Positions 1 to 64,000 of a stretch of DNA of 64,000 nt are shown here, piece after piece. This DNA comes from Thamnidium elegans (Eukaryota; Mucoromycota; Mucoromycetes; Mucorales; Mucoraceae): the NCBI GenBank assembly GCA_025201345.1, contig JAIXMG010000009.1, positions 186,001 to 250,000 on the forward strand, written 5' to 3'. The position numbers and the translations under genes are program-made. Within the stretch, counting starts at the first letter, position 1; the number at the start of each line of letters is the position of its first letter. The notes under the pieces are model-generated. The model worked only from the letters and a program-made list of their open reading frames with translations. It searched no databases and was not told the DNA's origin.

Positions 1-2609
1 TATCTACCGGCAGCGATCGAAGATTTTGCTTTGAAGTAGTTCATCCTAAATGTTCTTATTATTTACAAGCCGAAAACGAAGAAGAGATGCATCAGTGGTT
101 AAAATCGATTGAATACAATATGCAACACCAAGTTCCATCACCGGCAGTGTTAAATTCACCGCAAGCACTCTTATCTCCGTTAATAGTAAGTAATGTTTCG
201 TCTTCACCTTCTTTAGTTGCCATGTCAAGTTCTCCTTTACCTAGTCCAAATGGCGAAGGCTCATTAACACCAGTGGTTTCAACTACCAGTTCGTCACTAA
301 CAGCGCTGCTGATAAGAGAAGGAGAGAATACAACAGATAATATACCACAGGTCACTATGCAGCAGGATAGTAACCCCATTTCAAATCAATTGTATTCTTG
401 GGGTATGCCTTGGCTCAGTACAGGTATAAACGCACTCTCAAATTCTTCAGAAGAGGATTTATCAAACAGTCCAAGCCTAAAGTCGGCATCGGCGGCATCG
501 TCTTGCGCAACGTCCTTGATTGTTTGGCCGAATAAATTGGAAATGGATACACCGACCCCAACACTGTTACATTATACGGATGATTTAGTAGCAGGTCAAC
601 GTGAGTTGCGAAAGTTGTTTGCTAATGTTCCTGAAGATGAAATTGTGATTGAATGTAAGTTTATTATTTATGATGAGGGTAACTATTTATTTTATTTATG
701 TAAATCTCCAATAGATTTTTCTGCTTCGTTGTATCGTAAACCACATGATGAACATGTAGATCCACATGTTTGTTATGGGTATAGTGGCACTGTTTATGTG
801 ACACAAAAGAGTATATGGTTCTATAGTTGTATGCTAATGACTTGTGTCAACATGGTAAATTAACATTTTACATAATAAAACTGTATATCTTTACTCACTT
901 TTTTTTTTAAAAAAAAATAGATTGTAATCCCTTTAAAAAAGATAAAATCAATTCGATTAGAAACCACCGAATTTTCAAACAACATGTTACTCATGATCGA
1001 AATAAAATCAACACAACCTTTTTTCTTTGGACTATGGTTAGAATCTGCAGAACTTGTGGCGGAACGGTTAAAGGCCGTGATTGAAAATTATGATAAAGTA
1101 GATATTCAGTCGTTATTTGATTTGGTTCGACAGGTAACGTACAGAAAATCAAAGACGCCTACGAGTCATGTTACTACATCTAGTGCGCTGTATGCGTCCG
1201 TGACACCGCTTACAGTACAGGCACAACAACAACCGATGCAAACCGCGTCTTCATCCACCAATAGTTCAAGTGAAGAAACTGAAAATATTTCTATTGTAAA
1301 GGAAGAAGAAGCAGTGACACCACCCGCAATACATCGAGGCTCACCAGCGCAAGGTGCATTAACTGCGGTATACAACGCATCCAAGAAAAAAAGAAAATCA
1401 GCGTCTTCTTCCAAACCTGCGGAACCTGTGGAACCTACGGTACCACCTTCATGGCCTGATCACATTACGAAACCCAAAGAAAGAGTTCAATGTGATTGCA
1501 CAGATCATTTAGATAAAACCGAGTCGGAACTTGTGTTACCCATCACTGCAAAACAACTCTTTCAATTAATGTACGGTACAGAGATCTGGAAACAATTAAA
1601 CCAAGTTAAAAAATACGAGCCGCCGAGTTTTACAGAGTGGAAACCAAATGACGAATCGTGTTTGGAAAGAGTAATGAGTTATGTGATGCCGGTCAATGCA
1701 CCAATGGTAAAAGCAAAAGAAACTCAGGTGATTGAAACGCAACAGATATTGTGTCAAAAGGAGTATCTTTGTTATGTGATGCTGGTGACGACAAGGACAC
1801 CTAATTTACCGTATGCAGATGCGTTTATTCCTCGTATCAAGTACTGTATTACGTACGAGACTCCTACCAGTTGCAGGTTGGCGTGTTCTATCGGTGTGAA
1901 ATGGATCAAGAGTATATTTGTAAAGGGGATTGTGAATAAGGCAGCGACAAAAGGTATGATAGAGACAATTGAGGCGCTGATACCTGTAATACAAGATGAA
2001 ATTGCAAAGGATACAAGTATTGATCGACCGATAAAACAAGTAGCCGAAAAGTCAGATGGGTTACCGGTACCCTTGAAAGATAATGTGCCAGATAATAAAA
2101 AGAAGAAGAATGGATATACTCAGTCAATTGTTTTCTTGGCGTTTGGGGCGGTTTATATGTTGTTTATGATACATCAAGTGTATCTATCAAGACGATGCCA
2201 ATCACTGCTACATCAAACTGAAAACGATGCAAGTATGGTTTGGAGAGGGGTGTATCTACGTGATATACAGGATAAAGTGACAGAGAAGGGAGCTGTGTTG
2301 GGCCATGTGAATCCTAGTGTGTATGGGTTATTTCAAGAGGCTAGAGCCAACGGTACTACACAACAATGGAAGTACACTTGGTTTGATAAATTGCATCGAA
2401 ATATGGCGGATGAATTAGGTTACTCAAGGGAAAGACTAGGTGCTATTCGGTACGAATTACTATCCACGTTTAGAATACTAAATAGCGTAGAGTATCAGTT
2501 ATTAGAAATTGAGTACTGGAATTGGTTATCGGATCAGAAACTAAAGTGTTTAAATGGAAAGAATATGGTCAGTGTATGTGAAGTAGTTAATAAAGAACGT
2601 GACGCGTAA
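1..2609 (+). CDS. Sip3/Lam-family sterol-transfer-like protein, 3' part (PH - GRAM - VASt - TM)
   Basis: The 5' end lies outside the window; reading is open from base 3. Exons are 1-654, 715-854 and 921-2609, with GT-AG introns of 60 and 66 nt, giving 826 visible residues. The first ~38 residues read like the end of a PH domain (ending ..EEEMHQWLKSIEYN). A low-complexity Ser-rich linker follows, then a GRAM domain around VPEDEIVIEYFSASLYR and IVIPLKKIKSIRLE, the latter visible only after splicing. A VASt/StART-like domain follows (from about KTESELVLPITAKQLFQLMYG), then one membrane helix (SIVFLAFGAVYMLFMIHQVYL) and a tail. PH+GRAM+VASt+TM is the architecture of the yeast Lam1/Lam3 (Ysp1/Sip3) family, which moves sterol at ER-plasma membrane contacts and usually has a BAR domain upstream. 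The sterol role is inferred from the family. The next gene starts only 92 bp downstream on the same strand. Confidence 0.85.
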
Positions 2610-2701
2610 AAAAATTATACGCATATCTTTTTTTTTTTTATTATATTTTTTTTTTCTTCTTCTTTATAACGTATACAACACACACACACACACACATAAA
2701 C

Positions 2702-3848
2702 ATGTTGCGTAAAAAAATAAAGTTAAACGAATCCTGGACAAAAACACTTTCAACAACAGAGAATTTAAATGGGTGTATTGGTAACCTTTCTGAGTCGTTA
2801 AATTCAGTTAATTCAATGTTACAAGTATTAAACACAATCAATAAAGAATCACTTCGACAATCACAAGTGACAACGTATACAACACCTTATGAATTAGTAA
2901 CTGAAAGAGATATAGCCATTGCACGATTAGATGTTTCACATACTTTATTACCTAAATGTAAAAAACTACTTGTTAAAGTGAATGGCTTACTGCACAAGTT
3001 GGGACAAGATGAATTAGATATATTAAAAAGTTTAGACAGACAAACTTTGTTGGTACATAAGTTAAAACAAAACCCACAAACACAGCCCGTGTTTCTTGAT
3101 ACCAGACAGCGTACATCAAGAAGAGAAGAAATTGAACATAAAAAAAAGCAATTAGAATATCTAGTTCGAGTGGAAGAAGAAAAGAATCATAATGTCAATG
3201 TGGATATTGCAAAGATTAAAGCTAATAATGAAGAATTGAGAAAGGATAGAGTTCAATCAAATGGAGAATATGAGGAAACACGTAATGAGTTAATACAAGA
3301 ATTATCACGATTAGAAGCTGAAGCGGATTTAAAGATGAAACAAAGTGAAATAAAACAATTATCAAATGTTAAAATGCCAGAATCAGGTACCACATACACA
3401 CGCACAAAAGAGATAAACAATAATAATAATAACAATAATAATAGATTTAAAGGTATTGTATAAGACACATTTGGATAAAATCCAAAACGTTTTAAATCAA
3501 TTGGGTCGGATCGGTAGTGGTAGTACAGTACAGTGTGAATCGCAATGCATCAAGTACCTACAAGGGTTACAAAAAGAAAATATTACTGTAGATGATAGTA
3601 ACTTAAAAATGGCGGTTGAACAAGTAAAGAGTTTATGTTACTTGGTATTTGCTAATCATATTAGTGGTAAAACGATGGGCAATGTACTTGACTTTATTTT
3701 ACTGAATGGTAAAGTTACAGTGGATGAATTATCAAAAGAGTTTCCATGGGCAGAAGATGAAAGACATAATTTAACTAGTATTTTAATTGTATTATTACAT
3801 TTACATTTAATTCAACAAGATGGTACACAATTTATCATTGAAACGTAA
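2702..3848 (+). CDS. DASH/Dam1 complex subunit Spc19-like protein with long C-terminal extension
   Basis: Two exons, 2702-3386 and 3445-3848, are separated by a 58-nt intron ending AATAATAG; splicing keeps frame and gives 362 aa. Without splicing the gene looks like two overlapping ORFs. The N-terminal ~120 residues match the Spc19 pattern: NGCIGNLSESLNSVNSMLQVL, then a YELVTERDIAIA... segment, then a heptad-like stretch LLPKCKKLLVKVNGLLHKL. Spc19 is a subunit of the fungal kinetochore ring that couples chromosomes to microtubules. A charged coiled coil follows (about residues 135-225), then a region from ~290 to the end that could be a winged-helix fold (GKVTVDELSKEFPWAEDE..). Typical Spc19 is about 165-200 aa, so the C-terminal half is unusual. 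The family call rests on N-terminal pattern recognition only. The stop lies 18 bp from the stop of the convergent gene. Confidence 0.6.
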
Positions 3849-3866
3849 CATTAAAAAAGTATTTAT

Positions 3867-4556
3867 TTATTCTAATTCAGTTTCATATGCAACAATCTCT
3901 TGTAATTGTTCTAATAAATTTGGATACTGATTTAATACATTAAACACTTTTGTTTCCCATTCTGAATTAGTTAAATCCTTTGAAAACAAACTTGAAATAA
4001 ACTGATTGTATTCTTTTTCATTGCAGAGACAGTTTTGACAATTAATAAAGAACTGCGGATAAGATTCTGTTGATAAACGTTCAGGGTAATCTCTAATCAA
4101 ACTAATATTCACATTTGAAAAATAATCTTGGTTTCCTTGTTCTGTTTCTTCACCTAAATATCCAACCAGTTCTTTAAACTTTTCTAATTGAGATGGTAAA
4201 CCTTGTAATGCATACGAAATACGCTTCATCCATTCTTTATCGGACATCTTGCTTCTTTCACAGTATAGTACTGTCTCAAAGCGTGACCATTTATCATCAA
4301 TGTGATGTTGTAGTGATTGAAAGTAGGTCTTGTTATGACGTACTAAACCCTTCATTTCACTTGATCTATCAAATAATGCTACCAACATTGTATCAGGCAC
4401 TACCTGTGCTGTAATATCAATAGTAGGTGATGAAACTGTACAAGATGACAATAATTCCTCATTAGGCGTTGGTGGTAAATCAAATGTAACTGAACTCTTG
4501 CGACGATAAAAAGTATCAATTGATGGTTTTTCTTGAGGAGGAGAGAAAGTGGACAT
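3867..4556 (-). CDS. Protein with two PAH-like helical repeats, function unknown
   Basis: Single-exon ORF of 229 aa that starts at the ATG at 4556. I do not recognise a named family. The first ~50 residues are Ser/Pro-rich. The rest contains two similar blocks. One is around RFETVLYCERSKMSDKEW followed by ALQGLPSQLEKFKELVGY; the other is around QFISSLFSKDLTNSEW followed by VLNQYPNLLEQLQEIVAY. The shared pattern F..L......S..EW......L...P.LLE....V.Y resembles Sin3-type paired amphipathic helix modules, which bind transcription factors. A transcriptional role is therefore possible but only inferred. The gene is tail-to-tail with the Spc19-like gene with 18 bp between stops, so the mRNA 3' ends must overlap in antisense. 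Confidence 0.65.
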   Translation of the reverse strand: MSTFSPPQEKPSIDTFYRRKSSVTFDLPPTPNEELLSSCTVSSPTIDITAQVVPDTMLVALFDRSSEMKGLVRHNKTYFQSLQHHIDDKWSRFETVLYCERSKMSDKEWMKRISYALQGLPSQLEKFKELVGYLGEETEQGNQDYFSNVNISLIRDYPERLSTESYPQFFINCQNCLCNEKEYNQFISSLFSKDLTNSEWETKVFNVLNQYPNLLEQLQEIVAYETELE

Positions 4557-4866
4557 GTTGTTTTGCTATTAAAAAAAAAAAAAGAAAAAAGAGAAAAAAG
4601 ACGCACTGAAAAAGAAGGTTTTATACTTTTCCGTAAGTTACCAGCAAAAAAATGGTCCCTTTATTTTTTATGTATTATAAGAAGTCACCGTTTTAGATCT
4701 CATGATGTTCCCCCATTATTATCTTGCTGTTTTAGGATCGAGTTCCCAGGGCAAAATCATGTGATTTGTAAAAAAAGAATAAATAGAAGAGAAACAGAGA
4801 GAACAAAAGCACTTATTTTTACGTCATTTTCATTTCATTAGTTTACGCCTTTTTAGTACACGCCTC
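4557..4866. other. Upstream region of the PAH-like gene, no gene seen
   Basis: An A/G-rich leader is followed by about 200 bp of ordinary AT-rich sequence. An open frame on the plus strand (4533-4841) is A-rich low complexity at its start and shows no recognisable domain. It probably holds the promoter of the minus-strand gene that starts at 4556. Confidence 0.5.
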
Positions 4867-5102
4867 ACCAATTCTGGACGTCAATATAATTGACCTCTGG
4901 AGAGTACGGAGGAAGAATAACCGCTTTGCTCAATATATTTACGAATACCCTGATGAGAACGAATGGGAGCATATATCCATGACAATATAGTGCCCTTTAT
5001 AAAATCAATTATTGTCGAATAAATAAATGCCTGTTGGTATCCATGAAGGCTATACCTTGAAATATTACACCAGCGTTCAAGGACTGCATCGAAGAATTTC
5101 CA
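4867..5102 (-). pseudogene. Fossil of a Tc1/mariner-type DDE transposase, C-terminal part
   Basis: Reverse-strand translation gives, in three shifted frames, WKFFDAVLERWC (about 5102-5066), HYIVMD (near 4985), HQGIRKYIEQSGY, and LPPYSPEVNYIDVQNW (about 4916-4869). The D-containing IVMD block followed by ..YIE..GY.....LPPYSPxxNxIxxxxW is the hallmark of the second Asp and the PPYSPxLNPIE block of Tc1/mariner-like DDE transposases. At least two frameshifts separate the blocks, and no N-terminal part is attached on this strand. It is a dead fragment. Confidence 0.8.
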
Positions 5103-5400
5103 GTAGTTTTTCTAGCAAAATAAAAATAAAAACTTTACTTGGTATCTAAGTATTCAAAAGGAAAAAAAAAATAGTGCGTTTATCATTGTGATTAGCCTTC
5201 AAGTATTTAAGCTGAGGTGAGAAAAAAAAAGGGGGGGGGGGAAGCAAGAGATAAAAGAAAACAAGAGAGAAAAGTAGATTCCACTCTCAATTTACCCGCC
5301 CGTTTTTTGGAGACTAATTTGGCCAAGTGTTTGAAATTAATTTTAGAAATATCTTGACTACCTTTACTATATCTGTTGTATTCTGAAATGAATTTCTTTC
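5103..5400. other. Non-coding spacer with an A9G10 tract
   Basis: I see no coding signal. There is an oligo-A to oligo-G junction around 5222-5242 (A9 followed by G10), one of several such junctions in the window. Confidence 0.5.
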
Positions 5401-5844
5401 ACAAAGATAGCAAAGGTTGATGATTCAGATAAATATTTGGCTGCTTTCGTTGTAAATCCATCATTTCGGTTAACCAATCTGACGAACCTGCATAAATATA
5501 TCAAAATAAGAAAGCAGTTGTTGAATATGAAGAGTTAAAGGACATTGACATGCAAGAGGTACCAGCCATACGACCAAAGTAGAAATGACTTTATGGATGA
5601 GGAAGAGGTTGCTAATTCAAACCATATGGAAACGTTAACTAACACCATATGCTACTGCGAATCTCAAGGACCAGAACAAGAGTCGCTCATTGAAGACTTA
5701 GACACTAGGATGGAAGACGTGTTGAATCTTATAGGAATAGTAAAGAAACAACAAACATCATATAATAACTATAATAATGAGCAGAGGCTTCTTTTTATGT
5801 ATTATACAACTGCTTTCGTGCTTATGAAAATTAAGAATATTTAA
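5401..5844 (+). pseudogene. Decayed coding patches, possibly the N-terminal part of a Mucorales DDE transposase
   Basis: Three coding-like stretches lie in different plus frames. They are KVDDSDKYLAAFVVNPSF (from about 5413), VVEYEELKDIDMQEVPAI (about 5518-5571), and a 99-residue open frame at 5545-5844 that ends with NNEQRLLFMYYTTAF. The last motif resembles the (Y)TDEQRLLFxYY segment that precedes the helix-turn-helix of Tc1-like transposases seen in Mucorales. The identification is from memory of that pattern and is tentative. Orientation is opposite to the C-terminal fossil at 4867-5102, so they are either two elements or one rearranged element. Confidence 0.4.
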
Positions 5845-7860
5845 CATAAATAAACAGAGCGACTATATATAATAGCGCAATTGAACCAATACATAGCTAA
5901 AGATGGCATAAATAAACAAAACTGATATTCCTATTGTTGTTTTCTTGAGATTCAGAGTAACGGTGGATGACTATACTAAATTAAATAATACAAATTAATA
6001 GCGGGGTCAAATTATGTTAATTCTGTTTACAGATGTTATGACCGTTGCTGTTACAAATGAAGACTTGGGTCGCAACTTAATAACCATTTATGAAACACAA
6101 TACTCATCACAATGAAAAAACCGACGTTTGAACCTGAGGCCTGGTTCTGATTTAATGAGCAAGATGTTATTCAATGATCCCACGGTTGTGAACTTGGTTG
6201 TGCAATCATTATTAGGTAGTATACTTGTCTATTATAAATGCACTAGCTTTTAATACGTATAATATATTATAGGTACAGACATTCCAGCAAACAGTTATGC
6301 CGTAACCTCAAATGAGTGAGCGGATGATACAAGGTCTGGTATCGTTTACGCAGCTGAAGATAAACTGTGGAGAAATACTTTGATTTAACACATAAAAATT
6401 AATCCTGAAAAGGGATAATTATTTTATATGAAAGTGAGATTTGGGTTTTTGAAGAAGTATGTAAATGTGAAGAAAGAGAAAAAAAAAAATAACATAAAAT
6501 AAAGTATAAAATATAAAATTAAAAGGAAAAGGAAAATATAATAAAATAATGGAGACTCCATTCGAAGAGTATAAATATTAGAGTCACAGCTAAATTTCTG
6601 GTCTTTTTGATTGTTCAGCATTGGTGGATAGTGTGATATGTAATTGATTAAATTACTTTATTATATTTTTGTGTATCTTTTTTTTTTGTCTTTAACAATG
6701 AACATGTAGCCATATTGTACGAATCAGTTATAAAAATTTAATATTATGATATTGATGAATGTTTTGATTATTTGACACAGAAATCAGTATTTGGGAGACG
6801 ATGTGCGTGATTCCAGAAACTGGGAAGTAGACCCTAAATATTCGATGCAATTTTGGTTATCTCTCATTTATTAGTGGATCAAAGCTACGAGGATTTTATG
6901 GATAATGACGAATATTCATAAGAAAATCAAGCTGAATTTAATCTCACTTGATTACAATCATAGATACTGTAGTTGTAGCGTTGGGATGGGATCGACCTTG
7001 AGGATGAGGGTAGAGCGATGTTATATAGAACCTAGGGTTGGTTATCTAACTGGATTGAATAAAATAAAAGGAAAATTGATTATCTTCTATAACGTGGGAC
7101 TATTGTCTCAATATACTGCGGTAACTTAAGTCGAAAGCTACATGTTAAAGATACAATAAAAATTACAGAAAAGAATAAAAGAAGTGTTCTCTAAACTTCA
7201 CCACAACAAACAGTAACCCATGATATCTGAGGGGTAGTTTATACTAATTCAATTATTTCCCTAGTATTACTTTAGGCTCACTAAAAGTCCGTTTTGTTTA
7301 GGCAAAAAAATAGATATGACAGCAAGAAAGATAATTTAAGTAGGAATTGACGACAATCACAAAACTATAGTAGAAACGAGACAACGTTAGATTTTATTTG
7401 CATAAATACGTGGTTTTTTTTGTAGTTGTTTAGAGCGGGGATAAATAAAGGTAATAAAGAATATAAGATAAAAGGTAAAAGACTGATAAAGAAAGGAAAG
7501 ACAATAACGAGTATTTTGAAGACTTTGTATAGGGATTTTATTTCGTTACTGAATTATTCTATTGATTTCGATCAGTGCGAGACAGGATAAAGGATTACTC
7601 TTGATAGCTGAGATAATATATAACCAATGGATTATTATATTCATGCAAGGTAAGATATACTCTTGTCATAATAACTGATAATCATAATAAACATATATTG
7701 CTTACAACTGTAATATTAAATCTTGGTGAAGTAATGTGGGGCAATTATGCTAGTCTTATTTACAAGTATTTACATAAAGATATATATTTGGTATTAAATA
7801 AAGGTATAAGCATCCTCAACAGTAGTTTTTTTTTTTTTTTTTTTTCTTTCTTTCTTTCTT
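5845..7860. other. Gene-free stretch with scattered decayed coding patches
   Basis: Short plus-strand stretches read like once-coding DNA. Examples are MTVAVTNEDLGRNLITIYET (near 6039), TDIPANSYAVTSNE-stop-ADDTRSGIVYAAEDK (about 6265-6350), and GDDVRDSRNWEVDPKYSMQF (near 6797). None connects into a gene and I do not recognise a family. The rest is AT-rich with no RNA gene seen. A T-run and CTTT repeats occupy 7827-7860. Confidence 0.4.
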
Positions 7861-8240
7861 AAAGCACAGACTCGGTGGATCTATGTCGATTAGTGTTTAG
7901 ATCATATCCTTTAGCTTCCACATCATCATCAGAACGTTGATAAGTTTCTATTTTAGGTTCAGGAGCGATAGTAAAAAGAGTAGCATCTCCATCTTCTACA
8001 ATGGTTTTTATTTGAGCCTCGATAACTTTTGTAGGTATTTTTGTTACAGCTTGAATAATAGGTCCTTTAGTTGTTTTAAAGAAATTGATTGGTATCTCTA
8101 CTATTTTTTTTTTTTTTTTTTTTATAAGTAACAGTTAATAGTTTTTGTTTATAATCGACTACAGCTTTTGCACGGTCTAACCAATTATTTCAAATGACTT
8201 TGATGGGTACATCGTAGATCAATCCAAGTCCACGTTTTTT
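7861..8240 (-). pseudogene. Ty3/gypsy-like retropepsin fragment with poly(A)-like tail
   Basis: Reverse-strand reading from 8240 gives GLGLIYDVPIKVI, an in-frame stop, then NNWLDRAKAVVDYKQKLL and TVTYK. After an A20 run (8104-8123) an open stretch of about 80 codons begins VEIPINFFKTTKGPIIQAV and ends at a TAA near 7860. The NDWLxxAxAVVDYxxxxLTVxYKG pattern is typical of aspartic protease domains in fungal gypsy-type Gag-Pol. The catalytic D-T/S-G part appears to be missing between VPIKV and NNWL. On the minus strand the stop is followed by (GAAA)3 and a long A run, like a polyadenylated copy. The retroelement assignment is inference from this motif. Confidence 0.55.
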
Positions 8241-11200
8241 TTTTTTTGGTACAGGATTTGGTTGAGTGACTTTTATATAGTGTGCTTACATTTATTTTTG
8301 ACAGTCCATTCCTGCATAATTGTAGTACAATAAAATACATATAAAAGTACCGCCACAAAAAAAAAAAAAAAAAAAAAAAAAAGCGACGTACAAAAAAATG
8401 CCCCAGCCTGAGCTTTAGTTACTTAATACTAGTTTAGTAGGGTATAGTATCGCAGCTTTTTATTCCAATGTGAAGGAAGAAGAAATAATACAATCACAGT
8501 TAATTAAAAGGGGATAAAAAGAAGTTCCATGACAACGTTTGATCCACATCTCCGCTAAAAAAAAAAGGGTAAAAATTTGAGGTACACTATTACAATGTAA
8601 AAAAGAAAAGTAAGGGTAAAACGAATGGTTGTATAGGCACATCTATTAAAGTGGTTCATAAGCCTCTAAGCCTTGTTGAATAATTTTATACGTCACAGTA
8701 AGAATAATAACAACAAAAACTAGGTTTAAGTAAGTGCCAGATACCTTCTTTCAAACCCCTTTATTCTTTCACATATTATAAACCTCAAAATATGGGATCG
8801 TAAAATGTGTTCCTCTAAGGGAAAAAATCTTGATCCCATCAAGATATCACACTTTCACTTTTATTTTTTTTTTTTTTAAAAAAAAAAAAAAAACCCCCCA
8901 TTGTATTGTACCAGATACCCAATACACTTTATAAGTATAAATACTTTTTATATTTAGCTTTATCGTATTTTATTTAATTATATATATATATATGTATTAT
9001 GTCCCCCTATCACTCTTTAATAATTATAAAAAAAAAAGCGTATCGATGGTGACAGCTTCCATAACGTTGAAATATATTGGTGATGGTCGCAAATAGTGAA
9101 TTACGATGCAAATATATTACATAAATAATACGCGGGAGATGATTCTAATGATTCTGAAAATGATAACAATGGAGAACATATATCTGTTGAAAGATCAACT
9201 GCTTCCACACGTAAATCAATTAGAAGAAGCCGTAGGAATGGTACTTCCTTCTTAAAGTAGTCGTCTCATCTTATAATAGGCAACTGTGTATTTCTAAAAC
9301 GTAATAAAAACTAGTTCATAAATTATATGTGGCATTCAACACTACTTGAACAAACCTCATTATTTATTTGTGTATTTTCTTTTGGAATTACTAGAGCTAT
9401 CCTTAGTGAGAGGATTAATAAATGAAAGCTTAGTTTGTTGTAAGGGGAAAGTAATCCTCGGTTGTAAAATACAGACATGGTACTGATACTGTATTTAAAG
9501 AGATAAATAATATTGTCAAGCGTATAACAGAGAAATAAAACCATAAAAGTAAACTCTTCTGTCTCGAACATTATATTGTTCTTTTTTTTTTAAAAAAAAA
9601 TAGGGTCTATCAATTTATCACTAGGGAAAATTGGTATGATTAAATAGGTTGTTATGGAAACAGATTATATTCTGACGGGTACTATTAATATATTCCTTAC
9701 AAAGAGAAAGAAAAAGGTATTATTTCGTAAGTTGATAATACTTGTGTGAGAAGTGTTTTGTCAAGCTTTTTTTGGTAAAAGTAAACAAATCTGCACAATT
9801 TTTTATTATAAACTGCGAATACTTTCACATGCTCTTTATATATATACTTACTCTAGTAGTAGTATCACCACTTCCTATATAAAAAAACAAATAATATTGA
9901 TGTTTCCTGAGAGGTACATAATTAAAGAGATATAAAAATGAAAAAAAAAAATTAAAAGGAAAAGTGTATCTAATTTGTACTACCTTTTTTTCTTTTTGCA
10001 TGATCTGTTTACTTTGCTGTAAAAAAAAAAAAAATTACAAGCAAACCGAGCACGGTCAATCTGATTTACGAGCTAAAGGTAACCTTTTCCAAAAATGGTT
10101 TATTATAAAGCTTTCCGCTAAACATACTGCGGTTATAAAAGTATTATACTGTAGGACACGTTTGGTAGATGGTATTATCTTGATCGTTTTTTTTTTTCTT
10201 AAGGATTTTAAAGTTACTAAAATTATCAAGCACACATTAAAAAAAGAATCACTATCATGCAAAGAGTTTTAGCAATTACTGACCATGCGCAATTACAGGT
10301 CCGAAAAAAATAAGGCGTGGGCCTGAGAGCTTTGAAGAGTAACCAATAGCCTTCTCTTTGAGGGTTTCAAGCTCCGTCACGAACCAACTTTTTTTTTTTT
10401 TTTCACTTTTCAGAACCACAATTTGGTTGAAACAATCCTTCTCCCTTATAAATAAGTCTGTAGATAAGCTTGTGCTGCCTCTTCAGGCGATCAAAGACGA
10501 CCACATCTCTAGGGAGGGTGTGGTAAGAGAGGTGCCCGGCAGGTGTCCTATGTATGCAAGCTAAGTTGCACAGGTCTGTCTTTTCCCTTCTATTTAAAAT
10601 GAAAATGAAAAATAACTTTTATAGCTACTTAATAATTGCGAAGAAGTGGCTTTTAGGTTAATTCTTGGCACACTACTATTTACATCACCTGTGCCAATTT
10701 ATGACGTATTTTTTGGTGCACTTCCAATAATAACAGGTTCTTTACATGTAAAAACGACTTTAATATCGTGAAGAAAGGAAATTGTAATATAAATATCATG
10801 ATGGTTAAATAAATCCCTTTTTATCATAGTTGAATAAACCTATTTATTCCATCCTTTTCTTTTCCTTTTTTTTTTTTTAATAATGAATTCATATACAAGC
10901 AAGTACCTTTTATACAATCAAATGTCTAAATATTTCAAAAAGAGCTTCCCTATGATATGACCGTATCGATTCTAACGGATATTTGTAAAAGCAAGAGAAA
11001 AATTAGCAAGCTATGTCGACCTTGAAGTTTGTTTCGAAACATCTGAAAGGAACCCTCTCTTGGTTCCAGTTAAACGAATTCATTATGACTCTTTTACAGT
11101 AGCGGTTCTATTTAAGGGTGGTCAGTGAGGGAGTCTGATGTGTGAAGGTAAGCTTGTGCAACCTTCTGGACTGTATGTGCTATATATCATGATTTTCAGT

Positions 11201-11417
11201 GGCTGTAAAAATCTATGATACACAGTATAAGTATAATAGTATACCTTAAATCTATATATTTGTATAATATAAAAAATATATATAAAAGAAGTAATAATAT
11301 GTAGCCTAAAACAGTAAATTTTTTATTTATCATTATTTATTGTATTTCTGACATTGGTATTTCTTCATAATTTTCGAAAATTATTCCTTCTGTTAATTTT
11401 ATGATAATTATTATAAA
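8241..11417. other. Long AT-rich intergenic region, no intact gene
   Basis: There is no gene, tRNA or rRNA that I can support. Coding-like relics include GDDSNDSENDNNGEHISVER (about 9137-9196, plus) and ETSERNPLLVPVKRIHYDSF (from about 11037, plus). A more GC-rich patch at 10300-10580 contains a small hairpin (ACCACA...TGTGGT at about 10500-10525). Homopolymer junctions include T14A17C6 near 8866-8900 and T10A9 at 9582-9600. Confidence 0.45.
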
Positions 11418-12115
11418 TTATGTTGAAGAAATTAACATGTATTTTACACCAACATTAAATAGCATTATTATAGATATTATTACAGTGAAGAATATTATAA
11501 TAAATAATTTATGTTTTTTCTTTTCTGGTTTTTGTTTTATAATAAATGTAATACAGATAAACATGAATATAGAAACACCTTCTCCAGCGATATCGAAATT
11601 GACCAATTGAGTGTATAATGTTGGACTTTCTATACGATAATGCATGAGTGTCATTAAGGAAGAACATACATATGCTGTTAAATATGAAAAATCAACATAA
11701 CCGTTGTTAAATAATTTTTTCATAAAAGCAATTCCACAAATGGTGACTGGAAAATCGAAGACAAAGTTATTTCCATTGTTGAAAAAATATATTTTTGATA
11801 AAAGTATTTTGGTTCAAAATAATTCACAGGTCGATAAATGTTATCCATAAAATGAAAATTATGAACTATAATATGTATAATATAAAAGATGATTATAACA
11901 GTAGAATTTTGATTGCTTTTTCTGATAAATCTAAATTTTATGTTTTTTTCATCATTTTTAAATGTTAAATAATTTTTAGTTGTAAGAATAATATTCAAAA
12001 GCATTAATAAAAATGTGAGAAGAACAAACAACAGTCTAAAAAAACTATTTTTATCATCAAAATATTCATGAATTAGTATAGGTTTACCTAATGTAGATAA
12101 TCCGTATTTAATCAT
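11418..12115 (-). pseudogene. Multi-pass membrane protein gene split by a 1-nt frameshift
   Basis: Two overlapping minus-strand frames (12115-11720 and 11723-11418) form one protein of about 230 aa if a frame shift is placed in the A6 run at 11782-11787 (T6 on the coding strand). At least four hydrophobic segments are visible (..LLFVLLTFLLMLLNIIL.., ..VIIIFYIIHIIVH.., the region after the shift, and ..FIIIFFTVIISIIMLF..). After the second helix is an H..FMDNIYRPVNYFEP motif. This resembles an H..DN..xP..Y.EP signature I associate with a small family of uncharacterised membrane proteins also present in bacteria. Base composition is more AT-rich than the neighbours. It could be a recent pseudogene or a homopolymer sequencing error; I cannot tell which. 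Confidence 0.6.
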
Positions 12116-12310
12116 TAATACTTTTGAATATTATAAATTTATTAAAAAGAGGAACTATAATTACCGATATGATAAATATATGGTTCTTTAGATAGTAAAA
12201 TAGTGTCCAAAGATATAAATAACCCTTTTAAAAAATTAACATACAATAAATTATTTTATAAATGTATCAATAATTTTTCTATTGTATTTTTAAATAAGCA
12301 AAACGGTCAG

Positions 12311-12477
12311 AACAAATAATGGCTCTTAATTTATTAAAAAAAAACGAAAAAGAAAACCAAAAAAGTGCGTTTTTAATTTTTTTTATCAAAGATATTTAAA
12401 ACAACTATTTTGTATTATACAACTTAGGTCCAAAAAGCTTTTTCTGTTTTTTAATAAATTAAGAGCCATTATTTGTT
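12311..12477. repeat. 31-bp perfect inverted repeat, 167-bp MITE-like element
   Basis: The sequence at 12311-12341 (AACAAATAATGGCTCTTAAT...) is exactly the reverse complement of 12447-12477. The arms extend imperfectly inward (ACGAAAAAG against CTTTTTCTG). The spacer is about 105 bp of AT-rich, non-coding sequence. It lies about 200 bp upstream of the membrane protein gene at 12115. It has the size and structure of a miniature inverted-repeat element; I see no clear target-site duplication. Confidence 0.8.
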
Positions 12478-12742
12478 ATAGCTGGTAAAATCAGCAGTGA
12501 TTTCTTATGTGAGCGATTTTTTAAGCTGCAATACCGCAATAATTATCACATCGCAATTGCTCTCTTCTTTCAATTATTTTGCTCTTGTCCCTTTGGAGTG
12601 TTTTATTATTACTACGTTTTTATAACTGACTTGGATAGTATGGCACATTTCGTTGCTACATGCTCAATGTCAAAAGAAAAAAAAAATACATAAATAAAAT
12701 AAAAATACATGTCGCAAGTGGCGGATAAGATTAAGAAAAGAA

Positions 12743-12786
12743 AAGGAAAGTAAAAGTAAAAGTAAAAGTAAAAGAAAGAAAGAAAG
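12743..12786. repeat. (GTAAAA)n / (GAAA)n simple repeat
   Basis: Four to five copies of GTAAAA are followed by GAAA units. The surrounding DNA to 13200 is non-coding. Confidence 0.8.
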
Positions 12787-13199
12787 ATATAAAAGAAGTA
12801 AAAGGAATTGTATTTGCATTTGTTTGAGTTTAAAAATAGGCGTCACTGTGGTACAAATAAAATGCAACTGTCAATTACAGAGTATAATAACAGAAATATA
12901 ATTAAAAGAATATAAACTATAAGGCCGTACCCGAGAGAAGTACACTTTATAATTTTTTATTAAATAAAAGGTAATATAATGAGAAGATCCAGCATCTCAT
13001 TTACATGTACGCATTGCATAATTATAACTGTCAAGCATTATGCCAAATGTTAAACCAAATAAGCCAAACATATTATATTTTACTGTAAAAATAACAGTAA
13101 GTTTTTATTAAGAATGTTGCGGATAGATTATTAAAAGGAAGAAAAAAAAACATTAAGGTAATGTTTACATTTAATGAGAATTAGGGCAGACATTATCTT

Positions 13200-13440
13200 T
13201 CCCTTTTTAAGAAGCCTTTTCTTTTTTATAATGCCTTCCCTTTTTTATAATGCCCTCTTTTTTTTTTATAATGCATTCTCTTTTTTTAAGACATTCTTTT
13301 TTAAAACGCTTTCTCATTCTCTTTTTTAGGACACTCATTTTTAGGACACTCATTTTTAAAGACGCTCATTTTTAAAGACACTCATTTTTAAAGACACTCA
13401 TTTTTAAAGACACTCATTTTTAAAGACACTCATTTTTATT
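13200..13440. repeat. Degenerating tandem repeat, 14-20 bp units
   Basis: The left part has units like TTTTTTATAATGCC(C/T)TC. The right part (about 13327-13438) has at least seven units of the form GACACTCATTTTTAAA, with early variants TTAGGACACTCATTT and one GACGCTC. The change in unit from left to right suggests stepwise expansion of a minisatellite. Confidence 0.8.
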
Positions 13441-13590
13441 TATAGCTTTTTTTTCGTTTTTTTTTTTTTTTTTTTTTTTTGGCCCTTTGGGTTGGGTTGC
13501 TAAATAAGAAAAAGTTAGAAATCAACTCTTTTTTATTTGCAGCAGAATGTTTTTATGATACTTTCCTTCTCTCCTCGTATCACTCCAACT

Positions 13591-13860
13591 TTCTACCAGC
13601 CAGTGCTTATGGTACCATTTGCGCCATGCAATTTTTTTTTTTGGGGGTTTACAGATTTGACCCATCTGCAGGGCTTTTTTCCAAAAGAGACAACTTGTGA
13701 ATTTACATCCCCACCCCGCGGTAAGAGAAAGCGGAATGGGGATGTAAACCCACAACCTGCCTCTCCGGAAAAAAAACCACCACGGATGAGTCAAACTGCA
13801 AACACACAAAAAAAAAGATTACAAGGCGCAAATGGTACCATAAGCACTACTATTACAGAA
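13591..13860. mobile_element. Foldback palindrome of about 270 bp (MITE-like)
   Basis: The left arm (about 13591-13726) aligns with the reverse complement of the right arm (about 13727-13860) over almost its whole length with essentially no spacer. A 24-bp block at 13602-13625 (AGTGCTTATGGTACCATTTG...) is perfectly repeated inverted at 13825-13848. Other shared blocks include TTTACATCCCCA and CAGNTTTGACNCATC. Open frames on both strands here (13479-13902) are by-products of the palindrome. It is probably a non-autonomous DNA element. Confidence 0.8.
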
Positions 13861-14576
13861 AAAAGACTTGATCAGAGTCCCAAAAACTGTAATAATAGTT
13901 AGTAAATATCTGGCCAGTTACCTTTTGTAGTTGTGAAGAAAAAAAAAAAGAGAAAAAAACAAAAAAGGAAAAAAAAAACCCCCCGGGTCAATTTATACCC
14001 GTGATTTGTTGCCATAGTTTGTGTGACGTGCGGCATTTTTTGTGTGATCTTTTTTTGTGTGATCTTTTTTTTTGTAGTGTTGCCTAGTTACAGTGAAGCT
14101 GGTTGATATACCAGTTATATATCTAACCTTTTGATTACTATTCAAGGTCTATTTTGGATTTTATTTGACAAACTTAATTATTTACCTGTGTAATAATTAA
14201 AGTACTTATTTATTTGTGGTATAGCAGGAAAATCACTATTTTCCCTTTTATACAAACGTCAGGCACAGATTATTTATGCACCAATAATCACAATAATCTA
14301 TAAGCGGTTATCTTTAACACAATCAATTCAACTTTCATTGAATTCAAATCTCACTTTCATATAAAATAGCTATCCTTTTTCAAATTATTAAAAACCATCT
14401 TATTTTAGACTTTTAACGAATTTTATAACAATATACCACTAATTGTCGCATATCTTCTATACCTGCTTTTGTCTCTCTCTCTTTCTAATAAAATATAACA
14501 TAATAATAAATACTTTTTTTTTTATGAAGATGGACAGGAAAACATTTTTAATGAAAAAGAAAAAGTTTACGATCCG

Positions 14577-14875
14577 ATGGAGGATGTTTTAACATATGTC
14601 GGTGATCCCAACATAGTTCTTGAAACAATAACTAGTCGACAAACTTACTTGAGCGTTAAGCGCCCCCCCAAAAAAAATACTGAAGGGTTCTCACTTAAAA
14701 AGCAGTCGAAACCTGGTAAGTTAAAGCCATCAGTGAAGTTATACAACAATTACAGCGACTTCAGCAGAGAAACGTTTATAGACCGTATGCTCGAAAATCC
14801 TCAAGGTTGCAAGAGACTTAAATATTAATTACTGCACTGCGTTAAGATGGTGGAAGTATTACTGAAGGGACAGAA
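14577..14875 (+). pseudogene. N-terminal fragment of a Mucorales Tc1-like transposase
   Basis: An 83-codon frame starts MEDVLTYVGDPNIVLETITS and runs through VKLYNNYSDFSRETFIDRML to a stop at 14828. Just after it, in a shifted frame, NYCTALRWWKYY continues the expected helix-turn-helix (..TALRWWKxY..). The combination of a basic KQSKPGKLKPSVKLY-type linker and a helix-turn-helix resembles the start of Tc1/mariner-like transposases in this group. The DDE catalytic part is absent. It lies directly upstream of the KDZ fossil. Family assignment is from pattern memory. Confidence 0.55.
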
Positions 14876-14988
14876 GAGGTTGCGTACTGAACAATTTCAA
14901 AGAGCTCGGTGGTCCAATTTATTATTTATTTTTTGGTTTCATATTTTTACATTTTTCACTATTACATAATAAGCCATTACTATTCATC

Positions 14989-16340
14989 ATGCCCAAAATT
15001 AAAAGAAGTATGTGCGTTTACTTTAAGCATAAACCCAATAAAGAGGAAAGGAAAAATCGCAGGTTGGGAATGATCAATGATGAAAAAACTATCAAGGAGT
15101 ATACCTTTAAGAAAGAATGAAAGGAAAAGTCGAGAAGAGCCGAGGAGCCTTTATCTTTAGGAAACAAGATCACTATCGATCATGACGATACCGATTTTGA
15201 TCTTCCTGAAGAGTTTGACCTCAATGAAGAAAGAACAACGACTTTCTGGGAGGAGGATTTTGACAAGTGGGTCGGCTTGTACTTGAGAGCTTTGGGACGT
15301 GGTAAGCCTAGTGTTACTTTGACCGCTCCTATCGCGCTCTCGGGAAGCTGTGCCTGCTTGAAAAAGTTTCGCAACATATCCCTGTACATGCTTCATGGTA
15401 ACTATTTTTATTGTGTTCGATTACGATGTTTTTTTCACTAAATATTTTTTGCGATTTACAGCATCAGTCAAGATGACGATCAAGTACTGTGCTTGCACAC
15501 CCTTGGTCAACACTTTGTTTTTGATGCAGTTCATGCCCAATGGATCAAAGACTCCCAATGCTGCTGTCCACTTTGGCATGCTTGATTTCTTGCATGTCTT
15601 TAAAATGGAAGCGCAAGTGTCCAACCACTCATTCACTGATGCAATTAATTTGCTCATGGAAAAAAAGGTACGAAATATGCTTGTTTTACAACTAATTTGT
15701 TACTAATTTTTGTAACGAACTTTCTTAAGGGTGTTGAGCTTCAAAAGACTGTTCTTAACAACGTGTACTTCCAGTACCGACATATAGTCAACCATTCAAC
15801 TGGTTTGATTATGGAAAAAAATCATATTCAGCAAAGCAACTGCTATACATGTGATGTGAGTAACCTTGTACTTTTAAATTTGTTTATTAGTATAGCTAAC
15901 TAATGACGGTGTATATTATAGAATGCAGAGGGGAAAACCGTTACTTTGGATGGTAACTTCCAGTTAAAGAGACTTAACTCTCAAGCTGCCACTGAAGTTA
16001 ACACTGGCATTTTCTCGCCTTCTTCTGCTGAGAAAAGACTCTGGGGTGATGAACAGGAAGTTCAAAAGTTTGACCGTGAAGCGGAAGTTAACAAAGATGA
16101 AGATGTAAGTGTATTTCATAAGTTGTTTATGCTGAAAAGTAGACTAAATAACTCTATTGCATCAGCGTTTAGTTCAAAACATTATGGACAACAACTTCAA
16201 AGCTACCAGCAACAACAATTACCAGCTGAATAAGCAGTAAAAAAAAATCTTTTAATAAACTTAATTCGTAAAAGATGCTACATGCGATTACTTTTCAATC
16301 GGAGCGGTTCTTAAAGTGACTCATTCGCTTATGAATAAAT
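14989..16340 (+). pseudogene. KDZ-family transposase, 5' part with introns preserved, disrupted
   Basis: Reading starts MPKIKRSMCVYFKHKP and has one in-frame TGA at 15118-15120. Four GT-AG introns can be placed in frame: 15398-15461, 15668-15729, 15856-15921 and 16105-16165. The spliced reading contains KYCACTPLVNTLFLMQFMPN (the CxC...P segment), FGMLDFLHVFKMEAQVSNHS, TVTLDGNFQLKRL and RLVQNIMDNNFKATSNNNYQ, then a stop at 16238. In a shifted frame it continues with GAVLKVTHSLMNK. A CxC-type segment followed by (V)DGNFxLKR is the signature of the fungal Kyakuja-Dileera-Zisupton transposases. The C-terminal catalytic half is missing. Well-kept introns and splice sites suggest fairly recent inactivation. 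Confidence 0.8.
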
Positions 16341-16713
16341 AATTATATATGTCGCACCAAACGAGTCACTATAGAAATGAAAAGAGGTGAGTACTATATA
16401 TTTTAATCTTGACTAAATCGGATCATGAATTAAATCACCAAGGTAAAAAAAAAAGGGGGGGGGGTATTGATCTGATCTCGTCAGCTGTCAAAACGGAAGA
16501 AAGTACCAGGTTTTCGTCTTATCGCACATAATCGAGCACAAGTCATATGACCATAGTGCTGAACACATATGATTCTCTTCCTTAAATCATGCGCTTATTT
16601 TATTAAAACTGCAAGTGAATGCCCCTTTTTTTTGTTTCATTGTAGATCAATGTACGATATTAACGCCAAAAGAGTCTCGACCCCGAATAGTATTATATAT
16701 GAATTATATATAG

Positions 16714-16749
<36 letters not shown>

Positions 16750-16835
16750 GATAAGATGTGAAGGAAAAGATTAACTTTTTGTATTAAAAGAGGAAAATAA
16801 TATGGTACACATAGTGAAAAAAAGATGAGTGAGTT
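16341..16835. other. Intergenic, no gene
   Basis: It contains an A10G10 junction (about 16446-16466), a (TTA)n microsatellite at about 16712-16748, and the 3' flank of the CofD-like gene. No coding signal is seen. Confidence 0.6.
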
Positions 16836-18515
16836 TTAGTTATTTACAATTTGTTCTATTGTTTCAGTAAAATGAGATTGGTGATAAATTGATTCACCTA
16901 ATTTTGAAAGAGAACCTTTCATGCAAATGCATTTGATACCAAGTCTTTCGATAGCTTGTACATCTACTTTGATAGCACTGTTATCAAGATAAACCATATG
17001 AGTAATAAATGCAGAAATAGGGCTTGGATAAAATGAGTTGGTTGGGAATGGAGGGTAACGATGTGATGGAGAAGCAGGCATACTACCAACTGCCATTGTA
17101 TAAGATGAAGGTGGGGTATTAATAGTAGTAATGCTACTGGTTCTACTACTTGCAGTATAACCAGGAATGTATTCTTCTTCATCATCATCTTCATCATCAT
17201 CATCATCACATGATTGATAAAAAGCACGACGTGCATCAATTCTTTGACTTTGATTTAAAGCGGATGTAATGGCATTTATAAAATCAAGTGCTGTATAATC
17301 ACTAGTTTCACGATCATTTGTACCGTTCAATAATAAAATTTTGTGTTTTAAACTTTGTGATTGAGCAACAGCGTTTCCAACACCGCGTAAGATGAGACAA
17401 GGGATAAGAGAAGTATATAAGGAACCAATAGAGTAAACTAGGGTTTGTTTAAAAGATAATTGACTGACTACTTTTGGATTTGGTACAGGATAGATTTCTT
17501 GACCATATTCATTTATATAATAAATTCGATCGATAGGAGAAGTTAATTTTTCTTCAACATGTTTTGAGAAGAATAAATTTGCGTTTTCATTATTATCGTG
17601 ATCAATAAATTGAGTTGTATGATGTTGATTAATTGAAGAAGTCATGGTTAAAGCATTAAAAGGATCTTCTAAACAAGAGAAAGCATCGATAGGGTTTGTT
17701 CGTTTTTTTCTAGGTGTAACAATACCATTCTTTTTTTGTTGTTTAATAGGAGAAGGATGAGATATTTCGCACTGTCCAACCAGAGTTTCACCATCCATTA
17801 AAGAAGCAGCAATTGTCACTGTTTGGTTTGAATTGATGACGGGTACAACAGATGTTGGTACAGATGTAATACCAGTAATAGAAGCAAATAAAAAGATGGC
17901 AGCTTCTAATGATCCAGTAAATAATCTAGCACCTGTCAAGAAAAAATTGCCAATACTTCCGTTACAAAAATTGAATCTTTTGTGTGCTCTTTTTAATATT
18001 TCGAAATCGAATAATGTAAGGAATCCACGAATTGCTTCTCTTTTTTCAACAGAGATATCATTCCAAAGGCTGCAAGATATTTTTTTTTTTTAATATGTGT
18101 GAATGTTATTATGTGTTCGTATTATAATTGTACCTGTGACGTCCTTCAACAATAAGAGCCCATTCGTCTCTTACTTTTTGATGGCTTTTATCAGCAGGTA
18201 ATCGATAACTTAATAAATCTTTAATGGCTTTCATTTCAATAGTATTACAAGTTTCGTCTAAAGTATCCATTAAACGAATTAATCGAGACCGAAGATCGCC
18301 AACACTTGGACCACCCAATACACGTAATAATTCGCTCTAATACATATAAAGTAAGTTTTTATTTAAGCGGCAAAATAAAAATCTCTTACTGTGGATCCAC
18401 CATTATCAGAAATACCAAGAATATAACTAACATCATGATCAGCAGTTTTATGGAAACCATCTAAAATATGATTACAGGCTGATCCACCAGAGAAAACGAC
18501 ATAAGACGAAGCCAT
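16836..18515 (-). CDS. CofD/YvcK-like protein (UPF0052 family)
   Basis: Three exons on the minus strand, 18515-18390, 18336-18134 and 18069-16836, give 520 aa; all junctions are GT-AG and in frame. The N-terminus reads SYVVFSGGSACNHILDGF then LGISDNGGSTSELLRVLGG and PSVGDLRSRLIRLMD. This Gly-rich nucleotide-binding start is shared by the 2-phospho-L-lactate transferase CofD and the YvcK regulators. NFCNGSIGNFFLTGARLFTG follows in exon 3. The C-terminal half carries an Asp/Glu-rich insert and a closing segment. Yeast has a homologue of unknown function (YNL011C as I recall it). Since the F420 pathway is not expected in fungi, the substrate is unknown. The start is the first ATG and lies immediately at the glycine-rich strand, as in the family. 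Confidence 0.85.
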
Positions 18516-19421
18516 TATTATATATATATATATATAAATGAAAGAAAAAAAGAAAAAAGATATAAAAAGGGGAAAGAAGATCGCTGGTAAAAAGAAAGGA
18601 ATATGATATATATATTCATATAAAAAAAACTGGGGGGAGGGGTATACAAATAGGCCATCTCCGGAGTACTGAAGATAAAGAATTTTTTATTATCTTATTT
18701 TGTACTTTTGATAAGAGTCCTTCTCCGTTCCTAACCAATAAAAGTATTAGTATTCGTTAATTCAATCACCGATTCTATACTTTTTTTTTGCTGGTATCAG
18801 TTATAGTATATGTATAATCACTGATAAGATTTAATAACAAATCAGTTTTTTTTTTTTTTTTTTTTTGCATATGAAAGATTATCAACGTCATTTATTGGTT
18901 TTTTATTCCCATGAGACTGTGATCTTATCTTATTGTTTTTTTTTAGGTTGCACGGAGTAAGGAAAAAGGAGGAAACACCAATGGCATATATTTTTCAGGT
19001 CACGGGAATCAAATTTATTAAGTATATACTCACCCGATATGTTTGATATGTATTACTTAAAGGGTACAAAACTAAATTCTTGTTTAAAATCGTACCCTTT
19101 TTTTATATATATATATATAAAGAAGGGTCCTTCTTTAGTGAAATTCGTATGACAAACGATGAAAGACTTTTTAAACCGATCCGTTGTATAAAATGGTTAT
19201 TCTAATTAGCGAATAAAAGAAGTTTTCGCGTCGTGTCTTTTAATTAACTTTTTGTATCTCAGCAACTTAAACCGCTTTTGTTATTATTGTCAATAGAACT
19301 GAAAATATTTAAATTGTAACACATGTTGATATTATTTTACGTTAATCCCCTCTCTATTTCCATAACTACCATGTGATCACATAAATCTATTTTCAACTGC
19401 CGATTTTCTTTTTTTATTTAT
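18516..19421. other. Intergenic between two minus-strand genes
   Basis: It holds the promoter side of the CofD-like gene (TATA-repeat at 18520-18536 next to the start codon) and the 3' flank of the 7-TM gene. It includes T- and TA-runs and a near-palindromic AAAGGGTAC..GTACCCTTT pair (about 19058-19100). No gene is seen. Confidence 0.55.
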
Positions 19422-20698
19422 TTATTCATTAAGAGCATTATAGATTCCTATAGCAATACAAGAACCAGCCAACACAACACTTGCGCATACAACAAGTATT
19501 TCTTTAATGTAATTTACTTTATAGAGACTCATACGACTAGCATCTGGTTCCGCAATACAGTAATAAGCGTACATGGGGAAAGCTATTGCATACATAAATT
19601 GGAAAATAACCCATCTATTAAAAAAAAAAAAAAAGATCAGTAAAAAAATATATATATATTAATGTAACTATATGTAACTTACAAAATAAAATGATTAGAA
19701 AATGTAACCAAAGCATTACCAGCGGCATGTAAAAATGCTGCTAAATATAAAACCATAATATTTTTATGAACAGGAATCATTACATTGGGAGCAGCTTTAT
19801 TGGGATCATCTTGCATTTGTCTGCTCTCTTTCACTCTTTGATGGTGTAATTTTTGAACCATTTCATCTGCTTCACTATTAAACCCATCCGATACATCTTC
19901 ATCATCTGTAGAAACAAGCATCATACCTACACTTGCCTTTTCATGAATAGCCTTGTTATGATAATAAAGTCTACCGAGATCAATACATAATGCGAAATCA
20001 GTAGCTAAACCTTGGAACTTGAAGAACAAAGCATCTAATGGCCATGGTGAAATAATCACAATAAACATGGTCATCAAGATATAAATAAAGCAAGTTGCTA
20101 CAAATCCACGTTGCCTAAAAATAAAATAAAGTTAGTTAACCGTAATATTTTCAACTCCCTATCAAGTGGTAACTTTACGTAACCGACTTTTGACGGAACA
20201 TGATATTTGAAAGTAATGCAATTTCAAACAAGTTATGAAATACACCAAACGAAGCCCAGATTCTACCAACACTCATAATTGAAAACGAAAGTGAAGCAAA
20301 AAATGTAGCAACCAAGTAAAGTGCAACTAGTGTGTTGAAAGGTCCGATCGATTTTTGGTTACGTGGAAGCTTTGGTAAATGGATAAAAAAGATAAAGTAT
20401 AACGCGTAAAGAGTAGAAAATGCGATACAGACAACAGAAAATACAGTAGTTGCGTTCATTGCATCTTCATCATAATCTAATATCCGTTTTTTTTTTTTTT
20501 TTTTTTTTAATTTCCCTCTCTCTCTCTTTGAGTCTCTCTCTTTTAATATTTACCTTTAATGTGAGCGATCCAGGTAGGAATACCAAATAGCTTACTAAGT
20601 CCTCTTTCGGGAGTACCTGGAATGACTGACATCCATTCAGCATTGACTATGCTAACTGATACTAACACAACAAGAAAGACAAATAGTTTTGATATCAT
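19422..20698 (-). CDS. Orphan 7-TM membrane protein with signal peptide
   Basis: Four exons, 20698-20554, 20476-20179, 20114-19683 and 19614-19422, give 355 aa with every junction GT-AG and in frame. The first ~20 residues (MISKLFVFLVVLVSVSIVNA) form a signal peptide. About seven hydrophobic segments follow: ATTVFSVVCIAFSTLYALYF, NTLVALYLVATFFASLSFSI, a WASFGVFHNLFEIALL helix, GFVATCFIYILMTMFIVIIS, NIMVLYLAAFLHAAGNALVT, WVIFQFMYAIAFPMYAYYC, and EILVVCASVVLAGSCIAIGI. An acidic loop (STDDEDVSDGFNSEADEM) lies between the fourth and fifth. I do not recognise the family. A receptor-like topology is suggestive but not evidence of signalling. It is divergent from THI5 across 521 bp. Confidence 0.75.
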
Positions 20699-21219
20699 AA
20701 TTATACTTTTTTTGTAAGCAAAAAGAAAGAAAAAATGTTGAAGTATTTTCTTTTTTTTTATACAAGTGCACTCCTTATATCCGTAAATAAAACCTTCTTC
20801 TTAGTAATAATAAAAAGTGGCACGGCAAACGAGATCGGCATCTTTCTTTCAATAGAACTCACAGAATGATTAATATTTGTTTAAATTATAACTATAAAAT
20901 GAAGTGCAAACGTTTAAATGTTTGTTTAATTCTAAATTTTTGTGTGTTTTTTTACTGATTGTATATTTGGTTAGACTTTTTAAAAAAAAAAGATCAAAAT
21001 AATTTTTATGCGGGTTGAGTCATCGTGCGAAGTTTACAGGCTTTTTATACGCTTAAAATGAAAGTAAGGGTTCTTCCGGGACATCTGTAATTAGTTGTAG
21101 ATGGATCCTTTACATGATATTTGTTACACGGATTGATTGATTAAGATCAGTGAATATGATTATAAAAGCAACCCAATTTTCTATTTCAAAAATAAATATC
21201 ATCTTTATTATATTATTCA
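20699..21219. promoter_or_regulatory. Divergent promoter region between the 7-TM gene and THI5
   Basis: This 521-bp AT-rich spacer separates the two start codons. TATAA-like stretches occur (for example TTTATACG near 21045 and ATTATAAAAG near 21160). I found no TPP aptamer motif here, which matters because the THI5 aptamer lies downstream instead. Individual factor sites cannot be assigned. Confidence 0.5.
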
Positions 21220-22319
21220 ATGACAAAGACTAGCGAAAAAATCACGGTTCTCTTAAACTGGAAGGCAACACCTTACCATTTACCCCTGTTCTTAGCCTCC
21301 AAACTTGGTTTCTTTACCAAACAAGACATTTCAGTGGCCATCCTTGAACCTAACGACCCCTCTGATGTTACCGAAATTATCGGTTCCGGTAAAATAGATC
21401 TCGGTTTAAAGGCTATGATCCATACAATTGCCGGTAAAGCCCGAGGTTACCCCATCAAGTCCATCGGCACCCTTTTAGATGAACCCTTTACTGGTGTTAT
21501 CCATCCTAGTCATAAAAGTGGTATCACCTCTGATTTCAAGTCCTTGAGAGGCAAGAAGATTGGCTACGTAGGTGAGTTTGGCAAGATCCAGCTGGATCAA
21601 TTGGCTAGACAGTACGGTATGCAGGAGGGCGAATACGAGGCTGTTCGCGTCGGTATGAACGTGACTGATGCTATTAAGCGAGGTGAGATTGATGCTGGTA
21701 TTGGTATTGAGAATGTACAACAGGTTGAACTGGAGGAGTGGTCTGTTCAACAAGGAAGATCTCGTGATGATATTCAGATGCTTCGAATTGACGAACTTGC
21801 AGAATTGGGCTGCTGTTGTTTTTGCTCGGTAAATTAATTATAATATTAATAACAGTATAAAAATTTCTAACAATCTTCTTCTTTTAGATTCTTTATATTG
21901 GTAATGAAGACTTTATCAATAACAACCCAGAAAAGGTCGAAAAGTTTATGCGGGCTATTAAACAAGCAACCGATTATATGATCGCTAATCCTGCTGCTGC
22001 GTACCAAAAGTATGTTGAGATCAAGCCTCATTTGGATACTGATATTCAACGCAAGATCTTTCAAAGATCGTTCCGATACTTTTCTCGTGATTTGCAAAAT
22101 GTAGAACGTGATTGGAATAAGGTGACCAATTACTGTAAAGAGCTTGGTATTGTTGATGCTGGCTTTGCGCAAAACCAAACAAATGACTTCTTGACTTGGA
22201 AGTTGAACGAGCAAGGTCCTGGTGGTGTTGAACCTGCTACGGTTGAAACTGGTGTGGTTAAAGGTGGATGTAAGAGTTGTCAACATGCTAGTATCTCTCA
22301 ACCTGAGGTCTTTGCTTGA
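21220..22319 (+). CDS. THI5: 4-amino-5-hydroxymethyl-2-methylpyrimidine phosphate synthase (THI5/NMT1 family)
   Basis: Two exons, 21220-21828 and 21888-22319, with a 59-nt intron, give 346 aa, the usual family length. The enzyme makes the pyrimidine precursor of thiamine (HMP-P) from PLP and a histidine of the enzyme itself in a suicide reaction that needs iron. The expected landmarks are present: [16 protein letters not shown] at the start; GLKAMIHT with Lys64 and His68 (the family's PLP lysine and donor histidine); [29 protein letters not shown]; and the CCCFC motif around residues 199-203, interrupted soon after by the intron. The stop TGA at 22317-22319 is followed immediately by GTAAGT. 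A TPP aptamer lies at 22479-22610 on the same strand, so feedback by thiamine pyrophosphate at the RNA level is likely. Confidence 0.95.
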
Positions 22320-22479
22320 GTAAGTTTATCTCTTTTTTTTTTTTGTGTGCACCCGTATTTATGGAAGTACTAATTATGTTTCACTTTTTTTTTTTTTTAT
22401 GTTGTGTCTATATTTTTCTTTTCTTTTTATACGGTGTACACTATTATTATTATCATTATTTATTTTCATGTAATAATAG
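22320..22479 (+). other. Probable 3'UTR intron of THI5
   Basis: GTAAGT begins one base after the stop codon. TACTAAT at 22368-22374 is a good branch-point candidate. Between it and 22479 there is no other AG, so the first acceptor is ATAATAG ending at 22479. That last G is also the first base of the aptamer's P1 helix. A second acceptor, TCTATTTCAG ending at 22530, lies inside the P3 arm. This is a prediction from splice signals only. Confidence 0.6.
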
Positions 22480-22610
22480 GTCATAAGCTAGAGGTGCTAT
22501 ACAAAAAGTTTTTTTATTTTTCTATTTCAGAAAATAAGAAACAAGTATGGCTGAGAATTAAACTCTTAATACCTGATCAGGATAATACCTGCGAAGGGAA
22601 GCGTTTGACC
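22479..22610 (+). promoter_or_regulatory. TPP riboswitch (thi-box aptamer) in the 3' region of THI5
   Basis: The conserved core is present in order: GAGGTGCT (22491-22498), GGCTGAGA (22549-22556), then ACCTGATCAGGATAATACCT (22571-22590) and GCGAAGGGAA (22591-22600). P1 can form between GGTCATAAGC (22479-22488) and GCGTTTGACC (22601-22610). P2 is AGGT/ACCT, and P3 starts AUAC/GUAU with a long A/U arm (22502-22545), as in fungal variants. P5 is CAGG..CCUG. No gene on this strand starts downstream, so the aptamer belongs to the THI5 transcript, after its stop codon. The A-rich AATAAA-like sequence near 22655 would allow polyadenylation beyond it. Confidence 0.92.
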
Positions 22611-23493
22611 TTTATTAAATTCTTTTTTTATTTATATTTTGTAACCTCTTTAAAATAAAATAAAAAAATTCAATAGTTTTTGTAAACAAATAACCTCTTC
22701 TTACTGTCATGTTGATCTTATTAAAGTTATTAGACCTCCGCAAAAAAAACAAACAAAGGGGGAAACTTCTGCAAATGACGATTTCTTGCAAAACTCCGGC
22801 ATAAAATGCAAACTTAGACGAGTTTATACCATGCTTTTTTTTTATATAGCGTATATTGTTTGGTTTCAGAGATAAACTTCAAGGAGGATAGTTATAGTTC
22901 GATGTAAATGAATCTCGCGTGTTTTCGGTACAAATAAATTTTTTTTTTTTTTTTTTTTTTTTTGCCACCCGAATGCTATTGACAAATATTATTTCTGTGT
23001 GTGCTAAAAAGATAAGGACATCTGACTTCTTGATGAGGAAACTTACATTAATAATAGAGATGTAAATCGGCACTATAAAGGAAGAAAAATAAACCCCTTT
23101 AAGGGTTCAGAGGAAAAAAAAAACTCCCCGGTGTGGTTATTTCCATGTACTTAATTTGCTTTAAAAAAGATTATTATGACCTTTTAGATGTATTTCAAAT
23201 GTTTATATATATTACTACTACTTTTTTCCTGTTTTCACATGAATAAAAACTGTCGGTAGCATTGACTGACAGTTTTTTCTTCTTCCTTTTTGGTGTATAA
23301 AAAAATGATTTATATGTATTTTGTAAAAAAGAGACAGAAAAGAAAGAAATAATTTGTTTTTAAAAAAAAAAATTAAAAAAAAAAAATTCGGAATTGTTGT
23401 GTATTTTTTTTTTTAAAAAAAAAGAGAGAAAGAAAGAAAAAAAGAAAGAGAATTAGAGAGAGAAAGAGAGAGAAAGAGAGAGATAAAATCTAT
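22611..23493. other. Convergent intergenic region, THI5 and eIF3L 3' ends
   Basis: It contains poly-T (22938-22962), purine-rich GAAA/GAGA repeats (23420-23483) and the hairpin listed separately. No gene is seen. Confidence 0.6.
23245..23277. repeat. 13-bp stem-loop between convergent genes
   Basis: AAAAACTGTCGGT (23245-23257) pairs with ACTGACAGTTTTT (23265-23277) across a 7-nt loop, with one G-U pair. It is near-symmetrical, so it can form on both transcripts. A eukaryotic role in 3'-end formation or RNA stability is only a guess. Confidence 0.6.
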
Positions 23494-25141
23494 TTAAGCC
23501 TTGCTAAGTTCCAAGTTGGCCAAGATATCTTCGCAACGGTTAATGTTACGTAAGAACCAATCACCATAACGACGACCAACCTTGGATTCAGCAATATGAA
23601 CAACATCTTGCTTTAAACAGAAATCAAGATCGGAAGTAGGTAAATATTCACCTTCCAAGAGGTTACCGCTGACCCACTTGTATTGACGAGACTTTTGCTT
23701 AAAGATCAATAATTGAGTGGTAAGTTCATCTGAATCGATTTCCAAAAATTTGGCCAACTTTTCAATACCCATAGAGGTATAAAGCTTCATAAATGAGCGA
23801 AGTGTAGGGAGGTTCATTTGGTTCTTGATATCTGCCATAAACACCTTGAGTTGGTTTTGATGAGGATCAGTACCCTTACCGGTAGGTGAAAGGAACTTGG
23901 GACAAGCAAATTGGAATAAATCAACATAAACTGCAAGAGAATCTTCTCCCTTTTGCATCTTGAAAAGTTGTTCACCGTACTTTTCACGAAGTTGAGAATG
24001 AATGTTTTCATCTAATCTAGTAGGACAAAGAGCAATACAGATAGCTAAAAGAGCATACATTTGATCTCCCTTTTTAGCAATTTGATCAAATTGGTATGAG
24101 CGAGAATGATATTGCTTGGTTCTTTGAATGAAAGATAAAACGGTTGAGAAAGCCTTGATGGCATCAGCATATCTGCGGAGCATCATGTAAGCGAAACCAA
24201 CATAATAATAAGTAGTGACATGACAGGCAGTAACACGGGCAAACATAGCCTTCTTGTTTAAAACGATGTTATCCATCATCTTTAAAGCCAAAACATAATC
24301 ACCTAATAAACAATGAACACGTACAAGACCTACAATAGAGAAATAACCCAACATCTTATAAAGAGGACGAGATCCATATTCACCAGCTGCTTCCATCATA
24401 TCACCGCCGTTCTTGCTAACTAATAATTGTTCATTGATACGAGATTTTTGAATAAAAGAATAAAGTACGTTTAAAACACTGTAACAGCTCCAAATTTGTG
24501 AATTTTCCTTTAATAAGTCGGCTTCTTGGTCAGACTTTCCCTTGATACGGTCACGATAATTACAGAAAGATTGGAATTGGTAAATGAATTCGTCAATAAT
24601 ATCCCAAAGCCATTGGTTAGGCAATTCTAAAGAAACAGGTCCATCAGAGTCTAATAAAAAAAAAAGGGAACATTAGTGATTTTGCTACTTTCAAAAAAGG
24701 TCTACATTGTTGCCATTGTTGAATATTTACTCAAGATATAGTTGAAAAGATCACAATAGTTTTCATAAGAATGGAAACGTTGTTCCAAAGTAGGAGTCAA
24801 ACGAGCATAAATGTGACGATAATAAAGTTCGCGATACAATGTTAAAAATACTTGATCTAAAAAAGAAAAAAAAGTATTAAGATAGAATTCGTGCATGTAT
24901 ATATAAAAAAAAGTGGATGTATTACCATCATTGACAAGAGGGGCAATGACTTCAGCTTCAGGCCAAGCTTGCTTTTGATAATACTTTTCGGTCAACTTGT
25001 TGAAAGAGCTATCAAAGATATTGTGGAGTTCATAAATGTTGCTATCAATGACGTTACGGTAAAAGTGAAGAATAAAGTTTCTAACGCCATCAGGAATTTG
25101 AGCAGTTGTGGTTTGGCTAGAAACAACTGTTTTTTTTTTAG

Positions 25142-25173
<32 letters not shown>

Positions 25174-25324
25174 AATTTCTTGCTCGTAAAAATTTTTTTT
25201 TAAATAAAATTTTACCTTCAGTATCAAAACCATCATCAACTTCGTTATTTTGAGAATAACGAGCTTGAGCAACAAGCTCGACTTCGGCGATCAAATCGTC
25301 TTCTTCAAAAGTATCTTGATACAT
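23494..25324 (-). CDS. Translation initiation factor eIF3 subunit L
   Basis: Four exons, 25324-25216, 25126-24926, 24856-24731 and 24650-23494, are all GT-AG and in frame and give 530 aa. The conserved body includes KAWPEAE-type text (KQAWPEAEVIAPLVND), LYRELYYRHIYARL, NQWLWDIIDEFIYQFQSFCN and IWSCYSVLNVLYSFIQKS. A PCI-like helical region follows around MLGYFSIVGLVRVHCLLGDY, and the C-terminus contains KVGRRYGDWFLRNINRCEDI. Subunit L is a peripheral eIF3 subunit that stabilises the 43S complex. It is found in filamentous fungi and animals but not in S. cerevisiae. One intron carries a 28-nt poly-A run on the plus strand. The gene is divergent from GCN20. Confidence 0.93.
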
Positions 25325-25582
25325 TGTTATTAACTTTTTTTTAAAAAAATGAGATTAACAAAGTTTTTATACGAAAAAAAAAAAACAAATATTTTTACCC
25401 CGAAAAAATCGCGCTATATAGAAAAGGGGAGAGAGGGAGGGGTGCACTGAAGGAACAAAAGTCACACTGTATTTATTTCAAAAAACTTAGCCACCAAAAA
25501 AAATAAAATAAAAAAATACTCAGCAACAAAAGTACAAAGGGGAAACTTCTTGTTTAAAGCAAACACCAAAAAAAAAAAAAAA
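25325..25582. promoter_or_regulatory. Bidirectional promoter of eIF3L and GCN20
   Basis: A 258-bp region lies between the two start codons, with T-rich and A-rich leaders on either side and a central GGGGAGAGAGGGAGGGG purine patch (about 25426-25442). Only promoters of these two translation-related genes can be here. Confidence 0.6.
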
Positions 25583-27910
25583 ATGTCGCTTCAACTTATT
25601 CGTAAGGCAGTTCCTGGAGCTGACGAAGCAATTATTGAATATATTGAAGGATATTTACGTGAAAATGACTTTGAGGATGATGAAGATGCCGTAACCGATT
25701 TCATTAAGCCCATCTTGATCGATGCAGGAGGCGACGAAGATAAAATCAATGAGCTTTGTGAACATTTATCCGAGCTCTTACAAGCCAACCAAAGAGCAAC
25801 CGCACCTGCCAAATTATCTAAATTAGAACATTCATTCACCATGAATACCCAAACCGGAATTTCCGCTACTTCCAGTTTAGGAAAAGGCGCAGTAGATTTA
25901 GAACATGCATCTGGTCGCAGAGTTCAATCTCAAGTAAATCAAGACAAGTTGCGTAAAGCAGAGTTAAAGATTGCCGCCAAGATGGCTAAGCGTAACGAAA
26001 AGAACAATATCAAGGTTGAATATGAAGCTTCTCGCTTATTAAACGAGCAAAAGGCCTTGCAAGAAGAATACAAAATGTACAATCCTATTTTGGATTATAC
26101 TACTACCAAGGGAAAGAACAAGGATATCAAGATCGAGAATTTCGATATCTCTTTTGCTGGTCGTCGTATTTTAACAGATGCCAATTTAACTGTTGCCTTT
26201 GGTAGAAGATATGGTGTTGTCGGTAAGAACGGTATCGGTAAATCTACTTTACTTCGTGCCATGTCTCGTCGTGAAATTTCTGTACCTGCTCATATTTCAC
26301 TTTTATATGTTGAGCAAGAGGTAAGTACTAATACGTATGTACAATTCTTTTTTCTTTCAGATTACTAAATAAATAAATATATATATATATATTAGGTTGT
26401 TGGTGATGATACACCTGCTCTTGAAGTCGTTCTTCGCGCCGATGTCTGGCGTGAACATTTGCTTGAAAAGGAACGTAACTTGACTCACCGTATTAACGAG
26501 ATTGAATCTGAACAAAACGACGAAGATTTAACTGAAGAAGAAAAGAGAGAGTTAGATGCTGAAAGAGATAGATTGGATATTGAGATGAAGGAAGTATTCG
26601 CCAAGTTAACAGAGATTGAAAGTGATAAAGCAGAGAGTAAGGCATCAGCTATTTTGGCTGGTCTTGGTTTCAGCACTGCCGAACAAAAGAGACCTACCAG
26701 AGAGTTCTCTGGTGGTTGGAGAATGAGAATTTCACTTGCTCGTGCATTGTTCTGTAAACCTGATGTTTTAATGCTTGATGAACCTGATAACATGTTGGAT
26801 GTAAGTTTTGTTGTTTGTAACCAAATTGTTTTATTTGTGTGTACTTACAAAAAAATATCTTGTGTATATTAGATCCCTGCTATTGTTTGGTTAGAAAGTT
26901 ACCTTAAAACATGGACAAATACTTTACTTGTTGTTTCTCACGACAGAGAATTTTTGGATGAAGTTGCAACTGACATTTTATACATGCACTCTGAGAAATT
27001 AGAATATTATAAGGGTAACTTTACCAACTTCCACGCTACAAGAGAGGAACGTCGTAAAGCACAATTCAGAGAGTACGAATCTCAAGAACAATACCGTAAA
27101 CATCTTCAAGACTTTATTGATCGTTGGAGATATAATGCTAAACGTGCTCCTCAAGCACAATCCAAGATTAAGATCCTTGAAAAGTTACCTGTTTTAGAAC
27201 CACCAGAGGCTGAGAAATTGATTACCTTCCAATTCTCTGACCCTGATCAATTATCACCACCTATTCTTCAAATGTCCGAAGTCACCTTTGGTTATACACC
27301 TGAAAAGACCATTATTAAACACGTCAATATTGACTTAAGAATGGATTCACGTATTGCTGTTGTTGGTCCTAATGGTGCAGGTAAATCTACCATGTTAAAG
27401 TTATTAACTGAAGAAAATAAGCCTTCTTCTGGTATTGTGCATAGAAACGGTCGTCTTCGTATCGCTTACTTTACTCAACATCATATTGATCAACTTGACT
27501 TAACAAAGAATGCGGTTGGATTTATGGCAGATCAATTCCCTGGTAAATCAGAAGAAGAGTATCGTCGTCATTTAGGTTCATTTGGTATTACTGGTATGGT
27601 AGGTCTTCAAATTATGAAGACTTTATCTGGTGGTCAAAAATCTCGTGTCGCTTTTGCTTGTCTTAGTATGCAAAACCCTCATATCTTGGTTCTTGATGAA
27701 CCTACTAACCATTTGGATATTGAATCAATGGATGCCTTACAAGAGGCTCTTGCTCAATTCAAGGGTGGTGTTATTATTGTTTCTCACGATGAAAGATTTA
27801 TTAACACTGTTTGTAACGAAATTTGGATTTGTGAAGGTGGTATTCTTACCAAGTTTGAAGGTACTATTAAAGATTATAAGAATGTTATCTGTCCCAAGGA
27901 CACTCCATAA
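25583..27910 (+). CDS. GCN20: ABC-F ATPase, GCN20/ABCF3 type
   Basis: Three exons, 25583-26320, 26396-26800 and 26873-27910, give 726 aa. An upstream in-frame start at 25550 is A-run leader; the ATG at 25583 gives the normal MSLQLIRKAVPGADE-type beginning. Two ABC domains are complete. The first has Walker A GKNGIGKST (about residue 213), signature FSGGW (about 349) and Walker B LMLDEP (about 371). The second has GPNGAGKST (about 545), LSGGQ (about 632) and LVLDEP (about 652). There are no membrane segments. Gcn20 binds Gcn1 on ribosomes and supports Gcn2 activation in amino acid starvation. The residue after the first Walker B reads DEPDNMLD instead of the usual DEP(T/S)NMLD. Confidence 0.95.
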
Positions 27911-27960
27911 ATCGTTTTTTTCTCAAAGAAAAAATATTTACTGTATACATAATAATAAAA

Positions 27961-27962
27961 TA

Positions 27963-28007
<45 letters not shown>
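27961..28007. repeat. (TA)n microsatellite between convergent genes
   Basis: About 20 TA units lie in the 118-bp gap between the GCN20 stop and the F-box gene stop. Confidence 0.9.
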
Positions 28008-28011
<4 letters not shown>

Positions 28012-28028
28012 TTGTACTATTTTATTGC

Positions 28029-29996
28029 TTAAAATATTGAAAATGTAATGTCGGATACAGTCTTTATATGAAAGATGATTGTATATAGTAAAGGAATTGA
28101 AGCCCCTCGTTTTAGCCGGATATCGTTTTCCACCTGTACATAGTCCCCTGAAATACTTTGGTAAGTATGAAAACTAGTTCTGTTTTCATACGAATCGGTC
28201 ATATTTTTAAGTTTAATCAAGATGAGATACTCACGTTCATATATCGATGGTACCGACAGATGTAGTTCTTGCAAGTGTTTATGATCAGTTAAATCCAATA
28301 AGAAAGTGCCTTGCGGCTCCACTCGTTCAGATGGATTACTGTAAAAACGACCCAATAAATGTTTAAGCTTTGGTACGATAGGTTCGTCATCGAGTCTATC
28401 ACTTTCTATTGTCAGGACACGTATATCAGGAAAGAAATCCTTGCTGAGACGAGACAAGTCTCTAATATGAGCGCTCGCTACACCATATTCTCTTACATAC
28501 TTGGCAATATATTGGCAATCGATTTCTGATTCAGGTTCATTTAACTGATGCGTGTAAATCTTCAAGATATCTATATGACTAAAATTAGCCAAAGCGTACT
28601 TTACCACACCATTGGGCTCATTGTTCGTGACGATTATATCTAATTCTTTCTTCTGGCCTACCATCACAATTGGACTGATATCTACTAAAAACGGAGACGA
28701 AAGATTGGTATGATTTCTAAACATAAAATCGATATATGCTATAGCATATTCAAAGTACAAGTGTTGATCATTTGCAATTTGGAAACTAAAGTTTGTTGAT
28801 TTATTGATAGGTCGTCTTTGTTTAAAGAATAAATGAAACCTTGTATGAGAAGATCGGAGTTTTCTTGAAGGACCTTTCAAGGTATTGAGAAACGTACACA
28901 GTAAATTGGTTTGTCGGTGGATGATTGGACTTATACTTTCTATTGTTACTGAACTAGATAATACGCTCATGGTAAATACCAAGTCTTTAATTAAACTAAG
29001 GTGATTGGCAAATTGAAGGATTGTCGTTTGACAGTTTTGATCTAACCAAGTATGTATATTGGTTCGAGTCAATCTCAGTTTGAACCTTTTTAAAGACGGT
29101 ATATGCGATACAATGTATTTCATTTGCGATGTGTTGATGGTAGGCAATACTAATGAAAGTGTTGTTAAATTAAAATGAGGAGTGGATGGTAAATAATCCG
29201 GTACTCTTTCATTAGAAATATCATGTAAATATTCGTGCTCGTAAACTTGTATACATAGTTTTCGCGTATCTCGAGGGAATTCATCGTAATTATCAGGCAA
29301 GTAAAAACTGTTTAGTACTGTAAATTCGACGAGGCTAGGGCACTGACAGAGAAAGAAAGCCATTAATGATTCATCGTAGGCTTTGGGAATCCTAAAAGCA
29401 TAGTTGTTATGAATAGTTAGATGAGTAAGTTTAGTGTAAGTATGAATACACTTCATCCAACGTTCTAAAGTCATGTCGGAAAATGTTATACGCGTAATGG
29501 TTTGATGAAATTGTTGGCATAAATTAACATGACATCCTATTATTGCTTCATATAATAGTGAAATCTCTGTTGGTACTTCAGGGTGTTTGCGAACAATAAT
29601 TTCTTGAATCCGTGGTAAATTCATGTGGAAATCATGTGAAAGAAGCAGACCAAAAATCTTGCCAAACAAGAACGGACTATCCGAGAAATCCAACACTTTT
29701 AAATTTGAAAAATTACATAATACACTTTGAACAAAATGTTTTTCTTGTGAAAAGTTAGTCTTGATTTCTGTTATAACTAGTTTTTCTATTGTGTTTTTGT
29801 ATCGATATATAGGATGTGATAAATCTATTATTCCAGGAATATTGTTTTCAATATGTAGTTCTTTATAGAATAAGACACTGGCAGAGGATGACCATAATTT
29901 ACAAACGTATATACATTGATATAAAGTTGAGTGAGGTAAGTAGAGTAGAATATCTTCAAGTATTTCGGTAGGAAGATTTTGTGGTCCCAGGAGCAT
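28029..29996 (-). CDS. F-box / leucine-rich-repeat-like protein
   Basis: Single exon of 655 aa from the ATG at 29996. The first 45 residues form an F-box (LPTEILEDILLYLPHSTLYQ then CKLWSS), which would bind Skp1 in an SCF ubiquitin ligase. The rest consists of irregular repeats with L..L.... patterns (for example LTHLTIHNN, LVEFTVLNS, LTTLSLVLP, IDILKIYTH) that fit a divergent leucine-rich-repeat domain. The target is unknown. Such F-box/LRR proteins are numerous and fast evolving in Mucorales. It has no introns, unlike most genes here. Confidence 0.85.
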   Translation of the reverse strand: MLLGPQNLPTEILEDILLYLPHSTLYQCIYVCKLWSSSASVLFYKELHIENNIPGIIDLSHPIYRYKNTIEKLVITEIKTNFSQEKHFVQSVLCNFSNLKVLDFSDSPFLFGKIFGLLLSHDFHMNLPRIQEIIVRKHPEVPTEISLLYEAIIGCHVNLCQQFHQTITRITFSDMTLERWMKCIHTYTKLTHLTIHNNYAFRIPKAYDESLMAFFLCQCPSLVEFTVLNSFYLPDNYDEFPRDTRKLCIQVYEHEYLHDISNERVPDYLPSTPHFNLTTLSLVLPTINTSQMKYIVSHIPSLKRFKLRLTRTNIHTWLDQNCQTTILQFANHLSLIKDLVFTMSVLSSSVTIESISPIIHRQTNLLCTFLNTLKGPSRKLRSSHTRFHLFFKQRRPINKSTNFSFQIANDQHLYFEYAIAYIDFMFRNHTNLSSPFLVDISPIVMVGQKKELDIIVTNNEPNGVVKYALANFSHIDILKIYTHQLNEPESEIDCQYIAKYVREYGVASAHIRDLSRLSKDFFPDIRVLTIESDRLDDEPIVPKLKHLLGRFYSNPSERVEPQGTFLLDLTDHKHLQELHLSVPSIYEREYLILIKLKNMTDSYENRTSFHTYQSISGDYVQVENDIRLKRGASIPLLYTIIFHIKTVSDITFSIF

Positions 29997-31467
29997 GTTT
30001 AATTAAACCTCGAAGAAGAGGAAGAAGAAAGGTGAACGAAAAGATGTAGATTCATTTATATATGTTTTATACAGATGTTGTCTTGAGAACTTGAGAATGA
30101 ACTTGCAATAACAACAGCAACAATATATACAAGTATAAATGAAGCCTTATAAACCGTCATTAAAGGTGACTTTATAACATTTTTTTTTTGTAGTCATTAA
30201 TATTTAAGGACAACATTTCTTTTTCAAGGTACATTGTATATTCTGTCTGTCAAAATAAAATGCATTATTCTATTATTCCGGTTGTGCTACATGAACCTTT
30301 TTATATAAAGAAACTGGCTTTGTAAAATTCAGGGGGTTCTTGATGACCGTAGTTACTTGAAAAAGAGAAATATTTCCCTCTTTTCTATTCAAATAAGACC
30401 TATTTAAAGAAAATTATATAAATTAAGGAAATATATCTTTAAAAGAGATAATTGTGTTATTGGCAAATATTTATACTTTATAACTTTCTATATTTAGACA
30501 AAAAGAAAAACTAGTTTAAAATTGAATGCTTTTTTCGCCAAATGAAAAAAAAAAAGATGTAATAAACTAAGTAACCGTAAAAAGGTTCTGAATAAGGAAA
30601 CTTGATATATAAAAAAACAAGTGTTTTTTTTTCTCTTGGCAGTAACATGTGTCATTTTGTAAAGGTGATCTCCCTACTCTGTTTATAGAATAAATTAATT
30701 ACAGCCTAATGAAGATAAAAAAAGAAAGTGTTATCTATAATAAAGGTAAAACCGTTGCCAAAGCACGCCACTGATTCTGGCTTTTACACTCTTTTTTTTT
30801 TTTTTTTTTTTTCTTTTTTTTTTATTCTCGAAGAAGATCCTTTTAATAACATTTGATTACGGGTCTAACTGCTAGTTTCTCAACCGAGAGAATACCAAAC
30901 ACTGCTTTATCCTAATAAAGTAGACATGCTCTTTTTATATATATATATAAAGAGGGGGTGATTTATATACGGTACATGTCCCATAGTAGTATCAACTTTA
31001 TTCAAAGAGCAAAAAAAGAATTAATTCCATCATGATGTGATTACCCTAAAAAAAAAAAAAAAAAAAAAAAAAGATTTACAAAGACTATTACATTTTTAGC
31101 CTCGGCTGGGATCATCGCAATTTAAAGTGGTACAGAACGTTAAGTCATTCATCCGGTATGCAGTATATTTCAGCTGGACTTTCAGTTTAACACAGATAAA
31201 TGTAGTACTGCAGAAAGTTAAAAATACGTTATCATTTAATATGTTTTACTACTGAATAATAAAAAAAGGCTTTTCAGTGTGTTATGTGAGTGTGTACCAG
31301 TGATAAAGTAAACACATGAATAAAAGAAAAAAAAAAAAGGGACTATTTCTGAAACGGTCTAAATAAATAAATATTAAAAGGCCTATTTTTTTTTTTTTTT
31401 TTTGAATAAAAAGGGATCGTCGTCATTTTTTGATATCGTAGATCTTCTTTTAAATCTAAAAAAAAAA
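29997..31467. other. Intergenic between divergent F-box and O-fucosyltransferase-like genes
   Basis: About 1.47 kb is AT-rich with poly-T (30789-30829) and poly-A (31048-31071) runs. I see no coding patch, tRNA or repeat family member. Both promoters must be here. Confidence 0.55.
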
Positions 31468-33077
31468 ATGATTTCTCTTACAAAAAAGTATACTTTATTC
31501 ATAGTGATATTTGTTTGCTCATTATCAATACCTTATTTACTATACACTATTGGAGCTATTCCAATATATTATGACGTATCGAGGCCATATCAATATCCTC
31601 CCATGGTTAAATACAGCTTTAAATGGCCTAAGATCACTTCGTTTAGCCCATCATCTCGTCATCATCAAAAAGATATCTATAAAGAAATAGACCAAAAGTA
31701 TTGTGGACAAGATAGATGTAAATTTTTATTACCTATTACTATTACTGAACAAGGTAAAAAAAAAAAAGAAAAAAAAAAGGGAATCTAGTTTAAATTTAAT
31801 TTACTTAATATGAATATAATTTTTTTTTTTTAGAATCAAAAGCTCAGTTACATTTCAGACAACTTGCTTTTATGGCCGGAAAGATAGGTAGAACCATTGT
31901 CCTACCTAACGTGTATAACAGTCATTTCGGTTCATGTTTACCAAACACATTTGATTTTTATTATGATCGAGGTTGGTTAGAGACCAATCAAAATCGATTC
32001 AATTACATCACCATGAAAGATTTTAAGTTATGGATATCCGAAAGACAAAAAGCAGGTGTAGTTCCGACTGGACAAGAAATTTACATGCAACGATCTCAAC
32101 AGTCTAGATTTTTAAAGAATGTTAAAAACTGTTTTCGAGATGCTTTTGATTTCTCTGGTAGACCAACTGTAAACTATCAAATATTGGATCGTCCCAGTCC
32201 CCCTAAAAATATGAATTTAACTGATACTATAATGAAATTATTAAGTGATGAAGCTAGACAACATGAATACATTGATCAATCTTTAATTAGTGCTGATATT
32301 CGGCATGTTGAAATACCTCCTGTTGACGTGATACATTTGTTTTATGATAGAAGGTAATTTTTTTTTTTTTTTTAATTTGTATACAATGTTGTACTTATTT
32401 TTTTTATTTTTTTTTTTGCGCGCGTAAATAGATATCAATTTATGAGTAATAAAAAAGTCAACGAGCCCATTTCTTATAATAAACGATGGGTAGAGATTGC
32501 CGATAAAATATCCAGCCAACTGAAACCTTATATCGCTATCCATTGGCGTATGGAAAGGCTAGAACCTGTGTCTAATCTATTACCCTGCGCCATAAATTTA
32601 GTAAATGACATTCAAAAGCTCGAAGGCCAATCAAATGAAGTTCATCCTCATGTATTTCTATTGACGGACTATCCTCACCTATTAAATTCTACGGGTGCTG
32701 TACCAGAATCCAAATCATTTTTATCAAAGCAATTGAAACCACAACATCATGAAGCAATTCAATACTTGTATCGACACTTGAATATAACACTTACAACTAT
32801 TCAAGATCAAAAGATTCATTATGACCAATTACCTAAACAAAATTGGAACTTAATCGGTATTGATACAGAAGGAATAATCGATCGTAGTGTGCTGGGTATT
32901 ATTGATAAATTGGTAGCCATGAAAGCCCAATGGTTCTTTGCTGGTAAACCTGGTATTTGCGCAAAATCAAGTAGTTTTACAGGTCGTATTTCTTCTAGTA
33001 GATTACGCGAGTATATAAATGGTGATGAAAGTATCATTGTCCCGTTAAAAGTCTTTGATTTAAAAGGGGCTACATAA
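31468..33077 (+). CDS. O-fucosyltransferase-like type II membrane protein
   Basis: Three exons, 31468-31753, 31834-32353 and 32432-33077, give 483 aa. The ATG at 31468 is chosen because it immediately precedes a signal-anchor helix (YTLFIVIFVCSLSIPYLLYT); an earlier in-frame codon at 31402 is not ATG. The luminal part has LHFRQLAFMAGKIGRTIVLP and IAIHWRMERLEP near residue 290. It ends with WFFAGKPGICAKSSSFTGRI. The (I)HWR.E motif and the C-terminal S(S)FTG.I are the GDP-binding landmarks of the O-fucosyltransferase-like superfamily. The acceptor and whether the donor is GDP-fucose are unknown. It is tail-to-tail with the synthetase gene, with 117 bp between stops. Confidence 0.75.
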
Positions 33078-33194
33078 ACAAAAACAAAAAAACCTGTATA
33101 TAAACATAGTGTAACATATCCCCCCCTCCTTCTCGTCATCTCTTTTTTTATTTGGTTTTTGTGTAGCACACTAATTTTTTTTTATATATAATAT

Positions 33195-35229
33195 TTAAAA
33201 TAAACAAACAAGATCCTTCTTGGTGACCTTTCCCATCGCATTTTTAGGTAATTCAGAAACTACCTTTAATAAACTAGGTATTTTATACACAGCCAATTGT
33301 TTCTTTAACTGATTACGGATAATCAATAATTCAATTTCCTATTATTATTCGTAAGTATCTACTTGTTTTCCCTTGTTGTTGTTTTTACCTTGCCATGATC
33401 CATCACTACTACAGCAGCTACTTTTTGACCCCATTCAGGGTCAGGAATACCAACTACAGCTACATCTTGAATACCGAAATCACAAGATAATAACTCCCTT
33501 TCAATTTCGAGTGCAGAAACTTTTTCACCGCCAGTCTAAATATATATCATTAGTAAAAATAACAAACAAATGAAAAGAAAGTGTGTACCTTGATAATATC
33601 AATACTATTTCTTCCCATAATTTGATAATAACCATGGTACCCAATTCTTTGAGCTACATCGCCAGTTTTAAACCTATATATACACACTAAATCAATACCC
33701 GTATACTTTTTGTTTCTCTTTCTCTTGCAATAAATTACCATCCATCCTCTGTAAATTCCTTCTTGGTAGCATCTGGTCTTTGCCAATATTCTTTAAAGAC
33801 CGTACTTCCTTTTACTTCCAACAGACCCGGTATATTTCTTTTATCTGTAATATCATTTCCTTCATCCGAGATAATACGTACTTGAATTCCAGGTAACGGA
33901 ATACCAACTGTACCTTGTACTCTTTCCCAAATCACATATTCTTGACTTAAAGCCATACCGATTTCTAAAAAAAATGCCGGATTAAAAAAAAAGGTCACTT
34001 CTTCGATTGTGTTATACTTTTTACCTGTCATGCCATAACGTTCCAACAAGACTTGACCACCGCTCGCCTTTCTCCATTGATTACGCAAAGAAGTGGGTAA
34101 GGAGGCAGAACCAGATACCATAAATCTGAATTGATTACACGCTTTTGTTAATTCATTACGTGCTTCTTTATCACCATTTTTATAGAACTGATATAATTTA
34201 GCTTTTTAAAAAAAAAAGTTAGACACAAAATTTGGATTTCTTCTTTTTTTTTTTTTAAAAAAAAAAATAAAAAATACTTTACAATAGACGGTAGGAACAG
34301 ACATAAACACAGTCAACTTTGGTAAATCAGTATTAGCCCAACGTTCCCATACTTGTTCAGTAATAAACTTTTGATGCATTTCAACAGTAGCACCGATATA
34401 AAGAGGAGATAACAAAGCATTTACGATACCGTGGATATGATGTAACGGGAGAATATGATGAATACGATCCTCTTGCGACCAGTACCATGCTTTAACGAGC
34501 GCAGACGACTGTGCGTCTATAACGGCATGAGTTGAAACAGCGCCTTTTGGCTTTCCTGTGGTACCACTGGTATAGATAATCAAAGCACTTGCATTTATAT
34601 CGGATTCGAATAAAGTCGGTAATTTGGTTTGTTTACTAACAAACCAATCATCGTCCTTGATAATACAAGTCAAGTTTTTTTGCAAGTCTTTTAGTCGATC
34701 TTGAAAGACGGGATGACTTACCAAGATGGAAGAGTTTGAATCTTGTAAGGTATAAAGTTGTTCTGGTGTAGGGTGAGAAGTACCTATTATATTTATTAGT
34801 ATATGAATATGACTACTTTATTTTTTATAATTATTTTACATAAAGGTACAGCAATGCCGCCTGCAGCCCAAATGGCTAATAAACATACTACATATGGAAA
34901 TCCACTTGATTTTTTATTTAGATTTTTTTGGTGTAATTGGGGGTTTTTTTTTTTTTTTTACCTGGGACATAAAATGGCTATTCTTTCTTGATTTAAACAA
35001 CTAACAAGAAACCATTATTAAAATATCATACACACACAAAAAGAGAGAGAGATGGTTAATACCTTTTCCCGTTTAAAAGTTCTAGTCTAAGATTTGCAGC
35101 AGCTTGAATTAATTCAAGATATGTAAAGCTCTTGCCCATTCTTATATCATCAATAGCAATACCATTATTACTGGTAGCATAGTCTAGAGTATTTTTAAAT
35201 AGTGGGAAATTAGGTAAAGCAAAACTCAT
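33195..35229 (-). CDS. Acyl-CoA synthetase, malonyl-CoA synthetase (ACSF3)-like
   Basis: Nine exons: 35229-35063, 35000-34962, 34904-34840, 34783-34283, 34201-34025, 33964-33739, 33673-33589, 33535-33389 and 33338-33195. All joints are in frame; the product is 516 aa. The second exon is only 39 nt. ANL-superfamily motifs are visible: the P-loop YTSGTTGKPKGA, PLHHIHGIVNALLSPL, ERYGMTEIGMAL, a split DGW-FKTGD motif across exons 6-7, GRNSIDIIKTGGEKVSALEI and the catalytic lysine in PKNAMGKVTKKDL. The (R/G)xSxDIIKxGGxKVSALEIE text and short length fit malonate-CoA ligases that detoxify malonate and feed malonyl-CoA. No clear targeting peptide or C-terminal PTS1 is seen. Substrate is inferred from family resemblance. 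Confidence 0.85.
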
Positions 35230-35599
35230 TTTTTATGTAAAAAGAAGAAAGGAAGAGTCGGACAGATAAAAAGGTTCAAGTGTTACCCTTTTTATGGGGG
35301 TGGAGTTCCCCTATTTTTTTCCGAAGCCAGTCATGTTCACGTGAATTAAGTTCGTGTGTACAGGAGTGTGTAGATAAAATGGTTTCCTCCAGGGTTTTCG
35401 TAAAGAGAAAATAAGATTTAAAAAAATGCTCGAGTTATTCCTTAGTACAAGTTTAGTTTTTTTAGAAGAGTGAAGAAGTAGATGCCGGTGATACAGGATT
35501 TTACTCTTAATTGGTACGATTGGTATGACTGGTAAATAAATTTAAGACGCTTTATTTCTTTTTACTTAATAAAACAATTCAACAGCAATAATACGATAC

Positions 35600-36320
35600 C
35601 ATTAAGTACGAACAATGAGACAAGTAAAGTATTAGCTTATAATCTTTGGAGAAGCCAAAAAAAAAAAAATCGATTTATGTAATAGTGAATGTGCCAGAAA
35701 GACATTAACAACAGCAAGTAAATTTTACTGTGATAAGGAAAAGGCAAAACACTTTCTTAACCAAGTCATTACCTCTTGTATCACCCTCCCCGAAAATGCA
35801 ATCCCCACTATAAAAATACTGATGGGTCTCTGCTATTATGTATAACTATACTTTATCAATTATCGATAAAGGTTTATATTTATTACAACTTTTTCTTACC
35901 CCAGAACCCATATTGAAGTAAGAAATGGCGGTATCATCAAAATAATTGACTCTTTAAGTATGATTGAAGCAAGTACATATATTACTATATCATTTATTAC
36001 TCTTTACGTATTATTTTTTATGTGTAGAGCGTTATCAATAATATGATTGATACGGATGGTAATTATTCAAGAAGACTCAATGATTCTATTCTTAAAACCA
36101 TAAAATAAAAAAAAACTAATAAGAAAACTTACAATAATGAGGATTGGGTTTCAGATGTGATCTATCCTGAAGTAGAAAAACATGATGGAAATTATGATGA
36201 AGAAGAAGACGGAGACGTTGAAAATAATAAAGATAATGAAGATGATAAAGAGCAAAAAGAAAAAGAATATGATGATGATGGTGAAGCAGAAAATGATGTT
36301 TCTAGTTTTTTTTTTTAATA
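35600..36320 (+). pseudogene. Decayed gene of unknown family with acidic tail
   Basis: Coding-like stretches occur with stops between them: CARKTLTTASKFYCDKEKAK and ITSCITLPENAIPTIKILMG (about 35690-35828), HIEVRNGGIIKIIDSLSMIE (about 35909-35968), VINNMIDTDGNYSRRLNDSI (about 36032-36091), and an acidic tail VIYPEVEKHDGNYDEEEDGD running to a TAA near 36318. I could not place introns that keep one frame, so I call it a pseudogene with low confidence. The rest of the gap (35230-35599 and 36321-36532) shows no gene. Confidence 0.35.
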
Positions 36321-36532
36321 ATAATAACAAAGTACATATGTGTTGAGACCATTTAAAAATATTCTTACAAGTACATATAAAGTTGTATATGTGTATATGT
36401 GTATAAACCTCAATACATTGTATTTAAGTGAATTATGCGGTAGTTAAAAAAATATACATACATAATACCGTGTAGCTTGCCAGGGTTATATTTTCTTTTT
36501 CTTTTTTAAAAAAAAAACTATCTTTTTACAAT

Positions 36533-36983
36533 ATGGGAACCTTTTCAAATAAACCTTATGGACAAAAGAGTGCATTAGGACCATTAGCAGCACAAGCGAA
36601 AAAGAGACCCTTTTTAGTCTTTGGGTTACCTTTTCTTGCCATTATGGTTGCTGGTTCATTCGGACTCTCACAATTAACTCAAACAAAATTTGATCATCGT
36701 GACAGAAGACATACCAAGGTACCTCATTACGCAATTTATATATATATTATCTTTATATACTAAACATCTTTTTATTGATTTAGGTTGCTAAAGAAGAAGC
36801 TTTGGGTATGGATAAGAATAGACGTAAATTAAGTTTACAAGAAGAATACTTTGTAAGATACACATAAATAATATATTTTTTATGCATAAATTAACTTTTT
36901 TTTTTTAAAAGCGTTTACAAGCACAAACAGATGATGAGTGGGAACAAGTTAGAATTACTCGACCTCCTGGAACAGAACAGTAA
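36533..36983 (+). CDS. COX16: Cytochrome c oxidase assembly protein COX16
   Basis: Three exons, 36533-36718, 36784-36852 and 36912-36983, give 108 aa, the normal family size. One inner-membrane helix (FLVFGLPFLAIMVAGSFGLS) is followed by the conserved QLTQTKFDHRDRR.. , KEEALGMDKNRRKLSLQEEY and a C-terminal RITRPPG. Cox16 is a mitochondrial inner membrane protein needed for copper-site/Cox2 assembly into complex IV. The two short downstream exons are too small to be found by ORF length, so the match of spliced text to the family confirms the model. Confidence 0.93.
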
Positions 36984-37323
36984 AACATTATATCCTCTCC
37001 TTTTTGTAATATATACATATACAATAGAACTTTATTATTAAAGAAAAAGAAACAGCATGTACAAAAGGACGACTCTTTTTTTTTTAAAAAAAAAAGCTCG
37101 ATTGTGGTCATAATAAAGTGTCTCTTATAGTTCTGGTAATTATCTAACAACAAATAATGTATATCTTTTCCAAGTTATTCATTGGTACAAGTTGAATGAT
37201 ATTTTCACACTTTGACGTTTTAATAAAAATATACTTTTAAGTCACCGCTAATCCATAACGCGCACGTTTGCATTTTAACTGTCCCTCACGAAATATTTTC
37301 TTTTTTACCCTTATTTTTTAACA
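36984..37323. other. Short intergenic between tandem COX16 and CSN4
   Basis: AT-rich, with a T12A10 tract near 37078-37096. No gene is seen. Confidence 0.6.
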
Positions 37324-38815
37324 ATGAATATTGAATCAAGACTAGTAGATTGTATTTCACTTCCTCAGCAAAAAGAAAAACTTGATGCTTTTCGTAGTAT
37401 ATTAAACGACATCCTTGTAAGCTCTAAACAAGCTCAGCAGCTTCAAGATTACATTGAAGCTGTATTGGACGAACAAGTTGGTTTAGTTATTTCCAGACAA
37501 CTTTTATCAGAGTTTATTGCATTGTTTAATGAAAAGATTACAAATAATAATGTTCAAAAACAATTGTTATTGTTTGCTATTGAAAGAGCTCAACCTCGTG
37601 CTGTTAGTTTTGAGGAATCAGTAAGTTATTTATTTTTCAAAAAAAAAGGGGGGTTGTCGATAATATTAATCATTTTCGAAATTAGTTGTCTCAATTAAGA
37701 GAAAAGTTAGCTAGCGTGTACGAAGAAGAAGAAGATTATTTAGAAGCAGCAAAGACTTTACAAGGAATCCCACTTGATTCTGGTCACAGGTAAATAACAA
37801 TCCCCACAAAAATAAAAACTGACAGGTACTAAAAAATTAAATAAATAGAGCCATCTCTGATGAATATAAATTACAAGTATACGTTCGTATTGTAAAATTA
37901 TTATTGGAAGAAGATGAAGCAGCTCAAGCCGAATCCTATCTTAATCGAGCCTCATTATTAATGACTGCAGAAACAGATACTTTATTATCATTAACTTTTA
38001 AATTATCTCAAGCACGTATTTTAGATGCTAAACGTAAGTTTTTAGAAGCTTGTTCCAAGTATCACGAATTAAGTTATGTTAGTCAAGTAGAAGAAGATGA
38101 ACGTATTCTTTGTTTGTAAAGTATATTTTTTTTTAAAAAATTAAAGGTATTCATTTTGTTCTTTCTTTGTAGAACAGCAGCAGTACAATGTGCAGTATTA
38201 GCAGGAGCAGGACCTCAACGTTCTCGTAGTTTAGCTACTTTATACAAGGACGAAAGAACCCACCACCTTTCTTCTTTTTCGATATTGGAAAAGACATATT
38301 TGGAACGAGTGATTCGACCAGACGAAGTATCAGAATTTGTAGCCTCTTTACGGCCTCACCATTTAGCCCGATTAGCGGATAACACCACAGTCTTTGATCG
38401 AGCCATTATTGAACACAATTTATTATCAGCATCCAAAATCTATAATAATATTGCATTGGATGAATTAGCTGTATTATTAAACGTATCTGTTGAACAAGCT
38501 GAACAGGTAGCAGCTCGTATGATTAGTGAAAACCGTATGGTAGGTAGTATTGATCAATTGGAACAATTAATCTTGTTTGAGTCTGGCGGTGCTGCTCATG
38601 AAGAACAAGAACCGGATTATAATGCAATTAGTGCTGCTGCTGCTGCTGCTAATGGTACCTTTCAAAATAATATCCGTGTTGAACAATCCATGTTGGAAAT
38701 TATGAAGTGGGATACTGCTATTCAATCACTTTGTCAAGATATTGATGCTGTAATTGGTAAAATTCAATCAAAGCACTCAGAATATGTTTTATCTAATTTT
38801 GATGCAATGGCTTGA
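37324..38815 (+). CDS. CSN4: COP9 signalosome subunit 4
   Basis: Four exons, 37324-37620, 37686-37789, 37849-38115 and 38173-38815, give 436 aa with all joints in frame. It has TPR-like helical repeats (LSQLREKLASVYEEEEDYLE, AAKTLQGIPLD, AQAESYLNRASLLM). The PCI domain then contains SRSLATLYKDERTHHLSSFS, LRPHHLARLADNTTVFDRAI and YNNIALDELAVLLNVSVEQA. CSN4 is a core subunit of the complex that removes Nedd8 from cullins. A Rpn5-like relation exists for PCI proteins, but the text around KDERTHHLSSFSILEKTYLE fits CSN4 best. A run of alanines (near residue 380) is the only low-complexity part. Confidence 0.92.
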
Positions 38816-39047
38816 TTTCGTAAAGGAAAAAAAAAAAAAAATACACATATATAAACAAAGCATTGAACATACAATAAATATCACCCAAGAGTGTATTAGT
38901 TAAAAATAATAATCTAGTAAAAAAAAGTTTATTATAAAGCCTGATGAAAATATGTATGATTCAGAAGATTTTTTTTTTGTGTGTGTAAGAGGGGGGTATG
39001 AATTAAAAATAAGTAATAAAAAAGAGAGAGAAATACAGAATAAGCTA

Positions 39048-42000
39048 TTAAGCACGGTTTTGAAGAATATTTTCAATACAAGCATTAATATAATCTTTTC
39101 TTGAAGCCATTGAAACACCAAATATAGTTTGAAGTTCTTCACGAACTTGTTTCTTTGTTACTTTGGTAAGATCAGCAGTACTCAAGATACGTTGAACTTG
39201 AATCATAATCTCTTCGTTCTTTGGCCCTGTATTATCACCCATAGTGAAACCATCCATCATAAGTGAGTGGCTACTGCCGTTATTACCGTACTGTCCAGGT
39301 TGTTGCATAGGGATATATTGTCCTGGTTGGGCATTGAAAGATGGTGCCGCAGGTGCAAAAGAAGCCATGGAGCGACTGGATGGCATAGGCATCATGTTCA
39401 AGTTATTGACACTGTTAGAGTAAGGCATCATGGGCATCGATGTAGAAGAAGGCATGACCATACTTTGAACATCATATACACTACCTGGACCACGAGGTTG
39501 TTGAAGAGGCATCATCATACTAGGAGAATAAGCACTCATATTATCTGAAGACCCATTCATCATTGCGCTTTGATTATACATGGAAGTAGCATTATTATTC
39601 ACTCTGCGGTTTCCGCTACGACGACTGTTATGGGTATAGCCACTGCTACTTCCCTGCGATAAGTTATCACTCCAATGATCCTCAGTAAGTAAAGATTGTT
39701 CGTATTCAGACCATTTCATGGTAGGAATGGATTTGGGATCAAATGTACCTTCGTCAGCAGCAACAGCTTTCTTTTTACCTTGTTCACCAACAACAACACG
39801 AGTATTACCCCAAGAGAAATCATCAAAATGCCAGTAAGAGTAAATAGGGATATAGAATGAAAAGACAGGAATAGCCAAGATGGAGACAAGCATCCACATA
39901 ATAAATTCCCAACGACCCTTCATAATAAACAACAATGCTTGAAGACCATAGATACCAGCAATTGTAGCAATTGTAATAATTGGAATGGTACCGTCCGAGT
40001 TAGCAATGGTGTAGATCAAGTAACCCAAGTAACCCAAAATAGCAGGCATAACTAAAGTACTGATTAAATCAAGCATAACGATAAAACGCATAGAGAAACA
40101 ACAGAAACCACAAAGACGAGGCAAGAATACAAGTTCACCCAAATTATGAATGGTAGAATTAATCCAACGACGACGTTGAGAGATCAAGACGGACCAAAGA
40201 TCAGGAGCGTTGGTCTTACAATGGGCATCAGGAGTAAATTTGGTTTTGAAATCAGCAAAATGTTTTAAAAGTAAAGTAGTCAAATAACGATCTTCACCTA
40301 AATGAAGTAAATTCTTCTTGTGTAAAGTATCGACAACATTAACGGAATAATCCGCAATGATCTCGTTACTGACAAACAAGGCACGTTTACCATCAACAGT
40401 ACGAATACGGTACATGGTAAAACAACCGGGTAAACAACTGACAGTAGCAAATAAAGATTCGAATGATTTAATCAGATGATGAGAGATAAAGTATTCATAC
40501 ACTTGAATCATGGTAACCCAAGTATCCTTTTCGTTAGAAAGAGTAGTTTCACCACAGATACCAATGATTTTAGAATCATGGACAGCACTCGAGACCAAAT
40601 AATTAAGACCATCGCGCATTACTTCTGTATCGGCATCCACCATCAATACAAAGTCATAGAAGCTAGGACTGACACCAATTACGTTCTTCATTTGATGATA
40701 GATTTCGAGTTGAAGTGGGTTCATGGGTGCATCGTAATGAACACGGTTTAAGAAGGACATCAAGATTAGTTGAGAATCACGTTTACCACGGTTACCAGGC
40801 TTTTGACGTTCACGGGGGTTACCACATTTAGCAACAACGATGTAAGGTACCACATGACCCGAAACTTCGTAAAGACCAGAATAGATTTTACCCATATTAT
40901 GTTGTTTGTTACCATCACCAACCGATACAAATGAGAGTGCTTCAGGATCTACTTGAGGATCAACACCCAAGATATTAAGTACAATACGAGGTGTAGGTAA
41001 ATCGTTACCACTACCAACAATCATACCATCACAAATAACAAACAGCAATTTACGTTTATCATCGTATTCTAAAGTAGCAATAGAATCAATTGTTTTGCGT
41101 AACGATTCTTCATCTTCAGTATAACAAGTAATTTGACAAATAACGAATTTATCGTGTTCTTCAGGGGCTCTTCTACCACCGATACGAATAGCGGCAGCAA
41201 ATTTAAAGATGATGACAGCACCCATTAAACAAGTAACAACCAATAACAAATAGGTAGAGAATTGACATTTGGTAGAGTTACGCGTATCAACATAACCTAC
41301 AAAGAACAAGTTACGAAGACAGACCAATTGGCGTTCACGCGTAGCTGCATCTAATTGAAGGTTATGGAAAGCTTTTGTGATATCAGACCCAGAATTTTGT
41401 TGAAATAAGCTGACTACCATAGGAGACATAAAGTTGGTATCGATATTGGCAGGGATTTCTTCACCTTCAGGACCACGAGCGTAACGACCGCCCATGGCAT
41501 ACATGGTTAAATCATAGATTCTGTCATCGATAACAGCCCAAGTACGAAGACTTTGAATACCGTTGATTAAAGTAGGACTCTTTGCTTGATCTGAAATTGC
41601 TTTCCATTCAAAACCCATATCTCCTACCTTGTATCCTTTACGAAACATACGCATTTGATCATAGTACCAATCAGGTTTATAATTACCAGAAGAGTATCTG
41701 AAATCGTGGTATTGACCATTGGTATCAGTCAAGTTGATTTGATAGTTTAATGAAACAAATGGAGATATTTCAGAGCCGTCAGGAGCTTGACAAAGAGAAG
41801 ATACTTGAATAGGGAATAAAGCAGTAACATCAGTACCAGCATAACTCATAACAGAGGCTGTGGGTACCAAGTTTGGAGGCCAATGATGAGGAGCAAAAGA
41901 AGTCAAATCAAAGACTTCACCGCGAATAGCGACATAGGCCTTCTCTTCACCGATACCATGACTTTGCAACTCGGAGGCAGAAAACACATGTTGCTTTGGA

Positions 42001-44903
42001 CAAACAAATTCACCAAAGAAAACCAAGAACCAAATAACAAAAGCACACATTAAAAAGATCAACCAACAAAGTGTTACCTTTTCACGCCATGCAATACGAA
42101 CATCTTTGCGTTTCATACGACCACACCAAATCATAAATTTAGAAGGAATCCACCAAGTACAAAAGTAAACGAAAAATAACCATCTCTTTCTACTGCCTGT
42201 CATTTTACTTTCGTCTTCTTCGGTTTCATCTAGGTTCTCTACAGGGGCTTGAGGGGTAGGTAACCCAAGTCCGTTTTTACCTTGACTGCTGTTGGAATAT
42301 ACATAAGAATCGGAACCGTAGTATGAACCGTCGTTTTCAACATATACACCAGATTCATCTTCAGAATAATAAGATCTTTGATCGTCTTGTTGAGCGTATT
42401 GTTGAGATGGTAATGGTAAACCGGCCGCTGCTGCTGTAGCAGCAAATGGGTGATCTGTACCTCTTGCAGATGTATTTACGTCACTGTTGGTATCTAACAA
42501 TGTATCATCTTTTGCTTGACGTTGTTCTACTTTTTCGTAAGAACGTAATTGATCTTCTAATTCACGCCATGCAAGTGCACTTAAAAAGACCTACATTTTT
42601 TTTTTTAAAAAAAAAGAAAAAGAAAAGGGTATTAAATATACATGTTTTTTAAAAGGTTTTTTTTTTCATATGTACAAGTTACCTTGTTTTGGGTTGTACA
42701 CATATTATTTGTAGTCCAGTTCATAAGGCCTGCAGAAGCCTCGCATTGAGAGCGAAGTAAACGTGAGGTATCGAGATCATGAAACAAATGACTATATCGT
42801 TCCAAGAATTCATGATGATAATAAGATTCAACGTACTGAATAGTAGGTAACTGCAATAAAGTAGGTAACTTGAATAACTCCAGTTGAGATTGTACATATT
42901 TGGTATCAAAAGATTTGGATCCAGGTTTTTTAGGAAGGATACAGAGAACAGACCATAATTTAGTTTCTTCAAATGATGAGATCAGTTCATCCATCGAAGA
43001 TTGAATTTGAGATAAAATGGTACCACCTGAGGCAGAAGCAGCACCAGCAGATTTTTCATTATTTAAACCATCCTTTCTACGAGTAGAACGACGTTGTGAT
43101 GGAGCTCTAGTTGGTTTTGCAGATTGCCTGGCTGCAACAATTGCAGAATTATGTTTAGGATGATTTTCTACTTTTACGTTTGCAAATAAATCTACGACAA
43201 AAGAGTTCCAAGAAGGTTGTACGTCCAGACCGCCCTTGAAGAGTGAAACGAAATCGACAGAAATCTGGCTGTTGTTTTGTGTGACAAAGCCATCAGTAGA
43301 GTACTCGACAGGACAGTTTCCTTCATAATGGTTAATAACAAAGTGACGTGCTGAAGTATCTGAATTCTTGACAGAAAAAGCAGCGTGTGTTGTGTTGAAT
43401 TTGACAAGTGAGTCCATCACATTAGCATCAGTATACGTACGTTTTGATACGTCGGTCATTGTATTGATGGTGTCACAAATACCTTTTGGACGACTCAAAA
43501 GATCTATACAAGTATTATCAATATTAACATCAGGAACCGCAATACCTTCGGAACGGAAAATATCAGGTTCAGTATCAAAGATAGATTCTTCCAAATAATG
43601 TAAGATACGTTCGTTACTCATGTTCACACAAAGTTGATTAAACCCAGTACCAGATTGAAGACCAGGGAAATCCAAAATACCAATAAAACTATTGAATTCA
43701 TCAACACAAGTTTTGCTGTTAACGCGTTCAACGATCCAAGAGAACATGAGAGAATAGAGTACTTGACAGAGATCATGACGTTGTTGAGAAGCTTGTTCAG
43801 CATTTAAAATTAAAGTAGTGATATCTTTACGGATCATGGTTGTTTTAAAGGTCAGGACATTTTCTAAGGCGTGCGGGTCTAAACCCAAGAAATCAGCGAC
43901 GATTTCAAGTTGTTCGGTATTTTTAACAAAAGCAGCTTCCTGTGTACCCGTACCGACTGGGTCCACAAAGACCAGGTTACCGAGATGAAGAATAGTAGCG
44001 ACGAGTTGAATAACTCTACCGATTTGTTCTTTTCTTAATCCACTTGATTTTAATGAAGCTTTTAATTGTTCAAACTGAGCACCATCTAGAATTAAATCCA
44101 ATGTACGCTTTTTATAGTTTTGTAAATAAGAATAATGAGATGGTTCGGTATTGAATAATTGAAGTAATGATTTTTCTTCTGGGGATACACCAGCCAATAA
44201 ATAATAAAATATATTGAAATTACCGTCCGAAACGGAGGATGAGTGACCTGTGACACGGGTCTTTTCTAAAAAATAAGAAAGTGTTTTTGCACCGATCATT
44301 CTACCACGCTCATTAAATTGAATTTCACCATAATAACCATAACAAGACCCTTTCATACACTGACCAAATGCTTCAAATACTCGTTGCGATTCTATAATTT
44401 GTTGTTGAACTTTTGATTCTTTCTTATGGCTACTAAGTCGTACCAAGTGTCGGATTGTTAATTTACGGATTTCGGACTTTCCACTACCGGATTCCCCTCT
44501 AAAAAAAATATATTGTTATTTAGGGGAAGAGAGATTTTAAGTTTTTTTATAGCATATATTACCTTAATATAATATTTTGATCGCTACCAGTTCTTCTCAT
44601 ATGAAAGTAAACACGGTTTATAAGATCAAATAAATGAGGTTCCAAGTTCTGGTTGCTACCGGAAGCATCTTTATAAGCAGCGACATACTCTAAACTGGTT
44701 TGATCATCATTGATAGAAAGATCCTTTAATGGATTTAAAGCGATTATATGACGAGAACCAATACTTGTATAAACCTTGTGTGATTCATAACGTGCATGTA
44801 AACAAGTCGAGATATTTTCTAGTGTAGCATTTGAGATAGTTGATAGATCAGTTCGGTTTATATTATTTGTGTCATTTAGTTGTGATTTTCTTATTTTCCC
44901 CAT
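39048..44903 (-). CDS. Chitin synthase with N-terminal myosin motor-like domain
   Basis: Three exons, 44903-44563, 44498-42683 and 42590-39048, give 1899 aa. Residues ~1-680 resemble a myosin head: P-loop GESGSGKS at ~114-122, IGILDFPGLQ, and DFVSLFKGGLDV. Next come membrane helices, a cytochrome-b5-like domain near 930 (VAIRGEVFDLTSFAPHHWPP), and the glycosyltransferase-2 core. The core has MVDADTE (about 1370), LGEDRYLTTLL (about 1485) and QRRRWINS (about 1525). Helices and a Ser/Met-rich linker follow, and it ends with a DEK_C domain (KKQVREELQTIFG). This is the class V/VII-type (division II) fungal chitin synthase that builds wall chitin at hyphal tips. The motor lacks clear IQ motifs. 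The join between the motor ORF and the synthase ORF is supported by a 92-nt intron at 42591-42682. Confidence 0.93.
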
Positions 44904-46551
44904 TATTTATTAATACAGTTTCTTTTTTATTTTATTTTTTTTTAGAAGTATAAGAAGTATAATATATATAAAAAAATAAAAAGAAAAAAAAGAAAAAGAA
45001 AAAGAAAAGGAAAGAAAAAGAAAGAGAAAAGGAGAAACTATAAAAATAATAATAATAAAGAGATGATGGTGTTACATTGGGAAATATGCCAGTAAAAAAA
45101 AACCTTTTTGTTACTTTTTCTCTCTCTTTTTTTTTCTCTCCTCTTGTGTATGTGACACATACAAGTATAAAAATAGTAACAATAACGGTTGTTATTAATA
45201 AGTTCACTCATCAAACGAATAAAAAAAGGTACCACATTTTATCACCTTGTGCCTAGACTACTCGTCGCCACGATACTCAATCGATTTAAATTATATATAC
45301 TATCGTCATCATCACCATGGTAACTTCATACTTTATTTATTTACTTTATTACTATTGAGGAAGAAATGAAGGGGAACATTACCAAGTTTAAATTAAACAT
45401 TTATTTTATATCAGTTGTTCAAAAAAAGAAAAAAAAAAAAAACGAAAGCGTGCGTGTGCACAAGTCTTTTTTTATCTTTTTATTCTAAAACAAAAAAAAA
45501 AAAGTAAAAAATAAAAATAAAAAATTACTTGCTTTACACATGAAATACAAAAAACTATTTGATGGACATTTTTATATTTTTTATATCCTCCTATTAAAAT
45601 ACTATGCACCAATAAACAGAAAGTTTTATCGGATTCTTAAAATAATAAAACTATTATATCTGCCCTTTTAATTCTTTGTACATGTGCGTTTTAACTCCTT
45701 TATATTATATATATATATATATTGCAAACACTCTTTCACCTAAGCCTCGTTTTCTATTTGGTTTACCTAAAATAAGTATATGTAAACAAATGATTGCTAC
45801 ATTTCATCTAAAGTGTCACAGAACACGTTAGTTTGGTTAGTACAGATCCAAATAACCTACATTTTAATTGACATATTTCATTCTTGAGATCAGTATTAAC
45901 CAGCACTAGTTTTTTTTTTTTTTTTTTTTTTTTTACGGTTTCGATTTGTTTGTAAGTCTATATACTCCCGCTTTAAAACACGAGTCATGTCTTTTATTTA
46001 TTTTATTTTATACAAATATATATATATATATATGTAAATCGAATACAAAAAAAAGTTGATCTTTAAACATGGCAGGTACAAAGATTTACCATTTTCGATT
46101 CCAGATTCACTCTCATATACACGGAGGTTTAATGAAAAATTCTACATGAATATCCCCAAACAAGTATATCGATTTCTAACGTTTTTTTGTAAAAAGAAGT
46201 GGATGGGAAGCGTATTAAAAAAAAGTTTAGATTCAAGAAAACACTCTTGTTACATATGATATTGAGTTTTATTATTATTATTTTATTATCTATAGTTTTA
46301 TATTGACTAATAAATGGGATTTTAAGTTGCCTCTCTTTTTTGTATATATAAACGCGCTAATGTACGTTCTCACTTTAATAAACAATTGAATATTGATATA
46401 AAACTTTAAAAAAAAAAAAAAAAAAAAAAAAAAGGTTAAACTTTAAGCAATAGATATTATCCAATTAAAAAAAAGGAATTGAGATATGTTTATTGTAATA
46501 TTCTTTTTTTTTTAAAAAAAAAAAGGTATAAGGGGGAAAAAGGGGGAGGGC
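44904..46551. other. Intergenic upstream of the chitin synthase, no gene
   Basis: About 1.6 kb is AT-rich with A/G-rich runs (44960-45040), poly-T (45911-45934), poly-A (46408-46433) and a T13A12 tract (about 46502-46526). A 67-codon frame at 46056-46259 has no recognisable features. No RNA gene is seen. Confidence 0.55.
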
Positions 46552-49154
46552 CTAAACTTGAATAGCTTCGTCTTCATTAATAGTATATCTTGAATACGAG
46601 TCTCTTTTATGACAAGTATGACGATGATGTTTATTGTGATGATGTCTTTTATGATGACATCGAGATTCTGGTTCGATAGAATAAGCTGAAGAGGAGTTCT
46701 TGATATGACTACACGACGATCGATGATGTCTCTTAGAGCAAGTATGTTTACTACGAGAACATCTATTCTCTGAAGGAGAACAACATTTGATAATAATACT
46801 AGGCATTATATTTTGATTACAATAATCGACTCTAGTATCATACATATACTGTGGCTCAATTTCTGTCTTGGGCTCGGTCTGACCAGTAGAGAACAACTGA
46901 ATGGTACTCCAGTTAATTAAATTATCTTGTTCTTCTTGTGTATCCGTACAGTTGGAAAATGTGGTTAGATCTGGAAGAGAGTAAGGTGATCGACGCAACT
47001 GCATACTTTGTAATTCTCTCTTTAATTTAGCAGGTAATCTAATTACAGTATCTTTAATAGCGTGTTGTGGAGGTAATGGTGGAGATAACTGTTCTGCTAG
47101 TGTACTTGTGGAAGAATTAGAAAGTAAATGCTCTTGCTCATTTTTTTCTTCTTCGGGTGCTAGGGTCAAAGGAGACGGTAATTCAGGAGGAGGGGTAATT
47201 GGACTAATCATCTGGGATGCGTTTGTATCGTCTTTTAAGCTATAACTGGTTGAGGAACACGATCTTTCATAAAGAGGCGTTTTTTTAGTTGGCTTTTCAG
47301 TTTCCATGACAGTTACCTTTGCTGGATTATCCCGTGGAATGACTTTTAAAGGAGACTCAGAAATTACCTGATTGATATATTGCTGTTGTTGTTGTTGTAT
47401 CTTTAACTGCTGTAACTGATATTGCTGTACCCTTTGTTGTTCCTGAAGTTGTAATTGCTTTTGTTCAATTTGATGTTGAATACGCTGCTGTTCTAACTGT
47501 TGTTGTATTTGTTGTTGTTCAATTTGTTGCTGAATTTGATGTTGCAGCTGCTGTTGCTGTTGCTGTTGCTGAATCTTTTGTTGCATGTTTATCTGTTGCC
47601 TTTGGTGTTGAAATTGTTGTTGTAGTAAAGTCTGAGGTGGGAAACTAGAGTAAACTGACATTGATCGGTTTAATGGAGATTTAACTGGGATATTAATCTC
47701 TTCGTTTGAACAAAATTCTTCTTGTAATTGGAACGGAAGACTAGTGTTACTTTGTATCGCGCCTGTTTGTAAGTAGCTTGATCTACTTACGGGAGGTGGA
47801 AGTGAATTACGAGGGCTAGCGGTCTTTTGAAGAAGGTTTATCTCGGATTGAGACTTTTTTTTTTTTTTTTTTTTTGGAAAAAAAAAGGAAATTAAATGTT
47901 TTAGGCTTTAATGTTATGAAATATAAATAATAAGCATACCTGAATTGGTATAGTTCCGTAACTAACGCCAGCATTACCATAAATATCGTTGGCTGCAGAC
48001 GCGGATCTGACAAGGTGTCCAGAAGCACGTTTTGTTCCAGGCGCAACAGGTGATTTAACATGACTGGTAAATGATTGAGACTGTACCAAAGGTTTACCTA
48101 CAGGCCTTGCAGAGGAACTAGCTAATATACCGCTATTATTTGACATGGGGGGTTCGTCTATATTACTATTATTATTATTAGTAGTAGTAGTAGCAAAAAT
48201 GAGAGGCATAGACGGAGAGCTCAAGCTTTTACGAGACGGAGAGGTTTGGTTATCTAAAAAGGGAGAATTATTTAAAGACCTACGTACTTCTTGTCGATGC
48301 CTTTCTTTCATCCTATCCATCAAATTAGTTGCCGTATTACCGTTGGTGGCAAGGGTAGAAGCAAGGGGGGCAGTTTTAATATGAGTAGTCGCGGATATAG
48401 TAGTAGGAGGAGTGGTAATTGACTTTCTTTCATTCATCATGCTGAGTAATTCGGCAGATGTAGTTATTCCGCCAATACTTTGACGCATTGCCGATCTAGC
48501 AATAATAGGCTCATTATCAGTATCAGAAAAGTATGAATCTGTATTATCAGAATGAAGTATCGTCTTGTCACGTTGCATATTGGGGTCGTTGTTATTGGAG
48601 AAATTGTTCAGGGGCCTGGGTCTCTGTTGTTGCATATTGCGAGATGCAGTCTTCTGTTCCTGTTCAGAAGCTACAGATGCAGGGCTTATGGCAACTCCAA
48701 CTAAACCATTACCAGATGATGGAGTTGTAGGTTGTGGTAAATCAAAGGAAAGAAGAGGTCCCGGTACTTTATTTTGACTTGCTATATTAAACCGATATAT
48801 ATATATTAAACGATTGATTTAGAAAAGGTTAAGAGTGTAAAGGAGATATTTACCTTTTTTATTGTTACCATTATTTGTTTTTGTTGTTACAATAGTAGGA
48901 TTTTGATAAATGCTATTATTTTTTTGTAAATATTTTACAGAATCAAGTTCATTCATAATATCATCCATCAAACTTGTTTCAGGTTGTTTCGGAACGGAAG
49001 TATCCATTATTTCAAAATCTCTTGAAGCAGGAAGGGGGGATAAAGAAGTGTTATCATTTTTCTGCGAAGGGAGGTGAGGTGTAAGTGAAAAAGCTTGATT
49101 AGAAGTTATTTGCCCTTGTTTTCGGGATTTCTTTGTAAAACTAAGTAGACCCAT
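46552..49154 (-). CDS. Large disordered polyQ protein, function unknown
   Basis: Three exons, 49154-48854, 48781-47940 and 47853-46552, join in frame to 814 aa. There is almost no folded domain. The N-terminus begins MGLLSFTKKSRKQG. The middle is rich in Ser, Asn and Thr with short conserved-looking islands (SYFSDTDNEPIIARSAMRQS, NLMDRMKERHRQEVRRSL, KRASGHLVRSASAANDIYGN). A long Gln-rich coiled-coil-prone stretch follows (about residues 450-560). The tail is rich in His/Arg/Ser (RHHRSSCSHI.., CHHKRHHHNKHH). The serine-flanked basic islands look like phosphorylation sites of a regulatory or scaffold protein. I do not recognise a family. Confidence 0.75.
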
Positions 49155-49817
49155 TTAAAAATTACTGCTTTACTATAAATATATATTATTACTATTAGTT
49201 TGATCTAGATAAAAAGATGATATAAAGTAATATAAAAGAGAGGGAGAAAGAGAGAGAGAGAGAGAGAAAAAAAAAAAGAGAAAGGAAAAAAAAACAAAAT
49301 AATAATAAAAAAAAAACAAAAGAAAAAAAGGCAACTAAGGGACGTTTTATACAAGTACCATGGAAAAAAAAACAATAGTAATATATGCAGTTGTAAACTA
49401 TATTAAGGTGGTATCTATATACCATTTATCTACAAACGCACATATTTTATATGATTTTCAAAAGAACAATCGATGGTGTTCACCTCCTGAAATTATTATT
49501 GTAGCACTTCCTTTCTTGGAAATTTGGGGTTTTGCGTGTATAAATATGTATAGACTATTATTTTATTAAGTTTAATGTATAAAGTTCATGTGTTATGCAA
49601 CATAAATAATTTTCTTTTTTCTTATTATAGAGATTAGCACCTTTGGTAAGTACTTTATAAATAATATTTCTTGTCATCATTATCAAATACTACTCTCCTA
49701 CTCATTTAATACTCCTTCCTCATTATTTTACCGCTGCTCTCATCCTCCTCCCCTTTCTTTCCCCTTTTTTTTTAAAAAAAAAATGTATACATAGTCGAAT
49801 AAAAAGACGAAAAGAGA

Positions 49818-49855
<38 letters not shown>

Positions 49856-51372
49856 CTACTAATAGTTATACATGATGATTCACCTAAAAATAGAGTGAAT
49901 TGCCACTAACTGGAGAGTAGTATATATTTGTATATAAATGTACGTTCACTTAGTAAAATTTCGTTTTACATTAATTTTTCATGTATAGAACAACGAAATA
50001 CATGAATATTTGTTAGTTTATTTTTTCATATAAATAAGATCTAGAGACAGTAGTAATTTACACTGATAAAAGAAAAACATTACCAAAATAAACTCTTTTA
50101 CCGATGTTAAGTAACAATATAATTTGCATAAAAACTTGGAATTTAAATAACGTTTTCTCTCGCTCCATTTAAACCAACCCTTTTTTATTTGGATCGCTTG
50201 CTTTTCTTTTATTTCTTTATTTATATACCAACCTTTTATCCCGGTATAATAAAGAGTATTTCTCCTGGAGTTAATAGCTTATTGGTAAATGAATATTCAT
50301 GTTTGTTAGTTAAAAACGATTCCTCCCTTTTTGGGTGTCAATCGTACTAATGGCATCATATATTTAAAGAAGCAAGAAAAAGAAAGAGAGACGTACGAAA
50401 GATCCCGCGAGATTTTTCTCTTGATTATGTACTATCTGACGTGACCTATGCAGAACTTGATGTAACTTGCTTTATCGAGTAGCAACTGTTTTTCCTACGT
50501 CATTTTGTTTTTGTTTTGAAGGTATCTTTCATTACCTTTTAATTGATGCTAAAAAAAAAAGGCCCACTATTTGGCACCGTTAACACTGCAAACATTCTAT
50601 TGATTAAGGCGATCGCATAGAAAGTGTTTATATGCAATTCCGCCATTGGTTACACATCTTTTTTTTTTTTTTTTTTTTTTTTTTTGGTTTTGTTCGGTTA
50701 TCATTAAGATGTACATAGTATTAATGTGCTTAGTATAAAGATATAATAGTATTACATTTTTACCGTCAAGATGTATAATAATCCCTTTTACGTTCAAATG
50801 TACATGTCATATTTATAAGTAAAGGTATTTTAATATATAATTAAACGAAAATAAAAATAAAAAAAGAACCCGTGGAAAAATTATGTAATGAAAAAAGCTG
50901 TATAATTCGCTACAAAAAAAAATATTTACCCTGGAACATGCCTTATAAAGTTCCCCCCAGATCAGAATAAAACCAGACAGGAATTATCGAGATTTCTCCT
51001 TTTTTGTCACTTAATATATTATACGATGTAAGTAAGAGGAGTTGTATATGACCTTATGCTATCGAATAACTTTTGATTGATATAGTTACTTTAGCTAATT
51101 ACAACTAATTAAATCGACAGATATGTAGATACTATACTTTTTTTTTATGCAGCTGAAGTCAATCTATGTATGTAAGAAAAAAAAATAAACCTGTATAGTT
51201 CTTTTTTGAACAACCAAATAGTGATTATAGTAACTGTGGTATAATTCATACAAGCCGCAAAACTGTCTTTACATGTAAAAAGTACGTGTACATACAATTC
51301 ATTCTTATATGTAATGATATTCAAGTTATATAAATGTAAGATTTTATTAATTAATTAATTAGAAAAAAAAAT
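49155..51372. other. Intergenic region of 2.2 kb, no gene
   Basis: It contains A/G-rich repeats (49235-49330), a (TA)n run (about 49819-49851), T10A10 near 49768-49787, and poly-T (50660-50685). Short open frames show no domain. No tRNA-like or rRNA-like signal was found. Confidence 0.5.
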
Positions 51373-52449
51373 TTAATCAGATTCTTCGTCAGACTCTTCT
51401 TCGGAAGCATTTTGAAGCCATTCCAAGAAAGGAGCAGCAGCCTTCTTAATTTCCTTGGAGATATCACGCTCAACGTAACGCTTGGAAGGCTTCTCACCCC
51501 ACTTGATGAAAACGTCATCCTCAATAATATCCAAATCGTAAACCTTCATTAAGATGGTAGGAATCTTCTTTAAAAGAGCATCCTTATAATCAACACCAAC
51601 AAGACGTTCAATACCACCAAGAGTAGCCTTTTGATGCTTTTCGTCAGTGACAAACTTGCGAAGTAATTTGGCACGCTTAGGAATTTGAGCAATGATATTT
51701 TCATCAAAGATACCTTGAACTAATACTTGACAAGCCTTATACTTATCAAGGACGCCCAACTCTTCGGCCTTTTCAATGATAGCTTCATTAGAATTTTCCT
51801 TATTCTCCAAGAGCCAAACACCGAAAGCTTCGTACTTGTTTTCACCACCTTCCTCATCTTCATCTTCAGCAAAGGCACCATGACCCTTGACGGATAATTC
51901 CTTCATACGTTGAGCAACAGCAGCATCACTAGTATCCTCAGACCAATCTTCAAGAGCCAACTTACTTTCCATATTAAGACCAGCAGCTTGCTTTGAAAGA
52001 CGTTGAGAGATAATATCATCATCTGAACCATTACCATCGCCTTCTTCATTGGCATTATCAGCATCTTCACCAGTGTTATTGGCTTGAGCAGTAGCAGCCT
52101 TACGTTGCTTACGAACATTCTTGGAAGCAACAGCAGGAGGGTTCTTTACGATAAAGGTAGAAAGCTTATGACGCATATCACCATTGTTTCTAGCACCACA
52201 AGCTTTACAGTCCATAACAATTTCGTCGTTCTTGATAATGATATCTGTCTCGGGGTTCTTACATGATTGACATAAAACGTACTTGTTAATAAAACCATCG
52301 AGAGTATTTTGAAGCTTGATGGGATCGTGATCACCATTGACAATATAACGTTCATTCTTATCATCGCATTTAACTTGGGCACCAAGTTCACAACCAAAGT
52401 ACTTGGTAGGGTCTAATTTTAATAAAATATATAAGTTAGGCCGCAAATA

Positions 52450-52492
<43 letters not shown>

Positions 52493-52706
52493 TACATGAA
52501 GGAGGACGGGATAAAGCACGAGCAATTTCAGCCATGTTCATGATTACAGTTTTGATACCGTTACCTTTACCTTCAACCTATTATACATATGTAAGTATGC
52601 TATTATTATTTTATATCTCTATTATATTTACCTTTGCTTGAAGTTTGGGCATCTTGTAACGATAAAAAGAATCTTGGACGTCACGTCTAACATTTACAGT
52701 AGCCAT
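51373..52706 (-). CDS. TIF5: Translation initiation factor eIF5
   Basis: Three exons, 52706-52632, 52577-52496 and 52412-51373, give 398 aa. The N-terminus ([19 protein letters not shown] then [14 protein letters not shown] and [13 protein letters not shown]) is the eIF5 GTPase-activating domain, with the arginine finger region near the start. A C2-C2 zinc ribbon follows (CQSC..and CKAC). After an acidic, Lys-rich linker comes the C-terminal W2/HEAT domain that binds eIF2-beta and eIF1, ending in an acidic tail (EEESDEESD). eIF5 triggers GTP hydrolysis by eIF2 at start-codon recognition. The second intron begins GTAAG directly followed by 40 T residues (52451-52490 on the plus strand). Confidence 0.95.
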
Positions 52707-53385
52707 GATGAATAATTATTTTAAAAAGTGGAGTGTTAAAAGGGAAAAAAAATAAAAAAAAGAGATTGAATAAGGGAAAAATAAAAAAGAGGATATTTTC
52801 TTTTAAAGAGAAAAAAAGAAAATCTATTAGTTATGTGTTAGAATTTAAGAGAAAAAAAAAGTTAAGAAAGAGATTTGTTCTTCTTTTTAACTTTGAGAAA
52901 TTGATGTAATGGGTGCTGCTCTATGCTGTCTTTCTGTTCGGATATTCGATTCAAATTTAATGTCATGTACAAGTTATTTGACAACTTTTTTCTTTTTTCT
53001 TTTTATTAGCTTTTTTGGAAGTGAGGGTTTCTTTTTTTTTTTTCTTGAAAAAAAAGAACTAAAGTTTTTTTTAAATAAATAAAAATGAGAAGGTAAATAA
53101 AAAACGCTGCGGTCCAAGAAAGATTTTTTTTTTTAAAAAAAATTATAATACTGTGACCGCTCAAAAGCATTGGATTGATGTCATATGATGAAGGTATTTG
53201 AAAGTCCTTTTTCCTTCCTTCTTAGGAATTTTATGTTACATGGGGGGATGTGGGGGGAGAGATTGATTTGGGAATACTTTTATCAAGGCTTAGAGATTCT
53301 GTAAGAAGTTATAGACGGATTATAGCTAAACACAAAGACAATTATATTAAATATATACAGACTATACACCACCTAAGCTCATAAA
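52707..53385. other. Promoter side of eIF5 and left flank of the Fanzor relic
   Basis: The leader next to the eIF5 start is A/G-rich, with several T(n)A(n) tracts (for example 53131-53149) and a G-rich patch at 53241-53259. No clear element terminus was found. Confidence 0.5.
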
Positions 53386-55155
53386 TTCTCATCAGATATC
53401 GCTATTTGAATGCATTAAAAATCGAAACTGCTTATTTGAACAGTATTAAAGCTCATTTTGGTAATACTTGTAAACTTTATATGTTTTTGAATCATCTTTG
53501 TGATAAGAACGAAAATTTGGACGATCTTCAAAAAATATTAGCAGCTGAAGATCACAACAAAGATGTGATCAAAGATAAGGTTCGTGAAGAGGTTTTAGAG
53601 CCCTGCAACCAGATCAAGCTATCTATCTCTAAAAAGAAGACGCTTGAAACGGATAGATTAGATAATATATCAAAAGTTAAACTTCAAACACTGTTGTCAA
53701 TGTATGAAACTGATTACAAATTTCAAAAAGATTCGATTTATTATGACGTGAAAGCTCACCCATTAAATCATTTCAAGACATTTTACAAACTCCAAGAACT
53801 ATGTGAATCGATAGTAAATTTTCATATTTTGAAGAGCAAAAAGCCCTTACGTTTTGAAGGTACGATAGAATCTGATGGAATCGGTGTCTCTATAATCAAA
53901 CAAAATACTCCAACAATCGAAGAGCTCTTACAAACATCAATAAGCAACAATCTGCAATTAAGAATACATATGAAGTCAAGCACATTGAGAATTTGACTCA
54001 AAAATATCTAAAGCAAACAGTTGATAAATGTGTTTTGGTTGATCCAGGTCGCCGTGAATTGATGTATTGTACGAAAGAAACGAACATTGCTAGTGAAAAA
54101 AAACCTCCCCCCCCCCCCCTCATATTCACCAAGAACTGCCATACAAATGGTCCAGACATTTTAGGTCTTTAAGAAAGCGTAATCCACCCGTTGTGGTCAA
54201 ATCGGCTGAAACAGCTTTTTCTGAAACGGAATCTGGCTCTGTAAGCTTAGAAAATTTTGTACAATATATTAAGAAAAGAGCTTCAGTAAAAAAAAAAATT
54301 ATATATGAATACTATGGAAACGAGAAAATAAAGAGTGAAGAGATATTTTTTCCTAATTCTGAATTTGACTTTCGCGTTGACAAAACGCGGCAACTTATAT
54401 CATGGAAATTTATTTATAGCAAGAACACACGATTTTTATCCCCAACGTGAGCATTACTACTCTGATAGCTCTTCAAATTTTCATACCTATACTACTTGTT
54501 TAAAAGTAGTGCTGCAGCAAGAAAGTATTTTCAGAAAGATTAGACAAGACGGAGAAGGCTAAACTGGTAGAATTGGCAGACGACATGGATACACAACAAA
54601 AAGCATATCAGTAAAATATTGCAAAAGTTACAACCACTACTATTTCGAAAGCTCAAGTTTTCTGCTAAGCTCTACGTTGATCATAACGATCAAAGCTGGT
54701 CAAGAAGTTGAAAAGTAAATTTGGTTCAGATACTGTTTTTATTCTAGGAAATTGGTCCTCCCTGAATACCAAATATCAAGAACCAACAAGAAACAAAGGA
54801 TTAATAAAGATGTTGAAAAAGAATGGAATCGCTGTATACCTGATCAACGAGTTTAGGACGTCTTCTATATGTCCAATTTGTGAAAACAAATTGGTTAAAT
54901 TCAAAGTTATAACAAACCCTCGTCCATATAAAAGACAGAAGAGGCCAAACGTGATATGTCATGGGCTGTTGAGGTAAGTTAAAGAAAAAAAATTATTAGT
55001 AACTCATGCAACGCTAGATGTACAATCCACGCTTGTCTCGAAGGAAGAGAAATGAGATTATGGAATTGTGACTTGGCCACAACTCTTAATTTTCTTAAAT
55101 ACTACAGAGCTTGAGAAATACCAGTAAACGTCCTGCTGCTTTCCGCAAAAATAAT
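53386..55155 (+). pseudogene. Decayed Fanzor (eukaryotic TnpB-like RNA-guided nuclease) gene
   Basis: Reading begins around RYLNALKIETAYLNSIKAHF, with the N-terminus missing. It has several frameshifts (near 53965 and at several points in 54090-54700). The diagnostic parts survive in order: CVLVDPGRRELMYC with the RuvC-I Asp at 54041; FILGNWSSLNTKYQEPTRNK; YLINEFRTSSICPICENKL with a zinc-finger CxxC; and, after a possible 26-nt intron at 54974-54999, SNSCNARC and RLWNCDLATTLNFLKYY (RuvC-III). Intact relatives have NRD where this copy has NCD; the Asp itself is kept. The DPG..E, EFRTS.CP.C and LWN.DLA.TLN order is that of TnpB/Fanzor proteins. A C12-13 run and A-runs interrupt it. It is clearly dead. 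Confidence 0.85.
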
Positions 55156-56543
55156 TAAAAAAAAAACAATCCGTTGAAGTTGTCGCTTCTATATTTTAAT
55201 ATCGGGTATTGTCATTTTATATTGGCATTGTATTACGTAAAGAGATAAAGGGTAAACAATTATTTTCATTTTTCACATTCAGGCCCAGGCTTTTCTTCTT
55301 TTGGGAGTTTCTCTCTGAGTGTGATATCAACGGCGAAACTAAATATCGTAAACGGGTTAAATTGGTCATGCTGAGTACAACAACATCTGTTGCCTGGGGC
55401 TACGCTCTTTCGGTTCCCAACCGTTGTTATGGATACAACAATGCAAGTATTTATAACAGGGTATTTTTTATCCGGAAAATGTAGTCATAAACGCATTTAT
55501 AACGGGTTTCGCATACAAAAAGTCTTTTTCTTTTTTTTGTTTAGAAATATATAGTAAGCAAATATAAATTTTATTTTTATAAAAAAAAAAAAAAAACCGG
55601 TTTCTAAAAAAACTAGTAACATTTTTTTTTATTTCGTTCTAGATATGTAGCAAATAACTATAGTTATACTTTTGCATCATTTGTCATATTGACTATTTCC
55701 ATTGTTATTAATACCACTCTTCGATAAATACAAAAATTACAAACCCCAAAGTATCCTTCAATATCAAATAAGCTACACAAACACATAGTAGAGAATAAAG
55801 TATTTGTTTTTGGAAGCTCATATACTTTTTTTTTAAAGAAAAAAACTTGTAATTTCAAAGTAGCTCTGTGTTGATAAATAAATAAATAAAGTGTCAGATT
55901 TTGACAGCTTCAGAAGGGAAAGAACGAATAATTTCATTAGGTATAAACTATCCATATTGAAAGCGGTCACCTTGTACAGTAGTACTCCGGTTATACGACA
56001 CGAAAAAAAAAGGGGGGGGGGAGGAGAACAGGCCCCCACCCCCCACAAACAATACATGATTACAGTAAAAATCCAATAATGCGGTTTCTACTTTTATGTG
56101 TGTACTATTGAAAGGATTTCATACGCGCCCCTTTTTTTTTAAACACGAGATAATATCATCATTTCTCTCTCTCTTTTCTTTCCCTTTTGCGCAGCTCGAA
56201 GGCTAATGACTAGCTTTTGCGAATGATGTTTATTTCTTTCATGAATAAATTTTTCTTACTAAACCAAAACCACAACACTATATAACCTTTTCTTTAAAAA
56301 AAAATATTCGTACACATATAGATAAAAGAAAACAGTTAAATGACGACAGGTTGGTTTTTTTCGGAGTGAATACTGCTCGGTCTCTTAAATTAAAGTGCAA
56401 CATTTTTTCTTGTTTCAGAAATTAGGATGTACCTGTTTTAGTCAATTTAAAATAACAATTGAAACGAAAAAAAAAAACTCTTTTTCCCTTCTTCTTTTTT
56501 ATCTGCAATTTTTATTTTTATTTTATCGCTGTTAAAATAATAA
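55156..56543. other. Right flank of the Fanzor relic and upstream of the Sel1-repeat gene
   Basis: A 91-codon open frame at 55209-55484 includes KRVKLVMLSTTTSVAWGYAL but I do not recognise it; it may be part of the old element. There is an A9G9 junction near 56003-56020. Nothing else is seen. Confidence 0.45.
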
Positions 56544-58627
56544 ATGGAAAGTAATACTAAAAATAAATTAACAGTGGAATTTTATGATACAACCCATCAA
56601 ATATTAAAACACTATTACATCAATCAAACTATATCCGACGTTTTACCATCCTCTGTTACTATGGTGACAGATAACGAATTATATCAAAAAGCTAATACCA
56701 ACGACAATACTATTTTAATACGCGTACATAAGGCTCAGTGTAAACTATACGGAATAGGTACTGAAAAAGACCAGGATCAAGGCTTTCGAGAATTATATCA
56801 ACTACGACAATATCCCGAATCCTACTACCCTTTAGCTTGTTACTATGACGATACTCATAACCAAAAAGCGTTTGAATATTTTAATAAATGCGACACCAGT
56901 TTAGCAAAATATCGCATGTCTATTATTTTATTTAAACAATACAAGGCCGAGCAAGGCTTAGAATATATGATAGTATCGGCAAACGAAGGAAATAAATATG
57001 CTCAGCTAATATTGGCCATCTATTATCATCGCGGTATACTTGTCAAACAATCAACTGAAACTGCCAAACTGTGGTACCAGAGATCGGCAAACCAAGGATT
57101 GGCGGAGGCTCAAACAGCACTTGCAAACTTACTTTTACAAATTTATTCGGAAAAAACCAAAGTCGATTCAGAACAAACTTTATTAGATCATGCACTGGAT
57201 TGGTTATTTAAAGCTAAAATTCAGGTAATTTAAACTTTATTAGAAATATACAGAGAGAAGAAAAGAAAAAAAAGACTTATGCATTGTACACAAACAGGAA
57301 AATGCAAGTGCTTTAATTCGACTTGGTTCTTTGCATGAAGAAGGCATTTTAGTAGAACAAGATAATTCAAAAGCAATCGAGTATTACCAACGAGCTACCT
57401 TATCCCCTTTTGCATATCCATCTATATTATCATTAGCACATTACTTGGTTGGTATCAATTATCATCTTGGAAGGTTGGGACTAACACCAGATACAAGCAA
57501 GGCACTAGACCACTTGACAAAATCCTCGCAACTAGGATATGCTCCAGCCCAACGTACTTTAGGCATCATGTATGCAGAAGGAATTGGTATAGAAAAGAAC
57601 GTAGAACAATCACGAATTTTATTTCAACTAGCAGCGTCACAAGGAGATATTCGATCGTTAGGATTTATAGCTCATACCGAAAAGACATTGGATGCATACG
57701 AACGCGCTGCAAGAGCCGGTTCACTATCATCTCAAATTGCTTTAGCACAATTATATCAATCAAGTCATCAACATGCACTTGCATTAAAATGGTTCGAAAT
57801 CGCATCTCAAAGCACCCGGGTCGACCAAATTTCCATTTTAAAAGTGAATCTTGGATATTTGGATCAACGTAATACAGCTCGTTTAATGGTAGCACGATAC
57901 AGATATAACGGTTGGGGTGGCGTAAAAAAGGATATGGATTGGGCCGTGAAAGAATTAATGGATTTATCAACAACTGATTTTTCGGAAGCGCATTATTGGT
58001 TAGCCGCGTGGTACGAAGAGGTCAAATATGATTTAGAAGAGGCATATAGGTTATATATGAAGGGTGCAATATCAAACGATATAGATTGTCAGTTTCAAGT
58101 AGCCTATATGCTTTCAAACGGATTTACGAGATCTAACGGTGATGTGATCAAAGACACTGAAGCCGCATTTATATGGTATATCAAGGCAGCTGAACGAGGA
58201 CATAAAACGGCGCAATATAGCGTAGGACTTTATTATGAAAATGGATTATATATAAATGTCGATATTAAAAAAGCTATTTATTGGTATAAATTAGCATCTT
58301 CAAGCAACATGACGTTAGCAATGGTACGATTAGCTAGGTTATTAGATAACTCGACTGAATCGTTAAAGTGGTTAAACAGGGCTATCGATCAGGGTGATGT
58401 TTCTGCTTTACGTGAATTAGCAACATTCTATAAAAACGGTTTAATTGAAGGAGATCAACAGCAAAAAGCAATGTATTTATTTCAGCAAGCTGCAGGAAAA
58501 AACGATGCCATGTCTTGGCATGCGCTATCAGAATTCTATGAACATGGTACCATCGAGCCTGTCAACCTTGAAAAGGCCGTTTCTTGTTTAATGAAAGCGG
58601 AAAATCTAGGTTACTCAGTGTAACGTC

Positions 58628-58661
<34 letters not shown>

Positions 58662-61154
58662 GGGTTTTTTTATCATAAAAAATGTAATTTATACTTATTG
58701 ATTTTCCCCTATCCTCCCCCTTTTTATTTTTTATTTTAGTGCTGGATTGAATTTAGCTGAATTATATTATAAAAATGAAATGATAAAAGAAGCTTTGCAA
58801 GTATATCGTAGACTATCTGAAACAAGTACAGTATCCACTATCTGTTGGAAAGCAAAAATCGAGTTATCAAAGCTGATCGTGTTTGAAGGATGTGGTACCG
58901 AACTAGATCAAGCACAAGTGTATTCTTTATTAATTCAAATGCAATCGAAACCACACGATTTAGCGCAGGTATATGAAATACTTGGTTACTGTTCAGAAAA
59001 CGGAATAGGAACCATAGCCAACAAGCAAGCGTCTTTAAATTGGTATATATCTTGTACAAATCAAAAGGAAATCGATTGGGCTAAACAGCGCTCACTTTGT
59101 AGACTCGTCAACTTTTATATTGATGATCAAGATTATCTTTCTGCTTTCAAATATCTGCAAAAACTAAAACCGGATCTAGATGATATGAGTCAATTATCGG
59201 AAGATGCAAGTATACAAGCTCGTCGCATGAGATACTATTTAGGTATATAATAAGTTTTTTTTTTTAAAAAGAAGTATAACCAACTTAAAAAATACTATAT
59301 TTAGGTTATATGCTAATACATGGTCTGGGTACAGAAGTTTTAATACCTGAAGGTATTTCTTGGTTGACGTTTGCGGCCGATGAAGGAGATAACGATGCAG
59401 CATACGAACTTGGTGGATACTATACATCTATAAATGAAGAAGAAGAAGCAAAGCATAGATATGAAGAAGGTACAGGCCATGCTGGTTGTATGCGTGCATT
59501 AGCTTTACTTTTACTCTTGGAGGAAAATGATATGTCTAACGAATCCGACGAGTATGACGGTAGTGTAACTATTTTGGAATTATTCGAACAAGCCGCCGAA
59601 CTTGGTGATACCATATCCTTATATCAATTAGGCCTTATTCATGAAAATGGGCTGGGCACAGTTGTGTTTAAAGATATCGAAAAGGCACTTTCATTTTATA
59701 CTCAAGCAGCCACTGCCTCATATGAATTGGCAATGGTTAAATCGGGAGAAATCCTAGGCAATATAATGGGCCACCATGTAAAAGCAATGTATTGGTTTCA
59801 AAAGGCGGTAGATTTAACGAATAATATTAAAGCCAAAGTAATGTTAATTTCGTACGGTTTTCAAGGATTCGGTACAACCAACCGTAACGACACGGATCAT
59901 TTTAATGCGCTGCAAGAATTGATTGAAAGAGAAGTCGTAGAACCATCTGAAACATATTTTAAGCAGCAAGAATATGATGAAAAGGTATCTGAAAACGAAG
60001 TAGGTCTTGGGTTAGCATTTTATATACTAGGACAGTGTTATGAGATTGGTCGAGGAACAAGCAGTGATATATCCCTAGCAAAAGAATGGTACCGTCGTTC
60101 TGTACTTATTTCACGAAATGTGGATGCCATGTGGAGACTAGGAGTGATATATTGTACCTTGGAAACTGATCATATCAGTGCTTTAGAATGGTTCAGAAAA
60201 GCTGCAGAAAAAGGAAGACATCGAGATTCGCATTACCAGTTAGGACTATTTCATTTAAACGGTTTGGGTAAACTGGAGCCAAACATGATTGCGGCCCAAA
60301 AATACTTTTCCAAGGCATCAGAGCAAGGTCACGCATTAGCAACTTATGAGCTAGCACGTATCGTTTGGAATTATAAACAAGATCATACATTTGGTTACGA
60401 GTTATTCAAGTTGGCAGGAAAACTTCAAGTTGCAGATGCGTTAAGAGAACTGGGTCACTTATCGCACACGGGGTTTTCGTTTCAAGGTATTATGATTGTA
60501 GTACAAGATTATAAACGTGCATTTGCCTATTACTGCGAATCAGCACAATTGGGAGATGCTATAGCTGCATTAATGGTAGGTAACTATTTCGAAGAAGGGT
60601 ATCTAAAAGAAGAACTGGGTAAAGATAGTGAGAGAGCGTTACAATGGTATGAATCGGCCTATCGATTAAACGGTGGTGGTTTAGCCGAATTAGCCATTGG
60701 TAAATTAAAGCATACAATGGCAGATACTATTATAGATCCGAAAGAGGCAGAAGATATGAGGGAAGAAGCATTTGTTTGGTTTGAAAGCGCAGCAAGTGAT
60801 GTCAGCAATACTATTTCTGGTGTATGTGCTCGAATTATGGTAGCTTTATATTATTTAAATAGTTGGGGACGTAAACCACAAGATGCCAAGGCCGGGTTTC
60901 ATATGCTGTTAGATATTGCAGAATCTGGTGGAAGCGAAGCTTATGTAATTGTTGCTAAATGTTATGAAAAAGGTGTTGGGACTGAACACGACATGAGTAA
61001 AGCGCTAATATACTGGGAAATGGCAGCTGATAAGAATGAACACAATGCACTCGTAAGAGTTGGAGAAATATATGAATTAGGATTAACTGGACAACAACCG
61101 GATAAAAGTATAGCAGATAGTTATTACAACAGAGCAATGATTGGTAAGAGTTAA
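56544..61154 (+). CDS. Giant Sel1-like repeat protein
   Basis: Four exons, 56544-57224, 57298-58619, 58740-59242 and 59305-61154, all GT-AG and in frame, give 1451 aa. The sequence is made almost wholly of Sel1-like repeats with the pattern A...LG..Y..G.G...D...A..WY..AA..G; examples are APAQRTLGIMYAEGIGIEKN, AQYSVGLYYENGLYINVDIK and AYVIVAKCYEKGVGTEHDMS. There are about 25-30 units, many degenerate. No signal peptide or membrane helix is seen, so it is likely a cytosolic scaffold, unlike the ER Hrd3/SEL1L proteins. A role in chitin synthase regulation (as for Chs4/Skt5) is possible for SLR proteins but there is no CAAX-type tail. The third intron start was placed after TCAGT at 58619 because only that keeps the frame. 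Confidence 0.85.
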
Positions 61155-61422
61155 AATGTGTGTCTTTTTTTTTTGCATATAAACTAATATTTTAGTTTTT
61201 AGAAACTGTTGATAATGAATGTTATTCTTCTTCATCATCTTCTTCTGTATCATTATTTTCAGATAAAACATTACCATAATACTAATGTATAATATTATAA
61301 TCATTTTAATTCTGTAACATATCTCTTCCCAAATAAATACTTTTTTGTCCTACAATCTTTTTTTTTTTTTTTTTTTTTTTCTTCCTTATAAAATGCTTGG
61401 CAAAGAGTAATCTCTCTTACCC

Positions 61423-61455
<33 letters not shown>

Positions 61456-61457
61456 AC
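61155..61457. other. Short intergenic, no gene
   Basis: It has poly-T near 61359-61380 and a (TTA)n microsatellite at about 61422-61454 directly upstream of the next start codon. Confidence 0.6.
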
Positions 61458-62761
61458 ATGTCGAAAAAAGAAAACGCCTTTTACTATTCCTTCACTTCAC
61501 CTTCACTCCCTTCTACTTCTTCTTCCAACCCTAGTGCACCAAAGAATATGGAATTAGCCCCACCTTCTTATGACGAAGCTGTTGTTCCTTCTTCCGCAGC
61601 AACAGAACCTTCACCACCCCCCAATAGACTTAGTTATGATGGTTATATATTGGATTCATCTAGTCCACCTTTTAACCCCAATTTACCATCACAAGGTTCA
61701 ACAGCTGATTATGGACCCTATGTTGATAATCCAACCGATGGTTTAGCTGATGCGCCATTGCTTGGCAATATACAATCACGGTCTCAAGAATATACGGAAT
61801 TTGCGGGTCGACCAGCCCCACCCAATTATTCTTTATACCGAGCCAAATTCAAGACGGTAAAGGAAGGTGTTATTTCCAGAGATACGCATATCAATAAAGA
61901 TCCTGAAGCTTTGGTTCAATTCTTATATCAACATAATAACCGTCCACGCATGACAATACACTTTTACGGTAAAATTTAATATATATTTGTATACATCTAT
62001 ATATCTGTATATTCACTGCTTTAAAAATTTAGGATATCACGAAGAAACAGAATATACGACAACAACCACACGAAATAGCGATGGAGAACTTGTTCAAGAA
62101 CGTCGACCTACTACACGTCGTATTGATGATTTTAACTTTGATTTTAACATTAGTGAACAAATATCTACTACCTGCCAAGGGGTTTATATTGTACCAGATA
62201 AAGAAACAGGCGAAATCAAAAACTTGAGGGACTTGTGTAATGAATATGTTCATGAAAAGAATATATTAAAAGAATTAAAGCTTACAAAAGAAATCAATTG
62301 GGATTTCAATGGATTAACGCGAGGTAAATATACAAATACATATGTTTTTATTGTATATATATATATATATATACTTATACTTTATTATATATATAGCTTT
62401 GACAACAGCTATTCGTAATAGCGGATTTTATGAAAATATAGAGATTTCATTTCAAATGGAAAATCATGAAATTATAGTCAAGACAGATCATGATGTATCA
62501 CGATGGATTGATAACAAGTATATCAGATTCTTCTTTTTTATCACTTGCCTTTGGATAATTACATGGCCTGTTATTTGGTTATTTAAAAAGAGTTTTGGAC
62601 ATAAAACCTTAAAGAGCTCTTGGAATATGAATATCTCTGAACGTGATTGGTATGCTATGCATGTACAGGAAGTAGTAAATAGCTGTAAAGGTACAAATGT
62701 ATTCTTTAGATCTAATAACTCAAGACCATCAAATGTTCGCTTTAACGGCTTATTTAGATGA
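61458..62761 (+). CDS. Conserved fungal membrane protein with PPxY motif, function unknown
   Basis: Three exons, 61458-61968, 62033-62323 and 62397-62761, give 388 aa in frame. The N-terminal third is disordered and Ser/Pro-rich with PPSYDEA, a PPxY motif that recruits Nedd4/Rsp5 ubiquitin ligases. The conserved core runs from GVISRDTHINKDPEALVQFL through MTIHFYGYHEETEYTTTTT and IDDFNFDFNISEQI. One or two membrane helices follow (FFFFITCLWIITWPVIWLF), then ERDWYAMHVQEVVNS and a C-terminal FNGLFR. I recognise this as a fungal-wide uncharacterised protein, but I know no assigned function. An adaptor for Rsp5-type ubiquitination is inferred from the PPxY motif alone. Confidence 0.8.
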
Positions 62762-62842
62762 TGAAAAAAAAAATCTCTCCCCTTCCCCTTCTCACCCTTT
62801 ATCATTTCTTTTCTTTTTTTATGATCTCCTAACTCCTAATCA

Positions 62843-62874
<32 letters not shown>

Positions 62875-62909
62875 GTATAAATATATATATTAAAATAAAG
62901 AAAGATACA

Positions 62910-64000
62910 CTATATGTGTTGATGAGGTTTTATATCTACTTGATTAGGTTTATAGTAATGATCTGTACCATAGGATGGATCTGAATACGTATGATCAGTT
63001 GTATTATTATATGGTTGATACTGTTGAGCCATATCATAACTAGTGTTATTTGTAGCCAGTGGTTGTTGCCCTTCATAATAATAACCTGCATCATCATAAT
63101 AACCTGTAACTTCTTGTTGTTGTTGTTGTTGCTGCTGCTGTTGCTGTTGATAATAATAAGGTTGTGCTTCTAATTGAGATTGATAAGGTGGAACAAATCC
63201 TCTACTACCATTATTATTATATACATCTTCAGTTGTGCCGCCATAATAGTTTCCTTGATCGTTTAGTCTAGGGATAGTAGGAGATACTGGAGTAACAGCA
63301 GCATTTGTAGCAAGTGCTGATTGCATAGCTGGAGATCTATGATGAGGAAAATCCGTATCTGCTAATCCAAAGTCTTCAAAATCTGCTGAACGCTTGTTAC
63401 TACGTTTAGCGCAACCTCCGTGTCTATTTATCCAAGTCAATGCACCACCAATTAATGCTACTCCGACTTTTCAAGGAGAAAGTATAAAAAAAAACAGGGA
63501 GTAACATATGAGTTAATAAAGTCTATATATATTACATGATACAACTTACAAATACTACCAACTACTGCACCGACAATCGTACCTGTCTTATTTCCTGACG
63601 TATTTTTATTATTGTCTGCAGCAGATTTATTTACTACTCCACTAATGTTAGTTGATGAAGCATTATCTGATTCATCAGTGGAGTCTGAATCATCACTGGA
63701 TTTAGTAGCTGTATTCTTCTTATTTTCAGTAGGTGTCTTGTTCGATTTATGTGTAGATTCTCCTGAAGAATTAGATGTAGTTGGTGCAGGTGTATTAGGT
63801 ACTACGGGTGTATTATGTGGATTATGTGTAGTGGGTGAGTCTGTATTACTAGATGGTGGAGGTGGAGGTGGAGTATCAGTAGTAGGGTCTGCTGGTTTAG
63901 GGGTAGTAGCAGGCGGTGTCTTTTCAGTAGTAGTAGTAGTAGCTGGTGGTGGTGGTGGGGGTGGAGGAAGCGGCAAGTTAGTAGTGCTAGCAGGCGGAGG
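62910..64000 (-). CDS. Ser/Thr/Pro-rich single-pass membrane protein, C-terminal part
   Basis: Partial: the 5' end lies beyond base 64000. Exons 64000-63550 and 63466-62910 are joined in frame across an 83-nt intron. The visible extracellular part is very rich in Pro, Thr and Ser (poly-Pro, TTTTTEKTPP, STDESDNASS), as in O-mannosylated wall sensors. A glycine-rich membrane helix is split by the intron (GTIVGAVVGSIF / GVALIGGALTW). It is followed by a basic stop-transfer (RHGGCAKRSNKR) and a Tyr/Gln-rich cytoplasmic tail with a poly-Q run and many YY pairs. The layout is like the WSC/Mid2 sensors or other fungal proteins with a glycine-zipper TM. The N-terminal domain that would decide is not in the window. 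Confidence 0.75.

Follow-up and report, generated by a model that had tools for sequence, protein, structure and literature searches.

The characterised fungal TPP riboswitches described in PMC5882874 and PMC5997356 act from 5' leaders or from coding introns, and the initial annotation of the locus discussed here gave the same picture. In Neurospora, the riboswitches of NMT1 and THI4 are of type I, located in a 5'UTR intron (PMC5882874). For the Mucoromycota, a 2024 survey (PMC11683625) names NMT1, THI4 and sugar transporters as prevalent targets, and states that its TPPsw-SUGAR group is consistently found in the 5'UTR; for Mucor irregularis and M. lusitanicus it also mentions ATP-binding proteins of the ABC type that lack membrane segments. 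The single 3'UTR position for a fungus in PMC5882874 is that of a TPP element of Postia placenta eIF5B. Outside fungi, 3'UTR aptamers are described for plants (PMC10226581), diatoms (PMC9544697) and prasinophytes (PMC4260697), the plant case being the THIC riboswitch of Wachter 2007 and Bocobza 2007 as summarised in PMC10226581. Among the matches listed, subscription literature aside, none reports a 3'UTR TPP riboswitch in Mucoromycota. What, then, is a TPP aptamer doing behind the stop codon of THI5 in the mould Thamnidium elegans (Mucorales)?

The window (the whole 64-kb stretch of T. elegans DNA that was analysed) carries a complete THI5 gene of two exons, whose spliced open frames give a 346-aa product that is 100% identical to a deposited Thamnidium elegans protein and ends before the aptamer (Table 1). 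THI5 looks single-copy, judging by a family search of the genome that returned its two exons and one weak match elsewhere. A scan of genome contigs also turned up six bacterial THI5-like loci (L014-L019, 48-53% identity), two Chlamydiales MAGs among them, which are uninformative on the THI5 3' region; a scan of viral contigs found no THI5 relatives. The aptamer behind THI5 covers the full RF00059 model (1-105), stands above the gathering score of 54.3 bits and is the sole Rfam match over its own cut-off in the window. Its fold (22475-22616) has a z of -3.28, with one of 200 shuffles as good, and together with the RF00059 E-value this puts the aptamer beyond chance. The initial annotation had placed a TPP aptamer past the THI5 stop on the same strand and had proposed an RF00059 search as a check; that search is significant, and the observation of a 3'-placed TPP aptamer at THI5 is confirmed.

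To which gene does this aptamer belong? The next gene downstream, PAF67, is convergent, and the next plus-strand gene, encoding an ABC-family ATPase, lies about 3 kb from the aptamer, beyond PAF67, in agreement with the earlier remark that no downstream plus-strand gene is there to claim it. An open-frame scan of the plus strand found no start of a frame of at least 90 codons between 22658 and 24861, and a stop-to-stop frame that overlaps the aptamer (22374-22658, plus strand) has no Pfam match. The convergent neighbour, the distant ATPase and the lack of a Pfam-matched frame argue that the aptamer is owned by the THI5 transcript, of which it is, on this gene arrangement, most likely a part.

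Is THI5 an isolated case? A genome search with RF00059 detected at least five TPP aptamers, and the count was still five at E<=10, in a search that scored 49 of 984 first-look candidates and may miss weak aptamers. The four besides THI5 reach 53.0, 49.6, 48.5 and 46.7 bits (E 1.9e-8 to 6.8e-7, genome search), below the Rfam gathering score, which the THI5 aptamer alone passes among the five detected. Each of the five is found behind a stop codon, at a distance of 93-329 nt and on the same strand as the gene, and it is on this position and strand that their apparent placement in 3'UTRs rests. The MFS protein of locus L002 finds its best resemblances, below the curated cut-offs, in lactate and oxalate/formate carriers (Pfam, NCBIfam). 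Three of the five loci are followed by a convergent gene: PAF67 at THI5, a ribosomal protein L13 family member at THI4 and, at L002, an open frame of 388 codons that matches nothing in Pfam. Beyond the sugar-porter aptamers of L003 and L004 lies a same-strand gene, a PHO4-type transporter at about 1.1 kb and PRP39 at about 0.55 kb, respectively, and same-strand frames of 115 and 110 codons, neither with a Pfam match, are nearer the THI4 and L004 aptamers. None of the five aptamers is upstream of a thiamine or transporter gene, as a fungal type I (5'UTR intron) riboswitch would be, and none is found between coding exons, judged by open frames, where types II and III belong. The four further 3'-placed aptamers strengthen the assignment of the window's copy to THI5 and its 3' location, both of which are supported on sequence grounds.

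Table 1. Features of the THI5 locus, with positions in the window, and the further TPP aptamers of the T. elegans genome.
Feature	Position	Strand	Evidence or remark
THI5 exon 1	21220..21828	+	ORF, spliced protein; NMT1/THI5 domain, E 1.2e-49
THI5 coding intron, 59 nt, GTAAAT...TTTTAG	21829..21887	+	spliced product equals the T. elegans protein
THI5 exon 2, stop TGA at 22317-22319	21888..22319	+	ORF, spliced protein
Candidate 3'UTR splice donor GTAAGT	22320..22325	+	adjoins TGA; 68th percentile of 37 model introns
Predicted long stem-loop enclosing TACTAAT and a U tract	22345..22441	+	between donor and aptamer
Branch-point-like TACTAAT	22368..22374	+	about 105 nt before the 22479 AG
Predicted AU hairpin pairing AATAATA before the 22479 acceptor	22445..22478	+	fold prediction
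Candidate acceptor TAG, first AG after TACTAAT	22477..22479	+	G can pair with C22610, extending P1 outward
TPP riboswitch aptamer (RF00059) of THI5 (NMT1/THI5 domain)	22480..22616; 160 nt after stop	+ (gene's strand)	covariance search, 62.4 bits, E 7.5e-10
Candidate acceptor CAG, in extended P3	22528..22530	+	splicing there would cut off the 5' strands of P1 and P2
Pyrimidine-binding motif GCTGAGA	22550..22556	+	invariant in 5/5 aptamers
Convergent neighbour, PAF67 (3' part of gene)	23494..24672	-	open frame; PF10255, E 3.7e-126 on 23494-24399
Next plus-strand gene, ABC-family ATPase, several exons	25583..27910	+	PF00005 on first open frame
L002 aptamer, MFS transporter	113 nt after stop; L002:1501-1618	gene's strand	Pfam, NCBIfam
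L003 aptamer, sugar porter	239 nt after stop; L003:1501-1614	gene's strand	Pfam, NCBIfam
L004 aptamer, sugar porter	329 nt after stop	gene's strand	Pfam, NCBIfam
L005 aptamer, THI4	93 nt after stop	gene's strand	Pfam, NCBIfam

Alignments place the GCTGAGA motif and the pyrophosphate-side GCG in all five aptamers. When the copies are laid out in the Rfam register, standard pairs fill 83 of the 90 core cells (P1, P2, P4 and P5) and 10 of the 18 core pairs have both sides changed between some two copies, while P4 pair 4 is G-A in three aptamers and P1 pair 2 fails in three, a comparison of five sequences from one genome with P3 left out that is supportive and not a formal test. A TPP core pattern recovered four of the five aptamers; it missed the window's THI5 copy because the P3 of this copy is longer than the pattern allowed. 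The same pattern fits a sixth place, C24:331745-331787 (L023), but this was rejected, having no RF00059 match at E<=10. The genome-wide 3' placement of the five detected aptamers is the main finding, and it varies the TPP riboswitch arrangement of fungi in a new way.

How could such different genes have come to carry the same element? The aptamers of L002 and L003 are identical at 94 of 111 positions, and the long blastn match between the two loci (117 nt, 79.5%) spans about the aptamer alone; blastp aligned none of the last exon of the L002 transporter (169 aa) with the L003 protein. Between L003 and L004, on the other hand, the sugar porters are 53% identical, and the aptamers match at only 65 of 97 positions. 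Similar aptamers behind unrelated transporters and diverged ones behind related porters speak for aptamer copying, and the aptamer seems, from these alignments, to have been copied between the 3'UTRs of unrelated genes. L002 also contains an inverted repeat of 15 bp just 3' of the aptamer (minus strand), in which about 170 nt separate GAGGAGCCAAAAAAA from its complement (L002:1293-1307 and 1480-1494); this repeat could compete with an extended P1. A repeated mobile element behind this inverted repeat was considered and rejected, as the stretch is single copy in a genome search.

These loci share features with each of the described systems and depart from each in position, gene or lineage. T. 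elegans agrees with Neurospora in the core that binds the ligand and in the two biosynthetic genes concerned, NMT1/THI5 and THI4; its aptamers, however, lie after the stop, a position that leaves no room for the type I logic based on uORFs. As in the TPPsw-SUGAR group, aptamers occur at sugar-transporter genes, and in the same phylum, yet both sugar-porter aptamers of T. elegans are 3' of the transporter, which conflicts with the 5'UTR position stated in the survey. By analogy with the gene order in the window, the ABC-type proteins mentioned for Mucor may be the ATPase behind THI5, that is, a THI5 3' riboswitch may have been assigned to the next gene. Diatoms and prasinophytes resemble T. elegans in having TPP aptamers in the 3'UTRs of thiamine-related genes; they are algae, not fungi, and the diatom THIC aptamer that was tested is unresponsive to thiamine. 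The Postia placenta element differs in belonging to a gene without a thiamine role, and according to PMC5882874 it was not validated by the authors' energy method. The plant THIC arrangement is matched by an aptamer that follows the stop codon of a thiamine gene in the pyrimidine branch and, at THI5, by a candidate splice-donor sequence between stop and aptamer. The gene is THI5, though, not THIC, and four more genes have a 3' aptamer; the plant gene has a poly(A) site inside its regulated intron, and the likeness of THI5 to it is one of DNA sequence.

Does the THI5 3' region look like an intron? Both the GTAAGT by the TGA and the TACTAAT reported in the initial annotation are present, the former directly after the stop. 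Splice sites were scored against an ab initio set of 61 introns from 274 kb, of which 20 were kept in an earlier model and 37 (<=110 nt) in a later one. In the 37-intron model the THI5 3' donor belongs to the best-scoring 0.5% of all GT; its 68th percentile among the introns of that model compares with the 40th in the 20-intron model. Among control ORF ends (stop-to-stop frames of >=150 codons on both strands, a set that includes frames ending inside introns, non-genes and some riboswitch-bearing genes), a donor as good was found within 30 nt in none of 125 and within 160 nt in five of 125, and the string GTAAGT within 30 nt in none of 126. As for the branch point, a CTRAY motif occurs in 21 of the 61 model introns at a distance to the end with a median of 25, an upper quartile of 74 and a 95th percentile of 149, so the branch-to-AG distance at THI5 falls in the upper quarter, long though within range.

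The acceptors are less distinguished. The one at 22479 ranks at the 22nd percentile in the 37-intron model and below the 15th in the 20-intron model; for the one at 22530 the values are the 46th percentile and below the 15th. The AG at 22479 had been read as the first base of P1, and its G can indeed lengthen that helix, but in the Rfam register P1 starts at 22485; the second acceptor does fall inside P3, in its extended part. Past the THI5 aptamer there are higher-scoring acceptors (20-intron model), one +357 from the stop (80th percentile) and one at +530 (85th percentile); in L004 an acceptor at +517 reaches the 85th percentile, and this locus has a donor at +144. With better acceptors after the aptamer, an intron enclosing the whole aptamer is also possible. 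The AG of P2, which is the acceptor used in plants and green algae according to PMC9544697, was rejected as a candidate, ranking between the 0th and 11th percentile across the five aptamers.

The RNA between the THI5 stop and the aptamer is predicted to be unusually structured. The stretch 22320-22478 has a z of -5.59, with none of 200 shuffles as good, and the THI5 stop-to-aptamer region, at z -5.07, compares with none of 93 control 3' flanks at or below -5 and one at or below -4. The lowest of these control flanks is that of the ABC-family ATPase (27911-28070), itself an unusually good fold at z -4.4. The corresponding values elsewhere are -3.69 (L002), -1.09 (L003), 0.13 (L004) and 0.54 (THI4), strong structure being seen in only two of the five loci. 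In these predictions, the structured stop-to-aptamer RNA of THI5 would be a lead, not a mechanism.

Would TPP binding expose or hide the splice sites? In the predictions, forcing the aptamer leaves donor, branch and acceptors almost as exposed as before, and the 22479 acceptor is predicted to be unpaired at 0.06 and 0.07 with the aptamer forced or not. When the aptamer is penalised, this value rises from 0.07 to 0.17 and that of the donor falls from 0.51 to 0.37, while the 22530 site stays at 0.60. The AU hairpin is predicted to keep the 22479 site mostly paired in each state. The predicted effect of the aptamer fold would thus be to hide the 22479 acceptor slightly and to expose the donor slightly; of the earlier proposal that the TPP-bound aptamer hides the acceptors, a slight effect at 22479 survives and none at 22530. 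Pairing between the THI5 donor region and the aptamer, at -14.3 kcal/mol, is equalled or bettered by 55% of 500 shuffles, and 50 of 116 upstream windows do as well (THI5 locus only). Plant-like donor-aptamer pairing at THI5, no better than shuffles, was accordingly rejected, and here THI5 differs from plant THIC, whose aptamer-donor complementarity is undetectable at this locus. Of the plant-like arrangement put forward in the initial annotation, the 3' position is supported and the THI5 donor is a candidate. The coupling of the aptamer to a 3'UTR intron has the strong donor at the stop on one side, and on the other ordinary acceptors, chance-level donor-aptamer pairing and a donor that is not common to the five loci; from these signals, such coupling at THI5 is plausible.

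The remaining loci do not repeat the THI5 layout. L003 and L004 have moderate 3' donors at +147 and +144 (35th and 27th percentile), and THI4 and L002 have acceptors both at the 86th percentile with no 3'UTR donor above the 5th. Comparisons of donors, pairing and folds found no expression platform common to all five loci. Since there is no common platform, control of 3' RNA processing, at one step or another, is taken as the likeliest mode of the five aptamers.

How might an aptamer in this position work? The sequence shows the aptamer and its core pairs, placed behind the stop on the strand of the gene, together with a good donor sequence right at the THI5 stop; beyond the five, the genome search yielded no RF00059 match. 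On the reading that we favour, and that we hold to be probable with a fair share of doubt, THI5 carries a 3'UTR TPP switch, one of five 3'-placed aptamers in T. elegans, that alters 3'-end processing. Abundant TPP would let the aptamer fold and thereby alter the processing of the 3' end of the pre-mRNA, whether by splicing a 3'UTR intron, by selecting a poly(A) site, or by both; the mRNA would become less stable or less used, amounting to feedback repression. At THI5 the likeliest form would be splicing of a 3'UTR intron from 22320 as against a retained, aptamer-bearing 3'UTR, and the other four loci would probably reach the same outcome through different splice or poly(A) signals. In favour of this reading, the upstream genes are THI5, THI4 and MFS or sugar transporters, and the TPP target groups given for Mucoromycota in PMC11683625 are NMT1, THI4 and sugar transporters; the RF00059 match, the location of all five aptamers after stops, the convergent next gene in three of five and the kept core pairing point the same way, as do the GTAAGT abutting the THI5 stop and the strongly structured RNA that follows it. 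Against it stand the four aptamers below the gathering score, the ordinary acceptors, the chance pairing and the small fold change, the two loci (THI4, L002) without a usable donor and the restriction of strong structure to two of five, and also the conserved diatom 3'UTR TPP aptamer that shows no thiamine response in PMC9544697.

The same 3' position could serve polyadenylation without any splicing, the aptamer or an extended P1 favouring or blocking a nearby poly(A) site and the splice motifs being there by chance. Each of the three transporter loci has an AATAAA in the stretch from the stop to the aptamer (+12, +107 and +105), and in THI4 and THI5 it occurs only past the aptamer; at 2.2 per kb, however, this string is so common that its presence near aptamers proves little, and it is absent before the aptamer at the two biosynthetic genes. 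A rarer string, AATAAATAG, with 16 occurrences on both strands of 548 kb that include the loci concerned, is found near the aptamer in three of five (L002, L003, L005). Two loci without a usable 3'UTR donor, and two with moderate ones some 145 nt past the stop, also suit polyadenylation, whereas the unusual GTAAGT at the THI5 stop does not, and fungal poly(A) sites are not callable from sequence here; all in all, we consider this account rather unlikely. The model of the initial annotation, in which TPP binding would prevent splicing of the 3'UTR intron by hiding both acceptors, 22479 and 22530, draws on the strong donor, on the ability of 22479 to extend P1 and of 22530 to sit in P3, and on the slight opening of 22479 once the aptamer is penalised. 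Given that 22479 is mostly paired in each state, that 22530 does not respond, that both acceptors score as ordinary and that in plants TPP promotes the 3'UTR splice rather than preventing it (PMC10226581), this exact form is unlikely. An aptamer lying wholly within a longer 3'UTR intron would make use of the better acceptors downstream of it, at THI5 and, paired with its own donor, at L004. These acceptors, however, are themselves rich in A or T, stand in a flank that is AT-rich as well and have no branch-like motif within about 60 nt, and L002 and L003 have no such pair of sites, which leaves the longer intron very improbable.

It is also conceivable that these RNAs bind TPP and are conserved in the 3'UTR while not regulating their genes by thiamine. 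The diatom THIC aptamer, with negative reporter and 3' RACE data in PMC9544697, is a precedent, and five loci without a common platform would fit it. Five diverged copies have nonetheless kept ligand motifs and pairing, and the only genes that they follow are those for thiamine and for transporters, a pattern suggestive of selection for regulation that makes a silent aptamer quite improbable. Could the aptamers instead be 5' leaders of the next downstream gene? Two of the five loci have their next Pfam-matched gene on the same strand (the PHO4-type transporter and PRP39); in the other three the next gene is convergent, the nearer same-strand frames of 110-115 codons at THI4 and L004 have no Pfam match, and THI5 and THI4 are themselves among the upstream genes, so that this possibility deserves next to no credence.

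What does the 3' switch reading mean for the biology of these fungi? The arrangement points to a plant-like way of control in T. elegans, as far as sequence can tell. A broader proposal, that the TPP regulon of the Mucorales has moved entirely to 3'UTRs, is controlled there by splicing or polyadenylation independently of plants and has spread its aptamer as a module among the 3'UTRs of unrelated transporters, is one we advance tentatively and with somewhat more doubt than belief. If the 3'UTR placement of the whole regulon is true, the published 5'UTR assignments in Mucoromycota would be partly wrong, and the placement in T. elegans already calls for a re-check of the published gene assignments in this phylum. 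With five detected aptamers, all after stops, T. elegans would represent a further eukaryotic lineage with plant-like 3' placement, and it allows a direct test of whether riboswitch control from the 3'UTR evolves repeatedly.
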